From the IMG/VR virus record IMGVR_UViG_3300046474_000470, positions 20,888-84,887 of that record: a DNA stretch of 64,000 nucleotides, one strand, 5' to 3'. Below, one piece after another: positions 1-64,000 of this stretch. Each line of letters opens with the position of its first letter. The stretch's first letter is position 1. Origin of the DNA: a virus. The notes under the pieces are model-generated. The model ran no database searches. It was not told where the DNA came from and saw only the letters and a program-made list of their open reading frames with translations. The position numbers were made by a program, and so were the translations under genes.

Positions 1-741
1 CTGGTCGATGTGGTTCTCGTAGATGTGGGCATCGGCCAGGAACATCGTCAGCGTGCCGGCGGTGTAGCCGGTCCACGCCGCGAACAGCTCCAGCAGCAGG
101 GCGTAGCTGGCGATATTGAAGGGCACGCCGAGGAACATGTCGCAGCTGCGCTGGTACATCGTCATATGCAGGACGCGGCCGTCGACGTGCGGCAGCAGCT
201 GGAACAGCACGTGGCAGGGCGGCAGCGCGGCTTGATCCAGCTCGGCAGCGTTCCAGGCGTTGACGATGATGCGTCGGCTGGTCGAGTTGTAGCGGACGTC
301 GTTCAACGCACGAGCAATCTGGTCGATGCTGGTCGGCGACCAGGTCACTTCACCGGCAGGGCCCTTCAGGTGCGACTCGACCAGCGGACCGCCCCAGTCG
401 CGCCATTGCGCGCCGTAGATCCGGCCAAGGTCATCCTCGCCCTCGCGCGCCGGATTCTTCAGCCACTTCTCATTCTCGTTGGCGTTCTGGTCCCAGATGT
501 TGCAGCCCAGCGCGCGGAAGTCGGCCGCGCTGGTCACGCCGCGCAAGAAGCCGATCAGCTCGCCCTTGACCGCGGCGAAGAACAGCTTCTTCGTGGTGAT
601 GGCCGGGAAGCCTTCGCGCAGATCGAACTTGAGCATGGCGCCGGGCAGCGTCAGGGTATCGATGCCCGTGCGGTTGGACTGGCGGATGCCGTCGCGAAGG
701 ATGGCCTGCAAGAGGCCGAGGTACTGATATTCTTGGGTCAT
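1..741 (-). CDS. thyA: Thymidylate synthase, C-terminus cut by window edge
   Basis: Converts dUMP to dTMP using methylenetetrahydrofolate. The first 247 residues are visible. They contain the folate/dUMP loop with NRTGIDTL near residue 23, the catalytic cysteine in PPCHVLFQ (Cys176), RSCDMFLGVPFNIASY (199-214) with the Asn209 that selects dUMP over dCMP, and HIYENHIDQ at the truncated end. The family is about 260-320 residues, so roughly the last 20-70 are outside the window. The ATG overlaps the stop of the upstream 66-aa gene (TAATG), so translation is probably coupled. Asn209 argues against a dCMP hydroxymethylase; a dUMP hydroxymethylase cannot be excluded by eye. Confidence 0.95.
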   Translation of the reverse strand, partial: MTQEYQYLGLLQAILRDGIRQSNRTGIDTLTLPGAMLKFDLREGFPAITTKKLFFAAVKGELIGFLRGVTSAADFRALGCNIWDQNANENEKWLKNPAREGEDDLGRIYGAQWRDWGGPLVESHLKGPAGEVTWSPTSIDQIARALNDVRYNSTSRRIIVNAWNAAELDQAALPPCHVLFQLLPHVDGRVLHMTMYQRSCDMFLGVPFNIASYALLLELFAAWTGYTAGTLTMFLADAHIYENHIDQ

Positions 742-941
742 TATTTGCTTTCAGGTTTCAGGGTTACGGTAATTTGGAGGACTTTGGCTTTCGGCATGCC
801 GATGTGGTCAAGGTCGAAATCCTTGACGCCGGAAATAAAGTTCAGATCGCGGCCGGTGTGCTTCTGGATGTATTCGGCCAACGCGGCAGTGACATCCGCT
901 CCGTCGATCTCGATATAGTCGAGCGGCTGGACGACCTTCAC
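741..941 (-). CDS. Small conserved-type hypothetical protein (66 aa)
   Basis: Not recognised. GTG start preceded by AGGAGG at 4-nt spacing; the start overlaps the ligase stop (GTGA) and the stop overlaps the thyA start. Composition is that of a small soluble alpha/beta protein (IEIDGADVTAALAEYIQKH). Its place between ligase and thyA suggests a link to replication or nucleotide metabolism, but nothing in the sequence shows a function. Confidence 0.75.
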   Translation of the reverse strand: MKVVQPLDYIEIDGADVTAALAEYIQKHTGRDLNFISGVKDFDLDHIGMPKAKVLQITVTLKPESK

Positions 942-1936
942 GCCGCCTCCTGCGCCGGCATGTCGGTCTTCTCGCGACGCCGCAAGAAGCGTGCCTGCCG
1001 AGGGGCGTCTTTAATGCCCGTATCCAGGCTCACGTATTCCGCCGGCCAGCCGCAGATCTGGTCCGGATTGTTGAACCATTCGACGCGCTGGGCGTGCGTG
1101 GCGCTGCCCGGGCCCAAGCGAATCGGCTGGCTGGTCGCCACGTCGGTCGCGAGGAAGGCGCCGATCATGCCCTTGCCGACCTTGTTCTCCTTGTGGGAGC
1201 TGCGCTCGGTGCGGCCCAAGGCGTTGGTGGTCGCCTCGTTCTGGTTTTCCATCGCCTCTTCAAAACCGGTGATGATGCAGTCCTTGACGGACGCCGGCTT
1301 GAAACGCCAGAAGTCGTTCAGCTTGGCGGTGGCGCGACCGTGCTTGTGCTTCGCTTTCGGGTCGCGGAAAATCGCGCCTTCATAGCCCAGCGCCAGGCAC
1401 TCGTCGATGAAGGCCTGCGCCTGCTCGGCGTCCTCGATAACGACGTAGGGCAGGACGTTGACCCAAGCAGGGTTCGCCTGCTCCACGATCTGCGTCAGAC
1501 GGCTGTAGCGATCCTCGTACGGCAAATCGACGACGTCCGGGTGCAGCCAGTCGAACAGGTTCCAGACGACGTTCGTCGGCAGCTCAGCCTCACCCTTGCG
1601 CAGCTTGCCGCGGCTGGTGATGCCGGTCGTCAGGCTGCACAGCGTCTTCGGCTTGTCGCCCGGCTTGTCGGGCGCTGTCAGGTGCGCCGGCAGCGTGCGG
1701 TTGGTCAGGTAGCCGTCGATCGTCAGCTCGCCGTCGAAGCCTTCGAACACAGGGTCGCTAAACTTCTCGACCAGCGCCGTGTTGGCCAAGTCTTCCAGCG
1801 AGCGCCCGGTGAACTTGCCGGTGACGTGGCAGCCGCGCACACCGTCGACCTTGCGGAAGCCCCAGACAGGGAAGCGCATGCCCTTGAAGTCCGGGGCGAT
1901 GTCGACGGCGAGTTGTGGGAGGATCTTAGTGGTCAT
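938..1936 (-). CDS. ATP-dependent DNA ligase
   Basis: Seals nicks in phage DNA through an enzyme-AMP intermediate. The nucleotidyltransferase motifs are in order: motif I KVDGVR with the adenylated Lys29, motif III FEGFDGE (64-70), motif IV YEGAIFR, motif V FWRFKP. A basic C-terminal OB-like part follows. At 332 aa it is of the compact T7-like phage size, without the extra N-terminal domain of host-type ligases. It starts with ATG overlapping the stop of the small P-loop gene (TAATG) and shares a leftward unit with thyA and the polymerase. Confidence 0.93.
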   Translation of the reverse strand: MTTKILPQLAVDIAPDFKGMRFPVWGFRKVDGVRGCHVTGKFTGRSLEDLANTALVEKFSDPVFEGFDGELTIDGYLTNRTLPAHLTAPDKPGDKPKTLCSLTTGITSRGKLRKGEAELPTNVVWNLFDWLHPDVVDLPYEDRYSRLTQIVEQANPAWVNVLPYVVIEDAEQAQAFIDECLALGYEGAIFRDPKAKHKHGRATAKLNDFWRFKPASVKDCIITGFEEAMENQNEATTNALGRTERSSHKENKVGKGMIGAFLATDVATSQPIRLGPGSATHAQRVEWFNNPDQICGWPAEYVSLDTGIKDAPRQARFLRRREKTDMPAQEAA

Positions 1937-2160
1937 TAGTTTTTCTCCACGATGATATCGATGGCTGCGTTGAAGTGAAGGGGGAGGTGCGAGTGGGAAG
2001 ACGGGACAGGCACACGCTCGCCGTCGTCGAACAGCGAGACGTCAGCGTGGCTAAGAATCGTCAGACTCGACGCAAGATGCTTCGCAAGTGTCGTCTTGCC
2101 GCTGCCAGTGTTGCCGCTGATCGTGATGGTGATAACGGGCTTGGTGTCGCTTTTGTTCAT
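1936..2160 (-). CDS. Very small P-loop protein (74 aa)
   Basis: Starts at the ATG at 2160. It has a clear Walker A motif near the N-terminus (ISGNTGSGKTTLAKHL, about residues 13-28) after a hydrophobic beta strand (VITITI), then only about 45 residues. This is far shorter than any complete P-loop kinase or ATPase, so it may bind nucleotide without a full catalytic core, or be a remnant of a kinase. An upstream in-frame extension covers the neighbouring gene and was not used. TAATG overlap with ligase. Confidence 0.75.
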   Translation of the reverse strand: MNKSDTKPVITITISGNTGSGKTTLAKHLASSLTILSHADVSLFDDGERVPVPSSHSHLPLHFNAAIDIIVEKN

Positions 2161-2206
2161 GGTTGCTTTCAGGTTACGTGCCCGGCGCGCGGCCGGGCTG
2201 GGTGGG

Positions 2207-2569
2207 TTATACGGTGAGTGGGTAGAGACGGCCGATCTCTTTCGCAAGGTCTGCCATCTGGTCGTGCAGCGCCTCGATGCGATGCTCAACCAGGTCATGG
2301 TCGAGTAGGAATTCGCAGTTCGGATGGGCGCCGGGCGTGCGCATCCGCTTCCAGTCAAAGCCGGTGCCGCTCTTCGGGCCTTCAACCTTGATGCCGTGCA
2401 CGCTACCCGGATACATGCGGTCCCAGACCTCCTGTATCCGATGCTCCATGTCCTCGACATAGTTCTGGTAGCTCACCAGCACGTAGACAGCGCGGCCGGC
2501 GCGCGCTAGCTGTACCGCCTTCTCGATCATGCGCGTGGTGCGACCGGTCTGCATCAGAGCGCTATTCAT
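2207..2569 (-). CDS. Hypothetical protein with helicase-like GRTT motif (120 aa)
   Basis: The N-terminus MQTGRTTRMIEKAVQLARAG followed by a hydrophobic strand (AVYVLVSYQNY) resembles the motif I and Ia region of short phage P-loop proteins of the TGRTTRM type. No motif II (DExx) is visible, so activity is doubtful. The ATG overlaps the stop of the next upstream gene (ATGA). The 46 bp before the following gene hold its ribosome-binding region only. Confidence 0.75.
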   Translation of the reverse strand: MNSALMQTGRTTRMIEKAVQLARAGRAVYVLVSYQNYVEDMEHRIQEVWDRMYPGSVHGIKVEGPKSGTGFDWKRMRTPGAHPNCEFLLDHDLVEHRIEALHDQMADLAKEIGRLYPLTV

Positions 2570-2922
2570 TTCCTCTTTCCTTTCTGGTTGCGACGGTACA
2601 CGGTCATCTGGGCCAGCGCTTTGAAGATGTGCTGGGTCTCCTTGCCGTACAGGAGCACCACACTAAGGCGCACCGGCGCATCCAGGTCGGAGTAGTGCAC
2701 GTCGGCGTCTATCGCCTCCAACGCCCAGCTGCCCCGGCGCGCGCCGGACTGAAGCCGCCCAAGTTCTTCGCGGCTGGCCATCACCCGGACCTGCAGGCGC
2801 GTCCGGAGCATGCCCGGCGCGCCGGGGCGGCCCTCCATGGCGGCGCTCAGCTCCCAGCCGGCGATGCCCTTCGACGAGATGCTCAAGGTGCGGGCGACGG
2901 CCTCTGCGACGAGATCCTTCAT
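2566..2922 (-). CDS. Hypothetical protein (118 aa)
   Basis: Not recognised. Soluble alpha/beta composition with a basic tail (YRRNQKGKRK) that could contact nucleic acid. It sits in an ATGA-coupled string between the polymerase gene and ligase, so it is co-expressed with replication functions. Confidence 0.75.
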   Translation of the reverse strand: MKDLVAEAVARTLSISSKGIAGWELSAAMEGRPGAPGMLRTRLQVRVMASREELGRLQSGARRGSWALEAIDADVHYSDLDAPVRLSVVLLYGKETQHIFKALAQMTVYRRNQKGKRK

Positions 2923-3206
2923 GCGCTCACCTCGACGGCGGCCTGTTTCAGCTTCAGCGCCAGATCCGGCGACGCCATGTGGATCACGACGTCCGAGTCG
3001 TCACCAGTGCCGAAGATGTCGCCGAAGATGGCGTTGAAAGTCTCGCCAAAGCCGCCACGCTTCAGGCCTGACACGATCAGGATCTGGCCGTCCGGCGATA
3101 CCAGCTTCGTCATCCCTTCCCACTGCGACTGCACCGTGAGGTGAGCCAGCTCAACGGTCCCGATCGTCAGGGTATAGATCTCATTGCGTTTCAACTGCGC
3201 TTTCAT
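2919..3206 (-). CDS. Hypothetical protein (95 aa)
   Basis: The start at 3206 is chosen because a GGAGG lies just upstream; an upstream in-frame extension has no ribosome-binding site and overlaps the next gene. Mixed beta-rich sequence (NEIYTLTIGTVELAHLTV) with a Gly-rich loop. No family recognised. Confidence 0.75.
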   Translation of the reverse strand: MKAQLKRNEIYTLTIGTVELAHLTVQSQWEGMTKLVSPDGQILIVSGLKRGGFGETFNAIFGDIFGTGDDSDVVIHMASPDLALKLKQAAVEVSA

Positions 3207-3214
3207 GCCGCCTC

Positions 3215-3406
3215 CTAGAGTTTTACGTGTGATCCGTCGCATAGCTTGTGCAGCCAAAACCACGGATCGTTGTGAGGGTGCTCTCGATATTCCTTGCCGC
3301 AGATCGAGCAGATACAACCGCCGCCGGCGCGCCGGAAGTCCGGGCAAGGCGTGGTCTTCTGCTCAGCCCGCATCCGATCTTCCTCAGCCATCGTGATGAA
3401 GCTCAC
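3215..3406 (-). CDS. Small zinc-ribbon-like protein (63 aa)
   Basis: GTG start, AGGAGG 4 nt upstream, GTGA overlap with the polymerase stop. The centre holds Cys and His residues in CPDFRRAGGGCICSICGKEY plus EHPH, consistent with one small zinc site. Such proteins next to a phage polymerase could be accessory DNA-binding factors, but this is inference. Confidence 0.7.
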   Translation of the reverse strand: MSFITMAEEDRMRAEQKTTPCPDFRRAGGGCICSICGKEYREHPHNDPWFWLHKLCDGSHVKL

Positions 3407-6400
3407 GCTGCCTCCTTGATTTCGCCGCGCTTACGCATCTCGGAATACATCTCGGCCAGCCCCTTGTCGATTGCCTCTTTCGTAGGGTACGCACCGATCT
3501 CAGTCTGCCGATAGAAGTTCGGGCCGAACGAGATGGTCGACACGACTTCCAGATCCATGGTGGCGTACGGCGCCACCATGGCGGCGTGGCAGCGCGGCAG
3601 GAACTCGTAAAGGTCCTTAATGCGCACCGACCAGACAAGTTCGTCGTGGATCGGCCCGTAGCAGACCGCGTCGAAGTCGTACGCAAGGTTGTCACGCCAC
3701 ATGCGGCCTTCGGCAAGCTTGGTCTGCTCGCCGGCCGCGCCCTGCACCTTGAAGTTGACCGCCTGGCGCTCCGCTTTCGATTTCTCGAAGTTGGTGCCGT
3801 TGAGCAGCTGGTCGCTCAGGTGGCGCACGGCGCCCATCATGGTCCGCACGACGCCGTGCTCCTTGACCTCTTCGCGGATGGTTGCCTTCCACTGCTCGGC
3901 GATCGGATACATCGCCGCGCGCGCATCGAGGAACAGCTGGGCACGCTCGACCGAGATCATGAGCGTTGCGGCCACCTTCTCGGCCATGGCGCCGTATTCC
4001 GCCGTGAAGTTCACCTTCTTGCCCAGGCCGCGGATGTCCTTGGCCAGCTTTTTCATCTCGGCATTCAGCGCGCCTTCCAGCGCCTTCTCGTAATCCTCGT
4101 AGGTCCAGTCGAGCTTGTTCTCCTCGCGGATGATACCGAGCGCCGTAATGGTGTGCGGCGACTTGCGCTTCTCGCCCTGGAAGCAGGACAGCGCGTTCGG
4201 GTCCTGCGACTGGAACGCGATCAGGACCATTTCCTGCGAGTCGAAGTCCATGGAGACGATCACGGCGTCAGGCCGGTGCGGCACGATCACCTCGCGGAAC
4301 TTGGCCTCCTGCCCTTCGATCTTGGCGTGTTTGGGCAGCTGCTGCTTGTTCGGCTTGCTCTCGCTGGCGCGCCGGGTGTTGGTGGCGGCCTGGTTGTGCT
4401 GCGAGCGCACCTTGCCGTCCTTCCAGTGCGGGAAGTATGGGTACTTCGAGTAGAACAGCGTGCGGCGCGTGGTGACCATGCCCATCAGCTTCAGGGCTTC
4501 CAGCACGGGCTTCTGCTCCGGCATGCAGTCCTGCAAGGCGTAGGCCACCGCCAGCGCGTCCGTCTTCGGCGTGCCCTCGCGGATGCCGGCCTTCTTCATC
4601 GCGTCGGTCGGCATGTTGCGCACGCGGATCGGCAAGCCCATTACCTCGTACATCAGCTTCTGCATCTGCAGCGGCGAGCCCTTGTTGAACTGCGGCTCGC
4701 CCTTGAAGTAGGAGCGGACGTAGTCGGTGAATCCCTTCTCGGCCTGATGAATTTCCTGCAGATCTTCATCCTGCCCGGTGTCCTCGTCGGCAGTCCTCTT
4801 TGCGTCGACCAGCAGCTCCAGCATCCGAGCGAACTGCAGGTGCTCGGTCTGGGTCTCGATGAACTTCACGATCTTCGACGGCGTGCGCATCATCGTGTCC
4901 AGCACCTGGCCGGTCACGATCGTGTAGGCCTCCTTGATCTGCGCCGGCGTGATGTCGACCGTGTACTGAGGCGGCGCCGTGCCGGCCCAGCCCTGCTCGA
5001 TCAGGTACTCGCGTACCACCGCCCAGGCGGCTTCGTACGTGATGTCGTCCTCGCGCTCGAGTTCCTTGCAGCGCGCCACCGACACCTCGGTGCCGTCGAT
5101 GAAGTTCTTCGCGTGCTGGTAAGCAGCGTCGATCTCCACCTCCAGATAGACCTTGTACGAGTGCTCCAGCTGCAGGAACAGCTTGTAGTAGTTGTGCAGG
5201 GCGATCGTGCAGATGGTGTCGTCGGCGCCGTACCCAAGGACGTGCTGCGCCGATAACTCGTTCATCTTGTAGCGGCGCGTCTCGGTGGCCAGGATCGGCT
5301 CGCCGTCGTCGCCCAGCTTCAGCTGCGTCTTCGTGATCTCGGCCGGCACCATGCCAGCGGCGAGCTCCTCATCGGTCATCGGCTCGAACTTGCCGGTGCC
5401 GACCGTCTCGTAGACGTAGTCCTCGCGCAGCAGCTTGCCGCCCCTGGGCAGCGTGCCCGGCGCGCCGGTCAGCGTGCAGGTTTCCTCGTAGGTCTCCTGG
5501 CGGTAGCCCAAGGTCCCATGCGAGCGCTGCTTCAGGCCTGTCGGGATGTTCTCGTTGACGTAGTTCGCCTCGAACTTCGTGTCGCGCACGTTCGGCAGGA
5601 AGCCGTGGTAGCCATTGTCCATCTGGCGCGCGCCCCACTCGTTGAACAGGACCGCCAGCTCGAACGAGACGTTCTGGATGATCAGTTCCTTGTCCTGCGG
5701 GATCGCAGCGATGAACTGGCGCAGCTCCTCGCTGTCGACGTTGTCGGTGTCGGCGTGGTCGACCGGGAAGTACAGCGTGTACTGGTTGTTCGGGCCGAAG
5801 GTCAGCGCCAGACCGGTCAGCTTCGAGCCGAACACGTCGACGCCGTCCGGATCGCCCAGCGCGGCCAGCCACTCGTCCGATTCGTCCGGGGTGGACGTCT
5901 CGATGTCCAGCGCGATGTCGCGCGAGGCGAGGATGTGCGGCGTGGCCCAGGCGCAGGCCTGCTCGAAGGTGGCGCCGGTCACCAGCCGCACGCGGCCGTA
6001 CCAGGGCTTCAGGCGCGGGTCGTAGTCGGTGGCGGCCAGCTGGCGCACCATGCCGGCTTCCCAATGCAGCGGCTGGCGCATGGTGTTGACCCACTCAGGC
6101 CGCACGCGCGCCAGATCGAAGCAGCGGATCACCTGCGGCGCGTTGTCGAGGATCATCTGCAGCAGCTTGTCCTGCGGGCCGGAGATGTAGTCGGCCAGCG
6201 GCGACAGGTCGCTCCGGAGCAGCATGGCGTGGATCTCGGCCACACCGTCGTAGCCGTATTGGCGGCAAAACCGCGCCCAGGCGCTATTATCGCCCTTGGC
6301 GCCGAAGCCCGGGCAGCCCTTGATGTTGTCGGACGAGTCGCCGACCAGCGCCTTGTAGGTAGTGACCAGGTGGTAGTCGAAGGTGCCGTACTTGTTGAAC

Positions 6401-6930
6401 TCGAACATCTCGTTGATCCACGTCGAGACGCGCGCGCCGTGGGCGTTCGGGTGCAGGTTCAACACCGTCAAGTCGTTGTCGAACGTGGCGACGATCAGGT
6501 CGTCCTCGGTGTTGAAGGCCAGCCACGCGAGCGTGTCGTCACCCTCGGCGAAGTCCTGATACATGACCTGGGCGCCGAGCTCGAGGAAGGTCTGCTTGAG
6601 CATGTCGCGCAGCTTGTGGAATTCCTCGTAGGCCTGCGGCGGCCGGCTGCCGGCGCCGCCGCCCTTGTACTGGTTGTCGATCAGAAGGCGCTTGGACTTG
6701 CTGTTCTGCCCTTCGAAGACTAGGATCACGTCGACCGGGTTCTTCTTGTACTGCTTCATCACGTCGAGCATGCGGCCCAGCGTGTTGTCGTAGCCGTAGG
6801 CTGCGCTGTTGATGTAGACCTTCTTGCCTTCGTGCTCGACTTCGAAACCGTTCTCGCCATCTTTGCCCCAGCTCATCATCGTCCACATGAAGGACGACAT
6901 GTCGAAGGCAAGTCGTTGGTATTTTTTCAC
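3403..6930 (-). CDS. DNA polymerase I-type, with 5' nuclease, 3'-5' exonuclease and polymerase domains
   Basis: 1175-aa family A replicative polymerase. The N-terminal third is a FEN/5'-3' exonuclease domain: an early Asp in LAFDMSSFMW, EGDDTLAWLA, FDNDLTVL, and the helix-hairpin motif VGDSSDNIKGCPGFG. The middle has a 3'-5' DEDD exonuclease (ALDIETSTPDES, then DTKFEANYVNEN and GADDTICT). The C-terminal part has motif A VSMDFDSQEMVL, motif B DIRGLGKKVNFTAEYGA and motif C PIHDELVWS. GTG at 6930 is chosen as start: AGGAG lies 7 nt upstream and the codon makes a GTGA overlap with the preceding gene. An upstream in-frame extension lacks these features. Many phages split these domains; here all three are fused as in bacterial Pol I. 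Confidence 0.95.
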   Translation of the reverse strand: MKKYQRLAFDMSSFMWTMMSWGKDGENGFEVEHEGKKVYINSAAYGYDNTLGRMLDVMKQYKKNPVDVILVFEGQNSKSKRLLIDNQYKGGGAGSRPPQAYEEFHKLRDMLKQTFLELGAQVMYQDFAEGDDTLAWLAFNTEDDLIVATFDNDLTVLNLHPNAHGARVSTWINEMFEFNKYGTFDYHLVTTYKALVGDSSDNIKGCPGFGAKGDNSAWARFCRQYGYDGVAEIHAMLLRSDLSPLADYISGPQDKLLQMILDNAPQVIRCFDLARVRPEWVNTMRQPLHWEAGMVRQLAATDYDPRLKPWYGRVRLVTGATFEQACAWATPHILASRDIALDIETSTPDESDEWLAALGDPDGVDVFGSKLTGLALTFGPNNQYTLYFPVDHADTDNVDSEELRQFIAAIPQDKELIIQNVSFELAVLFNEWGARQMDNGYHGFLPNVRDTKFEANYVNENIPTGLKQRSHGTLGYRQETYEETCTLTGAPGTLPRGGKLLREDYVYETVGTGKFEPMTDEELAAGMVPAEITKTQLKLGDDGEPILATETRRYKMNELSAQHVLGYGADDTICTIALHNYYKLFLQLEHSYKVYLEVEIDAAYQHAKNFIDGTEVSVARCKELEREDDITYEAAWAVVREYLIEQGWAGTAPPQYTVDITPAQIKEAYTIVTGQVLDTMMRTPSKIVKFIETQTEHLQFARMLELLVDAKRTADEDTGQDEDLQEIHQAEKGFTDYVRSYFKGEPQFNKGSPLQMQKLMYEVMGLPIRVRNMPTDAMKKAGIREGTPKTDALAVAYALQDCMPEQKPVLEALKLMGMVTTRRTLFYSKYPYFPHWKDGKVRSQHNQAATNTRRASESKPNKQQLPKHAKIEGQEAKFREVIVPHRPDAVIVSMDFDSQEMVLIAFQSQDPNALSCFQGEKRKSPHTITALGIIREENKLDWTYEDYEKALEGALNAEMKKLAKDIRGLGKKVNFTAEYGAMAEKVAATLMISVERAQLFLDARAAMYPIAEQWKATIREEVKEHGVVRTMMGAVRHLSDQLLNGTNFEKSKAERQAVNFKVQGAAGEQTKLAEGRMWRDNLAYDFDAVCYGPIHDELVWSVRIKDLYEFLPRCHAAMVAPYATMDLEVVSTISFGPNFYRQTEIGAYPTKEAIDKGLAEMYSEMRKRGEIKEAA

Positions 6931-7118
6931 TGAAGTGCTCCTGTAGAAATGGCTCCGATAATCGCGAGGCACGCCGTCCAGATGGCAGCCACCGTCGAGA
7001 AGTGGCGCTGCCACTCATAGTGGCCGCTGCGGTGCGCCCTGCTTGCCCATCGGATGTTCATGAAGGCGTAGTACGCCGCGAGGCAGCCAATCGCTGCCCG
7101 AACAGCCATGACCATCAT
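6927..7118 (-). CDS. Small membrane protein (63 aa)
   Basis: The ATG at 7118 overlaps the stop of the upstream zinc-finger gene; the stop overlaps the polymerase GTG. Two hydrophobic segments (VRAAIGCLAAYYAFMNI and VAAIWTACLAIIGAI) flank a basic/His-rich loop, suggesting a two-pass inner-membrane protein. Function unknown. Confidence 0.7.
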   Translation of the reverse strand: MMVMAVRAAIGCLAAYYAFMNIRWASRAHRSGHYEWQRHFSTVAAIWTACLAIIGAISTGALQ

Positions 7119-7357
7119 GCTCGCCTCCGCAGCTTCGCCTGCTGTTCCTTCTTCGTCTCGCAAGTCGTGCAGCGGATCCGCTTGTAGGCGATGCGCACAC
7201 CCGGCAGCTCGACGCCGCAGTCGGCCTCGATGCAGTGCACGCCGTCGAAGTCGGGGTGGGTCTGAGTCAGCTGCAGCCGCACGCGCGCCAGGGCGTCAAC
7301 GTTGGCCTGCTCCTGCATCTCGGCGGCCACGTCCAGTTCGTCGCTGCGCTCGCTCAT
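7115..7357 (-). CDS. DksA/TraR-like C4 zinc-finger protein
   Basis: 80-aa protein with an acidic, helical N-terminal half and a C-terminal four-cysteine finger (HCIEADC, then GVRIAYKRIRCTTCE). The spacing and the PGVR-C-x2-C tail are typical of the short TraR-type phage proteins. TraR/DksA proteins bind the secondary channel of host RNA polymerase and change promoter choice, so a role in transcriptional takeover is plausible. No activity can be shown from sequence. ATGA overlaps on both sides. Confidence 0.8.
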   Translation of the reverse strand: MSERSDELDVAAEMQEQANVDALARVRLQLTQTHPDFDGVHCIEADCGVELPGVRIAYKRIRCTTCETKKEQQAKLRRRA

Positions 7358-7905
7358 GCTGCACCATCCAGCAGGCCGTAGTGCAGCTGCAGCACCGCGG
7401 CGTCGAGGAAGCCGCTGTTGTCGATCTCGATGTCGCCCTCGACAACCGCGATGCCGGCTTCAGACGCGTGGCCGGCGTTGGCGCCCAGATCGGCGGCGCG
7501 GCCGGTGACGTGCAGCACCTTGCCGCCTAGGCGCCGGATCATCGCCGCCTCGTTCTCGAAGCGCACGTCCGACAGGACGAAGCGCGGGCCGGTGCCGGGC
7601 AGCGAGTACAGCGCTGCTTCGCGGGCGATGCGCTGCTCGACCACCTTGGTCCAGATCTCGGCATCCAGTGCGCGGCCCCACTCGGTGCCCAGCTTCTGCG
7701 CGGCTTCGCGCCAGGTAAAGTCGAAGCCCGGTACCGGCATCTCCTTCAGTTCGCGCGAAGCCGGCTCCGGCATGCCGGCGGCCGCCAGCATCGCCTTCAG
7801 CGGGCCGGCAAACGACAGCTTGGTAAAGCCGTGCTCACGCACGAGGTAATCGGCAAGTGTGTCCTTGCCTGCGCCGGCCTTGCCGGTCATCCCTGCTAAA
7901 ATCAT
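7354..7905 (-). CDS. Deoxynucleoside monophosphate kinase
   Basis: 183 aa. Walker A near the N-terminus (MTGKAGAGKDTLADYL, residues 6-21), LID/NMP-type helices, and a later VLSDVRFENEAAMI segment that matches the T4 gp1-like phage dNMP kinase family. It phosphorylates dNMPs to dNDPs in the phage dNTP pathway, downstream of ThyA and MazG-like activity encoded nearby. It lies in a coupled string upstream of the polymerase. Confidence 0.85.
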   Translation of the reverse strand: MILAGMTGKAGAGKDTLADYLVREHGFTKLSFAGPLKAMLAAAGMPEPASRELKEMPVPGFDFTWREAAQKLGTEWGRALDAEIWTKVVEQRIAREAALYSLPGTGPRFVLSDVRFENEAAMIRRLGGKVLHVTGRAADLGANAGHASEAGIAVVEGDIEIDNSGFLDAAVLQLHYGLLDGAA

Positions 7906-8126
7906 TTGACTCCCCTATGGAACAGCCAGTTGAAGAACCGGCGGAAATAGTAGCCTCGCACGAGCGAGACGATTGTGAAGAACACGGTGATGGCGATGCT
8001 GTCCCGGGCCGACGACTGCAGATGCCAGACCGGGTTGACGACGAAGTGCTGCAGCAGCGCGCTGATGATGAACGCGGCGCCGGTGCTGACCAGCACTTCG
8101 ATCAAGGTGTGTCGACGGGTTTGCAT
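7902..8126 (-). CDS. Small two-pass membrane protein, DUF7220-like
   Basis: 74 aa with two hydrophobic stretches (LVSTGAAFIISALLQHFVV and SIAITVFFTIVSLVRGYYF) and a conserved-looking RRFFNWLF tail. The pattern HTLIEVLVSTGAAF...VRGYYFRRFFN matches a small phage membrane family that I recall as DUF7220; the match is from memory. Function unknown. Its start overlaps the 3' end of the next gene by 25 bp. Confidence 0.75.
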   Translation of the reverse strand: MQTRRHTLIEVLVSTGAAFIISALLQHFVVNPVWHLQSSARDSIAITVFFTIVSLVRGYYFRRFFNWLFHRGVK

Positions 8127-9172
8127 ACGCCCTCTCTCTGCAGGTTTGCGGGCAGGGCCCGGTACTGATCCTCGAACCAGGCGCGGATCGATTCGAGCTT
8201 CTTCTGCGCCAGCGCATATGGGAACTGGGCGCCGGCGAACACGCAGTGCTTGAACTTCGTGGCGCTGATGATTTCAGGCACCAGCAAGTTGTGCCAGATC
8301 TGCAGCTTGCTGCGGTCGGTCATCGCAATGTCGTCGACGATCTCGATGCAGTCGCGATACACCTGCTCGGTGCGGCGCAGCAGCGGCAGATCCAGCGGCA
8401 GCAGCTTGAGCTGGGTGGCCAGCTCCGGGCAATGTCCGCCCAAGGTCAGGATGCGCAGCGCCTGCAAGGCGTAGTCCATGCCCTGGAACTCGGCGATGCG
8501 CCGGCGATGCACGTTCAGCACCGAGCGCAGCATCGCCAGCTGGTCGAAGCGGCACTCGTAATCGGCCTCGCCGCGGCTGGTCTCCAGCATATCCTGCACC
8601 ATGCCGGATACACTTTCGTCCCACGGCGACTCGCAGGCCGGCCGGCCGTTCTTGACGCCGATGATCGAGCGGTCGGGCAGGATGACGTGGTAGTTGTCCT
8701 CGTCGCTGACGACGTCCAGCACCGGCAGCGACTGGGCCGCGACGTGCGCGACCTCGATCGAGAACATGGCGCCGGCGGACATCTCGAGCCGGGCCGGGTA
8801 GCCGACTGGGACCGAGAAGAAGTAGGCGCGCTGGCCGAGCCGCACCTTGGGCATGCCCCAGCTGCAGTTGGCGAACGCGCCGCGCCGCATGGCGTTCGAC
8901 GGCCGGTACCAGAGGTCGTCCAGCGTCTTGAGCCAGAAGCGGCGCAGCAGCGCCTCGTCGACCGGCGCCGGCGCATTCAGGTAATCGGACAGAGGCACGC
9001 CGCCCAAGGTTGCCTTGGTCGCCAGCGGCGGCGCCACCCACGGCAGATCCACCAGCTCGACCCGGCCCGGGTTGCGCTCCTCTTCCGAGAGGGGAGACGC
9101 GACAAAAGCGGCCGAAACCGCTTTTGCCAGGGCCCGGACCTGCGCTGGTGCGCTGATCAGGTGCGAGCTCAT
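8102..9172 (-). CDS. Hypothetical replication-region protein (356 aa)
   Basis: Not recognised. A well-expressed-looking soluble protein starting MSSHLISAPAQVRALAKAV, with a central VILPDRSIIGVKNGRP beta segment and a helical C-terminal half rich in RR and LL pairs. It lies between the MazG-like and dNMP kinase genes. No nuclease, NTPase or zinc motif is visible. Its size and position make it a good candidate for a core, uncharacterised replication or nucleotide-pool function. Confidence 0.8.
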   Translation of the reverse strand: MSSHLISAPAQVRALAKAVSAAFVASPLSEEERNPGRVELVDLPWVAPPLATKATLGGVPLSDYLNAPAPVDEALLRRFWLKTLDDLWYRPSNAMRRGAFANCSWGMPKVRLGQRAYFFSVPVGYPARLEMSAGAMFSIEVAHVAAQSLPVLDVVSDEDNYHVILPDRSIIGVKNGRPACESPWDESVSGMVQDMLETSRGEADYECRFDQLAMLRSVLNVHRRRIAEFQGMDYALQALRILTLGGHCPELATQLKLLPLDLPLLRRTEQVYRDCIEIVDDIAMTDRSKLQIWHNLLVPEIISATKFKHCVFAGAQFPYALAQKKLESIRAWFEDQYRALPANLQREGVCKPVDTP

Positions 9173-9174
9173 GA

Positions 9175-9789
9175 TCAGCTATTCCGTGCGTCTTCGCCAC
9201 CCTTGTCGGCGCGCGCCTCGGCGGCCACGTCACTATAGGCTTCCGGGTAGCGCTCCTGCAGCTTGGCGATGTTGTCACGCGCGATGTCGATCAGCTCGGC
9301 GCCAATCAGGTGGGACAGGTCGACCAGGGCGATCAGGATCTGGCGCACTTCGAAGATCAGGTCGACGTCGCTCGGCTCGCCGACCAGCTCGTCCTCGACA
9401 CGCTGCGAGATGCGGCCGGCGGCGATCGTCAGGCGGCGCGAGACGCTGGCCAGATGGCCCTTCAGGCGGTCGCCGGTCGGCGGGTTGCCGGTAAGCGAGG
9501 TCGGCACGCGGCCGAACGCTTCGCCTTCTGGATCGAACTCGCGGGTGATGATCGGCAGGTACCACAGGACGTCGCCCGACTCTTCCTTCAGGTGGTCGCG
9601 CAGCGTGGTCTTGCCGTCCTTGTTCAGGTCGTCCAGCGACTTACCGTAGATGCAGATGCGCTTGATGATGGTGGCGATCTCGCCGGTCTCGGTGGCCACG
9701 CCCAAGGCGGCGTGCTCCATGCGAGCGAAGACGGTCGGCAGGGCTTTCTCGGTGCGTGCGGCGAGGGCAGGGTACTGTACGAAGTTCAT
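9175..9789 (-). CDS. MazG-like nucleotide pyrophosphohydrolase
   Basis: 204 aa. The N-terminal part has the all-alpha NTP-PPase signature: HAALGVATETGEIATIIKR followed by HLKEESGDVLWYLPII (EExxD-type metal ligands), and a C-terminal LQERYPEAYS typical of phage MazG-like proteins. It probably hydrolyses (d)NTPs to monophosphates or removes ppGpp-like signals; phage homologues are proposed to do either. Expressed with the replication genes. Confidence 0.85.
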   Translation of the reverse strand: MNFVQYPALAARTEKALPTVFARMEHAALGVATETGEIATIIKRICIYGKSLDDLNKDGKTTLRDHLKEESGDVLWYLPIITREFDPEGEAFGRVPTSLTGNPPTGDRLKGHLASVSRRLTIAAGRISQRVEDELVGEPSDVDLIFEVRQILIALVDLSHLIGAELIDIARDNIAKLQERYPEAYSDVAAEARADKGGEDARNS

Positions 9790-9805
9790 GGTGTGGGTCC
9801 TTTTC

Positions 9806-10522
9806 TTATTTCATCGTTTTGAGGGCTTTGTCGATCGAGGCCTTGAGATTCGCCTCGACACCTTCCTGCTTCCTGAACCACTGCAGGTATTCCTTGGGCG
9901 TATTCACCAGCAACTCGCCGCGGTGCTTGCCGAACGTCCAGCGATGGATCGTCGTCTCCTGCGTGGCGTGGAAGTCGCGCAAGGTGCGCCGACCGGCGCG
10001 GCCGATCAGCTCGCGCAGCAGGCGATGCGTGGTGGCCACGTCGGCCATCGCGCGGTGCGCCTCGTTCGGCGGGAAGCCGAAGTGCTCGCGCAAGGTCGTC
10101 AGCTTGTGGTTGGCGACCTCGGTGCCGATCAGGCGCCGCGCATGGAACAGCGTGCAGACGGACGAGACGATGTTGCCGATGGCGTGCAGGCGCTTGACGT
10201 CGAAGCTGGCGTTGTGGGCGATCAGCACGATGTCGCGGCCGTCGAAGGCGCCATCCAGGTGGCCGGGTGTCGAGACGAACTCGGCCATCGTCGGCGCGCT
10301 GGCGACCATCTCGTCGGTGATGTTGTGCACGGCCATGGCGCCGGGCTCGATCGGGCACTCGGGGTCGATCAGCGACTGGATCTCGCGGATCGTGTCCAGC
10401 GTGTCCGGACAGATCTCGCGGAAGGCGACCTCGCAGGCCGGGCCGGTCAGGCCAGTGGTTTCGGTATCGGCGATGACCCAGGCGATCTCGCGGACTTCTT
10501 CTTGTGGTTGTTGCATGTCCAA
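9806..10522 (-). CDS. DEDD 3'-5' exonuclease (DnaQ-like) with C-terminal DUF3820-like tail
   Basis: 238 aa. Exo I VIADTETTGL (about 17-26), Exo II LIAHNASFDVKRL, Exo III HRAMADVATTHRLL with the HxxxxD pair, as in the DNA polymerase III epsilon family. The C-terminus has FGKHRGELLVNTPKEYLQW, a motif found at the end of many phage exonucleases (DUF3820-like). The TTG at 10522 sits 7 nt after AGGAG; the ATG at 10516 is an alternative 6 nt downstream. A second DEDD enzyme occurs at 36361-36897. Confidence 0.88.
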   Translation of the reverse strand: MDMQQPQEEVREIAWVIADTETTGLTGPACEVAFREICPDTLDTIREIQSLIDPECPIEPGAMAVHNITDEMVASAPTMAEFVSTPGHLDGAFDGRDIVLIAHNASFDVKRLHAIGNIVSSVCTLFHARRLIGTEVANHKLTTLREHFGFPPNEAHRAMADVATTHRLLRELIGRAGRRTLRDFHATQETTIHRWTFGKHRGELLVNTPKEYLQWFRKQEGVEANLKASIDKALKTMK

Positions 10523-10538
10523 GTTGTGGCTCCTGTAG

Positions 10539-10566
10539 AAAAGGGACCTCCGAAGAGGTCCCTTTT
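10539..10566 (-). terminator. Intrinsic terminator with UUCG loop
   Basis: Perfect 12-bp inverted repeat (AAAAGGGACCTC / GAGGTCCCTTTT) around a loop that reads TTCG on the minus strand, ending in a T tract. It lies 18 bp after the stop of the 10585-11376 gene and before the exonuclease gene, so it should limit read-through from that gene. Confidence 0.85.
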
Positions 10567-10584
10567 GGGTGGTGTGAAGGTCGC

Positions 10585-11376
10585 TTACGCGGCTTCGTAG
10601 CGGCTGAAGTCGGCCACGGTCCAGGACATGGTGCCCTTGGTCTGGACGTTGCAGTTGATACGCACGACCTGCGCACCTTCCGGAGCGATCATGCTCTTGC
10701 CGATCTTGAAGGCCTGGTCCATCTGGTAGCGCTTGAACGAGCCTTTCGAGGTCGGCGCCAGCGACAGCTGCACCAGCGTGTCCTGCAGTTCCGGCAGGGT
10801 CTTGCGGCCCTTGTCGCCCAGGTCGACCAGCGCGCCGGCGATCACCAGACGCTCGGAGATCTTGGCCTGGTCGAAGCCTGCGTCCTTCAGGGCCTGCAGG
10901 TGCGCCTTGACGTCTTCACCCTGCGTGGTGGTAACGCCGTCGTCCGAGTAGCGGACATGCTCTTTCGCCTCGTCGCCATCGACGCCCGGCGACACGACCC
11001 ACTGATCCTGGAACGACAGGATCTCGAGAGCGATGGAGTCGCCCAGCGCCTTGCCGGTCTGCTTGTCCATCACGTTGCCGTTGGTGATCACCAGGTTGCG
11101 CAGGGTGTCCCACTCGACGCGGAAGGCATCCTTCAGCAGTTCCAGCGGGTTGACCATCGGCGCCGAACGGGCCACCTGCGAGCCGGCCGGAACTGCGACG
11201 GCGGTGCCGGGCGACTTGGCTTCTTCAGCCGGCTTGGTGGCGGCATGGGCTGCAGCAGCGGCGGCCAGACGCGCCTGAGCCTGCGCCTTGACGTCGACCG
11301 TGGTTTCGACGCCGACGTTCTCGCCGTCCGGAGCTTCGAAAGACGGAGTGGTGTTGGTGTTTTTGTTCAGTGCCAT
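10585..11376 (-). CDS. Monocistronic hypothetical protein, candidate ssDNA-binding protein (263 aa)
   Basis: The start at 11376 (MALNKN) is chosen because GAGG lies 8 nt upstream. The N-terminal 70 residues are low-complexity, Ala/Thr/Lys-rich and probably disordered. The rest is a mixed alpha/beta domain ending in a beta-rich stretch (AQVVRINCNVQTKGTMSWTVADF). The gene has its own near-consensus promoter and its own strong UUCG terminator, so it should be made in large amounts apart from its neighbours. That pattern, next to primase, exonuclease and polymerase, suggests an ssDNA-binding or other stoichiometric replication protein. No OB-fold signature could be confirmed by eye. Confidence 0.8.
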   Translation of the reverse strand: MALNKNTNTTPSFEAPDGENVGVETTVDVKAQAQARLAAAAAAHAATKPAEEAKSPGTAVAVPAGSQVARSAPMVNPLELLKDAFRVEWDTLRNLVITNGNVMDKQTGKALGDSIALEILSFQDQWVVSPGVDGDEAKEHVRYSDDGVTTTQGEDVKAHLQALKDAGFDQAKISERLVIAGALVDLGDKGRKTLPELQDTLVQLSLAPTSKGSFKRYQMDQAFKIGKSMIAPEGAQVVRINCNVQTKGTMSWTVADFSRYEAA

Positions 11377-11445
11377 TTTCATTACCTCTATCAGATTTAA
11401 GTGGTGCCGAGCCATTTATATCCCCGCTCGGCTTGGGGAGAAATC

Positions 11446-11474
11446 AGTATGGCAAACTTTTTTCCGCGTGTCAA
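11446..11474 (-). promoter_or_regulatory. Sigma70-type promoter for the 10585-11376 gene
   Basis: Reading the minus strand: TTGACA, 17-nt spacer, CATACT, with TGC directly before the -10 (extended -10). It lies just after the primase-helicase stop, and transcription would begin about 60 nt before the ATG at 11376. Confidence 0.8.
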
Positions 11475-14408
11475 TTATTCTTTGAAGACATCCACGCCAA
11501 GCCGCGCGAGTTCGTCAGCATCGAAGATGAACACGCCCGGCACCTGCAGCTTGTCGCCGGTGCCGCGCTTGACGAAGGCCGAGCAGTCCTGGATCGAGTG
11601 CGCGAAGGATTCGAAACCGCCGAACAGCGCCTCCTGCCCCGTCGCGCGGCAGTGCATCCGGTACCGCTGGTACGCCGGCCGCACGGCGATCTCGATGCAG
11701 GGCTTGCTGCCGAGGGTGGTGAATGCGTATTCGAAGTTCTTCCGGATCGCGTCCGCCCGTTCGGCCTCGATGTGGTGGCTCATGCTGCTGATCTCGGACA
11801 GGACCTTGATATACTCCGGCGTGGTCGCCGCCTGCAGGTCGCCCAGGCGGGAGAACACACCCTGCTCCATCTCGGCCATCAGGCCGTCGAGCTCGGGGCC
11901 GATCGCCTCGTTCACGAGGTTGCGCAGCTGGCGGAACCCGAAGCGCGCCACGGTGTGGTTGTAGACCGGGCGCTCCTTGGTATTCTGCTTGTCCTTCAGC
12001 ACCTCGGCATCGACGCCGCCCTTCAGGTCCTCCTCGGACAGCATGAACTGGCGCTTCGCCTCGGCATACAGCGCGTCGAACTCCTCGACGAAACTGCTGG
12101 CCACGCCACCCTCGATGATGCTCATGGCGAGGTACTGGCCCAGGATGCCGAGCAGGTGCTTGTGGCGCCAGAACTCCTGCCAGTGCGCGTGGTTCTTCAG
12201 GTGCTGGCTCTGGGGAGGGCGGGCCAGCGTCACCAGCACCACACGCTCCATCACCGCAGCCTCCTCTTCAGCAGCCTCGGCGATGAACGCCATCGGCGCG
12301 GCCATCTGCGAGAACTGCAGCACGCGATAGTCGTCGCTCTCGCGGGAGCCGCCGCCGCGCGCCTGGTCACGCTGGTTGTAGACGTCGCGCAGCAGGCCCT
12401 TGAGCGCGTCGAGGCGCACCTTCTGCATCACATGCGGCTTGTACTCGTCAAGCACCAGCGGGATCGACGACGACGCCATCAGGTGCTGCAGCAGCGCGAA
12501 GTTGGTCGAGCCGGGCGAGAGCGGGCGCGGCTCGCCCTTCCAGTAGAACATCGAGCCGATGCCCAGCTGGATCTCGGTCTTGCCCAGGCCGGCCGGGCCG
12601 TTGACGTGCAGCAGCGGGAACTTGCCGTAGTGCTTCTGGAACAGCTGCTTCCAGAAGCAGGCCGTGTACCAGCCCAACAGCTTGCCCAGGACTTCAGGGC
12701 GCTGGCAGGAGAACAGGTGGCGCAAGGTGTCGGTCAGCAGCTCCTTGTTGCCCGGCTCGCCCAGCCAGCTGGCCAGCGCCGGCGCGTTCGAGATGTCGGT
12801 CTTGAACACGCCGCGCGGATCCGGATAGCCGGCGAACTTGATCTTCAGGCCGGTCTCCTCGATGCGCGGCTCGAGCCGCACGCCGTGGCCGTCGGCCCAG
12901 ACCATGAACGGCTCGCGCAGCAGCGGGTTTTCGTGGTGCGGAATCGTGATCATGTCGAGGCCCTCGCGGTCTACGACATAGCTGATATTCCCTTTCTTCT
13001 TGGCTTGTTCGACAAAGCGCATCATTACCGTCCTTACTTCGGCGTCCGTCCCTTGGAAGGCGTGACCATATTTCGACACGAAGCGGTTGAAGGGCACCAG
13101 GCCGCTGAACATGTCGCTCTCCAGCGTAATGTTGCCCACCTGCTTGCCATTGACCAGCACCACCGCGTCGTAGCCGATGATCTGGTCGCTCTCGCTCGAC
13201 ATCAGAATCGAGGCGGCGTCGAACGACACCGCGCAAATCCGCTTCTTGCCGTGCTCCGTGTCCTTGTAGACGCCGTACTTCGACAGCGTCACGCCCTTGG
13301 CGACATCGGCATACTCGTCCTGCTGCAGCTCGGGGTCATCCAGCTGCGTCATCGCGTTGTCGATCTCGTCCTTGATCTCTTCCTTCGTGGCACGGATGCC
13401 GTCAAGGTCCGGCGCCGGGTGGCACAGCAGCGACTTGATGGCGCCGACCGAGAATTCGTAGCAGGCGTTGCCGTCCATGTAGCGGTGCATCCGGCGCAAC
13501 TCGTCGGCGCGCTTTTGCGGCGTGCCGTAGCGGCTGCCGTCGCCCTGGTGGTTTTCGATCAGGCCCTGGCACTCAACGATGAAGCGCTCCTCCGACAGGC
13601 CGGCGGCCACCGCGGCGATCGCCAGCTGGGTCGAGATCTGCTGGAAGCCGATGTTGGCCTTGAAGCCCAGGCCGGCCATCATCCAGCGGATCGATTCGCA
13701 GCCAGCCTTCTCGCGCACGGCAGGGTCCGGCTTGAAGCGTGCGCGTTTCTTGAGCAGCTCGTCGACCTTCTGGGCCGCCTTGGAGAACTCGATCGAGAGC
13801 TTCACACAGAACTGGGCCGGCTTGACCGGGACCGGGTCGCGCGGCGCCGACGACAGGGCGACCGCAAGTTCGGGCGTCATGTCGCGCATCTCCTGCACCG
13901 TGATCGGCACCTTGTAGCGACCGTTGGAGCGCTGCACGTTCGGTTGGCGCCACATGCGGCCGCGCCCGGAGGAGTAGATGCGCAAGTCGAGGGTCGTGAC
14001 CGACAGCTCCAGCGCGATCTCGCGGTAGATCATCGGCAGGCCGATCACCGGCTTGACCTTCTCCATGAAGACCGCCTGTGGCACTTCGATGTGAAAACCC
14101 CGTCCGCCGGTGGTGAACAGGCGACACATCTCGAGGTCGACGCCGAGCTCGACCAGCTTGTCGAGGAACTCGTTGACCTTCTCGATCACCAGCTGCTCGT
14201 CATCCGAGTCGAAGTCAAAATACAGCGGGCCATCATAGGCCAGCTTCAGCTTTTCCTCGAACGGCAGGTCGTCGACCAGCTTGGAGACCGACAGCACGGT
14301 CATGAGCATCGGCTTGAGGTCAGCGATGATCTGGTCGCGGTGCGAAACCGGAGTAGGCTGCCAGTATTCCTCGCCGCCCTGAATTTGGTAGTAGTGGAAT
14401 CCGCTCAT
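11475..14408 (-). CDS. Primase-helicase: AEP-like primase domain fused to P-loop helicase
   Basis: 977 aa from the ATG at 14408, which has TGAGG 5 nt upstream. The N-terminal part carries archaeo-eukaryotic primase motifs: LYFDFDSDD (Asp65/Asp67), GGRGFHIEV (His106), and DLRIYSSGRGRMWRQ (Asp141 and basic residues). A long linker region follows. The C-terminal part is a P-loop ATPase with Walker A GPAGLGKT (604-611) and Walker B LVLDE (651-655), like DUF927-type and other phage primase-associated helicases. It probably synthesises primers and unwinds the fork for the polymerase at 3403-6930. No TOPRIM primase is seen, so this is likely the only primase in the window. Confidence 0.88.
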   Translation of the reverse strand: MSGFHYYQIQGGEEYWQPTPVSHRDQIIADLKPMLMTVLSVSKLVDDLPFEEKLKLAYDGPLYFDFDSDDEQLVIEKVNEFLDKLVELGVDLEMCRLFTTGGRGFHIEVPQAVFMEKVKPVIGLPMIYREIALELSVTTLDLRIYSSGRGRMWRQPNVQRSNGRYKVPITVQEMRDMTPELAVALSSAPRDPVPVKPAQFCVKLSIEFSKAAQKVDELLKKRARFKPDPAVREKAGCESIRWMMAGLGFKANIGFQQISTQLAIAAVAAGLSEERFIVECQGLIENHQGDGSRYGTPQKRADELRRMHRYMDGNACYEFSVGAIKSLLCHPAPDLDGIRATKEEIKDEIDNAMTQLDDPELQQDEYADVAKGVTLSKYGVYKDTEHGKKRICAVSFDAASILMSSESDQIIGYDAVVLVNGKQVGNITLESDMFSGLVPFNRFVSKYGHAFQGTDAEVRTVMMRFVEQAKKKGNISYVVDREGLDMITIPHHENPLLREPFMVWADGHGVRLEPRIEETGLKIKFAGYPDPRGVFKTDISNAPALASWLGEPGNKELLTDTLRHLFSCQRPEVLGKLLGWYTACFWKQLFQKHYGKFPLLHVNGPAGLGKTEIQLGIGSMFYWKGEPRPLSPGSTNFALLQHLMASSSIPLVLDEYKPHVMQKVRLDALKGLLRDVYNQRDQARGGGSRESDDYRVLQFSQMAAPMAFIAEAAEEEAAVMERVVLVTLARPPQSQHLKNHAHWQEFWRHKHLLGILGQYLAMSIIEGGVASSFVEEFDALYAEAKRQFMLSEEDLKGGVDAEVLKDKQNTKERPVYNHTVARFGFRQLRNLVNEAIGPELDGLMAEMEQGVFSRLGDLQAATTPEYIKVLSEISSMSHHIEAERADAIRKNFEYAFTTLGSKPCIEIAVRPAYQRYRMHCRATGQEALFGGFESFAHSIQDCSAFVKRGTGDKLQVPGVFIFDADELARLGVDVFKE

Positions 14409-14415
14409 GCCGGCC

Positions 14416-14904
14416 TCACAGTTCAACGTCGGGCCAGAGGGCGCGGAACTCCTTCACGGGTGTCAAGTGGTGCGCACCCACCTCGCTACCGGCCGATCGG
14501 ACCAGCATCGGCAAGGTGGTGTGCCAGGAACCCATCGGGTTGTCGAACACGATGGGGGCGTGGCGCACTTCGGCGAAGGCCGGCAGCCAGGCATAGACGT
14601 CAGGCAGGACTTCGCGCGGGTGGGCGCTGACCTTGATGACGGTGCTGGTGGTGTTGCTGGAAAGGATCACGGTCAGGCCGGCGGTGAAGGAAGCTTCGAT
14701 GCCGGTGACGCGGTAAATGCTGAGAATCTGAGGGCCGGTCTTGGTCAGACGCCAGGCGACGAAAGCGCGTTGCTCGCCGACCACAAACAGCACCGGCTTG
14801 CGGTCGCTGTGCTTCCAGTTCGGGTCGCCTCCCATGCGGGCGTCGAGCCACTGGGCTTGCAGACTGAGGCGTTCAGCTCTGCTGAGCACACCTGTGTTGT
14901 GCAT
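14416..14904 (-). CDS. Hypothetical protein (162 aa)
   Basis: Not recognised. Beta-rich protein (LFVVGEQRAFVAWRL, GLTVILSSNTTSTVIKV) with no catalytic motif. It ends 7 bp before the primase-helicase start, so the two are probably co-translated from one leftward mRNA. Confidence 0.75.
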   Translation of the reverse strand: MHNTGVLSRAERLSLQAQWLDARMGGDPNWKHSDRKPVLFVVGEQRAFVAWRLTKTGPQILSIYRVTGIEASFTAGLTVILSSNTTSTVIKVSAHPREVLPDVYAWLPAFAEVRHAPIVFDNPMGSWHTTLPMLVRSAGSEVGAHHLTPVKEFRALWPDVEL

Positions 14905-14961
14905 TTTGTAATCCTTTATTGGTGAACTGCAATTTGAACGGAGAATTCTACAGCGAATTTC

Positions 14962-16404
14962 CTACAGGCAAAGTAAATCTTTGATGCCCTGCTTCGAGCC
15001 GGCTGCCCGGTTGACCAGCTCGTCGTTGTTTTGCAGGCTCTTGAGCAGCTTTTCCTGGATCGTGCCGCGCGCGATCAGGAGCCTGTTGTTGGGCGGGTAG
15101 CGCTGGCCTTTCCGGTCGATCCGGCCGGTCGACTGGATGAACGGGATGGTCGTGGTCGGGATCTGGATGAACGCCGCCTCCCAGCACATGTACTGCGGGT
15201 TCAGGCCGGCGCCGGCGCTGCCCGGCTGCGCCGTCAGGCACACCGTGTCCGGATCCTCCATGAACTGCTTGATCGACTTCTTCGAATCGACCTCGGAGAA
15301 CGCCATCACGCCGCGCTTGCCAATTTTCGCAAGTCGGGCATCCATGTGTTCGCCGATCAGCCGGGATACGCTGCGGTGCGTGGTCCAGAGGATCAGCTTG
15401 CTGGCCGGCCGCGCCACGCCGTCGATCAGCGTGGTGCCGCCCAGGTCGATCTCGTCGGCGATCTCGTCGACCAGGTCGAACACCGCGGAGCGTTTCGTCG
15501 GGTCGCCGGCGAAGTAGCCGAAGTCCAGTACGATCTGCTGCGCGGCGTGATATAGCCTCGTCGCCGTGGTGGCGTCGATCTTGCCGCCGTCGTCCAGCAG
15601 CAGCAGCTGCTCCTCCATCAGGCGCTTGTACAGCGCCATGTGCTCCTTCGACAGGTCGTAGTAGATCGGGATGACGCGGCCCTTCGGCAGCGCCGAATGC
15701 ACCTCCTCCTTCGTGCGGTGGATGCGCCGCAGGTTCAAGTTCGCCTGCAGCAGGTCGAGGTTGTGCCACTCGGTCGGCTGCTTGAAGATATCGCGCTCCT
15801 TGACGTGGATGTTCTCGAACTGGGTATAGGTCGAGTAGACGTCCGGCGAATTGAGCTTGATGTAGGCGTAGTGGTCGCCCACCTTGCTGGCGATCGTGCC
15901 CGACATCAGCAGCAGGTCGCGCGACATCGAGAAGCTGCGTACGTGCTTGAACAGCACGCCGCGGCCCTTCAGGTTCTGGCATTCGTCGACCACGGTGAAC
16001 ACGTTGGCGTGTGCCATCTCCTTCGACAGCCGCTGGATGTCATTGTTGAAAAGCTGGTAGCTGGTCACCAGCCACTGCGCGCCGTCCAGATCCAGCTGGG
16101 CGCGCACTTTCGGCGAGCCGGTGTAGTCGACGACGCGGCCGGCGCCCGGAATGCTCTCCAGCCAGGCCACCCACTGGGCGACCAGGATGGGCGGCACCAG
16201 GATCACGTTGATGTCGTTCTGCAGCATCAGGGCGACGGCCGTGGCGATCACGGTCTTGCCGTAGCCGACAGGAAGGTCGGCCAGCGCGCGGCGCCAAACT
16301 GCGGCGCGCACGATGTCTTCCTTCTGCAGCTGCTCCAGCACCATCACGCCGCCCATCGGGTGGGGGAACGGGTAGGTCTCGATGACCTGTTCGAGCGTCA
16401 GCAT
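14962..16404 (-). CDS. SNF2-type superfamily 2 helicase
   Basis: 480 aa. Motif I LPVGYGKT (44-51), motif II VVDECQ (138-143), motif III LMSGT, and motif VI IQSTGRIDRKGQ near residue 420, which is typical of the SNF2/Rad54-like group and of phage DEAD/DEAH-like helicases such as the T4 UvsW type. It probably translocates on duplex DNA during replication restart or recombination. DECQ instead of DEAH is common in SNF2 phage members. It overlaps the preceding gene by 7 bp. Confidence 0.9.
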   Translation of the reverse strand: MLTLEQVIETYPFPHPMGGVMVLEQLQKEDIVRAAVWRRALADLPVGYGKTVIATAVALMLQNDINVILVPPILVAQWVAWLESIPGAGRVVDYTGSPKVRAQLDLDGAQWLVTSYQLFNNDIQRLSKEMAHANVFTVVDECQNLKGRGVLFKHVRSFSMSRDLLLMSGTIASKVGDHYAYIKLNSPDVYSTYTQFENIHVKERDIFKQPTEWHNLDLLQANLNLRRIHRTKEEVHSALPKGRVIPIYYDLSKEHMALYKRLMEEQLLLLDDGGKIDATTATRLYHAAQQIVLDFGYFAGDPTKRSAVFDLVDEIADEIDLGGTTLIDGVARPASKLILWTTHRSVSRLIGEHMDARLAKIGKRGVMAFSEVDSKKSIKQFMEDPDTVCLTAQPGSAGAGLNPQYMCWEAAFIQIPTTTIPFIQSTGRIDRKGQRYPPNNRLLIARGTIQEKLLKSLQNNDELVNRAAGSKQGIKDLLCL

Positions 16405-16841
16405 CGCAACCTCCTTCCGGCCAGCAGCTTGAGCAGCGGGTAGGCCTGCTCAAGTCCCGACCCTACCGGCCAGTCCGGCAGCCGATCGTAGAACTGCTGC
16501 AGCGTCAGGATGCCGGCCACGTCGATCAGCGGCTCGCCGCCGAGCAGCGCGCGCCCGGCCTGCACCGTGATGAGCGTGTACAGGCCGTTCTCGGTGGCGC
16601 TGTAGGAATGCGGCGGCCGATCCATCTCCATCGACAGCCACAGCAGGTTGGCGGCGCCCGGGCTGTCATGCGCCGCAAGGCCGAAACCCTGCGGCGCACC
16701 GTCGCTCGGCCTGGACCAGACCCAGCTGCGCGGGTTGCGCATCCAGAAGGGACTTCCAAGGTGTGCGCAGAGCGCGCGCACCTTGTCCATCTCCGGGCTG
16801 TGATCTGGCTCAGGCTTGTTCTGGAAGAACAGCGGCATCAT
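16398..16841 (-). CDS. Hypothetical protein (147 aa)
   Basis: Not recognised. Trp-rich N-terminal half (FWMRNPRSWVWSRP) and a C-terminal helical part. It overlaps both neighbours and is probably expressed with the SNF2 helicase. Confidence 0.72.
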   Translation of the reverse strand: MMPLFFQNKPEPDHSPEMDKVRALCAHLGSPFWMRNPRSWVWSRPSDGAPQGFGLAAHDSPGAANLLWLSMEMDRPPHSYSATENGLYTLITVQAGRALLGGEPLIDVAGILTLQQFYDRLPDWPVGSGLEQAYPLLKLLAGRRLRC

Positions 16842-17038
16842 GCGACGGCGCGCTCGAGCGCAGGGTTGCGCGCCGGCAGCGGGTGCCAGCCCATGTAGCG
16901 CCGGTTGCTGCCGGTGGCGGGACCTTTCCAGGGCCCCACCGTGACAGTGCCGTCGCGCTCCAGCAGCAGCACGCGCTCGTTCAACGGTGCCGGGTTGACG
17001 TAATCGAACTGCAGATCGTTGCGGGTGTGGTTTCTCAT
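16838..17038 (-). CDS. Small hypothetical protein (66 aa)
   Basis: The ATG at 17038 overlaps the deaminase stop (ATGA), which decides the start. Beta-rich: RVLLLERDGTVTVGPWKG, then YMGWHPLP. The GxW-x-G...GWxPLP pattern occurs in small phage proteins of unknown function. Confidence 0.72.
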   Translation of the reverse strand: MRNHTRNDLQFDYVNPAPLNERVLLLERDGTVTVGPWKGPATGSNRRYMGWHPLPARNPALERAVA

Positions 17039-17436
17039 TTCTTCTCCGGTGGTTTGCTGTCGTTGACGAATCGGGTCGGCGGCGGTGGGGGCGGCGCCGG
17101 CATCTGCCGCGGCGGCGGTGCGCCGATGGTCAGCGCTTTGATCCCAGCCCGCCCGAACAGGACTTCCTGGCAGTTGCGGCAAGCGTGGGTGTGGTTTTCA
17201 ACATAGGCATGCGCGCCGCGCGCGGCGTCGCCGGCCAGCATCGCCGCGACTTCCTCGGCGTGGCCGACCTGCCTGCAGACGATCTTGCACTTTTCATAGC
17301 CTTCGCCCGGTGCGCGCGGGCAGACAGGCTGCGGGCTGGCGCACCAGTTCTCGCCGACGAAGCGACTACCCTCTGGCGTGATGATGGTGCAGCGCACCTG
17401 CAGCTTGGCGCAGGGGCCCAGGGTTCCGGCGCTCAT
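17035..17436 (-). CDS. CMP/dCMP-type deaminase family protein
   Basis: 133 aa. The zinc and catalytic signature is visible as HAE at residues 59-61 (QVGHAEEVAAM) and C-x2-C at Cys86/Cys89 (THACRNCQEVLFGRAGI). Extra cysteines in the N-terminal half may form a second metal site. It most likely deaminates a cytosine nucleotide, feeding dUMP to ThyA. The C-terminus is a Pro-rich tail. The substrate cannot be fixed from sequence. Its ATG directly follows the methyltransferase stop and overlaps the stop of the embedded second frame. Confidence 0.78.
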   Translation of the reverse strand: MSAGTLGPCAKLQVRCTIITPEGSRFVGENWCASPQPVCPRAPGEGYEKCKIVCRQVGHAEEVAAMLAGDAARGAHAYVENHTHACRNCQEVLFGRAGIKALTIGAPPPRQMPAPPPPPPTRFVNDSKPPEKK

Positions 17437-18350
17437 TCAGATGCTCCCGTAGAAAGCTTCGATGAACGCTTTCGCGGCGTAGACGTTGACTGCATTGCCG
17501 TAGCCCCGCAGGAGTCCCACGCGGCCGGGTACCCCATCAGCCAGCGGCTGTGTGCCGGGTTCAACAGGCCGCCACTTGCTGTCCCGGCATGCGAGCCAGT
17601 CAGCAGCTGCCCAGTAGCCGTTAACCGGGCCGGGCCCTGCACGCTGATCCCATCCGGCGGGAATGCCGTCAGCACCGCGCCATGATTCAGCGTGAGGTTC
17701 TTGGTCGCGAAGTCCGGCGCCGGTGCCCGGTTGCCGTCGCAGGCTGTCGGCGTGCCCCAGCCCGTCAGCTGCGCCGCCATGCCCACCGTCACCTGGTTGG
17801 AGCAGCGGGTGCCCGCCTTGGCCTCGTTGGCGATCGGCGTGGGCCAGCCGCACAAATTCGCTTGCCGTGGCAGCTGATCCAGCCGCTCCTTGCCATTGTC
17901 CGACCGCGGCCTGATGTCGGCGCCCGAGTCCTTCCAGTCCCGCGAGGTTGGCGTCACCCAGCCGGCCTGCCCAATAGCAGCGGTCGCGGATGTGCGGGGC
18001 ACCGATGCCCGCAGACGGGAACGCGACCGCCCCGACGGCGTAGCCCAAGGCTTCCAGGTCAGCTTGTACAAGGTCGATCCAAGGGTCGACGAGACTGCTT
18101 GCAACCTGCTCTCCAAGGATTTCTGCAGGACGTCCGACGCGGGCAAGGTGGTGGAGAGCGGGCCATAGGTGCCGCTCGTCATCAAACCCTGCACCTTCGC
18201 CTGCCGAGGAGAAAGGTTGGCAAGGAGCGCTGCCCGTCCACACTCGACGGCTGTCAGGGATGCCTGCAAGTCGGAGAGCGTAGGACCAGCCGCCGATGCC
18301 GGCGAAGAAATGGCACTGGGTGAATCCGGCAAGATCTCCGGGTGTGACAT
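17433..18350 (-). CDS. Candidate overlapping gene inside the methyltransferase (305 aa)
   Basis: An uninterrupted same-strand frame from the ATG at 18350 to a TGA at 17433-17435. Its stop makes a 4-nt ATGA overlap with the deaminase start, the junction used by most genes here. The product has a Ser/Leu-rich N-terminus, a basic SGRSRSRLRASVPRTS segment, and three repeats of the form GW-x-TPT (GWVTPTSRDWKDSG, GWPTPIANEAKAG, GWGTPTACDGN) that coincide in DNA with the methyltransferase LGDA-type repeats. I recall similar W-x-TPT proteins in other phage and prophage methyltransferase loci, but cannot check. It could instead be a GC-driven shadow. Confidence 0.45.
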   Translation of the reverse strand: MSHPEILPDSPSAISSPASAAGPTLSDLQASLTAVECGRAALLANLSPRQAKVQGLMTSGTYGPLSTTLPASDVLQKSLESRLQAVSSTLGSTLYKLTWKPWATPSGRSRSRLRASVPRTSATAAIGQAGWVTPTSRDWKDSGADIRPRSDNGKERLDQLPRQANLCGWPTPIANEAKAGTRCSNQVTVGMAAQLTGWGTPTACDGNRAPAPDFATKNLTLNHGAVLTAFPPDGISVQGPARLTATGQLLTGSHAGTASGGLLNPAHSRWLMGYPAAWDSCGATAMQSTSTPRKRSSKLSTGASE

Positions 18351-18459
18351 CGGCAATACTCCTTTCGTCGACCACGCCCGGCGCGATCAGGTTTTCTTTA
18401 ATCAGCTCGCGCAGCCAGGCAGCCGCGCCCTTGTCGAACTCGTTGTAGTACGCGGTCAT
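17437..18459 (-). CDS. C5-cytosine DNA methyltransferase
   Basis: 340 aa from the ATG at 18459 (ATGA overlap with the upstream gene). Motif I HFFAGIGGWSYAL, motif IV GSAPCQPFSSAG with the catalytic Cys, motif VI-like GEQV, motif VIII RDRCYW, and motif X GYGNAVNVYAAKAFIEA near the C-terminus. The target-recognition region is low-complexity and contains three LGDA/LAHAD/LGHAD repeats. It methylates cytosine, probably protecting phage DNA from host restriction; no cognate endonuclease is next to it. Motif VI has Gln where ENV is usual. A second long frame on the same strand covers about 90% of this gene. Confidence 0.9.
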   Translation of the reverse strand: MTAYYNEFDKGAAAWLRELIKENLIAPGVVDERSIADVTPGDLAGFTQCHFFAGIGGWSYALRLAGIPDSRRVWTGSAPCQPFSSAGEGAGFDDERHLWPALHHLARVGRPAEILGEQVASSLVDPWIDLVQADLEALGYAVGAVAFPSAGIGAPHIRDRCYWAGRLGDANLAGLEGLGRRHQAAVGQWQGAAGSAATASEFVRLAHADRQRGQGGHPLLQPGDGGHGGAADGLGHADSLRRQPGTGAGLRDQEPHAESWRGADGIPAGWDQRAGPGPVNGYWAAADWLACRDSKWRPVEPGTQPLADGVPGRVGLLRGYGNAVNVYAAKAFIEAFYGSI

Positions 18460-18764
18460 TTGAGCAGCGCCTTGAAGCGGGCATCGTGGTCCGCGCGCAC
18501 CGCGCGCAGCTGGTCGAACTGCGACTGGCTGATGGCGTAGAGCACGTCGGCTTCCGCCTTCGTGTCGCAAAGCGCCACGACGGTGTGGAGGGCGCAGTAA
18601 CCGCCCTCGTCCTCGCCGCGCCTGTTCTTGAAGTAGACGCGCTTTCCCGACCGGCGGATCACTTCGCGCGGCGCGTCCGTGATGTGATCCCGCAGCATCG
18701 GGGTCTGCAGGATCCACTGCCCGGGCGTGATCTCGGTCAGCGGGCCGATTTCGCGCACGCCCAT
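18456..18764 (-). CDS. Hypothetical protein (102 aa)
   Basis: The ATG at 18764 overlaps the rdgC stop (ATGA). The sequence has a WILQTPML strand, a basic RSGKRVYFKNRRG patch and a C-terminal helix (AISQSQFDQLRAVRADHDARF) typical of small phage proteins of unknown function. Confidence 0.75.
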   Translation of the reverse strand: MGVREIGPLTEITPGQWILQTPMLRDHITDAPREVIRRSGKRVYFKNRRGEDEGGYCALHTVVALCDTKAEADVLYAISQSQFDQLRAVRADHDARFKALLK

Positions 18765-19627
18765 CACGCCTCCTGCACCAGGCGATCGAGCAGGATGCCC
18801 AGCTCGCGCGTCATCAGCGCGATGTCGGCGTCGAAGCGGTCGACGTCCTTCTCGGCGTCGCGGCCTTCCTGCATGACGTCGAGCGGCTTGATCTTGCGCA
18901 GCTGGCTGTTCTGGGTCATGACGAACGAAAGGCGGCTGGCGAAAGTCATGGCCACGGCCTCGACCACGGCGCCGGCTCCCAGCTGGCCGCTCACGTCGTC
19001 GCCCGAGAGCTGGGCACGCTCGTACTTCACCAGCTTGCCGCGCTCGCCCGGGTGGCGCAGCACCGCGGCGTCGTCGACGCTGAATTCGAACGGCGCCTCG
19101 TCCTTGACCCACTCGGTCACCACCTTGGCGCGCGGCCAGCTGACGTCGCACAGGCCCAAGTCGTTGCGGCTGTCCTGCACGTACTTCAGCAGCACTTTGA
19201 TGATGTCGTCGCAGGCGCTGTTCGAGGTCGAGTCGATCACGAGGCGGTGCTGATCCTGGTCGATCCAGATCAGGGTCGTGCGGCTGGTAGTCAGGGCGCG
19301 CGGCAGCAGCTCGTCGAAGGCGCGCTCCTTGAGTTCCTTCTTGGCCTTCTTGCCGGGCGGGAAGCCCTGCTGTTCTTCCAGTTCTTTGCAACGGGCTTCG
19401 ACCACGGCCGCCACGGCCGACGCCGGGATCACCTTCTTCTCGACCTTGAAGCGCAGCAGGATGTGCTTGCCCTGGCGGTAAGCGATCTCGTCGTCGCGCA
19501 CCGGCACGAAGCCGGACGACATCAACTCGTGGGTACCGACAGGAACGAAACGAGCAGCTTCAAGCTGCTCGATGGGGAATTGTGCCTTCGGGCTGATGCC
19601 GTAGACGGTTGCATTTTTGATCCACAT
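18764..19627 (-). CDS. rdgC: RdgC-like recombination-associated protein
   Basis: 287 aa from MWIKNATVYGI at 19627; the N-terminus has the Met-Trp start typical of RdgC, and a promoter lies just upstream, which rules out the longer frame. RdgC binds double-stranded DNA as a ring and limits RecA filament access. Recognisable blocks are FVPVGTHELMSSGFVP, ALTTSRTTLIWIDQ and MTFASRLSFVMTQN. Length is close to the bacterial family (about 300). A phage copy could modulate host RecA during replication or protect phage ends. It is first in the leftward replication transcript. Confidence 0.88.
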   Translation of the reverse strand: MWIKNATVYGISPKAQFPIEQLEAARFVPVGTHELMSSGFVPVRDDEIAYRQGKHILLRFKVEKKVIPASAVAAVVEARCKELEEQQGFPPGKKAKKELKERAFDELLPRALTTSRTTLIWIDQDQHRLVIDSTSNSACDDIIKVLLKYVQDSRNDLGLCDVSWPRAKVVTEWVKDEAPFEFSVDDAAVLRHPGERGKLVKYERAQLSGDDVSGQLGAGAVVEAVAMTFASRLSFVMTQNSQLRKIKPLDVMQEGRDAEKDVDRFDADIALMTRELGILLDRLVQEA

Positions 19628-19661
19628 AGGGTTGGACTTTTCTGGTGGGAAAGGGATTATT

Positions 19662-19690
19662 AGGGTAAGCAAACTCTTCTGCTGTGTCAA
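19662..19690 (-). promoter_or_regulatory. Promoter for the rdgC-led leftward transcript
   Basis: Minus strand: TTGACA, 17-nt spacer, TACCCT. The predicted transcript starts about 30 nt before the rdgC ATG. The -10 matches the consensus at its first two and last positions. Confidence 0.6.
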
Positions 19691-19726
19691 AACAATTTTC
19701 TCTGGTCAACTACCTCCTGTCGTTAC

Positions 19727-19755
19727 TTTACATCCAGCAAGAAGCGTGCCAGAAT
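19727..19755 (+). promoter_or_regulatory. Candidate rightward promoter for the tail cassette
   Basis: TTTACA, 17-nt spacer, CAGAAT, about 75 bp before the ATG at 19831. It is divergent to the rdgC promoter. The -10 hexamer lies inside an 8-bp inverted repeat (19748-19769). Confidence 0.5.
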
Positions 19756-19769
19756 TCTTGCATTCTGGC
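19748..19769. repeat. Inverted repeat GCCAGAAT-N6-ATTCTGGC
   Basis: Perfect 8-bp arms with a 6-nt centre overlap the candidate -10 of the tail-cassette promoter. The position fits an operator; a weak hairpin in RNA is the alternative. No T tract follows. Confidence 0.55.
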
Positions 19770-19830
19770 ATCTCCATATTCAACCGGCAATGCCTAAGCA
19801 GGCAACGCTCGCCGGCACAAGGGAACTCTG

Positions 19831-21114
19831 ATGAGTCAAAAATTCGCAGACCGGTTGAAAGTCAGCGGCACCGCTGGTGCCGCTGGCGTCTTCAACATGG
19901 GCGCCGCCGCTACAGGCTGCCGGACCCTTGCCCAGGTCATTACGGAAGGCTCGAGCGATCCGCTGGAGATCAAGGTCGGCGATACTGGCGTGCGCTTTAC
20001 GATCAGCGACGGCTCCGGCAACTGGCTCGAAGGCTCCTTCACGATCACGACGTCGAGTAGCATCACGCTCGAGACAATCGAATCGAGCTCGGCCGCCGGC
20101 GCCTCGCCGACCTTCAGCGGCACCCTGACGATTTACAACTGCGCTACCGCCAAGTTCTTGCGTGGTTTGTTGGGCGCCGCCGATGGCATCGGTATGCACC
20201 AGCTGACGGCCGCGCCGTCGACGCCGGACACCTATGTGATGCCGATCGCGGATCCGGCCACCGGCAACACCTACAGCGTGACCGTCGCCACCCTCAAGGC
20301 GTTGTTTGGCGCCGGTGCCGGCACTGGTGGCGCGACCGATACCACGGCGCCGACGGCGTCTTCGGCTGCTGTGGCAAACGCCACGCCGACCGTCGTCGCG
20401 ATCACCATGTCCGAAGCCATGAACACGTCCTTCGTGCCTGCCGCAGCGGCCTTCACGGTAGGCGGCCATACGGTATCCAGCGTGGCGATCTCGGGCAGCA
20501 CCATCAACCTGACTGTCTCGGCGGCCTTCGTCAACGGCGAAGCAGCGCGCACCGTCAGCTATACCCAGCCAGGCACGAACAATGCTCGCGACGTGGCCGG
20601 CAATCTGCTGGCCAATTTCACCGGCCTGGCGATCACGAACAACGTCGCCGCTGCGGCGAACACGCTCGATACCAAGTACGCCATGCGTAGTACGGATGGC
20701 AACGGCGGCACGGCTGCCGTCAAATACCCGGCCCCGGGCAATATCTCGACGAATGGCTTCTATGTCGGCGACGTCTCGCTGTATATCCGCGACGGTGCCG
20801 GCGTGGCCGCACTTGCGTCGGAAGTCGTCATGTGGGCATGGAGCAAGCGTAGCGGCGGCGTGCCTGTCAAGCCGGACCTGTCGACCTACACGCAGAACGG
20901 GCAGAAGCGTGCCCCGTCCCGTCTCGGGGGCTGGACCGACGCACAGAACCCCGGCAGCAACGGCTACTACGGCCTGTACGACAACAGCGCCGGCGGCACC
21001 CTGTACATCTGGGGCACGGCGGGCACGTACGACTTGTGGCTGTTCTACTCGGACGGCTCGGCTGAGCCGTACGACAACGGCACCGGCACCCCGGTCGGCC
21101 TGGTGCTCACGTAA
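19831..21114 (+). CDS. Tail-fibre-like structural protein with SwmB/Ig-like domain
   Basis: 427 aa, Thr/Ser/Ala/Gly-rich and strongly beta. Residues about 1-165 resemble the phage tail-fibre N-terminal type (VGDTGVRFTISDGSGNWLEG). About 170-270 form an Ig-like bacterial repeat of the SwmB kind (DTTAPTASSAAVANATPTVV, then GEAARTVSYTQPG, DVAGNLLANFTG). The C-terminal part has a Tyr/Gly-rich region. It likely sits at the tail tip or fibre and helps contact the cell surface. First gene of a rightward cassette that is separate from the main structural block. Confidence 0.75.
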   Translation: MSQKFADRLKVSGTAGAAGVFNMGAAATGCRTLAQVITEGSSDPLEIKVGDTGVRFTISDGSGNWLEGSFTITTSSSITLETIESSSAAGASPTFSGTLTIYNCATAKFLRGLLGAADGIGMHQLTAAPSTPDTYVMPIADPATGNTYSVTVATLKALFGAGAGTGGATDTTAPTASSAAVANATPTVVAITMSEAMNTSFVPAAAAFTVGGHTVSSVAISGSTINLTVSAAFVNGEAARTVSYTQPGTNNARDVAGNLLANFTGLAITNNVAAAANTLDTKYAMRSTDGNGGTAAVKYPAPGNISTNGFYVGDVSLYIRDGAGVAALASEVVMWAWSKRSGGVPVKPDLSTYTQNGQKRAPSRLGGWTDAQNPGSNGYYGLYDNSAGGTLYIWGTAGTYDLWLFYSDGSAEPYDNGTGTPVGLVLT

Positions 21115-22787
21115 TGGCAACCTCACGCGTCCTGGTCAACTCGCAGGGCCGACTTGTCTTGGCAGGCGGAAAGCCGCTTATCCTCGGCATGCCGGGCGCC
21201 GCTCAGCCTCCCGGCACAACGCCGCCCGATACGTCGGCCGCGACGAGCCTTGCCATGGTCGATTGGTACATGCAGAACGTGTCGGGCTTTACGTCGCGCT
21301 TCAACATCCAGACGACGGCAGCGAGCAACGACACGACCGCTGACGTGCCGGTGATTTTCACCTTTGCAGGTGGCGCACCGGCAGTCGTGCAGGCACGCGT
21401 GATCGACGATAACGGCACTGCGGTTGTCGACTGGACCGATATCACCACCAGCGTGCAGGTGAGCGGCAATACCTGTCTCGGCTATCTGCCGGGCGTCTCG
21501 GCTGGCATCGGCTATCTGCGTGAAGTGCGTGTCTCGGCGAGCGTCAAGGCCACCGACACGGTGCACTTCAACATCGGCTGGAACGTGCTGCCCTGGGGCC
21601 AATCGAACAACGTCGGCACGCTGGAAGGCAACAAGAGCGGCAGTGACCCGGTGCCCGGCACCGCGCTGACTGAGCTGGGCTACTACAACACGAACGGCAC
21701 GGCAGCATTCTTCGGTGAGTACGGCTTCGTGCCGGCAGGCACCAACCAGGTCAGCATCGCCAGCTACAGCCCGGTCTATGCGGGCGGGCAGGCGCTGGCG
21801 CGCTTCATCGGTACGGCGCTGCAGAGCAAGTTCGGGCGCAAGGTCGGCGTGGCCTTGAACCCTTGGGCGCGTAACGGTACGTCGCTGGGGCAGTTCGTGG
21901 ATACCGGCGGCGCGTGCACCATGCTGGACAACACCGGCACGGTAGGACCCAACATTGGCCTGTCTTCGCCCAAGCAGTTTGTCACCGGCGATTACCGGAT
22001 CGTGTCCTGGCACCAGGGCGAGACGGAATCCGGCTCGATCACGCGGGCGCAGAGAAAGGCCGATCTGAAGCGATTCTGCCAGGCGCACATTAACCATGTG
22101 GCCGTCTATGGGCGCAGCCCGTCGCAACTGACCTTCCTGTTCGCGCTGATGGGTGTCGGCAACCCAGTGCACATGGAAATCCTGCGCGGCGCCGTGCTCG
22201 ACCTGATCGCCGATCCGACAGTGCAGGCGGCAGGCTGGGACGTGCGCATCGGCTGGAACTGCATCGACCTCGACCCCGACATCGCCAGCGATGGCTTGCA
22301 CTTCAAGGGTACGTTCCAGACGCAGTCGCTGTACCGGCTGGCGCAGGCTTGCATGCATGTGGCCGACCCGGTGGGCGTGCCGAAGGGCGCCGAAGGGCCG
22401 CGCCTGACCGGCGCATTCACCCGTGCCGGCAGCGACATCACGCTGACGGTCGCGCACAGCAGTGGCACGGGACTGGTGGCGAAGTCGCCAGGTTCTGCGA
22501 TCACGGGCTGGTACGCCAACACGGCGGCGGACTTCTCAGGCACGGACATCTCCTTGAGCAACATCACCATTGTGGACGCGACCCATATCCGCGTGACCGC
22601 GACCGGGGCGCCGGCCACGTTCTACATCAAGCATTGCGGGCACAGGTATTACACCGCGCTGAGCTACCACCCAGGCGTGTCGAATCTGATCTACGACAAC
22701 TTCGCCTATCCGACCGGCGCCAACGCAACAGAGCAATTTACTGGCCTACCCCTGCAGCCAACCCCTGACCCGATACAGGTGACCTGA
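21114..22787 (+). CDS. GQSN-type carbohydrate esterase on the tail
   Basis: 557 aa. The SGNH-hydrolase blocks of the sialate O-acetylesterase-like group are visible: LPWGQSNNVGT with the catalytic Ser (about residue 162), SWHQGETES, and a late DGLHFKGTFQT with the catalytic Asp/His pair. The N-terminal about 150 residues are beta-rich and probably attach it to the tail; the C-terminal about 130 form another beta domain. It probably removes acetyl groups from capsule or O-antigen during adsorption. TAATG overlap with the fibre gene. Confidence 0.82.
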   Translation: MATSRVLVNSQGRLVLAGGKPLILGMPGAAQPPGTTPPDTSAATSLAMVDWYMQNVSGFTSRFNIQTTAASNDTTADVPVIFTFAGGAPAVVQARVIDDNGTAVVDWTDITTSVQVSGNTCLGYLPGVSAGIGYLREVRVSASVKATDTVHFNIGWNVLPWGQSNNVGTLEGNKSGSDPVPGTALTELGYYNTNGTAAFFGEYGFVPAGTNQVSIASYSPVYAGGQALARFIGTALQSKFGRKVGVALNPWARNGTSLGQFVDTGGACTMLDNTGTVGPNIGLSSPKQFVTGDYRIVSWHQGETESGSITRAQRKADLKRFCQAHINHVAVYGRSPSQLTFLFALMGVGNPVHMEILRGAVLDLIADPTVQAAGWDVRIGWNCIDLDPDIASDGLHFKGTFQTQSLYRLAQACMHVADPVGVPKGAEGPRLTGAFTRAGSDITLTVAHSSGTGLVAKSPGSAITGWYANTAADFSGTDISLSNITIVDATHIRVTATGAPATFYIKHCGHRYYTALSYHPGVSNLIYDNFAYPTGANATEQFTGLPLQPTPDPIQVT

Positions 22788-23044
22788 TGCTTGGATTTGA
22801 CGCAATCGGCATGGACGCGGTCGGCCTGCCTGGGCAGGCCGGTGCTGCTGCTGCGCCGCCAGCTGTCCCGCCGGTGACGGTCAACCCGGCGCGCATCGTG
22901 AAGTTCGGCGGCGGCACGCGGGTCGCCGTCTTCCCGGGCGGCAAGCATCTGGTCGTGTTCGCCGGCGGCGTGCGCGTGGTGACGTTCGAAGGCCGCGTGA
23001 AGAAGGTCGTGTTCCCGGGCGGGACCAAGAGAGTTCAATTCTAA
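22787..23044 (+). CDS. Short beta-repeat protein (85 aa)
   Basis: After a 35-residue Ala/Pro linker, the rest is five to six repeats of about 9 residues with the pattern [K/V/T]xVVFxGG (RIVKFGGG, RVAVFPGG, LVVFAGG, RVVTFEGR, KKVVFPGG). This predicts a small regular beta structure. ATGA overlap with the esterase suggests a tail or fibre accessory role. Confidence 0.7.
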   Translation: MLGFDAIGMDAVGLPGQAGAAAAPPAVPPVTVNPARIVKFGGGTRVAVFPGGKHLVVFAGGVRVVTFEGRVKKVVFPGGTKRVQF

Positions 23045-23056
23045 CAAGGACACAGC

Positions 23057-23365
23057 ATGGCAAACGCAACCGCACCATACCTGGGCTCGAAGGGCTGGAC
23101 CATCGACATCGACCCTGACGACATCAACTATGTCGTTTGGGACGTCAGTAAGGACCTGACCGACCGCGCCACCACGGCGGCGTCGGCCACCCTCATCCTG
23201 AACGGCATGACCGCGTCGCAGGGCCCCACCGTGCAGGGCAGCACGGTCATCGCCATGCTGACGGCCGTGGCCAACGCGCAAAACCCGTCAGCCACTGCGC
23301 GCGTCACCTGCGCCAATGGCGAGCGCTTTGACCGCACCATCTACTTCAACCTGGAGGATCATTGA
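23057..23365 (+). CDS. Hypothetical tail-cassette protein (102 aa)
   Basis: AAGGA lies 7-11 nt before the ATG. Begins MANATAPYLGSKGW and ends YFNLEDH; Ala/Thr-rich beta composition. No family recognised. The stop overlaps the next start. Confidence 0.75.
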   Translation: MANATAPYLGSKGWTIDIDPDDINYVVWDVSKDLTDRATTAASATLILNGMTASQGPTVQGSTVIAMLTAVANAQNPSATARVTCANGERFDRTIYFNLEDH

Positions 23366-23532
23366 TGCCTGACGTGACCTTTCCGGCAGCCGCGCTGGTC
23401 GAAGCCCAGCGCCGCGCCCAGGCCGAAGAAGCCACCCAGCTGGAGGCCGAGCGAGCCGCCCAGCTTGCGGTACAGCCGGCGACACCGAAGCCGCCAGCGC
23501 CACCCCAAGTCTTCATCAAGGTTCGACCGTAA
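23365..23532 (+). CDS. Small Ala/Glu/Pro-rich protein (55 aa)
   Basis: The ATG overlaps the previous stop (TGATG), with GGAGG 7 nt upstream. It has a helical, charged middle (EAQRRAQAEEATQLEAERAAQ) and a Pro-rich end. Last gene of the tail cassette. Its 3' end overlaps the 3' end of the convergent leftward gene by 17 bp. Confidence 0.65.
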   Translation: MPDVTFPAAALVEAQRRAQAEEATQLEAERAAQLAVQPATPKPPAPPQVFIKVRP

Positions 23533-23767
23533 CCGCCTTCAGGCGGTTAACCAGATCGAGCCCTTTCGCCGTCAGGCGGGGCTGATTCGGATCGTCGCTC
23601 GCCCAGTCGCGCTCGATCACGATGTCAGGGCGGATCACGCCCTGACGTCGGAAGGTTTCGAAGGCTTCATACATCGCTGGCGAATGCTTCTGCTCGTACG
23701 GGTAGATGTCAAACGGGTCCCTGTGGGAGTACATCCGCAGCAGGATTTCAATTTTCAGCGGGCTCAT
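23516..23767 (-). CDS. Hypothetical protein, last gene of the small-gene array (83 aa)
   Basis: ATG at 23767 overlaps the stop of the next upstream gene. Helical sequence with MYEAFETFRRQGVIRPDI and LTAKGLDLVNRLKAV, which resembles a winged-helix or MarR-like recognition segment; this is only a pattern impression. It is the 3' end of the 21-kb leftward array. Confidence 0.7.
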   Translation of the reverse strand: MSPLKIEILLRMYSHRDPFDIYPYEQKHSPAMYEAFETFRRQGVIRPDIVIERDWASDDPNQPRLTAKGLDLVNRLKAVTVEP

Positions 23768-24438
23768 TTTCTCTCCTCGACAATTCGGGTTACGGTTTTC
23801 CGGCGCGCGCCGTGGGCTTCGAAAGCCACGATCGCGTGCCGGTCTGCTTTCTGGCACAGCTGGCAAGTGGCGCAGGTGATGTACTCCTTGAACTGCGCCG
23901 GGCACAGCGTCACCTTGTGCCCGGCCGGCGTCGTGCTGCCCTTCCAGCCCACCGGCACCACGACCACCAGCGGCAGGCCCAGCGGCGCCAGCCGGTCGGC
24001 ATCAAGCAGCGAGTCGGCCGACAGGTTGACCGTGAAGCCGGCCTTGTTGGCGGCCCGGATCGCCTTGACGTTCTCCTTCGTGGGTGGGTAGTGGGTGTAG
24101 GTGAAGCCCTTCTTGCCGCGGTTGGCCCGGGCCAGCTGGCGCAGCGCCGGCGCATCGATCACGTCGTTCGCACCCTGCAAGTCGCCGGCCTGGTTGTGAC
24201 GCCAGATCTGGCCTGCCTTGAGGCGACTGATCTCGTCGACGAAGTCGTCCCAGCCGATGGCGTTGCGGCCGTCGGTGACCTTGTTCCAGTGGTGGACCAG
24301 CGGGTGGTTTTCGGCGTAGCAGCCGTTGCCCTTGAAGGCGCAGGTGGATGGGCAGGAGGTTCGGGAGGAAGTTGAGACGGGGATGGGCCCGGTCTTGGCG
24401 TTGGCGGATATGCGGGTCAGGTGGACTTGTGTTGCCAC
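23764..24438 (-). CDS. Cys-rich conserved phage protein, DUF7227-like (224 aa)
   Basis: GTG start with AGGAG 5 nt upstream. The N-terminus TRISANAKTGPIPVSTSS, a Cys cluster CPSTCAFKGNGCYAENHP, a central WRHNQAGDLQG, and a C-terminal CATCQLCQK recur in a phage family that I recall as DUF7227. The cysteine pattern suggests a metal or Fe-S centre. Enzymatic role unknown. It overlaps the upstream gene by 22 bp. Confidence 0.78.
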   Translation of the reverse strand: MATQVHLTRISANAKTGPIPVSTSSRTSCPSTCAFKGNGCYAENHPLVHHWNKVTDGRNAIGWDDFVDEISRLKAGQIWRHNQAGDLQGANDVIDAPALRQLARANRGKKGFTYTHYPPTKENVKAIRAANKAGFTVNLSADSLLDADRLAPLGLPLVVVVPVGWKGSTTPAGHKVTLCPAQFKEYITCATCQLCQKADRHAIVAFEAHGARRKTVTRIVEERK

Positions 24439-24704
24439 GTTTTCTCCTGTGGGAAGCGGCGACGCAGCTCGAAATAGCCAGCGCTGCTGCAGATGAGGGC
24501 TTCGCCCGGGCCGTCCATGATCTTGGACTTCAGGAACACATAGTCGACGCCGAAGAATCGGGCCGACCAGGCGTCGAACTGCTCGAGGTATCTCGGCTGG
24601 CCGTAGCCGATGATGTTGCGCAGCTGCTGACTCAGCTGGAACTTGGGCCTGTCCCGCACCAGTGGCGAGACAACGATACGCATGCCGTAAAGGGTCTCGA
24701 TCAT
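24417..24704 (-). CDS. Hypothetical protein (95 aa)
   Basis: ATG at 24704 forms the ATGA junction. Compact alpha/beta sequence (MIETLYGMRIVVSPLV, then RDRPKFQLSQQLRNIIGYGQ). No family recognised. Confidence 0.72.
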   Translation of the reverse strand: MIETLYGMRIVVSPLVRDRPKFQLSQQLRNIIGYGQPRYLEQFDAWSARFFGVDYVFLKSKIMDGPGEALICSSAGYFELRRRFPQEKTWQHKST

Positions 24705-25102
24705 GGGCGGTACTCCATGATGCTTTCGAACGTCGCCTTGATGTCCTCCGGATCGTCCGTCCAGCACTCGCGGTACATGCGCTCCAGCTGCTCGCGCCGG
24801 CCGACGAACTCATAGTCGTAGGGCGGGTCGATCTCACGGGTGGTGACGCCGTAATCGCGCAGGTAGCGCTCCGGCGTGTCGTCCTCCATGCAGTGGGCCG
24901 GCGCGCGCAGCACGCACAGCTCGCTGAACGGGATCAAGGTGAAGCTGACGGCCTTGCCGCTGTAGGTGGTGTTGGCGTGCAGGGAGCGGGCGTCGATCAG
25001 CGCCATGCTGAGGGCTGTGTCGGGCCGGACAGCGGTGACGTCGACGGTGAAGGTGCCATCGGTGAAGACGATGATGGCGCGGTACTTGATAGGGTCGATC
25101 AC
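24701..25102 (-). CDS. Hypothetical protein (133 aa)
   Basis: GTG start with AAGGAG 5 nt upstream and a GTGA junction. Beta-rich N-terminus (YRAIIVFTDGTFTVDVTAV) and acidic helical C-terminus. No family recognised. Confidence 0.72.
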   Translation of the reverse strand: MIDPIKYRAIIVFTDGTFTVDVTAVRPDTALSMALIDARSLHANTTYSGKAVSFTLIPFSELCVLRAPAHCMEDDTPERYLRDYGVTTREIDPPYDYEFVGRREQLERMYRECWTDDPEDIKATFESIMEYRP

Positions 25103-25353
25103 GAGGGCTCCTTGGGTAGGCGGGCGGCGAGCATGTCATCGGCGACCTCGTAAGCTCGGATCGTCAGCAGGGTGTTCGTGTAGTTGGCTTCCCAGCCGGC
25201 AGCAAGCAGGCCTTGCATGGCGCGGCCAGCGAACTCGTCGCGCAGCGCGGCTGGGTGCAGCGGCGTCCGGACCAACGCCAGAACCTCAGCCATCGTCAAA
25301 TGATAATGCTCCCGCAGATGCTCGATCGCTTCTCGGATGGTGGGTGTAGTCAT
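25099..25353 (-). CDS. Small helical protein (84 aa)
   Basis: ATG at 25353 overlaps the HNH gene stop. Mostly helical (IREAIEHLREHYHLTMAEVLALV), possibly a helix-turn-helix of the small phage type, but no clear recognition helix. Confidence 0.7.
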   Translation of the reverse strand: MTTPTIREAIEHLREHYHLTMAEVLALVRTPLHPAALRDEFAGRAMQGLLAAGWEANYTNTLLTIRAYEVADDMLAARLPKEPS

Positions 25354-25952
25354 GGTGTGCTCCAGGGTGGGGTTTCGTTCATCTCGGCCGCGATCTGCTC
25401 GACAGCGACGGCCGCTTCCGGCGGCAGCAACAGACGCGGCAGCGCGCCGGGCGTGTACAGTCGGACCAGCGCCTCCTCGCGCATCCGGATCTTCCCCATC
25501 AGCGAGAGGTGGCCGGCCTGGTGGTTGCAGACGCGGTGCGCCAGCGCCATGTTGGCGATGTGGTCCGGGCCGCCATGCGTGATCGAGACCAGATGCTCGG
25601 GCGACTCCTCCTCGATCGCCACCGGCAGGTGGCAGAAGAAGCAGTCGTCGCCGTCGCGGTCGCGCAGCGCCTGGCAGACCACGCTGGACTTGCGTCGACG
25701 CTGCTCCTTGGGCACGGCGCGCCATGACTTGTTGCCGACATGCGCAAGGTAGGCCTCGGCAGCCGGCCCCATCCAGGTCAGCTCGGCGCGCTTGTTGGTA
25801 TAGACGATGCCGGTGCCCTTCTCGGTCTTGAACCGCAGCAGCTCCCACTCGTTGGTGGGCGAGAGCACCTCGGCGCCGCGCTCGGCGAGCCAGAGCTCGA
25901 ATTTCTCGCGCCGCGCCTCGAACTGGGCTCGGTTGAGGGTTGGGGTAGGCAT
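25350..25952 (-). CDS. HNH endonuclease
   Basis: 200 aa. The HNH core is CFFCHLPV, then PEHLVSITHGGPDHIANMAL with the catalytic His and Asn, then AHRVCNHQAGHLS with the last His; the C-x2-C/C-x-H zinc ligands are present. The N-terminal about 90 residues are basic and may bind DNA. It could be a homing endonuclease, a packaging nick enzyme or an attack on host DNA; in an accessory array far from the terminase the first or third is more likely. Confidence 0.85.
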   Translation of the reverse strand: MPTPTLNRAQFEARREKFELWLAERGAEVLSPTNEWELLRFKTEKGTGIVYTNKRAELTWMGPAAEAYLAHVGNKSWRAVPKEQRRRKSSVVCQALRDRDGDDCFFCHLPVAIEEESPEHLVSITHGGPDHIANMALAHRVCNHQAGHLSLMGKIRMREEALVRLYTPGALPRLLLPPEAAVAVEQIAAEMNETPPWSTP

Positions 25953-26305
25953 TATTCCTCCTTTTTAAGTTTTGCCTGAGCCCGCTGCAGGGCGGCAAGC
26001 CGGTGCCCAAGGTCATAGCGGGTGGAGCGGAGCCGATCGAGTTCCAGCTGGGTTTCTTCCTGCTGCCGGGCGATCTCCTGCCAGGCAGACTCGAAGCGGA
26101 GGCGCTCAAGCATGGCTTGCTGGCGCAGATCCTCCAGCCGGGCGCTGTGCTGCGCGATGTGCTCACGCAGATTCTCCATCTCAGCCTGGGCCGCGACGAC
26201 GTCCTGCAGGCGGCTCACGGCGGTTTCGGGCAGCGCCGGCCGCGCCGGCGGCGCGCCGGCCGTGTCGATCTGCAGGAACACCGGCACCTCGATCGGCGTT
26301 TTCAC
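25952..26305 (-). CDS. Coiled-coil protein (117 aa)
   Basis: GTG start after AGAGGA, GTGA junction. A Pro/Ala-rich 30-residue lead is followed by a long charged heptad region (about 35-115), predicted to be a coiled coil. Function unknown. Confidence 0.72.
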   Translation of the reverse strand: MKTPIEVPVFLQIDTAGAPPARPALPETAVSRLQDVVAAQAEMENLREHIAQHSARLEDLRQQAMLERLRFESAWQEIARQQEETQLELDRLRSTRYDLGHRLAALQRAQAKLKKEE

Positions 26306-26793
26306 TTCTTCCTCTTCGCAGGGTTGGCGTCATAGCCCGGCTTGCGCATCTGGATGTTGGTCTCGCGCGCGACCTTGATGATGTCGCGGTGCGGCAGGGC
26401 TTCCAGCACATCGCCGTAGGCGTCGATCAGGGTCTCGATGATCGCGACCTCGGTGCCGACCAGGCGCACCGGAACGCTGTTGTCCAGGGCGTGCTCGGCC
26501 ACCTGGATCAGCACGCTCTGGGCGGCTGCCAGGATGCCGTGCGGATCCTCGACCATCTTGAAGCGCAGCATGGTCTCGAACATGTTGCCGACCACGGCGA
26601 TGACCTTCCACTCGCGGCGCGTCGGCGCCAAGCCGTACGCCAGCTCGTGGAAGTGCTTGCGGATGTCGGCCATACGCGCCCGGCGCGTGGCTTCGGGCAT
26701 CGGCTCCGTGGGGGAGGCCCGCAGCTCGTCAAGCAGTGTGTAGTGCATGCCCATGTCGTTCGGGTGCGGGGTGTTGCGGCGGCGGGTGCTCAT
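26302..26793 (-). CDS. Hypothetical helical protein (163 aa)
   Basis: Basic N-terminus, then helices including MADIRKHFHELAYGL and VIAVVGNMFETMLRF; basic tail PAKRKK. No family recognised. ATGA junctions at both ends. Confidence 0.72.
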   Translation of the reverse strand: MSTRRRNTPHPNDMGMHYTLLDELRASPTEPMPEATRRARMADIRKHFHELAYGLAPTRREWKVIAVVGNMFETMLRFKMVEDPHGILAAAQSVLIQVAEHALDNSVPVRLVGTEVAIIETLIDAYGDVLEALPHRDIIKVARETNIQMRKPGYDANPAKRKK

Positions 26794-27332
26794 GCGGGCC
26801 TCACTTCCGCGCGGCGGGCGCGGGCATCGGTCATACGGTAAATGGTGCCGCTCTCGCTGCGGATCTGCCAGGCGCGAGTCCAGCGGCTGACCACCCTGTA
26901 CGGCTTGCCGCCGTAGACCAGCGTGTCGCCGATCTTGATCTTCGGCCGGGCCTTACGCGCAGCATGGTACTCGCGGCAGCGTCGGCGCCAGTCGATGGCG
27001 TGCTCGTAGGTGGTCTCGGTCAGGAGGTCGAGAATGCGCTCCGGGCAGCGGGCCTCGCAAGGTCCACAGCTCTCGTCCATGTCCTTGTAGCCGAAGCTGT
27101 ACTCGTCCTTCGGCGCGAAGCCGAGCAGCAGGATTGCGGCCCAGACGCGGCGCTCGCCGGTCTCCTTGTGGACCTGCTCGACCGCAGCATACAGGGTGCG
27201 CAGCTCGACGATCGAGGTGTCGAGCACCTTGTATTCGTAAGGGGAATCAGACCAGCGGAACACGCCGGCGTGGTTGAGGATGAAGTCGGTAACCTTCAGC
27301 CCTTTCGGTTTGTGCATCCAGAGCCAGCCCAT
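26790..27332 (-). CDS. Hypothetical protein with Cys cluster (180 aa)
   Basis: Starts MGWLWMHKPKG, resembling phage proteins I associate loosely with DUF6927. A middle ESCGPCEARCPERIL holds three closely spaced cysteines. The C-terminus is a beta-rich SH3-like part (IKIGDTLVYGGKPYRVVSRW). Function unknown. Confidence 0.73.
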   Translation of the reverse strand: MGWLWMHKPKGLKVTDFILNHAGVFRWSDSPYEYKVLDTSIVELRTLYAAVEQVHKETGERRVWAAILLLGFAPKDEYSFGYKDMDESCGPCEARCPERILDLLTETTYEHAIDWRRRCREYHAARKARPKIKIGDTLVYGGKPYRVVSRWTRAWQIRSESGTIYRMTDARARRAEVRPA

Positions 27333-27646
27333 TATCTGCTCCCGTTCTCGATCGCCAGCAGCTGCTGGGCCTTGCCTTCGAGCGCCGTTGCTTCGGCCGT
27401 GGCCTTGGCGCGGATATTGGCGGCCTGGGCGCGCAGCGCCACGACCGCATTGCCGATGATCTGGTCGGGCGGCAGCAGCGAGATGTCGATCTCGACAGTG
27501 CCGACGTTGACGTAACCCATGCTGGTCATGTCGACTCTGGAAAAGGTCAAATGGCCGACCAGCCTCTCAGCGTCGGTCAGGTCCTGGGGCTTGATGTATG
27601 CCAGGCTGTGGTTGGACAGGGAGATGTTCAGGGTCAGGGTGGTCAT
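27332..27646 (-). CDS. Hypothetical protein (104 aa)
   Basis: Beta N-terminal half (TLTLNISLSNHSL) and a C-terminal Ala/Glu-rich helix (ALRAQAANIRAKATAEATAL). It overlaps its neighbours by 1 and 4 nt. Confidence 0.72.
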   Translation of the reverse strand: MTTLTLNISLSNHSLAYIKPQDLTDAERLVGHLTFSRVDMTSMGYVNVGTVEIDISLLPPDQIIGNAVVALRAQAANIRAKATAEATALEGKAQQLLAIENGSR

Positions 27647-27990
27647 ACTTCCTCCGATTTGATGGTGAGTTCGTCTTCGTCCAGTTCGAAATAATCGAGC
27701 GAGAGCAGCTGGATGCCGTACGAGCCGTCCAGCGGCGGCCAGCCCTCCTCCTCGCCGCGGCGCAGCCGGCCTTCCGGATCGAGGTCGGTGATCGTCATGC
27801 GGAAGGCATGCAGCGCAAGCATCGTCAGCACGGCCTTGCAGATGTTGCCGCGTGCGGCTCGCAGCCGCTCCTGGGCGCCGCTCCAGAAGTTGTTGATCTC
27901 GTGAAGCTTCTCGTCGGTCAGGATGCTGTGGTCGATCGTGACGACCATGTCGAAGGACCAGTCGTAGGTGAGGGTGTAGCGCTTTTTCAT
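27643..27990 (-). CDS. DUF2528 family protein (115 aa)
   Basis: ATG at 27990 overlaps the upstream stop. The sequence (MKKRYTLTYDWSFDMVVTID, TDEKLHEINNFWSGAQERL, EGWPPLDGSYGIQLLSLD) follows the DUF2528 family, which is common in phages and prophages of proteobacteria. Its biochemical role is unknown. Confidence 0.82.
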   Translation of the reverse strand: MKKRYTLTYDWSFDMVVTIDHSILTDEKLHEINNFWSGAQERLRAARGNICKAVLTMLALHAFRMTITDLDPEGRLRRGEEEGWPPLDGSYGIQLLSLDYFELDEDELTIKSEEV

Positions 27991-28760
27991 GCTTTCTCCT
28001 TGCCAGCCACCTGGAACTGCTCGAACGACACGCGGTCCTTGTAGCTGTTGATGTGGAAGTCGTTGCTGTAGTTGCGCAGCATGCTGGCCGCCAGCGACTC
28101 GGACTTGCAGATCGTGCGGTGGCAGATCTCGCCCTGCGTCCACAGCGCCACCTGCTCCGTTGTGGCGTGGTGATCCATCCAGTGCGCGAAGATCGCCTCG
28201 AACAGGCGCCAGCTGGTGCAGGCCGGGTGCGGCGCGTGGCGGGTGTTCGGGTACCGAGGATTCTCCTTCATCCAGCCGTTTTCCAGTCGGATGTACTGCG
28301 GCTCCTGCCTTCTGTCGCCCAGGACTTCCCGCAGATATTCCGCAAGGTTGCGCTCGGCGTGCACGGCCGCCGGCTGGCCGTTCCAGTCCTCGGCCCGGAT
28401 GAAGCACTCGGCGTGATAGCCGGTCGCGTCGATCGCAGCGTCGGTCACGATGTGGGTGTGGCACAGGTTGACAACATGGTGGTCCGGGTAGCGCGGCGCG
28501 GCGATCTCGAAGGGCGCGCCGTCGTAGCCGGTGACCTTCTTCAGGAGGTCGTAGTAGGGCTGCAGGAACTCGAAGCCGACGTCGGCGAAGAGGTGGAGCC
28601 ACGGGCGGTCACCACCCATGACGATGTGCGTCATGGTGCCCTCGATCAGGGCGTCGGTGTGCTTCGTAATATCCATGCGGAAGTGCTCGCAGATCTCGGC
28701 CACTTCCTTGGCGGTGGTGGCGCGGATCAGCAGATCGGGGGAGCGGAGTTCGAATTCCAT
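27987..28760 (-). CDS. Hypothetical His/Trp-rich protein (257 aa)
   Basis: Not recognised. Many His residues (DHHVVNLCHTHIVTD, AHWMDHHATTEQ) could coordinate a metal. Its size, larger than most genes of the array, and the conserved-looking blocks HAECFIRAEDWNGQPAAVHA and YSNDFHINSYKD suggest an enzyme or binding protein. Confidence 0.72.
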   Translation of the reverse strand: MEFELRSPDLLIRATTAKEVAEICEHFRMDITKHTDALIEGTMTHIVMGGDRPWLHLFADVGFEFLQPYYDLLKKVTGYDGAPFEIAAPRYPDHHVVNLCHTHIVTDAAIDATGYHAECFIRAEDWNGQPAAVHAERNLAEYLREVLGDRRQEPQYIRLENGWMKENPRYPNTRHAPHPACTSWRLFEAIFAHWMDHHATTEQVALWTQGEICHRTICKSESLAASMLRNYSNDFHINSYKDRVSFEQFQVAGKEKA

Positions 28761-28763
28761 GGC

Positions 28764-29024
28764 TCAGCCCTCCTTCTTCACGCCGTAGCCCAGCAGCACG
28801 ACCTCGCGGCGCACTTCGACCGGCACCCAGGTGACCTTGCGCTCGGCGAGCGCTGCCACTTCCTTGCGGTCGCCGCGCGGCCCGGGGTTGTTGCGCACCG
28901 TGGCGTGCTCGATATCCGCCACCGGCGTGATGGTGATGTGCTGACCGGTGTGGGTCTGGGTGCTGCTGATGTAGAGGAACTGGCCGTCCGGCTGGACGGC
29001 GACAAAGCCTTGGGTAGTTTTCAT
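28764..29024 (-). CDS. Hypothetical protein (86 aa)
   Basis: Beta-rich (FVAVQPDGQFLYISST, HITITPVADIEHATV). No family recognised. It lies 39 bp after the PP-loop gene with its own Shine-Dalgarno. Confidence 0.7.
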   Translation of the reverse strand: MKTTQGFVAVQPDGQFLYISSTQTHTGQHITITPVADIEHATVRNNPGPRGDRKEVAALAERKVTWVPVEVRREVVLLGYGVKKEG

Positions 29025-29063
29025 TGGATGCTTTCAGGGTTGGTGGTTGGGAGGGAGGGATGG

Positions 29064-29852
29064 TTAAGCTGCGATGCCAGTGATTTCTTCGAGGGTGCGC
29101 TTCTTGCCGTTCTTCGGCATCATCATGACCTGACCCGTCGAGCGCTCGAGGGCCGAGTAGTTGCGATAGACGTCCGGGTCGTTGACCAGCTCCGGATGGT
29201 CGCGCACCAGCTCTGCGGCGCGGCGCAGATCCTCGTCCTGCGAGTAGATGCAGAAGACGCAGGAGAAGCGCCGCATGCCCATGCGGTAGACGACGTGCGG
29301 CTGCTGGCCAGCGGCGTCGATGGCGTCGAACACCTGCTGCTCGGACCAAGCATGGATCGGCAGCCATTCGTACCATTCGCGGCCGGCACGGCTGTTGGTC
29401 GTGTCAAAGCGGAACGGCGCCATCTTCTTGCGGGTGACCGACTCTTCCGCACGGAGCCCCATGCAGTTGACGATCAGATGCCAGGCCGGGTGGCCGGCCG
29501 CTTTCCGCTCGTAGGTCAGGTGGCGGATCAGCTTCGTGATCGGGCCGCGCTTCAGGTCCGAGGTGCACTGGCGCTGCGCTGGGCTGGGGAACATACCGCG
29601 TTCCTCGACCATCTGCAAGAGGTCACGTCGCGCCTTGACCACATGCAGCGGCTCACCGGTGGTGGTCGCCTGGATGTGCTCGACGGCGCCGGCCCACTCC
29701 ACGCGGCCCAGATCAGCGTGCACGATCACCAGCTGCTTGTGAGGCACCAGCGCTGCCAGCAGCAGGTAAGCCGCTTGTGAGTCTTTACCGCCGGAGTGGT
29801 TGACGACAAAGAGAGCGCCGCGGGCGACGAGGTCTTTGATTTGTTCGATCAT
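29064..29852 (-). CDS. PP-loop (PAPS reductase-like) enzyme
   Basis: 262 aa of the adenine nucleotide alpha hydrolase fold. The PP-loop is NHSGGKDSQAAYLLL (about 18-32), followed by VIVHADLGRVEWAG. Cysteines in RQCTSDLKRGP and in FSCVFCIYSQ could bind an iron-sulfur cluster, as in phage members annotated as PAPS reductase family. No sulfite-pathway partners are nearby, so a canonical assimilatory role is unlikely. Possible roles are sulfur transfer to a nucleobase or a defence-related modification. It is the most enzyme-like product in the accessory array. Confidence 0.85.
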   Translation of the reverse strand: MIEQIKDLVARGALFVVNHSGGKDSQAAYLLLAALVPHKQLVIVHADLGRVEWAGAVEHIQATTTGEPLHVVKARRDLLQMVEERGMFPSPAQRQCTSDLKRGPITKLIRHLTYERKAAGHPAWHLIVNCMGLRAEESVTRKKMAPFRFDTTNSRAGREWYEWLPIHAWSEQQVFDAIDAAGQQPHVVYRMGMRRFSCVFCIYSQDEDLRRAAELVRDHPELVNDPDVYRNYSALERSTGQVMMMPKNGKKRTLEEITGIAA

Positions 29853-30133
29853 TCGTGATCTCCTTCGTCAGGGTTGACGGCATCCCGGTAATCGGCTTGC
29901 GTCATGCCGTGAATGTTGTAGAACTCGGCGTCGTACTCGCGGCCGGTCAGCCCGTCGAGCTCCGGGTCGCGATAGGTGGGCGCCGCGCGCGGCGGGTATT
30001 GGTAGCCGCGGTTCGGCGGGCAGCTGGGTGCATGCTTGGTCACCCAGCGACCGCCGACCATGTTGGTCTCGCCAGCGCCGACCGCCACCGGCTGGCGACA
30101 GGCGGCGCAGATGGATTCGAATTTGTTGATCAT
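29849..30133 (-). CDS. Small Cys-containing protein (94 aa)
   Basis: CAACRQPV near the N-terminus and a later HAPSCPPNRG suggest one zinc site; the C-terminal half is Tyr/Asp-rich. ATGA junction with the PP-loop gene. Confidence 0.7.
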   Translation of the reverse strand: MINKFESICAACRQPVAVGAGETNMVGGRWVTKHAPSCPPNRGYQYPPRAAPTYRDPELDGLTGREYDAEFYNIHGMTQADYRDAVNPDEGDHE

Positions 30134-30372
30134 GGTCGATAGTCCGAAACTTGATAGCTGTACAGCCCGCAGATGTCCAGCTTCTCGCTGTCGTCGCGGG
30201 CCACCTGCGTGACCAGGGTGGCCACGATGTCCTTGAGGATGTCCAGCTGCTGCTGAACCGAGCCGTCCGTCTGCTCGCGGATCGCAAGGTCTATCAGCTG
30301 CCGGGTCGAGCCGATCTGCGTCATGCCCTCGTTCGAGTGCTTGACGCCTTCAACCCAGAATTCATGCGTCAT
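30130..30372 (-). CDS. Hypothetical helical protein (80 aa)
   Basis: Acidic and helical (QLIDLAIREQTDGSVQQQL, DILKDIVATLVTQVA). No family recognised. Confidence 0.7.
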   Translation of the reverse strand: MTHEFWVEGVKHSNEGMTQIGSTRQLIDLAIREQTDGSVQQQLDILKDIVATLVTQVARDDSEKLDICGLYSYQVSDYRP

Positions 30373-30680
30373 GGCTGCCGCTCCGACTTCTCGGCCGCCA
30401 GCCGCAGCGCCTCCAGTTCGTTCTGGCGCTCACGGGAGGCGCGCGCGGCGCCCACCATCTTCACGTTGCCCATGTGGAGCGGAATCTGCGGGATGCATTC
30501 GATCGTGATGACGAGGCCCCAGCTGGCAGCGCCGTCGATCAGGCCTTGCAACTCCTTGCGGGCCGCGACCAGGCTCTGCTCGGTCACCTGCAACTGGCGC
30601 TCGTACATCTTGCGCTCGTGCGTCTTGGTGGTGTCGGCGTGCGCCGCAAGGAGGTCGTCGATCGGTCGTTTAGATGTCAT
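30369..30680 (-). CDS. Coiled-coil hypothetical protein (103 aa)
   Basis: Start at 30680 (MTSKRPIDDLL). Two charged helical stretches flank a short hydrophobic SWGLVITIECIPQI segment. It overlaps the upstream gene by 11 bp. Confidence 0.7.
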   Translation of the reverse strand: MTSKRPIDDLLAAHADTTKTHERKMYERQLQVTEQSLVAARKELQGLIDGAASWGLVITIECIPQIPLHMGNVKMVGAARASRERQNELEALRLAAEKSERQP

Positions 30681-31695
30681 GGCTGGTCTCCCAGTTGCTG
30701 CTGCTGCCGAGGATCTCGCCGCCGGGGAGCGTGCCCGGGTCGAGCAGGATGACGAGGCACTTGCCGATATCGACGTTGCCGTCGGCGTCGCGCAGCTCGT
30801 CCTTGGAATCGACGCCGTCTTCATGCACGGCGGCGGCCGCCAACAGACGCTCCGGATCGTGGATCTTCACGTTCAGCGTGAAGTCGTAGTAGTGGCGCTG
30901 CGCCGGCGGGGCGAAGTCGGCGGCGGTGGCGGTCGGCAGATACTTGATGCTGTTCCAGCACCACCAGCCGGCGCCGATGTCCCAGGCCTTCTCGCCGTTG
31001 GGCATGATGGTCGGAGCGTAGCGCGTGGCCTGATTCTCCGTATCCTCGTCCATGTCGATGACGATCACGTTATCGCCTTCCCAGTGCATCGGCATCAGCG
31101 CGCCGTCTTCGGTCGCCTGGCGGATCAGCTCGTCGACGGCGGCGCGCTCGAAGAAGGGCTTCGACCAGCCGTTCCACAGGTCGCCGTTGCCCCAGCAGGC
31201 AAGCCGCTCGTCGTCTTTCATCCAGTCGGCGTCGACGAGCCCCTGGCGGTAGGTCGGCGGCTCCGTCATCTCGCGGAAGGTCTCGAAGAATTTGTCGCGC
31301 AGCATGCGGTGCGAGAAGCCGCCGCCGGCGGTATTGAATTCGACACTGCCGGTGCCTAGGCGCGAGATCGCCACGCGGCGGCCATCTTTGTCAACCCAGA
31401 CCTTCTTCGTGGCGTCGTTCAGGTAGTAGGTGGTGGCGTGGTCCCAGGCTGCGTTCCAGAGGCCGCGATCGGCCTCGCCTTGGGCAGTATCGTTCATCAC
31501 CATCGGGCGCTCCATCACGTCCTCGAAAGCGCTGGCCATTACCATGTTGGCGTCGCAGAAGTCGTGACTGTGGCAGGTGCCGGGGTCCATCTCGGCGGTG
31601 TTGCGGCGCAGGACCTCGGCGAATTGCTCTTCGGTCAGGACGTTCTCCAGCTGCTGCGCGAACATCTGGGCGATATTTACGACGGTTTGGGTCAT
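30670..31695 (-). CDS. Hypothetical protein (341 aa)
   Basis: The largest unknown of the array. Acidic, Trp- and Asp-rich; contains CHSHDFCDANMVMASAF with possible metal ligands, GDNVIVIDMDEDTENQ, and AGWWCWNSIKYLP. No recognised family. Its length and complexity suggest a real enzyme or a host-target protein. Confidence 0.75.
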   Translation of the reverse strand: MTQTVVNIAQMFAQQLENVLTEEQFAEVLRRNTAEMDPGTCHSHDFCDANMVMASAFEDVMERPMVMNDTAQGEADRGLWNAAWDHATTYYLNDATKKVWVDKDGRRVAISRLGTGSVEFNTAGGGFSHRMLRDKFFETFREMTEPPTYRQGLVDADWMKDDERLACWGNGDLWNGWSKPFFERAAVDELIRQATEDGALMPMHWEGDNVIVIDMDEDTENQATRYAPTIMPNGEKAWDIGAGWWCWNSIKYLPTATAADFAPPAQRHYYDFTLNVKIHDPERLLAAAAVHEDGVDSKDELRDADGNVDIGKCLVILLDPGTLPGGEILGSSSNWETSHDI

Positions 31696-32126
31696 GGGTG
31701 GCTCCCTTTAATTTCGTCAAGTTCGGACTGCAGATCTTCGATCTCGCATTCGGCATGGGCCGTCAGTTCAGGGTCGTCCTCGCGGTCGATGTAGGCCTGC
31801 AGCTTCCCGATTGTCTGCTCGATCACGCTGCCGGTTTGCGGCTTGAAGGTGGCGTCAGGGTATTCCTCCTGCACTTTCAGGCAGGCCATCTCGTCATCGT
31901 CGGCACGCACGAAGAAGAAAGCCAGCTCCTCGCCGTCGAGCTCGGCGCGGGCGGCCCACAGGTTGTCGGGCAGCCCGAAATACGCCCCGCCAGCGTCATA
32001 CCCTCCGTCGATCAGCGGCACGCGCTCGAGCTCGAACTCGAGATCGTCCATGCCGTGGGCGTGATGCTCGCGGCGGCCCATCGGCGCGCCGCGGCTGCAG
32101 TTCATTTCGGGCAGGCGGATGGGCAT
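31692..32126 (-). CDS. Acidic hypothetical protein (144 aa)
   Basis: AGGAG lies just upstream of the ATG at 32126. Very acidic C-terminal half (YIDREDDPELTAHAECEIED). No family recognised. The acidity would fit a DNA mimic, but that is speculation. Confidence 0.72.
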   Translation of the reverse strand: MPIRLPEMNCSRGAPMGRREHHAHGMDDLEFELERVPLIDGGYDAGGAYFGLPDNLWAARAELDGEELAFFFVRADDDEMACLKVQEEYPDATFKPQTGSVIEQTIGKLQAYIDREDDPELTAHAECEIEDLQSELDEIKGSHP

Positions 32127-32127
32127 G

Positions 32128-32343
32128 CTATCTCCTCTTGTAGACGTGAAGGTCGACCAGATAGGTCAGGGTGGCAAGGTGGTCGAGGATCTCCTGTGCC
32201 GACTTGAAGTTGCCGGGCGCGGCATAGACGGCGTCGACCGTCTGGACGACGAACGTACCGACCTGCACGCCCAGCTGCCCGGAGAGGCCGGCGCCGCGCA
32301 GGCTGTCCAGCCGCTTCTCGACCTCTTTCGTGATAGCAGCCAT
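32128..32343 (-). CDS. Small hypothetical protein (71 aa)
   Basis: ATG at 32343. Helical N-terminus (MAAITKEVEKRLDSLRG) and a second helix ending YLVDLHVYKRR. Its TAG stop is 1 nt before the next ATG. Confidence 0.7.
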   Translation of the reverse strand: MAAITKEVEKRLDSLRGAGLSGQLGVQVGTFVVQTVDAVYAAPGNFKSAQEILDHLATLTYLVDLHVYKRR

Positions 32344-32344
32344 G

Positions 32345-32593
32345 TCAGGCCTCGCCATCGTCGCGGAACTCCAGTTCGTCCATCCGGTATTCGTTGCCGT
32401 CCTCGTCAAGGTACAGCAACTGGCCAGTGGTCGAGCACGTCTGCGTTTTCTGGCTGTCCCAGAACACCTTGGTGCTGCCTTCCCAGATCGGCTCGTTCTT
32501 CTCGTCGAAGCCGGAGATATTGGCCCGGGCCGTAAGCCTTTCGAGGGTGCCAATGATCTGGGTATCGGTACCCTTCACGTATGCTTGCTTCAT
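32345..32593 (-). CDS. Small acidic protein (82 aa)
   Basis: Contains FWDSQKTQTCSTTGQLLYLD and an acidic end (ELEFRDDGEA). Likely a small beta protein. No family recognised. Confidence 0.7.
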   Translation of the reverse strand: MKQAYVKGTDTQIIGTLERLTARANISGFDEKNEPIWEGSTKVFWDSQKTQTCSTTGQLLYLDEDGNEYRMDELEFRDDGEA

Positions 32594-32844
32594 TTGTCAC
32601 TCTCCTTTTCTTGTTCAAGCAGGTGCGCCACGGCGCGGCCGCGCTGGTAGATGGTGTCGAAGTCGACGCCGTTCTCGTAGCTGCGCGGCCCAGCATTGTC
32701 AAAGCCGCGCTGCCAGTTCGCCCGGCTCATCGGCAGGCTGAAGACGTTGAGGTCGTTGCCGTACTGGCGGTGGCGCCGGATGTCGTCCTTCGCAAGCTCC
32801 TCGGCCTCGGCGCGGATGCCTTCGGGTGTAGTGGGGCGGCCCAT
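32590..32844 (-). CDS. Small hypothetical protein (84 aa)
   Basis: Helical and charged; the WQRGFDNAGPRSYENGVDFD block resembles the ribosome modulation factor-like WxxG(F/W) pattern in small phage proteins (for example NPWxxGW...), only weakly. C-terminal YQRGRAVAHLLEQ repeats the same theme. Function unknown. Confidence 0.7.
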   Translation of the reverse strand: MGRPTTPEGIRAEAEELAKDDIRRHRQYGNDLNVFSLPMSRANWQRGFDNAGPRSYENGVDFDTIYQRGRAVAHLLEQEKESDK

Positions 32845-32845
32845 G

Positions 32846-33304
32846 TCATTCTCCTTTCAGTTTGTCAAGGCTGCGTTGCAGGATGCTGCCCAGGTGCCCG
32901 GGGTGGAGCTCCTCGGCGCCGGCCAGCAGGGCTTCGGCCTTCTCTGCCACGTCCACCAGCGTCGGCAGCCGGTTCAGCAGCGGCATGTAGCGGGCGATGA
33001 CGTCGACCGTGTCGGCGCCGCTGACCGGCTCGTCGGCGTTGAAGCCGAGGCCTTCGAGTGCAGCGACCAGCAGCCGGGCCTGGGCGCCGATCTGGGTGGT
33101 AGGCGCCGCCACCGGCAGCACGCTGAAGTCGAAGTCGCGGATGAGGGCGGCGTCCTTGCAGTCGTCGGCATCCATGCAGCTGTCGTCCGCGTCTTCGTGC
33201 GCCAAGGTCTGGCCAAGGGACAGCGCCTTGTTCACCAGTTCGGCCACACGCTCGTTGCGCAGCATGGCGTCGGTGGTGACGATCAGTTCGAGTGCGTGTT
33301 TCAT
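32846..33304 (-). CDS. Hypothetical helical protein (152 aa)
   Basis: Start at 33304 set by the ATGA junction. Has an acidic Cys pair (DDSCMDADDCKDAAL) and long helices. No family recognised. Confidence 0.72.
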   Translation of the reverse strand: MKHALELIVTTDAMLRNERVAELVNKALSLGQTLAHEDADDSCMDADDCKDAALIRDFDFSVLPVAAPTTQIGAQARLLVAALEGLGFNADEPVSGADTVDVIARYMPLLNRLPTLVDVAEKAEALLAGAEELHPGHLGSILQRSLDKLKGE

Positions 33305-33501
33305 CGCACCACCTTCCATTCCTGCGCCTCGACGTCCCAGGTCACGCGCTGCATGCTGTGGAAATGGTGGCCAGGCACGATGAACTGGCCAACCTTGTAG
33401 AAGCCGGTGGCCTCGAACGCCATGATGTCTTCGTCCTTGCCGCGCACCAGCAGCGTCTGGATGCTGTCGGGGCCGTTGTCTTTATCCTGGATAATCTGCA
33501 T
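33301..33501 (-). CDS. Small hypothetical protein (66 aa)
   Basis: Beta-rich (IQTLLVRGKDEDIMAFEATG, FIVPGHHFHSMQRVTW). Short spacing to the upstream gene with its own Shine-Dalgarno. Confidence 0.7.
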   Translation of the reverse strand: MQIIQDKDNGPDSIQTLLVRGKDEDIMAFEATGFYKVGQFIVPGHHFHSMQRVTWDVEAQEWKVVR

Positions 33502-33504
33502 GTG

Positions 33505-33813
33505 CTACTCCTTGTAGAGGGAAAGGCCGGGCCAGGTGTCGGCGTCGACGTCGAGCATGATCCAGCCGGTATTGGTGTGCGGCTGCAGCGCGCGGAAAAC
33601 GTGCTGCAGGTCGACGGGCAGGCCGTAGAATTCGTCGCGCTGCTCGGCGTCGGCGCAGGCCTCGCAGGCCGGGATCCGGAGGAAGAAGCCGTCCTCGTAC
33701 TGGGCGATCCAGAAAGGCGGCTCGGCCTCGTCACGCTTGACGCGCAGCCAGTGCAGGGTGCGCTGTGACAGGTGGCGCAGCGCGATGGCCGGCATGGCGA
33801 TCTGACGGATCAT
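33505..33813 (-). CDS. DUF5983-like hypothetical protein (102 aa)
   Basis: The block GFFLRIPAC, then DLQHVFRALQPHTNTGWIML and DVDADTWPGL, resembles the DUF5983 pattern of small phage and plasmid proteins; a loose match from memory. Two Cys (ACEACAD) are close together. Confidence 0.68.
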   Translation of the reverse strand: MIRQIAMPAIALRHLSQRTLHWLRVKRDEAEPPFWIAQYEDGFFLRIPACEACADAEQRDEFYGLPVDLQHVFRALQPHTNTGWIMLDVDADTWPGLSLYKE

Positions 33814-34031
33814 AGCGGCTCCCCATCCACAGGCTCGCCGTCAATCTCGTAGAGGTCGACGTCGCCTTCGACGCTGACCTCGCACAGGATCGGCTCGCCG
33901 CCCGGCCAGCAGCCGAGGTTGGCGCTGGCACCGTCGACCTGTTCGCGAAGCAGATCGGCTGCAGCTTCCTTGGTGTCGGCCTTGACGCGGATGGCGCAGA
34001 CGAGGGTGGTGTCAAATGCGAATTCAGGCAT
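33810..34031 (-). CDS. Small acidic protein (73 aa)
   Basis: Beta-alpha-beta-like order (FDTTLVCAIRVKADTKEAAA, then CEVSVEGDVDLYEIDG). Acidic C-terminus. No family recognised. Confidence 0.7.
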   Translation of the reverse strand: MPEFAFDTTLVCAIRVKADTKEAAADLLREQVDGASANLGCWPGGEPILCEVSVEGDVDLYEIDGEPVDGEPL

Positions 34032-34039
34032 AGCTGTTC

Positions 34040-34753
34040 CTAGTTGTTGAACCAGGCCACATGCGTGGCCCAGTCGGGTTTCGGGGTGGACCAGACGCTG
34101 TGGTCCATGCTGCGGCCTTCAGCAGTGGCCCAGTAGCCGTCGCCGTCGGAGCGGATGAAGCCGCTAGTCCTGCGGCACTGCTCGAACTCGTCAACCGTAA
34201 GCAGATCACCGCAGCTTCTATCGTGAGGCGTGAGCACGGGCACGGTCGGCGCCCAGTCGCCCCAGCTTTGCTCGCTGGCACGCCACTCGCACAGCTTGTC
34301 GAAGCGATCAGGCAGCGGCATCTCCTGCCATGTTGCGTGGGGATGCTCCAGGCCGCTGAAGACGATGCCGGCGCAGTCGCCAGTGGTGATGCCGACCTGG
34401 TCCATCACGCTGCGCAGCGCCTCGTCGAGGTCGTTGATGTTGGCTGCGACGTTGAGCATCTCGTCGGTGATGGCGTCGCCGGCGCGGCGCGTCGCCGGCT
34501 CGTCTTCGATCTCGGATATAGCGATCAAGCTCTCGTTTTCAGCGTCGATGTCGATCTGGGAGGGCAGGTTGAGACGCTCGCACAGGGCGTCGATCTGATC
34601 GTCGTCGAGCGGCGTGACGGCGCCGCAGTTGGTGGCGATGTCGATCAGGTTGCTCGGCACGGTACCGAGCCGCTGCAACTCGATCTGGTAGCCGCGCAGC
34701 GCGGCCAGCACGGTGGCGTGCTCGGCGGGGTTGAGGGCGTAGAGGGTGGTCAT
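34040..34753 (-). CDS. Acidic hypothetical protein (237 aa)
   Basis: Acidic throughout, N-terminal half helical (LYALNPAEHATVLAALRGYQ), C-terminal half with aromatic blocks (WGDWAPTVPVLTPHD, DGYWATAEGRSMDHSVW). No catalytic motif seen. Confidence 0.73.
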   Translation of the reverse strand: MTTLYALNPAEHATVLAALRGYQIELQRLGTVPSNLIDIATNCGAVTPLDDDQIDALCERLNLPSQIDIDAENESLIAISEIEDEPATRRAGDAITDEMLNVAANINDLDEALRSVMDQVGITTGDCAGIVFSGLEHPHATWQEMPLPDRFDKLCEWRASEQSWGDWAPTVPVLTPHDRSCGDLLTVDEFEQCRRTSGFIRSDGDGYWATAEGRSMDHSVWSTPKPDWATHVAWFNN

Positions 34754-34962
34754 GGGTTCTCCTCGTCAATCTGGGCCTCGACCCAGTCCCAGTAGCCGCG
34801 GATCGTGATCCGCTGCGCGACGGCTTGGCGCCAGTCCCAGGCCGAATAGCGTGGGTGCTCGCCATCGCGCTCATCGTTGCTGGGCGTCGTGTACTTTTGG
34901 CGCAGTTCGTCAGCCGTCAGCAGCCGGTCGTCACGCGCAAGTTCGGGCGGGTAGTGGCTCAT
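34750..34962 (-). CDS. Small hypothetical protein (70 aa)
   Basis: ATG at 34962 in an ATGA junction. Contains YSAWDWRQAVAQRITIRGYW. No family recognised. Confidence 0.7.
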   Translation of the reverse strand: MSHYPPELARDDRLLTADELRQKYTTPSNDERDGEHPRYSAWDWRQAVAQRITIRGYWDWVEAQIDEENP

Positions 34963-35177
34963 GCTTGTGTCTCCACTTCGTAATGCGTCCGGGCCCGCTC
35001 GAGCATGGCGTTGAAGTCCTGCTCGTTGCGGTCGGCCCAGTGCATCAGGTTGCAAAGCAGGTCGCCGAGGGCGTCTTCGCGGTCGGTGTTGGTCGCCATC
35101 TCGAAGTTGGCGATCGCGATCTCGGCCCATTCGGCGCGGGCGTCGTTCTGTCCTTCGGGGTCGGGTGGCAGGTTCAT
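34959..35177 (-). CDS. Small conserved-type phage protein (72 aa)
   Basis: ATG at 35177. The C-terminal LGDLLCNLMHWADRNEQDFN pattern recurs in small proteins of many phages (D-L-L-x-N/D-L-x-H-W-x-D), which I recognise but cannot name. Function unknown. Confidence 0.73.
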   Translation of the reverse strand: MNLPPDPEGQNDARAEWAEIAIANFEMATNTDREDALGDLLCNLMHWADRNEQDFNAMLERARTHYEVETQA

Positions 35178-35374
35178 TTCATCTCCTTGGGTTGGTAATA
35201 GGCGACCTCGCCGGTCCAGGCGAAAGGCCAGGTGTCCAGCTTCACGCCGGCGCGGCCGGTGAGCAGCATGCGCGGCGGCCAGCCGGGCCACTCAGTGTTG
35301 GCCATCTCGTGGTTGACGACGGTGCCGTCGCCGTGCGGCGTGGTGACGCGGGCGCCGATGACGGGAAGGGTCAC
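35174..35374 (-). CDS. Small SH3-like protein (66 aa)
   Basis: GTG start, GGAGG 8 nt upstream. Begins with IGARVTTPHGDGTVVNHE, a short beta-barrel entry like that of SH3-type phage proteins, and ends with a Trp-rich segment. Confidence 0.7.
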   Translation of the reverse strand: MTLPVIGARVTTPHGDGTVVNHEMANTEWPGWPPRMLLTGRAGVKLDTWPFAWTGEVAYYQPKEMK

Positions 35375-35571
35375 GGCCGGACCCTCCCGTCCGACAGCTT
35401 GAGCATCTCGACGTACTCGTGCAGCCGCTTCTTCGCCACGCGCAGAGCTTCTTTGATAGCCGGCACGTCCTCCGGGTAAGTGGCGCCCTTGTTGGCGTCG
35501 GCGATCGAGGCGTTGACGAACTTTGTGATGCGCTTCTTCAGTTCGCGGGCTTCGCTGGTGGTGATGGTCAT
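35371..35571 (-). CDS. Small helical protein (66 aa)
   Basis: Basic and helical (EARELKKRITKFVNASIAD, AIKEALRVAKKRLHEYVEML), probably a helical hairpin. No family recognised. Confidence 0.7.
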   Translation of the reverse strand: MTITTSEARELKKRITKFVNASIADANKGATYPEDVPAIKEALRVAKKRLHEYVEMLKLSDGRVRP

Positions 35572-35777
35572 GTGGTCTCCCTGTGGCGGTTGTAGCGGCG
35601 CTCCTGCTCCCGGTGGGTCAGGATCTGGTACATCTCGCTGCGCCGGCGGTGGTAGGGCAGGGCCTTGTACTCGCGCTTGAGGCGCTTGCGGATCCAGACC
35701 AGCGTCTCGCCGGTACCGTCGGCGAGCAGTATGTGCAGGGCGGCGCGCCGGATGCGCCGGGCGGCGCGGCCGTTCAC
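35568..35777 (-). CDS. Small very basic protein (69 aa)
   Basis: GTG start. More than a quarter of residues are Arg or Lys (RAARRIRRAALHI, RKRLKREYKALPYHRRRSE). It could bind nucleic acid. Confidence 0.68.
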   Translation of the reverse strand: MNGRAARRIRRAALHILLADGTGETLVWIRKRLKREYKALPYHRRRSEMYQILTHREQERRYNRHRETT

Positions 35778-36166
35778 GATGCCGCTCCCGACATATCGAT
35801 CACCACACGCAGACCATCCAGGATGACGTAGTAGACGTCGGCCTTGCGGGTGGTGTAGACGCGGCGCCAGCGGTGGTCGTCCAGCACCTGCACCTCGCGG
35901 GCGGTGGGCACCTTGTCCGCCCTGGTCTGGCCGTTCTTCGAAAAGCGCTCGCGCTGGTTGGTGACGGCGAGCTTGCGGTGCTGGGTTGGGTCGCTGGCGA
36001 GCATCTCGTAGTTGCTGGCGCCGACGGCGCGCACCCCGCGGATCGCGCGATCCGGGCAGCCTTCGGCGGCCATGACGGCGCGGCGCGCGGCCCCTTCGTC
36101 GGTGGCCATGGTCTCGATGGTGACCCAGCCGCGGTCGTGCTTAATTCGCAGGCGAAAACGGAACAT
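35774..36166 (-). CDS. Basic hypothetical protein (130 aa)
   Basis: Beta N-terminus (MFRFRLRIKHDRGWVTIETM), a helix with AARRAVMAAEGCPDRAI, and a C-terminal beta pair. No family recognised. Overlaps the upstream gene by 26 bp. Confidence 0.7.
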   Translation of the reverse strand: MFRFRLRIKHDRGWVTIETMATDEGAARRAVMAAEGCPDRAIRGVRAVGASNYEMLASDPTQHRKLAVTNQRERFSKNGQTRADKVPTAREVQVLDDHRWRRVYTTRKADVYYVILDGLRVVIDMSGAAS

Positions 36167-36359
36167 GCTCTTCCTCCTCGTCGTCGCCGGACGAAGTCCA
36201 GCCGGTGTTGGTGGTGGCCCGGGCGCCGTACTGCTCGCAGACCGGCTCGAGGACTTGATCCTGCAGCTCCTCGACGGCGAACTTCAGGATGCTGTTCATG
36301 CTGTCCGGCGGCGGGCCGTCGTCGCCGAAGTCGATCACGATCTTGATTTCAAGTTGCAT
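36141..36359 (-). CDS. Small acidic protein (72 aa)
   Basis: Strand IKIVIDFGDDGPPP then helix LKFAVEELQDQVLEPVCEQ, acidic C-terminus (SGDDEEEEHV). No family recognised. Confidence 0.7.
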   Translation of the reverse strand: MQLEIKIVIDFGDDGPPPDSMNSILKFAVEELQDQVLEPVCEQYGARATTNTGWTSSGDDEEEEHVPFSPAN

Positions 36360-36360
36360 G

Positions 36361-36897
36361 TCAGATCCCCCGGTTCCAGTAGCCCAGCTTGCTCATCGCC
36401 AGCACCGCGGCCTCGGCCTGCACGATGGCGTCGTTCAGGGCGTTGTGGTGCACGCCCTGGCTGCGATCGGGCGAGATGCCGGCCAGGTCGTACAGGGTGC
36501 GGGTGCAGCGCACGTTGTAGAAGGTCCACGGCGCGTCGATGCCGGTCGCGCGGTAGGCGGCGTCCAGCAACGGCACGTCGAAGGTGGCGCCGTGGCACCA
36601 GACCTTCTCGCCTTTCTGGTAGGTGAACCAGTCGCGCAAGGAGTTCAGCACGCTGTTCAGGTGCCGGCCCTCCATACCGAACGCAGCAGCGCGCGCCTCG
36701 TCGCTCTGGCCCATCCACCAGGCCACGGTGTCCAGATCGATGGTGAGGCCGGCGGCGGCGCAGCTCTTCGGGTCGATGGCCCAGTGCCGGCCTTCTTCAA
36801 TCTGCACGCCGCGCTCGTCGAACGGCACGGCGCCGACGGAGAGAATGGCGGATCCGGGCGTGGTGCCCAGTGTTTCGATGTCAATCATGATGTGCAT
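36361..36897 (-). CDS. DEDD 3'-5' exonuclease, exonuclease VIII/RNase T-like
   Basis: 178 aa. Exo I HIMIDIETLGTTPGSAILSV, Exo II CHGATFDVPLLDAAYR, Exo III HHNALNDAIVQAEAAV. It resembles the single-domain exonucleases annotated as exonuclease VIII-like or Rv2179c-like in phages. It acts on DNA or RNA 3' ends; the substrate is unknown. Being inside the accessory array and smaller than the enzyme at 9806-10522, it is probably not the replication proofreader. Confidence 0.85.
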   Translation of the reverse strand: MHIMIDIETLGTTPGSAILSVGAVPFDERGVQIEEGRHWAIDPKSCAAAGLTIDLDTVAWWMGQSDEARAAAFGMEGRHLNSVLNSLRDWFTYQKGEKVWCHGATFDVPLLDAAYRATGIDAPWTFYNVRCTRTLYDLAGISPDRSQGVHHNALNDAIVQAEAAVLAMSKLGYWNRGI

Positions 36898-36906
36898 ATG
36901 TGTTCC

Positions 36907-37170
36907 TTATTTGATGCGGACGAAGGCGATCGCCTCTTCCAGCGTGAGGTTGGTGAGGATCTCCTCGGCACGACCGTCGACGAGGTCTTGGCCGCCGCCG
37001 AAGGCGGCGCGCCACAGGTCGTCCGCAAGGATTTTCAGGTAGGCGTCATCGGCCAGCATGTCCGGTGCCAGCACGGCGCTGGCGCAGACGTCGTGGTCGA
37101 CCATGTGCTCGCCGACGGCCATGAGGAAGGCGCCGGCTTCGGCGTGGGTGAGGTTGGCGGGGATGGTCAT
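36907..37170 (-). CDS. Small helical protein (87 aa)
   Basis: Helical with hydrophobic blocks (AGAFLMAVGEHMVDHDVC, EEILTNLTLEEAIAFV). No family recognised. Confidence 0.7.
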   Translation of the reverse strand: MTIPANLTHAEAGAFLMAVGEHMVDHDVCASAVLAPDMLADDAYLKILADDLWRAAFGGGQDLVDGRAEEILTNLTLEEAIAFVRIK

Positions 37171-37409
37171 GCCAGATTCTCCGCGAGGGCGCCGATCAGC
37201 TGCAGCGCGTTCATGTGGTAGGTGGAGCCGGCGTGAGCCTGCAGCGCGGCGTGAATGATGGCGTCGGCATCGCTGGCGAACTTGGGGTCGTCATAAGGCA
37301 CATCCGGATGGTCGCTCGGGCAGTCGATGCGCTGCAGCTGCAGGCGGCCGTCAACGTCAAACAGGTCCCAGCCCTCGGCCCAGGCTTGTGCATTGTCGAA
37401 ATGAATCAT
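37167..37409 (-). CDS. Small hypothetical protein (80 aa)
   Basis: ATG at 37409. WDLFDVDGRLQLQRID then a helical end (ALQLIGALAENLA). This resembles small phage proteins with the AxxxGW-x-[IL]F-x(3)-G pattern. No function known. Confidence 0.72.
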   Translation of the reverse strand: MIHFDNAQAWAEGWDLFDVDGRLQLQRIDCPSDHPDVPYDDPKFASDADAIIHAALQAHAGSTYHMNALQLIGALAENLA

Positions 37410-37567
37410 TCTTCCTCCGAAAGGTTGCGGCGCGCGAGCTCGGCGCGCGCCAGGTTGGCATAGGCTCGGCGGCCGGCGGCGCGCTCTTTCTCGAGCACAC
37501 CGTACACCTGCCGGTCGGTGCACTGACGCAGGTAGCCTTCGAATTCGTGGCGATCTTGGTTGGTCAT
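37406..37567 (-). CDS. Very small helical protein (53 aa)
   Basis: ATG at 37567. Basic and helical (DRQVYGVLEKERAAGRRAYA), ATGA junctions at both ends. Confidence 0.7.
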   Translation of the reverse strand: MTNQDRHEFEGYLRQCTDRQVYGVLEKERAAGRRAYANLARAELARRNLSEEE

Positions 37568-37821
37568 GCCCAGCCCTCGTCGAACACATGAAAGACCATG
37601 CCGCCGGCCGTCTGCACGGTGCCGATAAAGGCGCCCTCGTAGTTCTGGTTCGGCCAGCCGGTGCCGATCACGCGGAGCCGGCGCGGCGCCGGCGGGCTCT
37701 CCGGATTGACCAGTGCCCAGACATAGAGCTCGCCAGCCTGCCCGCCGGTGGAGAGGATTTGCGCGTCGGCCGGCATGAGCGTCTCGCCGGACTGGATCAG
37801 ATACTTGTAGATGGTTTTCAT
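37564..37821 (-). CDS. DUF7352-like small beta protein (85 aa)
   Basis: ATG at 37821. Begins MKTIYKYLIQ and has AQILSTGGQAGELYVWALVN, then VIGTGWP and VQTAGGMVFHVF. This N-terminus and the GTGWP/VFHVF endings match a small phage family that I recall as DUF7352. Function unknown. Confidence 0.77.
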   Translation of the reverse strand: MKTIYKYLIQSGETLMPADAQILSTGGQAGELYVWALVNPESPPAPRRLRVIGTGWPNQNYEGAFIGTVQTAGGMVFHVFDEGWA

Positions 37822-38273
37822 GGCGCGTAAATCTCCGTGTTGGTGAGATCGATCTTCGGCAGCGCCTCCAGCGGCACGAAGGCGACCCAAGGGTTGGCAA
37901 TCATGTTGCTGTCGCTGGCAAGGATCAGCGCGTGGCCATACGGCGCCCACGGGATGATCTTGAAGCTGCCGATGTAGTCGTTGCTGGCGCCGCCGATGCG
38001 CGGCGTGCAGCGGCTCTCGACCCGCCGGCGAACGTCTGGCAGCGGCCGCACGTACAAACCATGCTTGAGGCAGCTGCTCAGGTTGTCGTCGCCCCAAATC
38101 TTGATGCCCGGCGCCTCGGAGCTGACGAAGAAGTAGCCGGGCGGGGCGATAGGGAGGGTGCCGCGGTCGCTGCGCTCGTAGCGGCAGTATTTGAAGTCGG
38201 CGAACAGGCTGGCCAGGTCGGGCATGACGCCGAACAGGGTCTTCGCGACGCTTTCGTCAGGTAGCGGCTTCAT
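37818..38273 (-). CDS. Hypothetical protein (151 aa)
   Basis: Beta-rich with several Cys (KYCRYERSD, LSSCLKHGL, ESRCTPRIGG). The C-terminal part contains IIPWAPYGHALILASDSNMI. No family recognised. Confidence 0.72.
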   Translation of the reverse strand: MKPLPDESVAKTLFGVMPDLASLFADFKYCRYERSDRGTLPIAPPGYFFVSSEAPGIKIWGDDNLSSCLKHGLYVRPLPDVRRRVESRCTPRIGGASNDYIGSFKIIPWAPYGHALILASDSNMIANPWVAFVPLEALPKIDLTNTEIYAP

Positions 38274-38716
38274 CGCGCAGCCTCCTGTGTCTGCTCGATG
38301 TCCTCGACCTGCGCGCGGACGTCGTCTTCCAGCTCCTCGCGCGCCAACAGCACGCGGATCCGGGCGATGACGTCGGCAGGCTTCGGGTCGTAGGTTTCCT
38401 CGCCCTTCTCGTTGACGGTGTAGGCGCTGCTGCTGAACAGGCGCCAGACGTCGTCGAAGTGCAGGCCGAAGAAAATCTCGAGGGCGTCCCAGTTGTTCGG
38501 GTTGTCGGCGCCGGGCGCGGTGTCCAGCAGGAGGACCGGGACGCGGCCGGAGCCGGTACCGCGCAGCTCGAAACCCTGCTGGTTAAAGACCGGGTCCTGG
38601 GCTGCATGGCCGGCGGCGCAGGCCGCGGTGCCACAGGTCCAGTTGTCCATCTTGAGCCGCCCGGGCGGCACGCGCTCGAGGATGGTGATGAGGTGTTTCA
38701 GGCGTTCACGGTTCAT
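38270..38716 (-). CDS. CGTxAC-motif protein, paralogue 1 (148 aa)
   Basis: ATG at 38716. Shares with the 40380-40769 product the start MxRERLxHLIT, W-x-CGTAACAAGHA, a DPVF-x2-QG block, an LFSS-x2-Y block and a C-terminal ADVIARI-x2-LLAR. The CGTxACxxG motif with nearby His is common in small phage proteins of unknown role. The two copies lie 1.7 kb apart and are clear duplicates. Confidence 0.78.
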   Translation of the reverse strand: MNRERLKHLITILERVPPGRLKMDNWTCGTAACAAGHAAQDPVFNQQGFELRGTGSGRVPVLLLDTAPGADNPNNWDALEIFFGLHFDDVWRLFSSSAYTVNEKGEETYDPKPADVIARIRVLLAREELEDDVRAQVEDIEQTQEAAR

Positions 38717-38895
38717 GACTTCTCCTGGTAGTAGGTCTGGCAGAGGACGGCGTCGTTGAGGGCGTTGATCAGCTGGCGGCGCCACTCGTTGTCGTTTTCC
38801 ATCGGCTCCTGGTCGTAGATGAAGGTGTGGATCGGCGTGGCCTCACCGCGCTTGACTGCAGCAGAAGCCTCTTCGTAGGGAGGCAAGTTGGTCAT
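38713..38895 (-). CDS. Small hypothetical protein (60 aa)
   Basis: Contains RGEATPIHTFIYDQEPMEND and a helix WRRQLINALNDAV. No family recognised. Confidence 0.7.
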   Translation of the reverse strand: MTNLPPYEEASAAVKRGEATPIHTFIYDQEPMENDNEWRRQLINALNDAVLCQTYYQEKS

Positions 38896-39353
38896 TCCTC
38901 TTCCTCCTCGAAGCTGATCTCGACGCGCAGCAGGTTGCCGGCGCTGTCCTCCACCCGGTAGACCGGAAAGCGGCCGTCGCCCCAGGCGGTGCGGGAAGCG
39001 ACCGCCGTCTCGGCGCCGCGGCCAGCGAGCTCGCCGCCCTTGCTGCCGTCAATGGTGCGGAAGCAGGCGCTGTTGTAATCCAGGCCGTAGCGCGGCAGGG
39101 TGGTCGGGATGCGCTGGTAGGTGCCGGCGTCGAGCAGCTGGTTCATGCATTTGCCGCCTTCGCTCTCGATCGGCGACTGGAAGTGGTCGAAGTCGACGCC
39201 ATACTGCAGGACCTTACCGTCGGCGTTCTTGAAGCGGCGGATGTCCTGGAATTCGGTGTCCTGCCAGTGGGCGAGATAGCGGGGGTCGACGATGACGAAC
39301 TGGCCGGAGTCGATGGTGATGTGGCCGATGAGCTTGCGGATGGGGTGGGTCAC
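38892..39353 (-). CDS. Hypothetical protein (153 aa)
   Basis: The GTG at 39353 is chosen for its GTGA junction and a GGGAG 7 nt upstream. Starts VTHPIRKLIGHITIDSGQFV, with VDPRYLAHW; the C-terminus is acidic (EISFEEEEE). The SGQ-x2-IVDP pattern suggests a phage beta-fold family, not named. Confidence 0.72.
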   Translation of the reverse strand: MTHPIRKLIGHITIDSGQFVIVDPRYLAHWQDTEFQDIRRFKNADGKVLQYGVDFDHFQSPIESEGGKCMNQLLDAGTYQRIPTTLPRYGLDYNSACFRTIDGSKGGELAGRGAETAVASRTAWGDGRFPVYRVEDSAGNLLRVEISFEEEEE

Positions 39354-39667
39354 AGGAGGTCTCCCAGGGTTTGCTGTTTGATGGTGGTGGAAACGATGCC
39401 GTACATTTCGGTACGGTGCTGGCAGTTGCCGTACTTGCGCAGACAGGTGATCATGCCGCGCGGGGCCGTGTCGCCAGCGAAGTTGAGGGCGCACTGGATG
39501 GCGTCGGCCTTGGTCAGCGCGATGCTTTGGCTTTCGGACAGGCAGCCGGGCAGATGCCACTCGGCGATCCAGATCTTGCGGCGCAGGGCGCTAGCCAGCA
39601 CGTCGGCGGCGCGAACGCCGTAACCGTCGGCCAGGCGCTCGATGGCTTCGTCGAAGGTGAGCTTCAC
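39350..39667 (-). CDS. Hypothetical protein (105 aa)
   Basis: GTG start, GGGAGG 5 nt upstream. Helical N-terminus (FDEAIERLADGYGVRAADVL), two Cys/His groups further on (GCLSES, CLRKYGNCQH). No family recognised. Confidence 0.72.
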   Translation of the reverse strand: MKLTFDEAIERLADGYGVRAADVLASALRRKIWIAEWHLPGCLSESQSIALTKADAIQCALNFAGDTAPRGMITCLRKYGNCQHRTEMYGIVSTTIKQQTLGDLL

Positions 39668-39852
39668 AGCAGCCTCCCTTCGATGATGCGACTGGCCACC
39701 AGCACGACGCAGCCGGGCTTGTGCTCCACGGGCAGCATGTCGAGGTCGACGATGCAGTAGCGGCAGCGGGCGTCGCCGTGCGGGTTGATCCAGCGATGCC
39801 AGCGGTGCACCGTCTGGGCAAGCTGCAGCACTTCTTCGGGGGTGGCGCTCAT
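39664..39852 (-). CDS. Small zinc-site-like protein (62 aa)
   Basis: ATG at 39852. HRWHRWINPHGDARCRYC followed by HKPGC gives a set of His/Cys residues that could hold one zinc. Function unknown. Confidence 0.7.
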   Translation of the reverse strand: MSATPEEVLQLAQTVHRWHRWINPHGDARCRYCIVDLDMLPVEHKPGCVVLVASRIIEGRLL

Positions 39853-40070
39853 GCTTCCTCCTCGATCCAGCGCAGGCCGAGGAAGTGCGGCGACCATGCC
39901 TTGTGCAGGCGCATGTCGCCGACGTCGTCGGGGTTGGACCAGACGTGCACGTAATTCGTTTCCGGGTCCCAGCCGGCAACGGTGTAGAAGCGTGCCGGAT
40001 AAGCGCCGCGCTCGCGCACGACGTCGCCCGGGCGGACCTTGAAGCCGGAGTCTTCGCGGACGAGGATCAT
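39849..40070 (-). CDS. Small SH3-like protein (73 aa)
   Basis: KVRPGDVVRERGAYPARFYT and YVHVWSNPDD suggest a short beta barrel. No family recognised. Confidence 0.7.
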   Translation of the reverse strand: MILVREDSGFKVRPGDVVRERGAYPARFYTVAGWDPETNYVHVWSNPDDVGDMRLHKAWSPHFLGLRWIEEEA

Positions 40071-40306
40071 TTCTGGGCCTCGACGTCGCGTAGTTGCTTG
40101 ATCAGCGCGAGGAGGGTGTTCGGGTTGGCAGCTTCGACGAAGGCAAGCTCCGGGCTGTCTTCGCCGACACAGGTCTCCAGCACGTAGCGCATGCCGCCGT
40201 AGCTGGGCGCGGCGATGACGACGCCGGTGGATTCCCAGTCGCCGCGGAAGGTGCCGCCGCCGGCGGCGATGGCTTTCGCTTCGAGATCGTCAAGGTTGGT
40301 GGTCAT
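40067..40306 (-). CDS. Ead/Ea22-like small protein (79 aa)
   Basis: The C-terminal VEAANPNTLLALIKQLRDVE follows the A-NP-x2-[LV]LALI-x2-LR pattern found in many lambdoid ead/Ea22-type proteins. The N-terminal half is shorter than usual. Function unknown. Confidence 0.72.
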   Translation of the reverse strand: MTTNLDDLEAKAIAAGGGTFRGDWESTGVVIAAPSYGGMRYVLETCVGEDSPELAFVEAANPNTLLALIKQLRDVEAQK

Positions 40307-40383
40307 TCGTCGAGGCTCCAGCTGAGGCCGAGGATTTCAGCCGGCCACGGCGTCAGGTGGCGCACGTCGGTGGCGCGGCTCAT
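40303..40383 (-). CDS. Microprotein (26 aa)
   Basis: MSRATDVRHLTPWPAEILGL is followed by six residues. Although tiny, it exactly fills the space between two genes with an ATGA overlap at both ends, as the larger genes do, which supports translation. No function known. Confidence 0.6.
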   Translation of the reverse strand: MSRATDVRHLTPWPAEILGLSWSLDE

Positions 40384-40769
40384 TTCGTTTCTCCTCGTGC
40401 AAGTAATTTTTCGATGCGGGCGATGACGTCCGCGGTGGTGGGATTGCGGCCGTAGCTGCCCGACGAGAACAGATTCAGGCTCTCCTGCAGGGTGATGTCG
40501 AAGAACTGGGAGGCGACGTCGAAGCCGGTGAGCCAGTCTTCGGTACCGGCCAGTCGCGGCTGGAAAGCTGCGGCGTTGCCACCGTACTGCGACTGCTCAT
40601 AGACCAGCGTCAGGCCCTGCTCGATAAAGACTGGGTCGAGGCAGGCCCATCCAATGGCGCAGGCCACCGTGCCGCAGTCGCGGTTCTCGCGCCAGGTGCT
40701 GAGGGTGAATTGCTCGGCCGGCACGCCCTGCAGGACGGTGATCAGGTGCTGCAAACGCTCGCGGCTCAT
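40380..40769 (-). CDS. CGTxAC-motif protein, paralogue 2 (129 aa)
   Basis: Duplicate of the 38270-38716 product: MSRERLQHLITVLQGVP, CGTVACAIGWACLDPVF, LFSSGSYGRNPTTADVIARI. Shorter by 19 residues, mainly at the C-terminus. Function unknown. Confidence 0.78.
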   Translation of the reverse strand: MSRERLQHLITVLQGVPAEQFTLSTWRENRDCGTVACAIGWACLDPVFIEQGLTLVYEQSQYGGNAAAFQPRLAGTEDWLTGFDVASQFFDITLQESLNLFSSGSYGRNPTTADVIARIEKLLARGETK

Positions 40770-41155
40770 TTCGTGGCTCCTGTGGCAAGGGTGATGGCGC
40801 GGTTGTAGGTGGCGACGACTTCCTTCGGCGTGCGGCCGAGGAATTCAGCGACGGCTTCGAGCGTGAGGTGGCCGGTGAGCTCCATGGTCGGCGACCAGCT
40901 GGCGCGCAGCAGGCGCGCCATGTCGAGGGTGAGATCGGAGCCCTCAGCCTGGGTGATGAGGGCTTCGATTTCTTCAGGCGACTCGGTGACGGTCAGGGAT
41001 CCGCTCACCAGGTGGACGCTCGTCAGCTGCACGCGGCTGCCGGTGTCTGTCTGGTAGGGCGGCGGCAGGGTGATGCTTTCGATGTTGGTGGTGCGGATAC
41101 GCACCGGGCGTTGGCGGGCATAGGTGGCGGCGTTGTTCAGGGTGATGAAGGACAT
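40766..41155 (-). CDS. Hypothetical protein (129 aa)
   Basis: Beta N-terminal half (RIRTTNIESITLPP, VQLTSVHLVSGSLTVTES), helical C-terminal half (LTLEAVAEFLGRTPKEVVAT). No family recognised. Confidence 0.72.
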   Translation of the reverse strand: MSFITLNNAATYARQRPVRIRTTNIESITLPPPYQTDTGSRVQLTSVHLVSGSLTVTESPEEIEALITQAEGSDLTLDMARLLRASWSPTMELTGHLTLEAVAEFLGRTPKEVVATYNRAITLATGATK

Positions 41156-41488
41156 TTAATTCTCCTTGATGTTGGCGATGAGGCGATCGAGCCATGCGAG
41201 GCGGGCAAGGTGCAGGATGCCGTCCTCGTTCATGTAGCCGTCGAAGTATTGAGGTGGCAGATCGCGGGTGGGCGTGCCCGGGCAAACTTCCTTGACCAGC
41301 CAGGTCGAGAGCAGGAAGAACGGGGCGATGCCCTCCTCGATGACGGCCCTGATGTCGCGCGCGAGGACGCCTTCCGCGCGCCCTTCGATGGCGTTGTGGA
41401 TGGCGAAGCAGATGTAATGCTGCTTGCCGCTGTCGATGAGGGCGCGCGCGGCCTCCAGGATGGGCAGATGCTTGTGGGTGAGGGTCAT
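41156..41488 (-). CDS. WLDKLI-family protein A (110 aa)
   Basis: Shares HLPILEAARALI near the N-terminus and LARLAWLDRLIANIKE at the C-terminus with the products of 43105-43422 and 43412-43771. The middle has a Cys pair and differs. Three or four copies within 2.8 kb show local duplication and divergence. Function unknown. Confidence 0.75.
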   Translation of the reverse strand: MTLTHKHLPILEAARALIDSGKQHYICFAIHNAIEGRAEGVLARDIRAVIEEGIAPFFLLSTWLVKEVCPGTPTRDLPPQYFDGYMNEDGILHLARLAWLDRLIANIKEN

Positions 41489-41706
41489 TCTTCCCCCATC
41501 TCAAGGGTCTTCACCATGTCGATGACGACCGCGTCGAGAGTGCGCTGGGCACTGGCCAGGCGTTCCATGGCGTCGAGCACCTGCGGGAAACGCTCGCGGA
41601 TCTGCGGCTTGAGCTCAGCCCAGCACACGCTGCGCGTCATGTCGCCCTTTTCGGCGTGGAAGTGGCTCAGGCCGCGGGCTTCGGCGGCGTTCAGTTTTGT
41701 GGTCAT
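41485..41706 (-). CDS. Small helical protein (73 aa)
   Basis: Helical (EARGLSHFHAEKGDMTRS, VLDAMERLASAQRTLDAVV). No family recognised. Confidence 0.7.
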   Translation of the reverse strand: MTTKLNAAEARGLSHFHAEKGDMTRSVCWAELKPQIRERFPQVLDAMERLASAQRTLDAVVIDMVKTLEMGEE

Positions 41707-41709
41707 GCG

Positions 41710-42162
41710 TTACCTCGTAATGATGGCGCCGGTGGCGTCGTTGGTTTGGCGAACGGTGAAGTCGACTTTCAGCTGGCGGATGGTGCGGCGACGCTGGCGG
41801 GCGTTGCCGGACAGGCTGAAGGTGACGATGTGCTTGTCGCCGTCCCAGACCTCGACGCGGCCGGCGTAGGGCCCGGCCGGGCTGTCGTAGCGCTGGATGA
41901 TCTTGGGGCGGTGGTGGGTCACCCAGCCGCCGTTCAGCACTTTCAGTTCGAGGCCGTCGAAGTCGACATCGATCAGCATCCGGGCGGCGGCCGCCTGCAC
42001 AGCGCTGTTGGTGACGGTCTGGCGGGCGGGCGCGGACTGGCGCCGGCCGGTGCCCAGGGGTTTGACGCGGCCCAGCTGCTGCTCTTTGCTCGAGCCGTTG
42101 CAGATGCAGCGGTCGGGCAGATACTGGTTGCAGACCGGGCAGCGCGGTGGTGTGTTTCTCAT
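41710..42162 (-). CDS. Zinc-ribbon hypothetical protein (150 aa)
   Basis: ATG at 42162. CPVCNQYLPDRCIC at the N-terminus is a C4 zinc knuckle. The rest has a beta-rich part (RVEVWDGDKHIVTFSL) and basic C-terminus. It could bind nucleic acid. Confidence 0.75.
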   Translation of the reverse strand: MRNTPPRCPVCNQYLPDRCICNGSSKEQQLGRVKPLGTGRRQSAPARQTVTNSAVQAAAARMLIDVDFDGLELKVLNGGWVTHHRPKIIQRYDSPAGPYAGRVEVWDGDKHIVTFSLSGNARQRRRTIRQLKVDFTVRQTNDATGAIITR

Positions 42163-42533
42163 GCTCCCTCCATGTAGGCTTTGATGGCCTCGTCGAGCAT
42201 GTCGCCCGAGTAGGTCTGGATGCCGTTCGTCAGGTCGCTGGCCTGCACCACGGCGAGCCGGCCGTCGCTCCAGTGCATGGCGCGCAGGGCGGCGTAGAGG
42301 TCGGCGGGGGCGAGGGCGGCGGCGCGCTCGCACAGCGCGGCGTCATGCGAGCCGGCCATGTCGTCATGCTGGTCCTCCAGTTGTTCGATGTGGGCGGCTT
42401 GCTGGGCGAGGGCGGCACGCAGCTCGGCGATCTCGGCGATCATGTGCACGGTGTTCAGCGGCGCGACGCGCTTTTGCGGGTGGCGCTTGAACCAGTCGGC
42501 GCGGCGCTCCTCCCAAGTCTTTACGGGCTTCAT
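42159..42533 (-). CDS. Coiled-coil protein (124 aa)
   Basis: ATG at 42533. Residues about 28-60 form a coiled coil (EIAELRAALAQQAAHIEQLE); the C-terminal part has ALRAMHWSDGRLAVVQAS. No family recognised. Confidence 0.73.
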   Translation of the reverse strand: MKPVKTWEERRADWFKRHPQKRVAPLNTVHMIAEIAELRAALAQQAAHIEQLEDQHDDMAGSHDAALCERAAALAPADLYAALRAMHWSDGRLAVVQASDLTNGIQTYSGDMLDEAIKAYMEGA

Positions 42534-42967
42534 TTTCTTCCTTTCTTGGCAAGTTTCTTGGCGTCGACGGCGTCGTTCCAGGCGCGGTGCTCGGCGTGCT
42601 GGGCGCGAGTCTGCATGACGGCGGCCCAGTCGATAGGCTCGCGGAACCGCCAGTATTCGCCCGGCACCGGCGGGAAGCCGGCCAGCGCGTGTTCGGGCGG
42701 CGGCGCCTCGCCAGCGTACTGGACGTGCTTGTTGCCGTCGTAGTGCGTCAGGTCGTAATTCATCTGGTTGCCGCAGGTCGGGCACTTGAAGCCGTAAATG
42801 GTGCGTCGGGTGCGACCGCAGTCCGCGCCGAAGCAGTAGGGCACGTAGTTGGGATCGTCATCCTTTTGCTTTTGCATCGGGTCGTCCTTCAGCCGCGGGT
42901 GATTGATGTCGGTCTTGGGGATGCGGTGGCGCGCGGCCAGCTGCTCGGCGAGTTGTTCGAGGCTCAT
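42530..42967 (-). CDS. Zinc-ribbon hypothetical protein (145 aa)
   Basis: CFGADCGRTRRTIYGFKCPT followed by C-G-N gives a C4 ribbon in the middle. Basic C-terminal tail (KLAKKGRK). Function unknown. Confidence 0.75.
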   Translation of the reverse strand: MSLEQLAEQLAARHRIPKTDINHPRLKDDPMQKQKDDDPNYVPYCFGADCGRTRRTIYGFKCPTCGNQMNYDLTHYDGNKHVQYAGEAPPPEHALAGFPPVPGEYWRFREPIDWAAVMQTRAQHAEHRAWNDAVDAKKLAKKGRK

Positions 42968-43108
42968 TTAATCCTCGTAGCGGTAAGAGGTCAGGCGGTG
43001 CGCAAGTGCGCGGCCCGCCTCGTAGGTGGCGTCCAGGCCTTCGAGGCGGGTGGTGCAGGCCCGGCGGAATTCGTAGATGCCGAGCAGGAAAGCGTGAAGT
43101 CGTTTCAT
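42968..43108 (-). CDS. Very small protein (46 aa)
   Basis: ATG at 43108 in an ATGA junction. Contains HAFLLGIYEFRRACTTRLEG and a helical end. Possibly membrane-peripheral; function unknown. Confidence 0.65.
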   Translation of the reverse strand: MKRLHAFLLGIYEFRRACTTRLEGLDATYEAGRALAHRLTSYRYED

Positions 43109-43422
43109 GGTTGCTCCAGGTCGTGGATGAGCTTGTCGAGCCACGCAAGCCGGGCCAGTGGCATCAGGTCGCAAGGCGTACGGAACAGGATGTTGAGAGC
43201 GATATCGGGATCTTCGGCGCCGGGATACAGCTGGGCGCCGAGCCACATCTCAAGCGTGTAGTGCGGCGCGATGCTGGCCTGGATGTGGTCGACGACCTCT
43301 TCGTGCAGGGCGTCAAGTCTGAACTGCAGGACTTCGACACACAGGCAGAGGAAGCGCTGCCGGCCTGAGATGAGGACGGCACGGGCGCGGCGCAGGATCG
43401 GGAGGTGTTGTTCAGTCAGCAT
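43105..43422 (-). CDS. WLDKLI-family protein B (105 aa)
   Basis: EQHLPILRRARAVLISGRQR at the start and LARLAWLDKLIHDLEQ at the end pair it with the 41156-41488 product. The central part has Cys-Leu-Cys (FLCLCVEV) and an IAPHYTLEMWLG block that parallels IAPFFLLSTWL in protein A. Confidence 0.77.
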   Translation of the reverse strand: MLTEQHLPILRRARAVLISGRQRFLCLCVEVLQFRLDALHEEVVDHIQASIAPHYTLEMWLGAQLYPGAEDPDIALNILFRTPCDLMPLARLAWLDKLIHDLEQP

Positions 43423-43771
43423 GATCGATATCCCAGATGAGTTTGTCCAGCCACACGAGGCGCATGTTGCGGCGCAGCTGCTCGTAGGCGGGGCGGCGCG
43501 GGTCGTGCATGTTCGGGACGTCAGCCAGCAGGCTGGGCAGCGGGATGCCAGCGCGGCCCATCTTCATGATCACCCAGCTGGTGAGGTAGGGCTGCTCGTC
43601 GAGCTCGTGCTCGACGTACTTGATGATCTGGCCGGCAAGCTGTTGGATGGCTTCGTCTTTCGTGCGCTCGCTAATGCGTCTGCAGGCGTAGCAGATGAAG
43701 AGCTCGCGCTCGGCGGTGATATCGTCGCGCACCAGGTGCAGCAGTGGGAGGTGGTCGCGGGTGAGGGTCAT
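43412..43771 (-). CDS. WLDKLI-family protein C (119 aa)
   Basis: RDHLPLLHLVRDDI at the start and RLVWLDKLIWDIDH at the end; central FICYACRRISERT parallels FICFAIHNAIEG-type segments of protein A. It overlaps protein B by 11 bp. Third clear copy of the family. Confidence 0.77.
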   Translation of the reverse strand: MTLTRDHLPLLHLVRDDITAERELFICYACRRISERTKDEAIQQLAGQIIKYVEHELDEQPYLTSWVIMKMGRAGIPLPSLLADVPNMHDPRRPAYEQLRRNMRLVWLDKLIWDIDHAD

Positions 43772-43986
43772 GACGTGGCCTTTATGTCAGCGATGATCTG
43801 GTCGACCAGCGCAAGTGTTGCTGCCTGGTTGGGTGGGGTGAGGGCTTTGAGCTCGTCGCAGGCGGTCTGGACCTTGCGCCGGTGGTCGGATGCGGCGACA
43901 TCATCCAGCGCTTGCAGGATGCTTTCACCGGCTTCGACGCGGCCGCGCACATGATTCAGGATGCGAAGGCGGATGGCGGCGCTCAT
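43768..43986 (-). CDS. Small protein, possible shortened WLDKLI relative (72 aa)
   Basis: ATG at 43986. The C-terminal ATLALVDQIIADIKAT resembles the LAWLDKLIxDI end of proteins A-C, but the N-terminal half is only loosely similar. It may be a reduced paralogue or an unrelated helical protein. Confidence 0.68.
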   Translation of the reverse strand: MSAAIRLRILNHVRGRVEAGESILQALDDVAASDHRRKVQTACDELKALTPPNQAATLALVDQIIADIKATS

Positions 43987-44273
43987 AGGTGGCCGTCCAG
44001 TCGAGCGCGCACAGGCTCTTCGAGGCCGGCCACGAAGTCGGAGGCTTCGGACAGGGCGCGCAGGACGGGCGCAAGGTTGCGGTGCTGCCATGCGTCGAGC
44101 TCGACCACAGGCACGCCGCCGGCGGTGAAGTAGCCGTCACGGCTCACACCGAAGGCGTGGCGCTTGAGGTTGAAGGGGCGCAGGTGGCGCCGGATCTCGT
44201 AGGCGGCCAGGCAGGCGGCCTTGTGATAGGCGACGTCGAGGATGGCTTCGATTTCCAGGGTTTGCATGTTCAT
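43983..44273 (-). CDS. Hypothetical protein (96 aa)
   Basis: Helical N-terminus with His/Cys (ILDVAYHKAACLAAYEIRRH), Gly-rich centre, acidic helical end. MNM start; a second ATG at 44267 is possible. Confidence 0.7.
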   Translation of the reverse strand: MNMQTLEIEAILDVAYHKAACLAAYEIRRHLRPFNLKRHAFGVSRDGYFTAGGVPVVELDAWQHRNLAPVLRALSEASDFVAGLEEPVRARLDGHL

Positions 44274-44276
44274 GGC

Positions 44277-44453
44277 TCAGTCCCTGATGGTGGCATGTTC
44301 GGCCTGCAGGCGGGCAAGTCGCTCCTGCAGCATGGCGACGTTGGCGTTGGCGCGCTCTTGGGCGAGCTTGGCGAGGAAGAGGTCGTGTTCGGTTTCGCGG
44401 ATGGTCTGGCCACGCATCTCGGCGAGGCTGGGCGGCTGGAAGAAGGTTTTCAT
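44277..44453 (-). CDS. First gene of the small-gene array: coiled-coil protein (58 aa)
   Basis: ATG at 44453 (MKTFFQPPSLAEMRGQTIRE). The rest is a charged helix (LFLAKLAQERANANVAMLQE). It is the promoter-proximal gene of the 21-kb leftward array. Confidence 0.72.
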   Translation of the reverse strand: MKTFFQPPSLAEMRGQTIRETEHDLFLAKLAQERANANVAMLQERLARLQAEHATIRD

Positions 44454-44526
44454 GTAATTTTGAGAGGAAAGTGTGAGTTTTGATGGTTGGGCGAAAAACG
44501 ACTGATAAGTAGCCAGTTTCTTCGTG

Positions 44527-44538
44527 TTCTGTACAGAA
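44527..44538. promoter_or_regulatory. Palindrome TTCTGTACAGAA, candidate operator
   Basis: Perfect 12-bp palindrome about 75 bp upstream of the first array gene, with related TGTACA/GTACAG half-sites within 100 bp. The arrangement fits a dimeric repressor or activator site. No binding protein can be assigned. Confidence 0.5.
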
Positions 44539-44903
44539 GTTTGTTGTTGTCTAAAAGAAATGAACACTTTTACGCGAAGTTACGGAAAAGTTGTAGGCTG
44601 TACAACATTTGCAACAAAATGACGTACAGTCACTCGTGTATAAGAGCACAGGTAACCTATTTTCGACCTTGTAACTTTGAGATGAAATTGTGAATTACCG
44701 AGGCTAAACTGTGTTCGTGAGGGCCGTTCTGGAAATGAAAAGAGCCCCCCCTAAACATCAAAAAATCGAGGTCGGCCAGATAAGAACACAAAACAGGAAA
44801 AAACAAAAAACCTAAATCGCCCAATCGTTCTACAGCTATACCCAAAATGGTGATCACAGTATAGATAATTACTTTTTAGGGTGTGCTCTCTATAGGGCGG
44901 CTT

Positions 44904-44932
44904 GGGCAGGCGTCGATTTTGTGTGGTATTAT
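44904..44932 (+). promoter_or_regulatory. Extended -10 promoter for the 245-aa gene
   Basis: TGG directly before TATTAT (44927-44932), which is a 5/6 match. The -35 position at 17-nt spacing is poor (GGGCAG), which an extended -10 can compensate. It lies about 30 bp before the ATG at 44963. Confidence 0.55.
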
Positions 44933-44962
44933 CCAACTTCCCAACCCACTTGCGAGACCATC

Positions 44963-45700
44963 ATGGAAAACCTGAATCGAATCCTGAAACAAGAAGACGT
45001 GCCTCAGCATTTCGTCCTGGAAGGCTCACGCCTGTACCGGAAATACAGCACGGGCGCCGTCACCCAGCTCAAGAGCATGGACGGCAACACGGTCGTCACC
45101 TTGTTCGATGGCCACCGCTTGCGCGGCGTCGATATTGCGTGGTGCCTGCTGCACGGAAACTGGCCAGCCTTTCCGATCGTCCAGCTGCACGAAGATCCGC
45201 ATGACTTCTCGGAGGGCAATCTCTACCCTGCCCGCCTCAAGCGCCTGCGCTACCGTGAAACGCAGAAGGGTCTGCTGTTCTATCACCCGCTCAGCCTGCT
45301 CGGGCACATCAGCGCGAAACGCTGCCGCGAACACTGGGAGCATCTGGCCCATGACTACTATATGAAGGACTACACCTATGTCCTGCGGGCTGAGGCGTAC
45401 GATCGCGAGATGCGGCTGACCACCCTGCAGAGTCTGCCGCCAAAGCCTGTGCCCCCAGAACACGCCCAATACGCCAAGCGCCCGGCACGCCCTAAAGCGG
45501 TCCCGGGCATGGAATGGCACTGGTGGCAGGGCGCGTGGATCAGCGTGCCGGTCGCCGTGCACGTCTCGGACGATTACCGCGTGCGCATCAAGGCCGCGCA
45601 GGCCGGCGCCACGTCGTTCCGCTTCGATCCCGAGGCGCAGCGCACGCGCGCCTACCTGCCTGACGGCTCCGAGCTGGTTCATGCTGCCACCTCGGCCTGA
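44963..45700 (+). CDS. Lone rightward protein, possible degenerate HNH fold (245 aa)
   Basis: ATG at 44963. The segment GHRLRGVDIAWCLLHGNWPA followed by FPIVQLHEDPHDFSEGNLYP has the layout of phage HNH endonucleases (R-L-x-W-x3-HG-x-WP ... D-H-x-N-G-D-x2-DN-x2-ENL), but the catalytic DH-N residues are replaced. A Trp-rich block (GMEWHWWQGAWISVP) lies in the C-terminal half. It may be a DNA-binding derivative rather than a nuclease. It is the only rightward gene between the tail cassette and the packaging genes. Confidence 0.72.
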   Translation: MENLNRILKQEDVPQHFVLEGSRLYRKYSTGAVTQLKSMDGNTVVTLFDGHRLRGVDIAWCLLHGNWPAFPIVQLHEDPHDFSEGNLYPARLKRLRYRETQKGLLFYHPLSLLGHISAKRCREHWEHLAHDYYMKDYTYVLRAEAYDREMRLTTLQSLPPKPVPPEHAQYAKRPARPKAVPGMEWHWWQGAWISVPVAVHVSDDYRVRIKAAQAGATSFRFDPEAQRTRAYLPDGSELVHAATSA

Positions 45701-45861
45701 GCCAGCTTCTCCAGCTGGTTCTGGTGGTTGCGCTCGATCGCTGCCTCGTGCCATGTGTCGCACGCGGCAACGATCCGGCCGGAATAATGCTCGACCACGA
45801 AAGGCTTGGCCACCTTGTCGGCAGCGATGGCCCGGCGGGCCAGATAGGAGAGTTCGGACAT
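45679..45861 (-). CDS. Small hypothetical protein (60 aa)
   Basis: Contains VVEHYSGRIVAACDTWHEAA and a C-terminal charged helix. Its 3' end overlaps the end of the convergent 245-aa gene by 22 bp. Confidence 0.68.
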   Translation of the reverse strand: MSELSYLARRAIAADKVAKPFVVEHYSGRIVAACDTWHEAAIERNHQNQLEKLAQAEVAA

Positions 45862-45876
45862 TTTGTTGTCTTTCTT

Positions 45877-45975
45877 TTATTTACGTGGTTCTTTCGATTC
45901 CAGCCAGATGATCAGGCCGATCACGCTGGAAAACACAAGCAGGCACAGCCCATCGAACAGCGGGAAGGCGTTCAC
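45877..45975 (-). CDS. Single-pass membrane microprotein (32 aa)
   Basis: GTG start in a GTGA junction with the upstream gene. One hydrophobic span (GLCLLVFSSVIGLIIWLE) followed by a charged ESKEPRK tail. The size and shape fit small phage membrane proteins such as holin-associated or host-envelope modulators; not assignable. Confidence 0.6.
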   Translation of the reverse strand: MNAFPLFDGLCLLVFSSVIGLIIWLESKEPRK

Positions 45976-46166
45976 GCTGCCACCTCGGCAGCGATGCCGC
46001 GGGCGTTCTCGTACGCGATCAGGCCGTGTACCAGGATGATGAGCCAGACCAGGCCGCGCAAGATCAGGCCGTAATACTGCAAACCGTCCTCACCTGCAGC
46101 TTGTTGGTCGACGCCGGCCAGCACGACCATGACGAGGGTGGAAAAGAGGATTTTGATGGCTTTCAT
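45972..46166 (-). CDS. Small membrane protein (64 aa)
   Basis: MKAIKILFSTLVMVVLAGVD is a signal-like or membrane start; a second span is GLILRGLVWLIILVHGLIAY. Probably two-pass inner-membrane. Coupled to the 32-aa gene. Confidence 0.7.
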   Translation of the reverse strand: MKAIKILFSTLVMVVLAGVDQQAAGEDGLQYYGLILRGLVWLIILVHGLIAYENARGIAAEVAA

Positions 46167-46223
46167 GTGGGTCTCCAGTGGTTAGAACGTCCACGTCAGC
46201 GCCGCTGCGCTGACATTGAAGCT

Positions 46224-46463
46224 CTAGCAGACCAGATCAATGGGCACGAGGCGCGACTCGTACTGCATGCGGTCGATGCGCACGGAGCAGCCCCAGCCAT
46301 CAAGGTGCGAAGTCCACGCTTCGTCGTCCGGCTCGATCTTTGCTTCGGCTGCCTGCCGCCGGTATTGCAGCTGGGTTAGATTGGCGCCATGCTCGTCCAG
46401 GATGACGGTCGGCGCGCTGCCGTTGTCAGGGTGGGCGGTGATGGTAGCTCGGTAGATTTTCAT
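46224..46463 (-). CDS. Small protein, paralogue of the 46482-46733 product (79 aa)
   Basis: Shares an alignable order with its upstream neighbour: an E-[H/Y]GA-[N/D]L-x2-L-x3-R block (EHGANLTQLQYRRQAAEAKI), a middle acidic/Trp block, and the last residues LVC. Tandem duplication with strong divergence. Function unknown. Confidence 0.7.
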   Translation of the reverse strand: MKIYRATITAHPDNGSAPTVILDEHGANLTQLQYRRQAAEAKIEPDDEAWTSHLDGWGCSVRIDRMQYESRLVPIDLVC

Positions 46464-46481
46464 GTTGACGTCCTTTCAGAG

Positions 46482-46733
46482 TTAGCAAACTAGCTTGATT
46501 TTGCGGATGTAGGCCGTGTAATCGAGGCTGGTGCCGTCCGGATCGGTGATCCGGACTTCAGAGCTTCCATCCGGGAAGCTCTTCCAGTCCTGCTCACCGG
46601 CAATCGCTGCCTGCCGGACATGCAGGCGGCGCGTGAGTTCGGCCAGATCGGCGCCGTACTCGCGCAGCACGTCGTTCAAGGCACCCTCGAATTCGGTGGA
46701 GGTTTCGATTGCGGATTCGTAGATAGTCGTCAT
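46482..46733 (-). CDS. Small protein, paralogue of the 46224-46463 product (83 aa)
   Basis: ATG at 46733 in an ATGA junction. Contains LREYGADLAELTRRLHVRQA and ends IRKIKLVC, parallel to the downstream neighbour. Function unknown. Confidence 0.7.
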   Translation of the reverse strand: MTTIYESAIETSTEFEGALNDVLREYGADLAELTRRLHVRQAAIAGEQDWKSFPDGSSEVRITDPDGTSLDYTAYIRKIKLVC

Positions 46734-47029
46734 GCTGCACTCCATTTGAAGGTGAGGGATGTTTTCGGCGTCGACAGGTCTGGGCGATTCTTTTCGCCGC
46801 GCGCTTTTGGCGGCATCGGGATATTCAGCGCGCCTGCCTCGATTACGTGGCCGCGCTTTTCTTTTCGGCGCTTCGGAACCTGCACAATCTCAGGATCGAA
46901 CAGTTTCGATCGGGTCTCAATGACAGGTTCTGTAACCAGGTTTTTATGCGGTTTCGGCAGCGCTTTTGCATATTGCGCTATCGTCCCACGTAGGGCCGTT
47001 TTAATCGGCAACCTAATTATCTTTCTCAT
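46730..47029 (-). CDS. Small very basic protein (99 aa)
   Basis: ATG at 47029 preceded by AGGAG at 8 nt; the longer in-frame start at 47068 lacks this. Rich in Lys/Arg/Pro (MRKIIRLPIKTALRG, VPKRRKEKRGH). Probably nucleic-acid binding or disordered. Base composition is less GC-rich than the array. Confidence 0.68.
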   Translation of the reverse strand: MRKIIRLPIKTALRGTIAQYAKALPKPHKNLVTEPVIETRSKLFDPEIVQVPKRRKEKRGHVIEAGALNIPMPPKARGEKNRPDLSTPKTSLTFKWSAA

Positions 47030-47759
47030 CGTTTTTTCTCCTAACAATATCGCTGTCCGATTCGGCATCGCGTAACAACCCGATGGCGAACCGGACAGAG
47101 TATTGCCTTTACCGTATTCACGCCCGGTAAATGGCGCTATCGCTTGCCAAAGCGATTCCGCTCATCGCGGCTAGGCTTGCTAAACCTAGATTGGTTTCAC
47201 TGCCTACGCAATCATTCGGCCTTATCCTGTCCCGGCTTATCTCACTCAGATTATCAGGCCACCATTTCCGGCTGATACAAGAGCTATTTTCGCTTTCCAT
47301 GTCAGCTACTAGGCCGGTATCTATCCGGCATTCACTGGCATGCGCACAGATTGCCCACCGTACAGCGCCTGTTGACGCTTGAACCTGTCCAACTACATAC
47401 AGCGGGTTTTCGTTTGATTGCGCCGCTCTAGGAAACGTCCCAGAGCGTGCGTTTTATGCTGACGGCCCGATTCACTAGTACCGCGTTAGGTATAGGATGA
47501 AACGCGACAGGCGACACGGCTGAAAGGACAGCGTGAGCATGCGCGCAACAGATTCACAGTCGCGGATTTAGGTGGGCTCTATTGTTAAAGAATGGTCCCG
47601 ATGCTAGCGGCTGGACGGTGGCGAATGACGCCAGCGATTCCGCTAGGGTACGGCGCGCGGTGGTCCTATCAGCGTTCTGTGATAGGCCGCACGATATGAA
47701 GCTATCTATAAGGGCGCACGCGCCCTTATAGATAGCACCATAAAGGTGCTATGCAGGGT
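47030..47759. other. Hairpin-rich non-coding region (730 bp)
   Basis: No convincing gene. Inverted repeats are dense: ATCGCTT/AAGCGAT (47139-47156), CTAGG/CCTAG (47171-47189), ATCAGGCC/GGCTGAT (47253-47276), GCCGG/CCGGC (47313-47329), CTAGCGG/CCGCTAG (47604-47646) enclosing TGGCG/CGCCA (47619-47633), CCTATCA/TGATAGG (47665-47686), a 36-bp palindrome (47701-47736) and AGCACC/GGTGCT (47734-47750). It lies downstream of the 247-aa gene and upstream of the basic-protein gene, in the leftward direction. It may encode structured RNAs, or be an origin or termination zone. Confidence 0.6.
47701..47736. terminator. 36-bp near-perfect palindrome, possible terminator
   Basis: GCTATCTATAAGGGCGC, 2 nt, then its exact reverse complement: a 17-bp stem. 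It sits 24 bp after the stop of the leftward 247-aa gene, with a second small hairpin between. The U-tract is poor, so factor-assisted termination, RNA 3'-end protection or a protein-binding or origin site are also possible. Confidence 0.5.
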
Positions 47760-48503
47760 TTAGGCCGGAACCGGTTCCGCTTTGGAGTCAGCCGCCACTT
47801 TCGCCAGCAACAGCGCGGTTTCACGCGTCTTGGCGGCTTCGATAATCATGGTTTCCAATTCCGCCGGGAGCATGCCCGATTTGAGCATGTCAGCCACGGT
47901 GCGCGCCATGATATCGGGCGCAGTGGCGGCTTCGACGCGCGCCGCCACTTCCGAAGTGACAGCGGCGCGCGCTTCCCGTTCCGCTTCCTTGGCGGCTTTG
48001 GCAGCATCCGCCAGCTTGGCGGCTTTGGCGGCTTCACGGGCGGCTTTGGCGGCTTCCTCCTCTTCCGCCGTGCGCGCCGGGGATGCCATCAAGAGCGTAA
48101 AATTGCCCGTGAACGCGTCAGCATAGTCCGACGCCAGCGGCGCAAGGATGGCGTCGCGTTCCGCTTGCGCTTTCGGCAAGTCTTTCAGCATCTCCGGCGC
48201 AGGGAATGCCGCCAGCGTCGCCAGCACGGCGGCGTAGACACGATGGAAGCGCTTGGCGGCCGCGTTCAGAGTCTTTGCGCCAACGGCATCCTTGCATGCC
48301 TTGTTGGCGTCAGCCGTGTCCGCACCGTACATTTGCGCGTCATTGGACAGTTTGATAAACGCGGTTTTGTTGCCTGCCAGCATGATCGAATAGGCGGCGC
48401 TGTAGACGGTGCAAGAGATCAGATCGAATTGCGCGGCTTCGTCGCCAGCGACGGCGCGGAACAGATCGGACATGGCGATATTGCGGGATTGAGTAGCTTT
48501 CAT
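47760..48503 (-). CDS. Hypothetical protein in its own transcription unit (247 aa)
   Basis: Helical N-terminal domain (LFRAVAGDEAAQFDLISCTV, AAAKRFHRVYAAVLATLAAF), then an Ala/Lys/Glu coiled-coil region (about 150-190, EEEEAAKAAREAAKAAKLAD) and a helical C-terminus. It is flanked by non-coding control regions on both sides, which suggests independent and possibly strong expression. No family recognised. Confidence 0.78.
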   Translation of the reverse strand: MKATQSRNIAMSDLFRAVAGDEAAQFDLISCTVYSAAYSIMLAGNKTAFIKLSNDAQMYGADTADANKACKDAVGAKTLNAAAKRFHRVYAAVLATLAAFPAPEMLKDLPKAQAERDAILAPLASDYADAFTGNFTLLMASPARTAEEEEAAKAAREAAKAAKLADAAKAAKEAEREARAAVTSEVAARVEAATAPDIMARTVADMLKSGMLPAELETMIIEAAKTRETALLLAKVAADSKAEPVPA

Positions 48504-48857
48504 TTGTAAGACTCCTGAGAATGGGTGACTGCGATTAGATAAGGTTCGGTGCGCGGCGGCATCTTCGCCACCACCACCACTACACTACAAAAACACTACA
48601 ACTAAGCACTCATTATGCGGGAAAACTGTGTTGTTGTCCCATTGTATTTTTGTATCAAGCTGCGCAGGTGGATAGCTTTTCCCTATGCTGGCCCGGCTGG
48701 CGCCCTCGCGCAGGTGAGGCTATCGAGACCTGGCTATTGATAGTTTTTAGCTATATCTGGGACGGTAACTGTGGCGAAAATACCACTTGACAAACCGGGA
48801 ATCACTAAAACCGGTCAGTGAATTGTGAATTAATTACGTCATAAACTGTGTCATTAG

Positions 48858-48886
48858 TTGACAACTCACTCGGATTTGCCTAAATA
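48858..48886 (+). promoter_or_regulatory. Near-consensus rightward promoter
   Basis: TTGACA, 17-nt spacer, TAAATA. The -10 lies inside the inverted repeat TGCCTA-AATAA-TAGGCA (48877-48893), so a repressor bound there would block it. It would transcribe the packaging genes with a leader of about 360 nt. Confidence 0.7.
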
Positions 48887-48893
48887 ATAGGCA
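48877..48893. promoter_or_regulatory. Operator-like palindrome over the -10 box
   Basis: TGCCTA and TAGGCA arms separated by AATAA. Perfect 6-bp symmetry centred on the -10 of the promoter at 48858. The HTH product of the next gene (49255) is a candidate ligand, by position only. Confidence 0.5.
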
Positions 48894-49008
48894 GATTTGT
48901 GTCGCGATTTAACACATTGCTTTTAAGCAATGCCGCTAGGACGCGTTTAACGGCCCTATGCGCGGCCTGGACGGCGCGCGGGTGCATGTGCGCGCCGATT
49001 GTGTCGCC

Positions 49009-49036
49009 GCTCTGAGGGGCTCTGAGGGGCTCTGAG
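49009..49036. repeat. Tandem 10-bp repeat, 2.8 copies
   Basis: GCTCTGAGGG twice, then GCTCTGAG, with no interruption. It lies 220 bp before the HTH gene. Direct repeats in this position could be terminase-binding sites. Confidence 0.7.
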
Positions 49037-49219
49037 ACGGGGGTACTTTCCTGACAGCAAGCAGGTGCCCGCGCCCTCCTACCTGCCCAAAAATTTCTCC
49101 CAAATTTTTAAACTTTTGCGTAGCTTTTCGTCAACTATTACCGAAATTCCGAAATTTCATGCCATTTCGTTGACTTTTTCAGAAATTTTTCGGATTTTCC
49201 GAAATTTTCCGTCACTTTC

Positions 49220-49248
49220 TAGGCAAAAACCTTTCCTCGTGGCATACT
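49220..49248 (+). promoter_or_regulatory. Extended -10 promoter directly at the 49255 start
   Basis: TAGGCA, 17-nt spacer, CATACT, with TGG before the -10. Only 6 nt separate the -10 from the ATG, so transcription would begin at or next to the start codon. No Shine-Dalgarno precedes the ATG. Confidence 0.6.
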
Positions 49249-49254
49249 TATTGC

Positions 49255-49542
49255 ATGCTACGCGACGACCTCAAACCCTACATTGACGCCCTCAAGCGCC
49301 GGGAAATCACCGGCCGCGAGGTCGCGCGCCTGCTCGGCACCCATGAAAGCTACATTTCCCGGGTCCTGGCCAGGATGAACATCACCCGCGATCCCCCGGC
49401 CAAGCCGCTGACCGACAAGATCATCAACCAGGCGCGCGCCGAGCACCGCCTGCTGTGCGCCCAAACGATGGAGCCGAAGGCCGCGGCCAAAGCCGCCAAC
49501 TGCAGCCTGCGAACCATCTACCGCTTGCGAGGCAAGACCTGA
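49255..49542 (+). CDS. Helix-turn-helix protein, regulator or terminase DNA-recognition factor (95 aa)
   Basis: Contains REITGREVARLLGTHESYIS, a good helix-turn-helix, and a second helical pair at the end (AKAAANCSLRTIYRLRG) that resembles a resolvase/terminase-small type HTH. Two DNA-binding helices in 95 residues are unusual. TGATG overlap with the next gene. It may recognise the packaging site or regulate late genes. Confidence 0.72.
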   Translation: MLRDDLKPYIDALKRREITGREVARLLGTHESYISRVLARMNITRDPPAKPLTDKIINQARAEHRLLCAQTMEPKAAAKAANCSLRTIYRLRGKT

Positions 49543-49994
49543 TGGCCCTCAAGGACTTCAACATGAAGGGCGGCCCGGCCGCCAAAGCCGACCCGCTCGA
49601 AGGGCTGGACGACAGCGAGCTGCTGACGCTGCGCCACCGCCTCGACAAGAAGCTGAACCTCGACCTGACTCAGCTCAACCTTGCGGAAGAGTTGGGCATG
49701 CAGTACCGCTCCGGCCAGATCCTATTGGCTTCGGTGCAGGACGACAAGGACACGCCGGCGAACCAGAAGGCCCAGGTGTTCAACTCGGTCGGCGCCGCAC
49801 TGGAAAAGATCGTCAAGCAGCAAAGGGTCGTGTACGACGCCGAGCGCCTCAAGCGCTTCGAGAGCGCTTTCCTGAAGACCCTGGACCTGTACGGCACCGA
49901 CGAACAGAAGCGCCGCTTCTTCGACCTGTACGGCGAGTACCTGCGCGCCGACGAGAAGCCGGCCGCACCGCCAGCGATCGAGGATGCGTCATGA
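49542..49994 (+). CDS. Terminase small subunit-like protein (150 aa)
   Basis: Starts MALKDFNMKGG at the TGATG overlap. A helical protein with LTLRHRLDKKLNLDLTQLNL, a coiled-coil-like centre and AFLKTLDLYGTDEQKRRFFD. The position directly before small membrane genes and the large terminase, and the length, fit a small terminase; I recognise the layout rather than a specific motif. Confidence 0.68.
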   Translation: MALKDFNMKGGPAAKADPLEGLDDSELLTLRHRLDKKLNLDLTQLNLAEELGMQYRSGQILLASVQDDKDTPANQKAQVFNSVGAALEKIVKQQRVVYDAERLKRFESAFLKTLDLYGTDEQKRRFFDLYGEYLRADEKPAAPPAIEDAS

Positions 49995-50245
49995 GAATCG
50001 AAGCCAACAAGCACCCGGCCGCCATCCATATCCGCGAAGTGCTGGTGCAGGGCGTGCCGCTCCTGCCCGGCACCTGCAAATGGGTCGACCTCGAGAAGAA
50101 CGAAGCCTGCATCTACCGCACCGGTGCCGACGGCCGCCCGCTGATCGAGGACGGCAACTGGGTCGAGCACACCATCCACGCAACGCTTGCCATTCGGATC
50201 GACGACCAGCACCGCCACCTGCTCAGCTGGAGGCCGGCGCCATGA
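49991..50245 (+). CDS. Small beta-rich protein (84 aa)
   Basis: ATGA junction. VLVQGVPLLPGTCKWVDLEK and WVEHTIHATLAIRID suggest a small beta fold. No family recognised. Confidence 0.72.
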   Translation: MRIEANKHPAAIHIREVLVQGVPLLPGTCKWVDLEKNEACIYRTGADGRPLIEDGNWVEHTIHATLAIRIDDQHRHLLSWRPAP

Positions 50246-50460
50246 TCGACGCCCTCGCTTACGGCATCGTCGTCGCTGGCGTCGTGCTGGTGATCGGCCT
50301 GACCCTTGGCGCCGGCTGCCTGGCCAGCTACATCTGGGGCTCGATCTTCTGGTTCCGGATCCGCCGCATCTACCGCCTGCATACGGTCTGGCACTACCTC
50401 AAGAAGCTGGAAGCGACCGGTCGCTACCACTTCCCGCCGCCCGACGAGGAGAACCCATGA
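50242..50460 (+). CDS. Small membrane protein (72 aa)
   Basis: One long hydrophobic stretch (YGIVVAGVVLVIGLTLGAGC and ASYIWGSIFWF, possibly two spans) followed by a basic, Tyr/His-rich cytoplasmic-type tail. It could be a holin-like protein, but the place before the terminase is not the usual lysis position. Confidence 0.72.
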   Translation: MIDALAYGIVVAGVVLVIGLTLGAGCLASYIWGSIFWFRIRRIYRLHTVWHYLKKLEATGRYHFPPPDEENP

Positions 50461-50648
50461 GAGCCGGCGAACTTTTACAGCGGATGATCGCCGCCGGCGT
50501 GCTGCCCGAACCACAACAAAGGTCTGTCATGAGCACCCGATACCGCGCGCGCCCGCGCCAGCCCATCCGCCGCATGCCGCTACTGGCCGTCACCATCGTG
50601 ATCGGCATCCTGATCTGGGGCGCGCCGCTGGCGCTCGTCTTCGTATGA
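50457..50648 (+). CDS. Small membrane protein (63 aa)
   Basis: A basic N-terminal half (STRYRARPRQPIRRMP) and one C-terminal hydrophobic span (LLAVTIVIGILIWGAPLALV). ATGA junctions on both sides. Second membrane protein of a three-gene set. Confidence 0.7.
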   Translation: MRAGELLQRMIAAGVLPEPQQRSVMSTRYRARPRQPIRRMPLLAVTIVIGILIWGAPLALVFV

Positions 50649-50734
50649 GCGACCGGGCCTATTTCCTGCTGCGCTGTGCCGCCGCCGCCGAACTGCTGGC
50701 CCTGGTCGCAGCGATCATCACAAAAATGCCATGA
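50645..50734 (+). CDS. Membrane microprotein (29 aa)
   Basis: MSDRAYFLLRCAAAAELLAL followed by nine residues; almost wholly hydrophobic. ATGA junctions at both ends exactly bridge the gap to the large terminase, supporting translation. Confidence 0.6.
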   Translation: MSDRAYFLLRCAAAAELLALVAAIITKMP

Positions 50735-52425
50735 GCCACGCTGATCCCAAGCTGCTCGAGCACCTCAACCGGCTCGAGCAGGCGCTCTTCAACAGCTACG
50801 ACCTGGGCGACGTCGTGCGCTACCTCGAGGAGAAAACCTTCCTCAAGGGCGATCGCTTCTCCTTCCACGACCACGAGTTCCAGAAGGACATCCTGTCCGA
50901 CACCAGCCGCGTGGTCTACGTCCAGAAGTGCGCCCAGGTGGGCATGTCCGAGTGCATGGCGCGCTACGCGCTGGCGGTTTCCCGCGTCATGCCTTACTTC
51001 TCGGTGATCATGACGCTGCCGTTCGCGAACGACGCGACCAACTTCACCAAGACCCGCCTGGACCCCATCATCGACGAGTCGCCCGACCTGCGCGACTCGA
51101 TCGACAACGACCTCAATAACGCGGCGATCAAATCGATCGGCACCAGCCTGCTGTACATGCGCGGATGCTCGGGCACGACGACCGCGCTGTCGGTGCCGGC
51201 CGACATGCTGATCCACGACGAGGTCGACCGCTCGGATCCGGACACCCTTGCCCAGTTCCAGTCGCGCATCAAGCACAGCAAGTGGAAGCTCACGCGCCGC
51301 TTCGGCACGCCGACCACCGAAGGCCGCGGCATCGCGCTGGAGATGACGACCGCGCGCCGCATGCGGCGCGCCTGCACCTGCAACCACTGCGGCCTGCAGT
51401 TCGTCCCGAACTTCCACAAGCACGTCAAGATTCCGGACTATGCGGGCGAATTCAAGGACATCAACAAGCACAACATCGACACGCTGCGCTGGCGCGAGGC
51501 GCGCCTGCACTGCCCGGGCTGCGACGCAGAACCCAGCCTGGCGCCGCAGCACCGCGAGTGGATCTGCGAGAACCCGCAGGACAACTTCGAGGCGATCGGC
51601 TACTACGTCACGCCCTTCGAGGTGCCCGAGATCGTCACTGTGCCGTCCCTCATCCAGGAGATCACGAAGTACAAGACCTGGGCGGAATTCGTCAACCAGG
51701 CGCTGGGCGAGACCGCCGACGCCGGCAACGCCCAGCTCAACGAACAGGATGTCGAGGAGTGCCGCGCCACCATCCCGCTGACCTCGAACGAGCTGCACGC
51801 CATGGGCATCGACGTCGGCCAGACTTGCCACGTCGCGGTCGGCCGCCGCACGATGGCCGGCCAGCTGCTGGTCGTGCACAAGGAGCAGGTGCCGCTGGCC
51901 AAGCTGGCGACCCGCCGGCGCGAGCTGGCCGCCAAGTTCCGGGTCCTGATCACCGTGATCGACGCCTTCCCCGAGACCAACCTGGTGCACCAGATGCAGC
52001 GCCAGGACAAGAACCTGTACGGCGGCGTCTACGCGCAGAGCCGCCTGCTGGCGACCTACAAGATCGTCATGGTCGACGAGGACAAGGCCGAGGGCAAGCT
52101 GCCGATCAACCAGGCGCAGATCATGCGCGACATCAATTTCGACGAGGTGATGGCGCTCTACAAGGCCCGGTCCCTGCTGTGGGCGCCCAGCGGCGACCAC
52201 ACCGACCGCCTCTGGTCGCTGCACATGCTGGACATGAAGCGTACCCAGGTGTTCGACAAGAACCAGGAACTGGTCTACACCTGGGCGAAGTCGAAGGAGG
52301 GTAACGACCACTTCATGCACACCTTGGGCTACCTGCATGTAGCGTCGCAGCTGATGGAGACCGCCTCGCGCGACGTGCCGTTCGTCGGCGTGACGCTGTT
52401 CGGCACCTTCCGCGTCAAGCATTGA
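50731..52425 (+). CDS. Terminase large subunit (GpA-like)
   Basis: 564 aa. It drives DNA packaging and cuts the concatemer. N-terminal ATPase: Walker A-like VQKCAQVGMSE (64-74), Walker B LIHDEVDRSD (about 160-170), and a linking GTPTTEGRGI coupling-type loop. A C4 zinc knuckle (CNHCGLQF, then CPGCDA) follows, as in lambda GpA-type terminases. The C-terminal nuclease has GIDVGQ and VIDAFPET with acidic metal ligands. It sits after the candidate small subunit and before the portal, the standard order. Confidence 0.92.
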   Translation: MSHADPKLLEHLNRLEQALFNSYDLGDVVRYLEEKTFLKGDRFSFHDHEFQKDILSDTSRVVYVQKCAQVGMSECMARYALAVSRVMPYFSVIMTLPFANDATNFTKTRLDPIIDESPDLRDSIDNDLNNAAIKSIGTSLLYMRGCSGTTTALSVPADMLIHDEVDRSDPDTLAQFQSRIKHSKWKLTRRFGTPTTEGRGIALEMTTARRMRRACTCNHCGLQFVPNFHKHVKIPDYAGEFKDINKHNIDTLRWREARLHCPGCDAEPSLAPQHREWICENPQDNFEAIGYYVTPFEVPEIVTVPSLIQEITKYKTWAEFVNQALGETADAGNAQLNEQDVEECRATIPLTSNELHAMGIDVGQTCHVAVGRRTMAGQLLVVHKEQVPLAKLATRRRELAAKFRVLITVIDAFPETNLVHQMQRQDKNLYGGVYAQSRLLATYKIVMVDEDKAEGKLPINQAQIMRDINFDEVMALYKARSLLWAPSGDHTDRLWSLHMLDMKRTQVFDKNQELVYTWAKSKEGNDHFMHTLGYLHVASQLMETASRDVPFVGVTLFGTFRVKH

Positions 52426-52451
52426 CAGCTGGCAATTGTTTGCCATATCCT
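52422..52451 (+). promoter_or_regulatory. Promoter upstream of the 110-aa gene
   Basis: TTGACA, 18-nt spacer, TATCCT; the -35 overlaps the terminase stop. The leader contains a TGTGGGT/ACCCACA hairpin (52451-52470) before the ATG at 52484, which has no clear Shine-Dalgarno. Confidence 0.6.
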
Positions 52452-52483
52452 GTGGGTCCCACTACCCACAGAAATAAAAAATC

Positions 52484-52816
52484 ATGGCCCAGACCTTCGC
52501 CGATTCGCCTTCTATCCGTACCGCCAGCGGCATCGCCAGCCTCAACGACCTCGTCAAGACCGCGGCAGCCGCGCCGCAGCCGCAAGTGCCGGCCGCGATG
52601 AACGATCTGCGCAACAACATCGAGCGGCTCGACCAGAGCATCAGCATCCTGGCTGAGCGCCTCAAGTCCGTTGTCACGTGCGTGCCAGAAGACAGCAAGG
52701 CTCACCCTGTACCTGTCGGCCTGGTGGAGCTGGCCAACGCCCTTGACCAGAATTCTGCGCATATCAACTACCTGAACGACAAGGTAAATGGCTTGCTTTC
52801 CGGGCTGCAACTCTGA
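52484..52816 (+). CDS. Hypothetical helical protein between terminase and portal (110 aa)
   Basis: Ser/Ala/Pro-rich N-terminus, then helical segments (MNDLRNNIERLDQSISILAE and LVELANALDQNSAHINYLND), probably a coiled-coil oligomer. It has its own promoter and terminator, so it forms a separate unit inside the late block. No family recognised. Confidence 0.75.
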   Translation: MAQTFADSPSIRTASGIASLNDLVKTAAAAPQPQVPAAMNDLRNNIERLDQSISILAERLKSVVTCVPEDSKAHPVPVGLVELANALDQNSAHINYLNDKVNGLLSGLQL

Positions 52817-52907
52817 TACATTGAAGCCCTAGCATCCTGAAAATGCTGAATCAGCCGGCCGGGCCTCTCTCGACCGGTAAGGGCCGGGAGATCCCCAGCC
52901 GAGAACG

Positions 52908-52937
52908 AGCCCGCCTGGAAGCGGGCTTTTTCTTTTC
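52908..52937 (+). terminator. Intrinsic terminator after the 110-aa gene
   Basis: AGCCCGC, CTGGAA loop, GCGGGCT, then TTTTTCTTTT. A strong GC stem with a U-rich tail, about 90 bp downstream of the gene. Confidence 0.85.
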
Positions 52938-53061
52938 CGCAACCCGTGACATACTGAACACGGGCGCGCCCGGCTAAGACAACGCCTTGGAGTTTTGTGC
53001 CGTATGGATAATCGACAGCCAAGAGGCGGGGCGCTCACTTCCATGCCGCAAAGCAAAATCC

Positions 53062-53090
53062 TTGCCAGCAGGATATTTCGGTGAGATACT
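53062..53090 (+). promoter_or_regulatory. Extended -10 promoter directly at the portal start
   Basis: TTGCCA, 17-nt spacer, GATACT, with TGA before the -10. Only 7 nt lie between the -10 and the portal ATG at 53098. A further extended -10 (TGACATACT, 52947-52955) sits just after the preceding terminator. Confidence 0.6.
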
Positions 53091-53097
53091 CTGCGGC

Positions 53098-54693
53098 ATG
53101 TTTAACGCCGCCCTCCAACTCCTCGCCAAGCTGAACCCGGCCAAGCCTGCGAAGGGCGGCACCGGCACAGGCACGCTTCAGCCTGTCACCGGCCAGCCGG
53201 TGATGCCGCTGATCGAGACGCCCAAGGTCCCGAACAAGCAGACCACGCTGCCCGGCTACCTCCCGAACACGTCGTACGTCAGCTCGCCGCTGAGCAAGAA
53301 GGACAGCCGGGCCGCCAGCACGGATCCGGCAGTCGCCGCGCGCCAGGCCGCGAGCACGCCGGACGTCATTCGGAGTCTGGCGCGCCTCACGCCCGACCTG
53401 TCGGCCGCGGTCAACGCGTTCCTGCGCGTCGGCATCCCCGAAAAGTACCGGGTCGTGGCCCGCAACATGGACGGCTCGTTCAACCGCGAAGCGACCGCGC
53501 TGGCGGCCAACATCCTGCGCCAGTTCGACCTGATGCCGGACTACGCGTCCGGCTTCTCCCAGGTGTCGAACCTACGCTCGGTGGCCGAAGCCCTGGCCAA
53601 GGAAATCATCATCGAGGGCGGCTGCGCGATGGAGCTGGTGCTGGACAAGAACCGGCTGCCGTACAAGTTCCAGCCAGTGCCCGTCTCCCAGATCGTGTTC
53701 GTCGAGGACAAGAACGTCCAGTCGATCAAGCCACAGCAGCTGCTGTCCGGCACCTATATCGACCTGGACATCCCGACCTTCTTCTACACCTCGCTCGACC
53801 AGGATCTGCTGACCGCCTACGCGATCAGCCCGCTGGAAAGCGCGGTGCAGCCGGTGCTGACGGCGGCCGATTTCGCCAACGACATGCGCCGGATCTGCAA
53901 GCGCGCCGTGTTCCCGCGTTACGACGTCTCGATCGACGAGGCGCTGCTGCGCGAACGCATCCCGCCTGAAGTGCTGAACGACACCGCACTGCTCACCGAT
54001 TTCATGAACTCGACGCTGGCGTCGATCAACCAGGTCATCAACACGATGAACCCGGAAGACGCGATCGTCCACTTCGACTTTTTCACCGTGACCGTGGTCG
54101 ACATGAAGTCGGCCAACAGCGCGGAAAGCTTCGATACCGTCAAGGGCATCATCGACGAGAAGGTCTCGACCGGCGCCAAGACCATGCCGTCGATCCTAGG
54201 CCACGGCTCGGGCTCGCAGAACGTGGCCAGCACCGAGACCCTGGTCTTCATGATGAGCGCGAACGGCATGGTCCGTCTCAAGCTGCAGGAGGTCTTCTCC
54301 AAGGCGATGACGCTGAGCGTGCGCCTGTTCGGTCACGACGTCACCGTCGAATTCCTCTACGACGACATCAACCTGCGTCCGACCTTGGAGCTTGAGAGTT
54401 TCAAGTCGATGAAGCAGGCGCGCAACCTCGAGCTCCTCAGCCTTGGGTTCCTGACCGACGACGAGGCCTCGCTGGAACTGACCGGCGAGATGACCCCGGA
54501 CGGCTTCGCGCCGCTGTCGGGCACCGGTTTCTACAAGGGCCGCGCTGCGGCCGACCAGGCCGGCGGCGCGCCGGGCCAGCAGGGCGACGGCACCTCGAAG
54601 GGCAACGACAACCCGATGGGCAACAAGCAGGGTGCCGGCCAGCAGGGCCAGAAATCCGACGCGCCGAGCAAACCAAAAGGACCACAGAAATGA
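53098..54693 (+). CDS. Portal protein
   Basis: 531 aa from MFNAALQLLAKLNPAKPAKG at 53098. The portal forms the dodecameric channel for DNA entry. Blocks such as LRQFDLMPDYASGFSQVSNL, EIIIEGGCAMELVLDKNRLP and FQPVPVSQIVFVEDKN fit a siphovirus portal; the C-terminal about 70 residues are Gly/Gln/Lys-rich and disordered. The place between terminase and prohead protease confirms the call. Longer in-frame starts before 53098 would enter a promoter region without a Shine-Dalgarno. Confidence 0.85.
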   Translation: MFNAALQLLAKLNPAKPAKGGTGTGTLQPVTGQPVMPLIETPKVPNKQTTLPGYLPNTSYVSSPLSKKDSRAASTDPAVAARQAASTPDVIRSLARLTPDLSAAVNAFLRVGIPEKYRVVARNMDGSFNREATALAANILRQFDLMPDYASGFSQVSNLRSVAEALAKEIIIEGGCAMELVLDKNRLPYKFQPVPVSQIVFVEDKNVQSIKPQQLLSGTYIDLDIPTFFYTSLDQDLLTAYAISPLESAVQPVLTAADFANDMRRICKRAVFPRYDVSIDEALLRERIPPEVLNDTALLTDFMNSTLASINQVINTMNPEDAIVHFDFFTVTVVDMKSANSAESFDTVKGIIDEKVSTGAKTMPSILGHGSGSQNVASTETLVFMMSANGMVRLKLQEVFSKAMTLSVRLFGHDVTVEFLYDDINLRPTLELESFKSMKQARNLELLSLGFLTDDEASLELTGEMTPDGFAPLSGTGFYKGRAAADQAGGAPGQQGDGTSKGNDNPMGNKQGAGQQGQKSDAPSKPKGPQK

Positions 54694-55490
54694 ACTATAT
54701 CCTCTGGGCCGGCTCGCCGGAAAGCTATGACGTCGTCGAGCGTGCGCGCGTCAGCGCGCAGGCGATGGCCGCCGACATCATCGCCCGCGGTATCGACCAG
54801 CCCGAAGTGCCGAAGATGTGGCAGAAGCAGGGCAACCTGGCCATCATCCCGATCAACGGCTCGCTGATCGAAGGCCACGCCGGCTGGATGTCTTTCTTCG
54901 GCGTGACCGGCTATGCCGACATCGAGGACGCCCTGACCCAGGCAGCGATGGACGGCGACGTCAAGCGCATCCTGCTCGAAGGCCGTTCCGGCGGCGGCGC
55001 CGCCAGCGGCGCCCAGCCGCTGGCCGACTACATCAGCCAGATCAAGGCGGTCAAGCCGATCGACGCGCATATCAGCACCCTTGGCGCATCCGCCTGCTAC
55101 TGGGCCATGAGCGCGGCCGACAACCTGACGATCAGCCCGATGGCTATCACCGGCTCGATCGGCGCCGTCCAGATCCACACCAGCTACGCCCGCCAGCTGC
55201 AAGCCGACGGCATCGACAAGACGGTCGTGCGCTCGGGCGAATACAAGATGCTCGGCAACCCGTACGAAGCCCTGACCGACACGGCCAAGGCCGAGATGCA
55301 GAGCCAGGTCGACGACGTCAGCGCCCTGTTCGAAGCCCACGTCGGGAAAATGCTGGGCGTTTCCGCCGAGCATGTCCGCACGCACATGGGCAAGGGCCGG
55401 ACCTTCCTTGGCCAGCGCGCCGTGGATGCAGGTCTCGTCAAGAAAGTCCAGACCTTCGACGCGGCTGTTGCCGCAGCGAAAAATCGTTGA
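54690..55490 (+). CDS. S49 family (SppA-like) prohead protease
   Basis: 266 aa, ATGA junction with the portal. The ClpP/crotonase-like fold has the oxyanion region RILLEGRSGGGAASG, nucleophile Ser134 in LGASACYWAM and the general-base Lys186 in VVRSGEYKMLG, as in lambda gpC-type and phage SppA proteins. It trims scaffold or capsid during head maturation. Confidence 0.9.
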   Translation: MNYILWAGSPESYDVVERARVSAQAMAADIIARGIDQPEVPKMWQKQGNLAIIPINGSLIEGHAGWMSFFGVTGYADIEDALTQAAMDGDVKRILLEGRSGGGAASGAQPLADYISQIKAVKPIDAHISTLGASACYWAMSAADNLTISPMAITGSIGAVQIHTSYARQLQADGIDKTVVRSGEYKMLGNPYEALTDTAKAEMQSQVDDVSALFEAHVGKMLGVSAEHVRTHMGKGRTFLGQRAVDAGLVKKVQTFDAAVAAAKNR

Positions 55491-55515
55491 CAAAGCAAAA
55501 TACGTGCCCAATAAT
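55487..55515 (+). promoter_or_regulatory. Promoter upstream of the head genes
   Basis: TTGACA, 17-nt spacer, AATAAT; the -35 overlaps the protease stop. The following ATG (55541) has AAGGA 7 nt upstream. It should boost expression of the head assembly proteins. Confidence 0.7.
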
Positions 55516-55540
55516 TGCCATCATTCAAAAGGATGCCGAA

Positions 55541-56161
55541 ATGAAACTTAACGCCGCACAACTTGCCGCGCTCGCGCGTGGCGCAACGCAGGCCGAGGTC
55601 GCCGCTCTGGCTGACGCTCCGACCACAAGCGCTTCGGCATCCGCTGAGGCTGACGTCGCTGCAGCTGCTGCCGCTACCGCTGCGGCCGCTACCGGCGCCG
55701 CCACCCCGACCGCACCGCCGGCCGGCGAAGCTGCTGCAGGCGAAGCTGCTCCGGCAGCTGCCACCGCCGCCGCCGCTGCTGCACCAGCCGCCGCTGCTGC
55801 ACCGTCCGAACTGGTCGCCCACCTGACTGCCCAGCTGACCGAGGCCAATGCCGCGCTGCTGGCCGCCAAGGTCGAAGCCGAAGGCTTCAAGGCCCAGGCT
55901 GCCCAAGTCGAGCCGATGGTCGCTGCCATGCGCAGCGTGATCGGCGAGAAGCTAGTCGCGCTGGGCGGCTCGGCCGACATCGCTGCCGGCTACACCGCAT
56001 CGAATATCGTCGCCGAGTTCCAGCGTATCGACGCGATCCACAAGACCCAGTTCCGTGTCGGCGGTGTTGCCGCCGTCGCGTCGCCGGAAACCAAGCCTGC
56101 GGCCAAAGCCGTCATCAGTCCGCTGTTCACTGCGGCCGTTGAGAATTCTCTCGTTAAATAA
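55541..56161 (+). CDS. Ala-rich head assembly protein, candidate scaffold (206 aa)
   Basis: Residues about 25-90 are almost entirely Ala, Pro, Glu, Thr, predicted disordered. The C-terminal 115 residues are helical (HLTAQLTEANAALLAAKVEA). A low-complexity protein placed between an S49 protease and the capsid gene is typical of scaffolds. Direct evidence is lacking. Confidence 0.7.
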   Translation: MKLNAAQLAALARGATQAEVAALADAPTTSASASAEADVAAAAAATAAAATGAATPTAPPAGEAAAGEAAPAAATAAAAAAPAAAAAPSELVAHLTAQLTEANAALLAAKVEAEGFKAQAAQVEPMVAAMRSVIGEKLVALGGSADIAAGYTASNIVAEFQRIDAIHKTQFRVGGVAAVASPETKPAAKAVISPLFTAAVENSLVK

Positions 56162-56172
56162 AGGGGCGCACC

Positions 56173-56721
56173 ATGTCCAAAGCACACTTCATCACCCCGA
56201 CGGGTCCGACCCCTGACGTCATGACTGTCCGCCTCGGTTCGGGCCGGGCAGTCAACGGCGTCGTCGGCTCCGGCGGCAACATGTCCTACCTGGACGAAGG
56301 CAAATTCGTCAAGCTGGTCGGCGAATCCCAGTTCGATCTGGCCGCCGCCGGCGACGTGATCGAGGCGCAGATCGTCTCGGTCGACGCAGCCCTGTCCGAC
56401 GGTTTCACCATCGGCGGCATCAAGGAGACGAAGGAAATCTACGTCACCGCAGCCGGCCTGCAAGCGACCGAAGGCACCGGCAACATCGCCGTCGGCGACT
56501 ACGTCGTGTGCGGTTCGCAGGAAGCCAAGGGCGTCGCCATGTCGACCCCCTACCCGAAGGTCGTGAAGTCGACTGTGCAGATCGGCGCCGCTCCGGCCGA
56601 CCTCGCTGCTGCCGGCGTTCAGGCAAAACTTGCAGCTCATCCCTGGCGCGTTGTGTCGCTGGGCCCTACCGGTACCGGCGCTCCCGGCACCACCATCGTC
56701 ATCACCCGTCTCGGGAGCTAA
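56173..56721 (+). CDS. Head decoration protein-like (182 aa)
   Basis: Gly/Val-rich beta protein (GRAVNGVVGSGGNMSYLDEG, GNIAVGDYVVCGSQEAKG) directly before the capsid gene, the usual place of lambda gpD-like stabilising proteins. Length and composition fit; no specific motif seen. Confidence 0.7.
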   Translation: MSKAHFITPTGPTPDVMTVRLGSGRAVNGVVGSGGNMSYLDEGKFVKLVGESQFDLAAAGDVIEAQIVSVDAALSDGFTIGGIKETKEIYVTAAGLQATEGTGNIAVGDYVVCGSQEAKGVAMSTPYPKVVKSTVQIGAAPADLAAAGVQAKLAAHPWRVVSLGPTGTGAPGTTIVITRLGS

Positions 56722-56726
56722 TCACC

Positions 56727-57953
56727 ATGGCATTCTTCATCAATAAAGACGGCGCCGCCCAGCACATCGAAATCAACGCTGCGCTGTACGCCGAGGCGAA
56801 AGCCGAAAAGAAATCGGTTCCGCAGCTGCTGAACTCGAAATTCCACGCTGACGTGGACCTGAGCAAGGGCTCGCCCTTCGCCCAGCTGTGCGCCTCGGAA
56901 GGCCTGATCTCCACGCCGCAAGGCTCGAACCCGTTCGGCCTGCGCTCGCCGACCATCGCCGAGATCCTGGACGGCAAGTCCGGTTTCGAAGCCGCCAGCG
57001 GCACCAACGTGCAGCAGAAGGGCAACCCGTACGGTTCGCAGTCGCGCAACCTGTTCCCGGCGGCCGTGATCGCTGCGATCGAATCGGCTGTCGACGTGGA
57101 TCGCACCACCGACACCCAGATGTTCGAGCGCATGATCGGTCAGCGCATCTCGATCGGTGGCGACACCTTCGAGCAGCCGGTGATCAACTACACCACGCCG
57201 GGTGAGCAGGGCCCGCTGAAGGCCAAGGCGCAGCGCGTGACTCAGCTGGGTACCGTGCCGACCATGCTGCAGATCACCACCTCGGACAAGCCTCGCCGCC
57301 TGCCGACCTACGGCATCGGTATCGAGATGTCGGACCAGGCGACCAAGACCCAGACCCTGGATCTGGTGGCGATGACCGTCAAGCGCTACATGGAAGTCGA
57401 GAAGGACCAGCGCGTCTACAACTACATCTCGAGCCTGTACCTGGGCGACAACGACATGGTGATCGGCTCGGTGCCGACCATCACTTCGAACTCGCTGGAC
57501 GCCAACGCGACCGGCGGCGTGATGACCCACAAGGCCTGGGTGAAGTGGCTGGCCACCAAGCGCAAGTCGCGCAAGATCACTCACGCGATCTGCGACATCG
57601 ACACCTACCTGAAGATCGAAGCGCGCGCCGGCCGCCCAGGCCTGACCGCCTACGATCCGCGCCTGCCGATCAAGGAAGCGCAGGCTCGCGTGTCGAACCT
57701 GGACTTCCAGGACGTGGACTTCTTCATCGTCGACTCGGCTGTCGACGGCGGCCCGGTCCCGGCCGGCGAAGTCTGGGGTCTGGACGCACGCAAGGCGATC
57801 ACCTCGGTGTCGAACACCGAAGCGGATTACCAGGCGACCGAATCCTTCATCCTGCGTCGCAGCTCGATGATGGTCATGCACTGGTCGCAGGAAGTGTATC
57901 GCACCTTCGGTGACAGCGAATTGACGCCGTTCACGCGCCTGGTCATCTCGTAA
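56727..57953 (+). CDS. Major capsid protein
   Basis: 408 aa. ATG at 56727. The order HTKxGPIPxxT-like start is absent; instead a helical N-terminus, then RNLFPAAVIAAIESAVDVDR, a Thr/Gln-rich loop and KAITSVSNTEADYQATESFI, with RLVIS at the end. Size, position before the connectors, and a strong downstream terminator fit the capsid. It is probably HK97-fold. Confidence 0.82.
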   Translation: MAFFINKDGAAQHIEINAALYAEAKAEKKSVPQLLNSKFHADVDLSKGSPFAQLCASEGLISTPQGSNPFGLRSPTIAEILDGKSGFEAASGTNVQQKGNPYGSQSRNLFPAAVIAAIESAVDVDRTTDTQMFERMIGQRISIGGDTFEQPVINYTTPGEQGPLKAKAQRVTQLGTVPTMLQITTSDKPRRLPTYGIGIEMSDQATKTQTLDLVAMTVKRYMEVEKDQRVYNYISSLYLGDNDMVIGSVPTITSNSLDANATGGVMTHKAWVKWLATKRKSRKITHAICDIDTYLKIEARAGRPGLTAYDPRLPIKEAQARVSNLDFQDVDFFIVDSAVDGGPVPAGEVWGLDARKAITSVSNTEADYQATESFILRRSSMMVMHWSQEVYRTFGDSELTPFTRLVIS

Positions 57954-57967
57954 TCGAGAGCGACCCC

Positions 57968-57999
57968 AGAAAACAGCCCTTCGGGGCTGTTTTCTTTTT
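57968..57999 (+). terminator. Intrinsic terminator with UUCG loop after the capsid gene
   Basis: AGAAAACAGCCC, TTCG, GGGCTGTTTTCT, then TTTTC. A 12-bp perfect stem with the same tetraloop as the terminators at 10539 and 62596. Confidence 0.88.
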
Positions 58000-58068
58000 C
58001 AGGGCAAACAACTTGCCGCTTGTCACTTTCCGTGACACAATACTTCCTCCCACACACAAGGAGCCATC

Positions 58069-58455
58069 ATGTCCGAAACCGTCACTGTCCAACGCGCCTG
58101 GCTGCGCAACGATGCCCTCTTCCCGATGGAAGATCCGACCAACGGTACCCGCTGGGACGCCGGCCAGACCAAGAAGGCCGAGCTCACTCGCTGGGTCCTG
58201 AATCAGCCGGTCCTGCAGCGCACTACCGACCCGAGCGACGATCAGCCGAGCCAGAAGGACATCGACAAGATCGCTGCCCAGAACGCGGCCGACGAAGCTG
58301 CGCGCGCCGAGCGCGAACGCAACGCCGAACGCATCCAGAGCCTTGCCAACGGCAAGTTGCCGGTCGACGAGGCGATCGCCCAGGCCACCGCCGACACTGC
58401 CGGCGCCGCCGCCGCCGCTGCCGGCGCCGCCGCCGCTGCACCGGAAAAGGCCTGA
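58069..58455 (+). CDS. Hypothetical connector-region protein (128 aa)
   Basis: AAGGAG 5 nt before the ATG. N-terminal beta part (VTVQRAWLRNDALFPMED) and an Ala-rich helical C-terminus (DEAARAERERNAERIQSLAN). Between capsid and connector genes. Confidence 0.75.
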   Translation: MSETVTVQRAWLRNDALFPMEDPTNGTRWDAGQTKKAELTRWVLNQPVLQRTTDPSDDQPSQKDIDKIAAQNAADEAARAERERNAERIQSLANGKLPVDEAIAQATADTAGAAAAAAGAAAAAPEKA

Positions 58456-58457
58456 TC

Positions 58458-58751
58458 ATGAGCTACTCGTTCAGCGCCAAGGGCGCCACGGTCGAGCTGG
58501 CGCGCGCCGCAGCTGAAGTCGAGATCGACAAGATCCTTGGCTACCAGCCGGTGCACGCCAAGGACAAGGAAGCCATCCTCGCCAACGTCACCGCCGTCAC
58601 GAGCCTGCTGGCGGAAGACGCCAACAAGGACGTCCAGATCAACTGCAACGGCTACCTGTGCTGGAGCGGCATTGTCGATGGCCACGAGGTATTCACCAGC
58701 GCGGCCATCAACTGCTACGCCAGCGTGGTGGACCGCGTGGTGCCGGCATGA
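58458..58751 (+). CDS. Hypothetical protein (97 aa)
   Basis: Helical with two Cys (CNGYLCWSG). Downstream of the capsid, before the connector set. No family recognised. Confidence 0.75.
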   Translation: MSYSFSAKGATVELARAAAEVEIDKILGYQPVHAKDKEAILANVTAVTSLLAEDANKDVQINCNGYLCWSGIVDGHEVFTSAAINCYASVVDRVVPA

Positions 58752-58855
58752 ACCCCGGCCTGCAGCCCAAGCTGCTGACCCTGCTGGTCCGTCTGGCTTG
58801 CGCCCGGATCGGCGCCCAGTGGCAGATGAAGCACCGGCAGCTGACCGCCAGCTGA
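58748..58855 (+). CDS. Microprotein (35 aa)
   Basis: MNPGLQPKLLTLLVRLACAR is followed by 15 residues; ATGA junction with the preceding gene and a terminator right after the stop. Partly hydrophobic. Function unknown. Confidence 0.6.
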   Translation: MNPGLQPKLLTLLVRLACARIGAQWQMKHRQLTAS

Positions 58856-58856
58856 C

Positions 58857-58887
58857 AAAAGGCCCGCCGAGTGCGGGCCTTTCTTTT
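58857..58887 (+). terminator. Intrinsic terminator
   Basis: AAAAGGCCCGC, CGAGT loop, GCGGGCCTTT, CTTTT. It starts 2 bp after the 35-aa gene stop. Confidence 0.85.
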
Positions 58888-58934
58888 AATCAAGCAATTT
58901 CTGTGCCACAATACTCCATCCTCTGGAGAATCCC

Positions 58935-59426
58935 ATGTCCGTCGAACTTGTCCTCACATCCAGCGTGCGCGCGATCCTTGGCGTCTCGTCCAAGGAGCTG
59001 CCCGATACCGTCCTGACCAACCCGATCTACGCGGTGCGCCTGCGCGAGGACCTGCGCGACCTGAACACGCAGCTGGTGGCGGACTTCGCCTCGATCGGCG
59101 CGCTGACCACGCGCACCGACGACCAGGAGCGCTTCGTCGAGCTGGCCAGCACCTATGCCGCCTACCATGTGGCGAACCAGTGCCTGGGCGCGCTGCCGAT
59201 GTTCTCGCCGCTGACGCTGAAAGACGAGAAGGCCGAACTGACCCGCAACGTCGACGCATTCAAGGGTCTGCGCGAAGATGTCTCGCAGGTGATGAACGTC
59301 ATGAAGACGCGCCTGCAGAACGCCTACGCCAAGATCAACAGCGCCGCGCCGGCGCCGAACCCGACCGCACGCACGTTGCTCGCCTCGGTCGGCCTGGCCA
59401 CCGACCCTGTCACCGGCGCAGGCTGA
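58935..59426 (+). CDS. Head-tail connector-like protein (163 aa)
   Basis: TGGAG 6 nt before the ATG. Helical (RLREDLRDLNTQLVADFASI, LASTYAAYHVANQCLGALPM). Its position as the first gene after the capsid unit fits the DNA-packaging adaptor of lambda/HK97-type connectors. The assignment rests on order. Confidence 0.68.
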   Translation: MSVELVLTSSVRAILGVSSKELPDTVLTNPIYAVRLREDLRDLNTQLVADFASIGALTTRTDDQERFVELASTYAAYHVANQCLGALPMFSPLTLKDEKAELTRNVDAFKGLREDVSQVMNVMKTRLQNAYAKINSAAPAPNPTARTLLASVGLATDPVTGAG

Positions 59427-59428
59427 TC

Positions 59429-60268
59429 ATGGAGTTCGCCGACGTCACGTCGTTTTTCAATAACGATCCGGTCTACGACGCGTACACCGGCGAGTTCCTT
59501 TTCTATTGTCACTCCAAGGCACACAACGACCAGAGTTCGGCCGGCGCCACCATTCGCCGGCGAACCATGACGACCGAGGTTGACGCCGCGGCGCCCGCGC
59601 GCGGTGTCGTCAATCTGCTGGGTGACCCATGGCTTGTGGGCGTGAGCAACGTCGACGCCTTTCAGGGCGAGGCCGTGCGCCGCGTCTGGGGCCTCAAGCG
59701 CGGCATCAACTCGATGGCGCTGCTCACGCCAGCGCAGGCCTGCGCCGGCGCGCCCGGCCTGCAGCTGTACGCCCAGAAGGAGCTGTACAAGGACATGGTC
59801 AACCGCCAGAGCTTCTCGGACTGGGATCCGCTCTGGAGCGTGAACGTCGCGCCGAACGAGGCCGCGGACTCGCGCGGCATGTTCCTGCGCGAGGGCACGA
59901 CCCTGCACCGCATCCGCAGCCTGTACATGGAGGTCGACGGCCTGCGCGTGCTTGAGGCTGACGAGTTCGAGAGCGATGCCCTGCAAACGGCCACGTTCAC
60001 GACCAGCGCCACCCTGAACCTTGTGACGGACAAGCTGGAGACCACCAGCGTCACGCTGCCGGTGATCCAGACCGATTCAATGAAGTTCTATCGCTATCGC
60101 ACGCAGGTGGAAGCTGACACCCAGCCGGGCGACCGGGTGGTGTTCGTCTCGGCCGCCAGCGCGGCGCCGCAGCCGGGATCCCAGTTCACGATGATGGGCG
60201 CTACCTGGCGCGTGCTGACCTCGATCGTTGAGCACGATGCGCGAGTCCTGCGCGCGAGGCTGGTGTGA
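59429..60268 (+). CDS. Hypothetical head-tail joining or minor structural protein (279 aa)
   Basis: N-terminal FADVTSFFNNDPVYDAYTGE, then a Met/Arg-rich part, and a C-terminal beta-rich domain (SQFTMMGATWRVLTSIVEHD) like that of head-closure proteins. Position between connector and tail-completion genes supports a neck role. Confidence 0.68.
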   Translation: MEFADVTSFFNNDPVYDAYTGEFLFYCHSKAHNDQSSAGATIRRRTMTTEVDAAAPARGVVNLLGDPWLVGVSNVDAFQGEAVRRVWGLKRGINSMALLTPAQACAGAPGLQLYAQKELYKDMVNRQSFSDWDPLWSVNVAPNEAADSRGMFLREGTTLHRIRSLYMEVDGLRVLEADEFESDALQTATFTTSATLNLVTDKLETTSVTLPVIQTDSMKFYRYRTQVEADTQPGDRVVFVSAASAAPQPGSQFTMMGATWRVLTSIVEHDARVLRARLV

Positions 60269-60813
60269 TCGGGATCAACGCCAGCAAGCTGGCGGCCTCG
60301 ATCAAGTCGCTGGAAAAGGTGCGCAAGAAGGTGGCCGATACCGCCGACGGCATCTACCGCCAGAAGCTCTACTACCTGTACGAGCGGCTTGTGCGCGTCT
60401 CACCGCAGTGGTCGGGCGACTTTGCCAGCAACTGGAACATCGTCGTCGACGGCAACATGCCAGTCTACAAGCCGTGGCCGGGCAAGTTCGAGTCCATGGT
60501 GCACCGCAAGGACGGCGAGCACGGCGCAGCCTACCGCGTGACGCCGCACCAGGCTGGCGACCCTGAAGCCGTCGGCACAGCGCTGGCGCGCGGCGCGGCG
60601 CAGCTGCGCGGCGTGACCATCAAGAGCCAGATCCACTTCGTCAACGCCACCGAGCTCGAAGTCGGCGCCGCCGGCGCCACGATGATCGGACTGGACGGCA
60701 TCGAGCGCCTGCGGCCGGAAAACGTCATCCCGACCCACACCAGCCTCCAGGTCTATATCCGCACGCAGGCCGTGGCCGTCCCTGAAAACCTGAATAACCC
60801 GGAGGTCCCGTGA
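60265..60813 (+). CDS. HK97 gp10-like neck/tail completion protein (182 aa)
   Basis: GTG start in a GTGA overlap. N-terminal helix LAASIKSLEKVRKKVADTAD, then VRVSPQWSGDFASNWNIVVD with the P-x-W-SG-x-F-x-x-N pattern of the gp10/gpU-like group, and a basic beta C-terminal part. Confidence 0.78.
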   Translation: MIGINASKLAASIKSLEKVRKKVADTADGIYRQKLYYLYERLVRVSPQWSGDFASNWNIVVDGNMPVYKPWPGKFESMVHRKDGEHGAAYRVTPHQAGDPEAVGTALARGAAQLRGVTIKSQIHFVNATELEVGAAGATMIGLDGIERLRPENVIPTHTSLQVYIRTQAVAVPENLNNPEVP

Positions 60814-61238
60814 GCGACACCTACACCCTGAGCCAGGCCCGCCGCGCCGTGATGGCCGTGGTCGACCAGATCGTGGTCGACCACGCCACCTACCAGCTGG
60901 CGGTCGAGACCGCCAACCGCCATGTGGTCGATGCGACCGCCCAGACCAACCCGTTCCTGCAGGTCGTGGTGGTGCCGATGGGCGGTGAGCAGGCCGAGAT
61001 CGGCCAGAACCCGAACGTCCGGCACGACGGCCAGATCCGGATCTCGGCGGTGGTCAAGGACGGCGCGGGCACGGCCGACGCCGAGGACCTGATCGCCTTC
61101 GTGCTGCCCTACTTCAGCACGAAAGCACTTGGCCAGCTGCAGTGCCATGCCGGTGTCGAGGTGGGCGGGCGCGCCGACAAGGGCCTCTGGTACCAGATGG
61201 CGATCGTGCCCTACCACTACTTCAGCAGACCTGCGTAA
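60810..61238 (+). CDS. Tail terminator-like protein (142 aa)
   Basis: GTG start, GGAGG 4 nt upstream. Beta and helix order (TNPFLQVVVVPMGGEQAEIG, VRHDGQIRISAVVKDGAGTA) resembles tail-terminator/gpU-like proteins (DUF4128-type). Directly before the tail tube gene. Confidence 0.75.
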   Translation: MSDTYTLSQARRAVMAVVDQIVVDHATYQLAVETANRHVVDATAQTNPFLQVVVVPMGGEQAEIGQNPNVRHDGQIRISAVVKDGAGTADAEDLIAFVLPYFSTKALGQLQCHAGVEVGGRADKGLWYQMAIVPYHYFSRPA

Positions 61239-61253
61239 ATAACTGGCAAACAA

Positions 61254-61284
61254 TTTACACATGGCAATAGTTGCCTGCTAGACT
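61254..61284 (+). promoter_or_regulatory. Candidate promoter for the tail tube gene
   Basis: TTTACA, 19-nt spacer, TAGACT with TGC before it (extended -10). A small GGCAA/TTGCC inverted repeat (61263-61275) lies between the boxes. The gene ATG (61312) has GGAG upstream. Confidence 0.5.
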
Positions 61285-61311
61285 TCGAGAAAATTTCCTC
61301 GGAGAACCGTC

Positions 61312-62571
61312 ATGCCCACTTTCGCAAATGCCAGCCGCGAGCAAATCGCTTATATCCCGGAAGCCACTTTCGGCGTCATCCCGGGCACCGGCAACTCCTT
61401 CGCGCTGCGCAATACCGGCGAATCCCTGTCGTTCAACCTGACCAAGGAGAACGACAAGGAGATGAACCCGGCGGCCGAACTGACCTCGTCGACCACGACC
61501 TACGGCCAGGCTGACGGCGACATCAAGGTGCACATGCAGTACGCCGAGTACGACCGCCTGTTCGCGTCGCTGATGCGTTCGGCCTGGAGCGTCTACGGCA
61601 CCAACGGCGTCGGCACCACCTTCTCCGCATCGACCACCGCCGGCACCGCTGGCACCGTCGCTTCGGTGATCACCGCTGCTGTCGCGCCGACCGGCGCCAA
61701 CGCATTCACCACCCTGCAGCCGGGCCAGTGGATCCAGATCAACATGCCGGGCGACCCGAACGACGACAAGCTGGTGCGCGTCTCGACCTCGGTTGCGCCG
61801 ACCGCCACGACCATCACGCTGGACGTCAACACCCCGCTGACCGCTGCGACCTCGATCGCCAACAGCTTCGTGAGCGCCTCGCGCATCTCGAACGGCACCA
61901 CGCTGTCGTCGTTCACGATCGAAAAGCAGATGCTGGACGTCAACCAGTTCCACACCTACCGCGGCATGATGGTGTCGAAGTTCTCGACCCAGATCGCTTC
62001 GAAGTCGATGACCGAAGGTACCTTCACCTTCCTGGGCAAGGACCAGCTGACCAGCGGCACCGGCCAGACCCTGACCGCGTCCCGCCTGCCGGGCACCGTC
62101 GGCGCGTCGCAGACCTACGATATCCAGAACGGTGTCCGCGGCGTCGGCAACCTGTGGGAAGGCGGCGCACCGCTGACCTCGACCTCGATCAAGTCGATCT
62201 CGTTCGACATCGACAGCGGCCTGCGCCCGCAGGATGCGGCCGGCACCCTTGGCCTGGTCGGCGTCGGCATCGGCACCTTCGTCGCCAAGGGCAAGCTGAC
62301 CGTCTACTTCGCGGACGGCTCGCTGTACGCGAAATTCCTGAACGACGTCTACACCTCGTTCACGGTTTCGACCGTCGACACCTCTGCCAACGGCTACATC
62401 ATCACGCTGCCGAAGGCTATGCTGACCAACGGCAAGATCGTCGCCGGCAGCAAGGACACCGACATCATGGCCGAGTTCGACTTCACCGGCTATTCGGACA
62501 AGGGCAACGCCAACGCCACGCTGCGCAAGACGATGTTCATCGACCGCGTGGGCGCCGCCGTGCTGCCGTAA
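61312..62571 (+). CDS. Tail tube (major tail) protein
   Basis: 419 aa with the start YIPEATFGVIPGTGNSFALR, a signature of the phage tail tube family, then NTGESLSFNLTKENDKEMNP. A Thr/Ser/Ala-rich middle (about 110-185) may be an extra surface Ig-like domain. The C-terminus (FDFTGYSDKGNANATLRKTM) is the conserved beta edge. A strong UUCG terminator follows. Confidence 0.9.
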   Translation: MPTFANASREQIAYIPEATFGVIPGTGNSFALRNTGESLSFNLTKENDKEMNPAAELTSSTTTYGQADGDIKVHMQYAEYDRLFASLMRSAWSVYGTNGVGTTFSASTTAGTAGTVASVITAAVAPTGANAFTTLQPGQWIQINMPGDPNDDKLVRVSTSVAPTATTITLDVNTPLTAATSIANSFVSASRISNGTTLSSFTIEKQMLDVNQFHTYRGMMVSKFSTQIASKSMTEGTFTFLGKDQLTSGTGQTLTASRLPGTVGASQTYDIQNGVRGVGNLWEGGAPLTSTSIKSISFDIDSGLRPQDAAGTLGLVGVGIGTFVAKGKLTVYFADGSLYAKFLNDVYTSFTVSTVDTSANGYIITLPKAMLTNGKIVAGSKDTDIMAEFDFTGYSDKGNANATLRKTMFIDRVGAAVLP

Positions 62572-62595
62572 CAGTTTCAGGGTGGGAAGTGGGTT

Positions 62596-62622
62596 GGGCG
62601 CGACTTCGGTCGCGCCCTTTTT
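62596..62622 (+). terminator. Intrinsic terminator with UUCG loop after the tail tube gene
   Basis: GGGCGCGAC, TTCG, GTCGCGCCC, TTTTT. It also covers the end of the convergent GIY-YIG gene, so it may work for both strands. Confidence 0.88.
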
Positions 62623-63325
62623 ATTCGGCGTACGCCAGCGCCGGCACGCCGGCAGGCGAGCCCTTTTTCAGCCAGCGCAGCACCGACGCATGTGGTCGCC
62701 CGACGTAGGCGACGGCTTCCTGCACCGATCCAAACTCCAGCGGCACCGTGCCGCCGACTGGCCAAACCCAGACAGGCCGCAGCCTGCTGGCACGGAGGGC
62801 CGCACGAGTGGTATCAGGAATCTTTCGACCGCGCGCGAGATCAGCTAGACGCTGCACACGCTCAGGTGATAATCTGCGCCCCCTCAGAGATGCTGACAGG
62901 CGAGCTTTGGTCTGCTCTGACCTCTTTCTGCCTAGGTGCGTACGCCGTGCCGTCTCAGCTGCCTGCGCCCGACGCTCAGCTGAGTGCTCTGCAGTATGGA
63001 TGATGCCGCCGCCGCGGGTCAGATTGAACCCAGCCGGCGAGAAGCTCTCGCGTGCAGCGATCGCCTCCACCTCCAGCGCCGGAAGGTCATCCACGTTAGC
63101 CGCGCGCCAGACTGCTGCATCGAAGGCATCTAGGCCGTGCACTGCGATCGCTCGGTAGAGCCGGGAGTCCTTCGCCTGGCGGGTGCGATGGCGCATGACG
63201 CGCTGGCGCATGTTCTTGCTGATGCCGACGTACTCCATGCCCGTGGACCTGAGCCGGATGACATACACGCCCGACACGGCCGGAATGCGATTGTGGGCTT
63301 CCTGCAGTGGGTGCCAATCCATCAT
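62621..63325 (-). CDS. GIY-YIG homing-type endonuclease
   Basis: 234 aa. GIY-YIG core: VSGVYVIRL (17-25), EYVGISKNMRQRV (31-43) with the catalytic Arg, ALEVEAIAARES with the catalytic Glu and FNLTRGGG. The C-terminal half has repeated NUMOD-like DNA-binding motifs (ARRTHLGRKRSEQTKARLSA, ALRASRLRPVW) and an end with GSVQEAVAYVGR. It is oriented against the late genes and lies between the tail tube and chaperone genes, as freestanding homing endonucleases do. The second ATG (63322) is better spaced from GAGGAG. Confidence 0.88.
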   Translation of the reverse strand: MMDWHPLQEAHNRIPAVSGVYVIRLRSTGMEYVGISKNMRQRVMRHRTRQAKDSRLYRAIAVHGLDAFDAAVWRAANVDDLPALEVEAIAARESFSPAGFNLTRGGGIIHTAEHSAERRAQAAETARRTHLGRKRSEQTKARLSASLRGRRLSPERVQRLADLARGRKIPDTTRAALRASRLRPVWVWPVGGTVPLEFGSVQEAVAYVGRPHASVLRWLKKGSPAGVPALAYAE

Positions 63326-63373
63326 ATCTCCTCAAAACATCCACGCTACCACAAAGACATTTCCAATAGGAAC

Positions 63374-63402
63374 TTGACACACGTAAACTATTTCTGCACA
63401 CT
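63374..63402 (+). promoter_or_regulatory. Promoter upstream of the tail chaperone genes
   Basis: TTGACA, 17-nt spacer, CACACT, about 36 bp before the ATG at 63438. The -35 is perfect. It restarts late transcription after the inserted endonuclease and its terminator. Confidence 0.62.
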
Positions 63403-63437
63403 GCGATTTCCCATCCCCAACACCACAGGAACTGACC

Positions 63438-63851
63438 ATGGATTTCCACCGCGCTTATGCGACCGATCCCAAAGCTGAACTCGAAGGCAAGGAATTCGAC
63501 TGGGGCGGCGGCGTCAAGCTGACCATCGCCCGCGCGCACAACCCGTCCTACACCCGCCTGCTGGCCAGCCTGTATGAGAAGAACAAGGAAGCCCTGGACA
63601 AGAAGGACACCGCTGAAGAGCTGGCGGCTGCCGAAGCGCTGTCGAACAAGATCATGGCCGAGGTGATGGCCAAGTCGATCCTGCTGGGCTGGTCGGGTCC
63701 GGTCACCTTCAAGGGTGAAGATCTGCCGTACAACACCGCCAACGCCCAGAAGCTGCTGGCGCTGAAGGACTTCCAGAACGAAGTGGCCAAGCGCGCCGCC
63801 GACTTCCGCAACTTCCGCTTCGAGACCGAAGAGGCCGACGCAAAAAACTAG
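63438..63851 (+). CDS. Tail assembly chaperone, short form (gpG-like)
   Basis: 137 aa. Begins MDFHRAYATDPKAELEGKEF; helical and acidic, ends EEADAKN at a TAG. The slippery heptamer A-AAA-AAC ends at the codon before the stop. The short product is the majority chaperone that coats the tape-measure protein. Named by order and frameshift arrangement as in lambda G. Confidence 0.85.
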   Translation: MDFHRAYATDPKAELEGKEFDWGGGVKLTIARAHNPSYTRLLASLYEKNKEALDKKDTAEELAAAEALSNKIMAEVMAKSILLGWSGPVTFKGEDLPYNTANAQKLLALKDFQNEVAKRAADFRNFRFETEEADAKN

Positions 63852-64000
63852 TCGAGTACCTCCAGTGGGACCTCACATGGGGTCCGCAGCTCAAGTACCT
63901 GCTTGAGTTACAGGAGGATCTCGGGACGGTTCCGAAGGCCCTTCAGAATCGTCCGGTGCTGGACGTGCGCCAGCACCACTACTACACCGCGTACCAGGCG
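63438..64000 (+). CDS. Tail assembly chaperone, frameshifted long form (gpGT-like), partial
   Basis: A join of 63438-63847 with the -1 frame from 63847 onward. The added part reads LVEYLQWDLTWGPQLKYLLE and continues through QNRPVLDVRQHHYYTAYQ to the window edge without a stop. It is produced at low frequency and would contact the tape-measure protein. The 3' end is outside the window. Confidence 0.78.
63842..63848 (+). promoter_or_regulatory. Programmed -1 frameshift slippery site A AAA AAC
   Basis: The heptamer lies in frame as X-XXY-YYZ immediately before the gpG TAG stop at 63849-63851. After a -1 slip the next codon is CTA and the frame remains open to the window end. Confidence 0.85.

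Follow-up and report, generated by a model that had tools for sequence, protein, structure and literature searches.

Introduction

Only a small number of large ornate RNAs are known, and what those carried by phages do is unknown. As described in PMC12286853, GOLLD, ROOL and OLE are large, elaborate noncoding RNAs with covarying folds; GOLLD and ROOL have been found in phages and prophages, and GOLLD, often encoded near tRNA islands, is reported to have a conserved 3' region and a more variable remainder. Another kind of long untranslated RNA carries boxA, to which NusB-S10 binds in the leaders and spacers of rRNA and in the lambdoid nut sites; in the accounts of PMC6614801 and PMC5725501, boxA opposes Rho and, on rRNA, also aids long-range folding. 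The protective role is debated, since later work showed that rRNA by itself resists Rho (PMC5725501). A boxA ahead of CRISPR arrays is likewise described as helping to transcribe a long noncoding RNA (PMC7862264, citing Stringer et al.).

We analyzed a stretch of viral DNA (the window: 64,000 nucleotides, bases 20888–84887 of an 84,887-base IMG/VR virus record) in which a first-pass annotation had pointed out a dense series of hairpins in a 730-bp non-coding region. On the minus strand, the region has a fold that is conserved, covaries and includes a pseudoknot; it also has a boxA-like motif at a fixed place on the transcribed strand, and its position in the relatives is syntenic. The existence of an RNA is well supported; its function we infer, and we put at about one in two (roughly 0.5) the probability that it belongs to a new family of large (~500–800 nt) ornate phage RNAs, forming the second element of a leftward operon and transcribed, as rRNA is, with the aid of Nus factors.

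Like GOLLD, ROOL and OLE, the RNA is large, elaborate and covarying; it shares a phage setting with the first two and, with GOLLD as reported, the combination of a conserved 3' region and a more variable remainder (PMC12286853). It resembles these RNAs, and we have filed it as a new family in their style, outside GOLLD, ROOL and OLE themselves: unlike them, it carries a boxA-like motif and has no Rfam covariance-model match (in the window, none reached the gathering threshold, and at E values up to 10 there were only weak matches to miRNA precursors, of which the palindrome described below gave the best). Whereas GOLLD often lies near tRNA islands, the 64-kb window has 0 tRNA genes. With the rRNA-operon boxA leaders, as portrayed in PMC6614801 and PMC5725501, it shares a boxA within a long untranslated folded RNA; unlike them, it lies among phage genes, has ~170 nt of structured RNA before boxA and no rRNA after it, and neither boxC nor (without a formal search) boxB was identified here. 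Three Burkholderiales have the same 11-letter core in their rrn boxA. As in the lambdoid nut sites (PMC6614801), a phage operon has a signal with boxA close to its beginning; as with the boxA before CRISPR arrays (PMC7862264), boxA is proposed to carry polymerase through a long noncoding RNA, but the RNA here is unrelated and has no repeats. The literature that we searched held no such RNA; it excluded bioRxiv and most subscription papers, and a description outside that scope is possible. The covariance models and alignments described below are starting material for an Rfam-type family.

Genomic Context

The region occupies exactly the interval between two leftward (minus-strand) genes, at the coordinates given by the first-pass annotation (47030–47759, read from 47759 to 47030). 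The 247-aa gene (p247; 47760–48503, minus) ends with its stop codon at 47760–47762, and the next leftward gene, of 99 aa (46730–47029, minus), begins with an ATG at 47027–47029 that is preceded by AGGAG at 47038–47042. ORFs of at least 40 aa occur in the gap on both strands, with start offsets that differ between relatives (seven loci).

p247 is the first gene of a leftward operon, probably an early one, that continues for 47 kb behind the RNA and contains the replication genes; leftward genes from 48503 on include (by PHROGs) DNA ligase, DNA polymerase, helicase, primase and nucleotide enzymes, and rightward genes from 49255 on include an HTH protein, the large terminase and the portal. The p247 protein is predicted to be all-helical (pLDDT 78.9), and its predicted structure had no match in the PDB at 1e-3. 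The first leftward genes of the relatives, which precede the RNA there as well, form one alignable family with it (n = 17; identity to the window's protein 18–71%).

Promoter-like sites are scarcer in 46400–49400 than in shuffles, and the sole one, at 48640–48612 (minus) upstream of the first gene, is weak (9/12). Since this is the only promoter-like site found, we infer that the RNA region is co-transcribed with p247. The earlier suggestion of a 3' UTR of that gene had the position right: the RNA does follow it.

Fold and Anatomy

On the minus strand, the region folds with a minimum free energy (MFE) of −295.4 kcal/mol (z −7.4), and on the plus strand with one of −286.8 kcal/mol (z −6.2); for each strand, none of 20 shuffles folded as well. 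Of 87 minus-strand scan windows of 730 nt, none lies further below its own shuffles in MFE than this region (−50.5 kcal/mol; mean −10.5, sd 11.6 kcal/mol over all 87), in keeping with the first-pass remark that it has far more structure than its flanks, although by z-score alone the scan window at 16370 is more extreme (−7.9 vs −6.5 for 47030–47759, whose −7.4 above was obtained with another 20 shuffles). In the relatives, MFE did not tell the strands apart. A permissive setting listed 59 inverted pairs in the region, a list that proves little by itself because most of the pairs are long-range and possibly due to chance.

The series of hairpins, the 36-bp palindrome and the CTAGCGG/CCGCTAG structure noted earlier are all present. 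What had been proposed as a set of structured phage RNAs holds as to structured RNA but not as to a set: since long-range helices close the centre, the region looks like one large three-domain minus-strand RNA and not like a string of independent hairpins.

Read 5' to 3', the RNA opens directly behind the p247 stop codon with two adjoining hairpins. The first (47732–47752, AUAGCACC / GGUGCUAU; double changes in 4/5 pairs of aligned helix 1) has a 3' arm that competes with the foot of the second, which is the palindrome itself (47701–47736), contained in the longest inverted repeat, with a perfect 17-bp stem around a 2-nt centre (47701–47717 / 47720–47736) and double changes in 12 of its 16 aligned pairs. 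Stem P3 (47654–47693) then surrounds hairpin P4 (47685–47666; double changes in 4/6 pairs, 100% of cells paired) with the conserved loop ACANAACGNU. It is followed by a hairpin domain of weaker helices (5 and 6) that contains CTAGCGG/CCGCTAG (approximate limits 47598–47653) and by the boxA-like motif TTCTTTAACAAT, which occurs once in the window (minus strand, 47592–47581). The centre (47196–47574) is a multibranch domain that includes a long-range helix, 47423–47415 with 47214–47206.

The 3' domain begins with a hairpin with a UAGMA loop (47171–47189, from the 3' alignment), followed by two hairpins with invariant loops, CCGC-GAUGA-GCGG (47158–47170; double changes in 3/4 pairs and 100% of cells paired in 10 sequences) and, again from the 3' alignment, AUCGCU-UUGGCA-AGCGAU (47139–47156). 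Next to these is an H-type pseudoknot (47108–47137; S1 47137–47133/47124–47120, S2 47131–47125/47114–47108), present in 12/12 sequences examined with first-stem strings chosen by hand; its second stem varies, being UUUACCG/CGGUAAA in the window, CUUGCAUAU/AUAUGCAGG in L007 and CCCUCCCC/GGGGAGGG in L015.

A terminal long hairpin closed by CAAUA/UAUUG (47045–47105; helices 6 to 8 of the 3' alignment) stops just ahead of the ribosome-binding site of the next gene, and this adjacency would suit a leader riboregulator of the 99-aa gene. We consider such a role very unlikely, as the 3' domain is retained in four relatives (L006, L008, L010 and L015) in which the immediate next ORF is a different one.

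Covariation and the RNA Strand

In three alignments of terminase-found relatives, compensatory double changes were seen in 89/182 predicted pairs. Both sides changed in 25/44 pairs of the 5' domain (8 sequences), where 94.7% of cells are paired vs 26–50% with partners slid by 1–3 columns; the corresponding values are 43/93 pairs and 94.3% vs 31–42% for the centre (6 sequences, with L003, L008, L010 and L015 left out) and 21/45 pairs and 92.8% vs 36–43% for the 3' domain (10 sequences). The slid controls flatter the structures, because these were derived from the same alignments as were counted; in a shuffle control, 0/500 reached the observed values on any of five measures in any of the three domains. 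L008 was truncated at its 3' end in a separate fold of the whole region, from which no count was taken. Covariation and conservation in relatives, on which the first-pass annotation had let its idea depend, were both found and favor a structured RNA.

The strand counts and the out-of-sample model matches are less circular checks. When RNAalifold predicted the structure of each strand separately, G-U outnumbered A-C by 131 to 32 on the minus strand vs 67 to 56 on the plus strand, and its energies were lower on the minus strand in all three alignments; the covariation points to the minus strand as the RNA strand. This bears on the proposal that the region works as DNA (an origin, a packaging site or a terminator), to which the palindrome, a nearby GC-skew turn and the terminase 3 kb away might lend themselves and to which we give next to no credence, given the strand-specific tolerance of G-U. 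The origin suggested in the first-pass annotation is not supported, since G-U pairs are favored on one strand and the skew turn, at 48–49 kb, coincides with the divergent gene orientation; nor is a transcription stop zone, since a scan of 46400–49400 found no minus-strand terminator-like site (a GC-rich stem, then a T-run).

The model of the 3' domain finds L016, which was not in the model, with 55 bits (E 8.5e-14) and L007, also outside it, with 15.9 bits (E 0.02), the domain of the latter being incomplete at the contig end. The 5' model finds L017 with 49.4 bits and L011/L012 with 33.5, none of them in the model; its matches in L007, L161 and L021 are weak but in place (24 to 21 bits, E 0.03–0.15). 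Those in L016, L017 and L011/L012 all lie directly behind the first leftward gene. The 5' model also matches the palindrome's opposite strand at low scores, as it must with a palindrome. The 3' model had no match in L011, L012, L017, L020, L021, L161, L162 and L164, nor in terminase relatives at 25–33% identity (L022–L030), which were covered by the 3'-model search and, for L025, L027 and L028, also by ORF and motif listings and the 5'-model search; the 5' model had none in L010, L014, L015, L016, L020, L162 and L164.

Distribution Among Relatives

Relatives were reached through the large terminase (28 loci, and six more from the terminase alignment); searches of viral contigs with p247 and with the 99-aa protein, and of INPHARED with p247, found none. 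By blastn, the gap DNA is similar in seven loci (L003, L004, L005, L006, L008, L009, L019) and in short pieces in three more (L010, L014, L015). In another eight (L011, L012, L016, L017, L021, L161, L162, L164) the DNA similarity is lost, yet an ORF-poor stretch of ~500–1000 nt follows the first leftward gene; the ORF-poor stretches of L007 and L161 run to the contig ends. L020 is the exception, with only ~150 nt behind the first gene; a ACATAACGCT motif, possibly a remnant, is kept there close behind that gene (L020:6600–6660).

The centre is missing in L008 and different in L003 and L015, which share with L161 and L162 a second type of central domain with ATGAACGATGANATCGG-like and AGATAACGC-like motifs in common; this may be a modular swap. 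With other central motifs in these four loci, the RNA appears modular, and parts of it are dispensable since L020 is without the long region and L008 without the centre. A pattern made for the second central type hit at least 120 stretches in viral contigs and was dropped as too unspecific. A similar GGGC...CACGTCTGGAG-like leader was observed ahead of the next gene in L016, L017, L012 and L020, loci that are without the window's 3' end.

A DNA pattern for the GAUGA and UUGGCA hairpins found, in viral contigs, only contigs already among the relatives and five unrelated ones; in GTDB genome contigs it found 113 stretches, none with a convincing model match (best 14.3 bits vs 55 for L016). Among INPHARED phages, blastn of the region gave no match at 1e-5 and, at E 10, only chance-level pieces covering 15–19% of the query. 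Across IMG/VR contigs, INPHARED phages and GTDB genome contigs, the RNA family was seen only in the first.

In an alternative reading, the RNA does its main job in trans, resembling GOLLD and ROOL as an RNA or as an RNP in which the 247-aa protein may take part, and boxA serves only its transcription. Size, a three-domain fold, the pseudoknot, the invariant GAUGA and UUGGCA loops, the near-invariant ACANAACGNU and an association with the upstream gene and no fixed downstream gene all speak for such a role, which we regard as possible but distinctly short of probable: the processing and stability that it calls for are hypothetical, no partner is known, there is no Rfam relation, and p247 is not an obvious RNA binder, being acidic in 15/17 homologues.

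The boxA-Like Motif and Transcription

Our preferred reading, in which an ornate RNA is made with Nus factors, draws on the boxA-like motif. With at most one mismatch to TCTTTAACAAT, it is found in 11 of 19 gaps vs 0.26% of Markov shuffles. With at most one mismatch to GYTCTTTAANA, it is found in 14/19 gaps (opposite strand, 0/19; shuffles, 2.0%); this is the consensus given for gamma-proteobacteria in PMC5725501, and 0 of the 19 gaps match it perfectly. In the 14 gaps the motif always lies 127–189 nt past the upstream stop codon, and L005 has a second site further on; of the other five, L008 has 2 mismatches, L007 and L162 have 3, and L015 and L161 have 4. The 19 gaps include near copies (L011, L012) and close relatives (L006, L019), and leave out L014 (a near copy of L015), L020 (no long gap) and five loci with too little or no upstream sequence (L013, L018, L159, L160, L163); gap lengths, set by hand from ORF listings, have an approximate far end, and the gap end of L010 is a few bases off the stop codon. 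A single match is not rare in itself (2 consensus matches in 64 kb vs 1.27 expected), and the weight of boxA comes from its fixed place across relatives. It is one among several conserved blocks, and it lies not at the start of the RNA but ~170 nt, or a quarter of the way, into it.

The 11-nt core TCTTTAACAAT occurs four times in seven bacterial genomes (picked as beta- and gamma-proteobacteria), in Paraburkholderia, Caballeronia and Lautropia, the last with two copies 104 bases apart. All four occurrences are 170–280 bases before 23S rRNA, and a reversed-pattern control occurs twice in the same seven genomes. In these three Burkholderiales genomes, the core marks rRNA operons.

We propose that the RNA would be transcribed leftward directly behind the operon's first gene, and that boxA, at the end of the 5' domain, would load host NusB-S10, along with NusA, NusG and SuhB, onto the RNA polymerase in the way known from rRNA. 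The loaded complex would keep Rho from terminating the long untranslated stretch and would help the long-range helices to form during synthesis, and polymerase would probably be carried on, by antitermination, into the 47-kb operon. Against the proposal count the place of boxA inside the RNA and the size of the fold, ~700 nt being well beyond what antitermination requires. A boxA within a long untranslated, long-range-paired RNA at the operon head fits such a putative Rho-opposing or folding use. The family also hints that phages may turn the apparatus that transcribes rRNA to making one of their own RNAs. Because this RNA, unlike other ornate RNAs, carries a recognizable host-factor signal, its role is directly testable.

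A location just after the opening gene of a long operon, the boxA on the transcribed strand and the lack of a detectable terminator would also be expected of a purely cis-acting antitermination site for the leftward operon, comparable to nut or to the put sites of HK022 (a further signal near a phage operon start), with the rest of the RNA as an elaborate scaffold. We hold this, too, to be possible but well short of probable. Nut and put sites are only a small fraction of the length of this RNA, most of the conservation is outside boxA, and no N-like protein was recognized among the window proteins scanned (part of the ORFs).

Returning to the Nus-aided ornate RNA, we lean towards its having a function of its own beyond a cis signal, because so much of the fold outside boxA is conserved, some of its loops are invariant, and the RNA is not tied to any particular gene behind it. 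A bolder and rather improbable version is that it is a stable phage RNA or RNP that mimics rRNA, made early on the host Nus complex and acting in trans, for example by diverting NusB-S10 or other factors of rRNA transcription or ribosome assembly from host rRNA synthesis. If true, an rRNA-mimicking phage RNA with a built-in boxA and of such size and fold would be a class of its own.

Other Features of the Locus

Three further features were observed near the RNA. An AT-richer island at 44001–45000 (52.5% GC in a 1-kb bin vs ~64% around it) has little convincing coding sequence and is placed at the end of short leftward genes. At 44921–45700 (plus strand), a rightward 259-aa gene with a weak match to an HNH endonuclease (PHROG 99, E 0.036) lies inside the leftward operon, and genes resembling it seem to occupy the same place in several relatives. 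Finally, strongly conserved blocks ahead of the rightward operon (49010–49260, plus strand; aligned with L003, L004, L007, L008 and L009) end in TGGCATACTTATTGCATG, which fits a sigma-54-like GG-N10-GC element; alternatively, this stretch, upstream of the HTH gene start, may be coding (WHTYCM).
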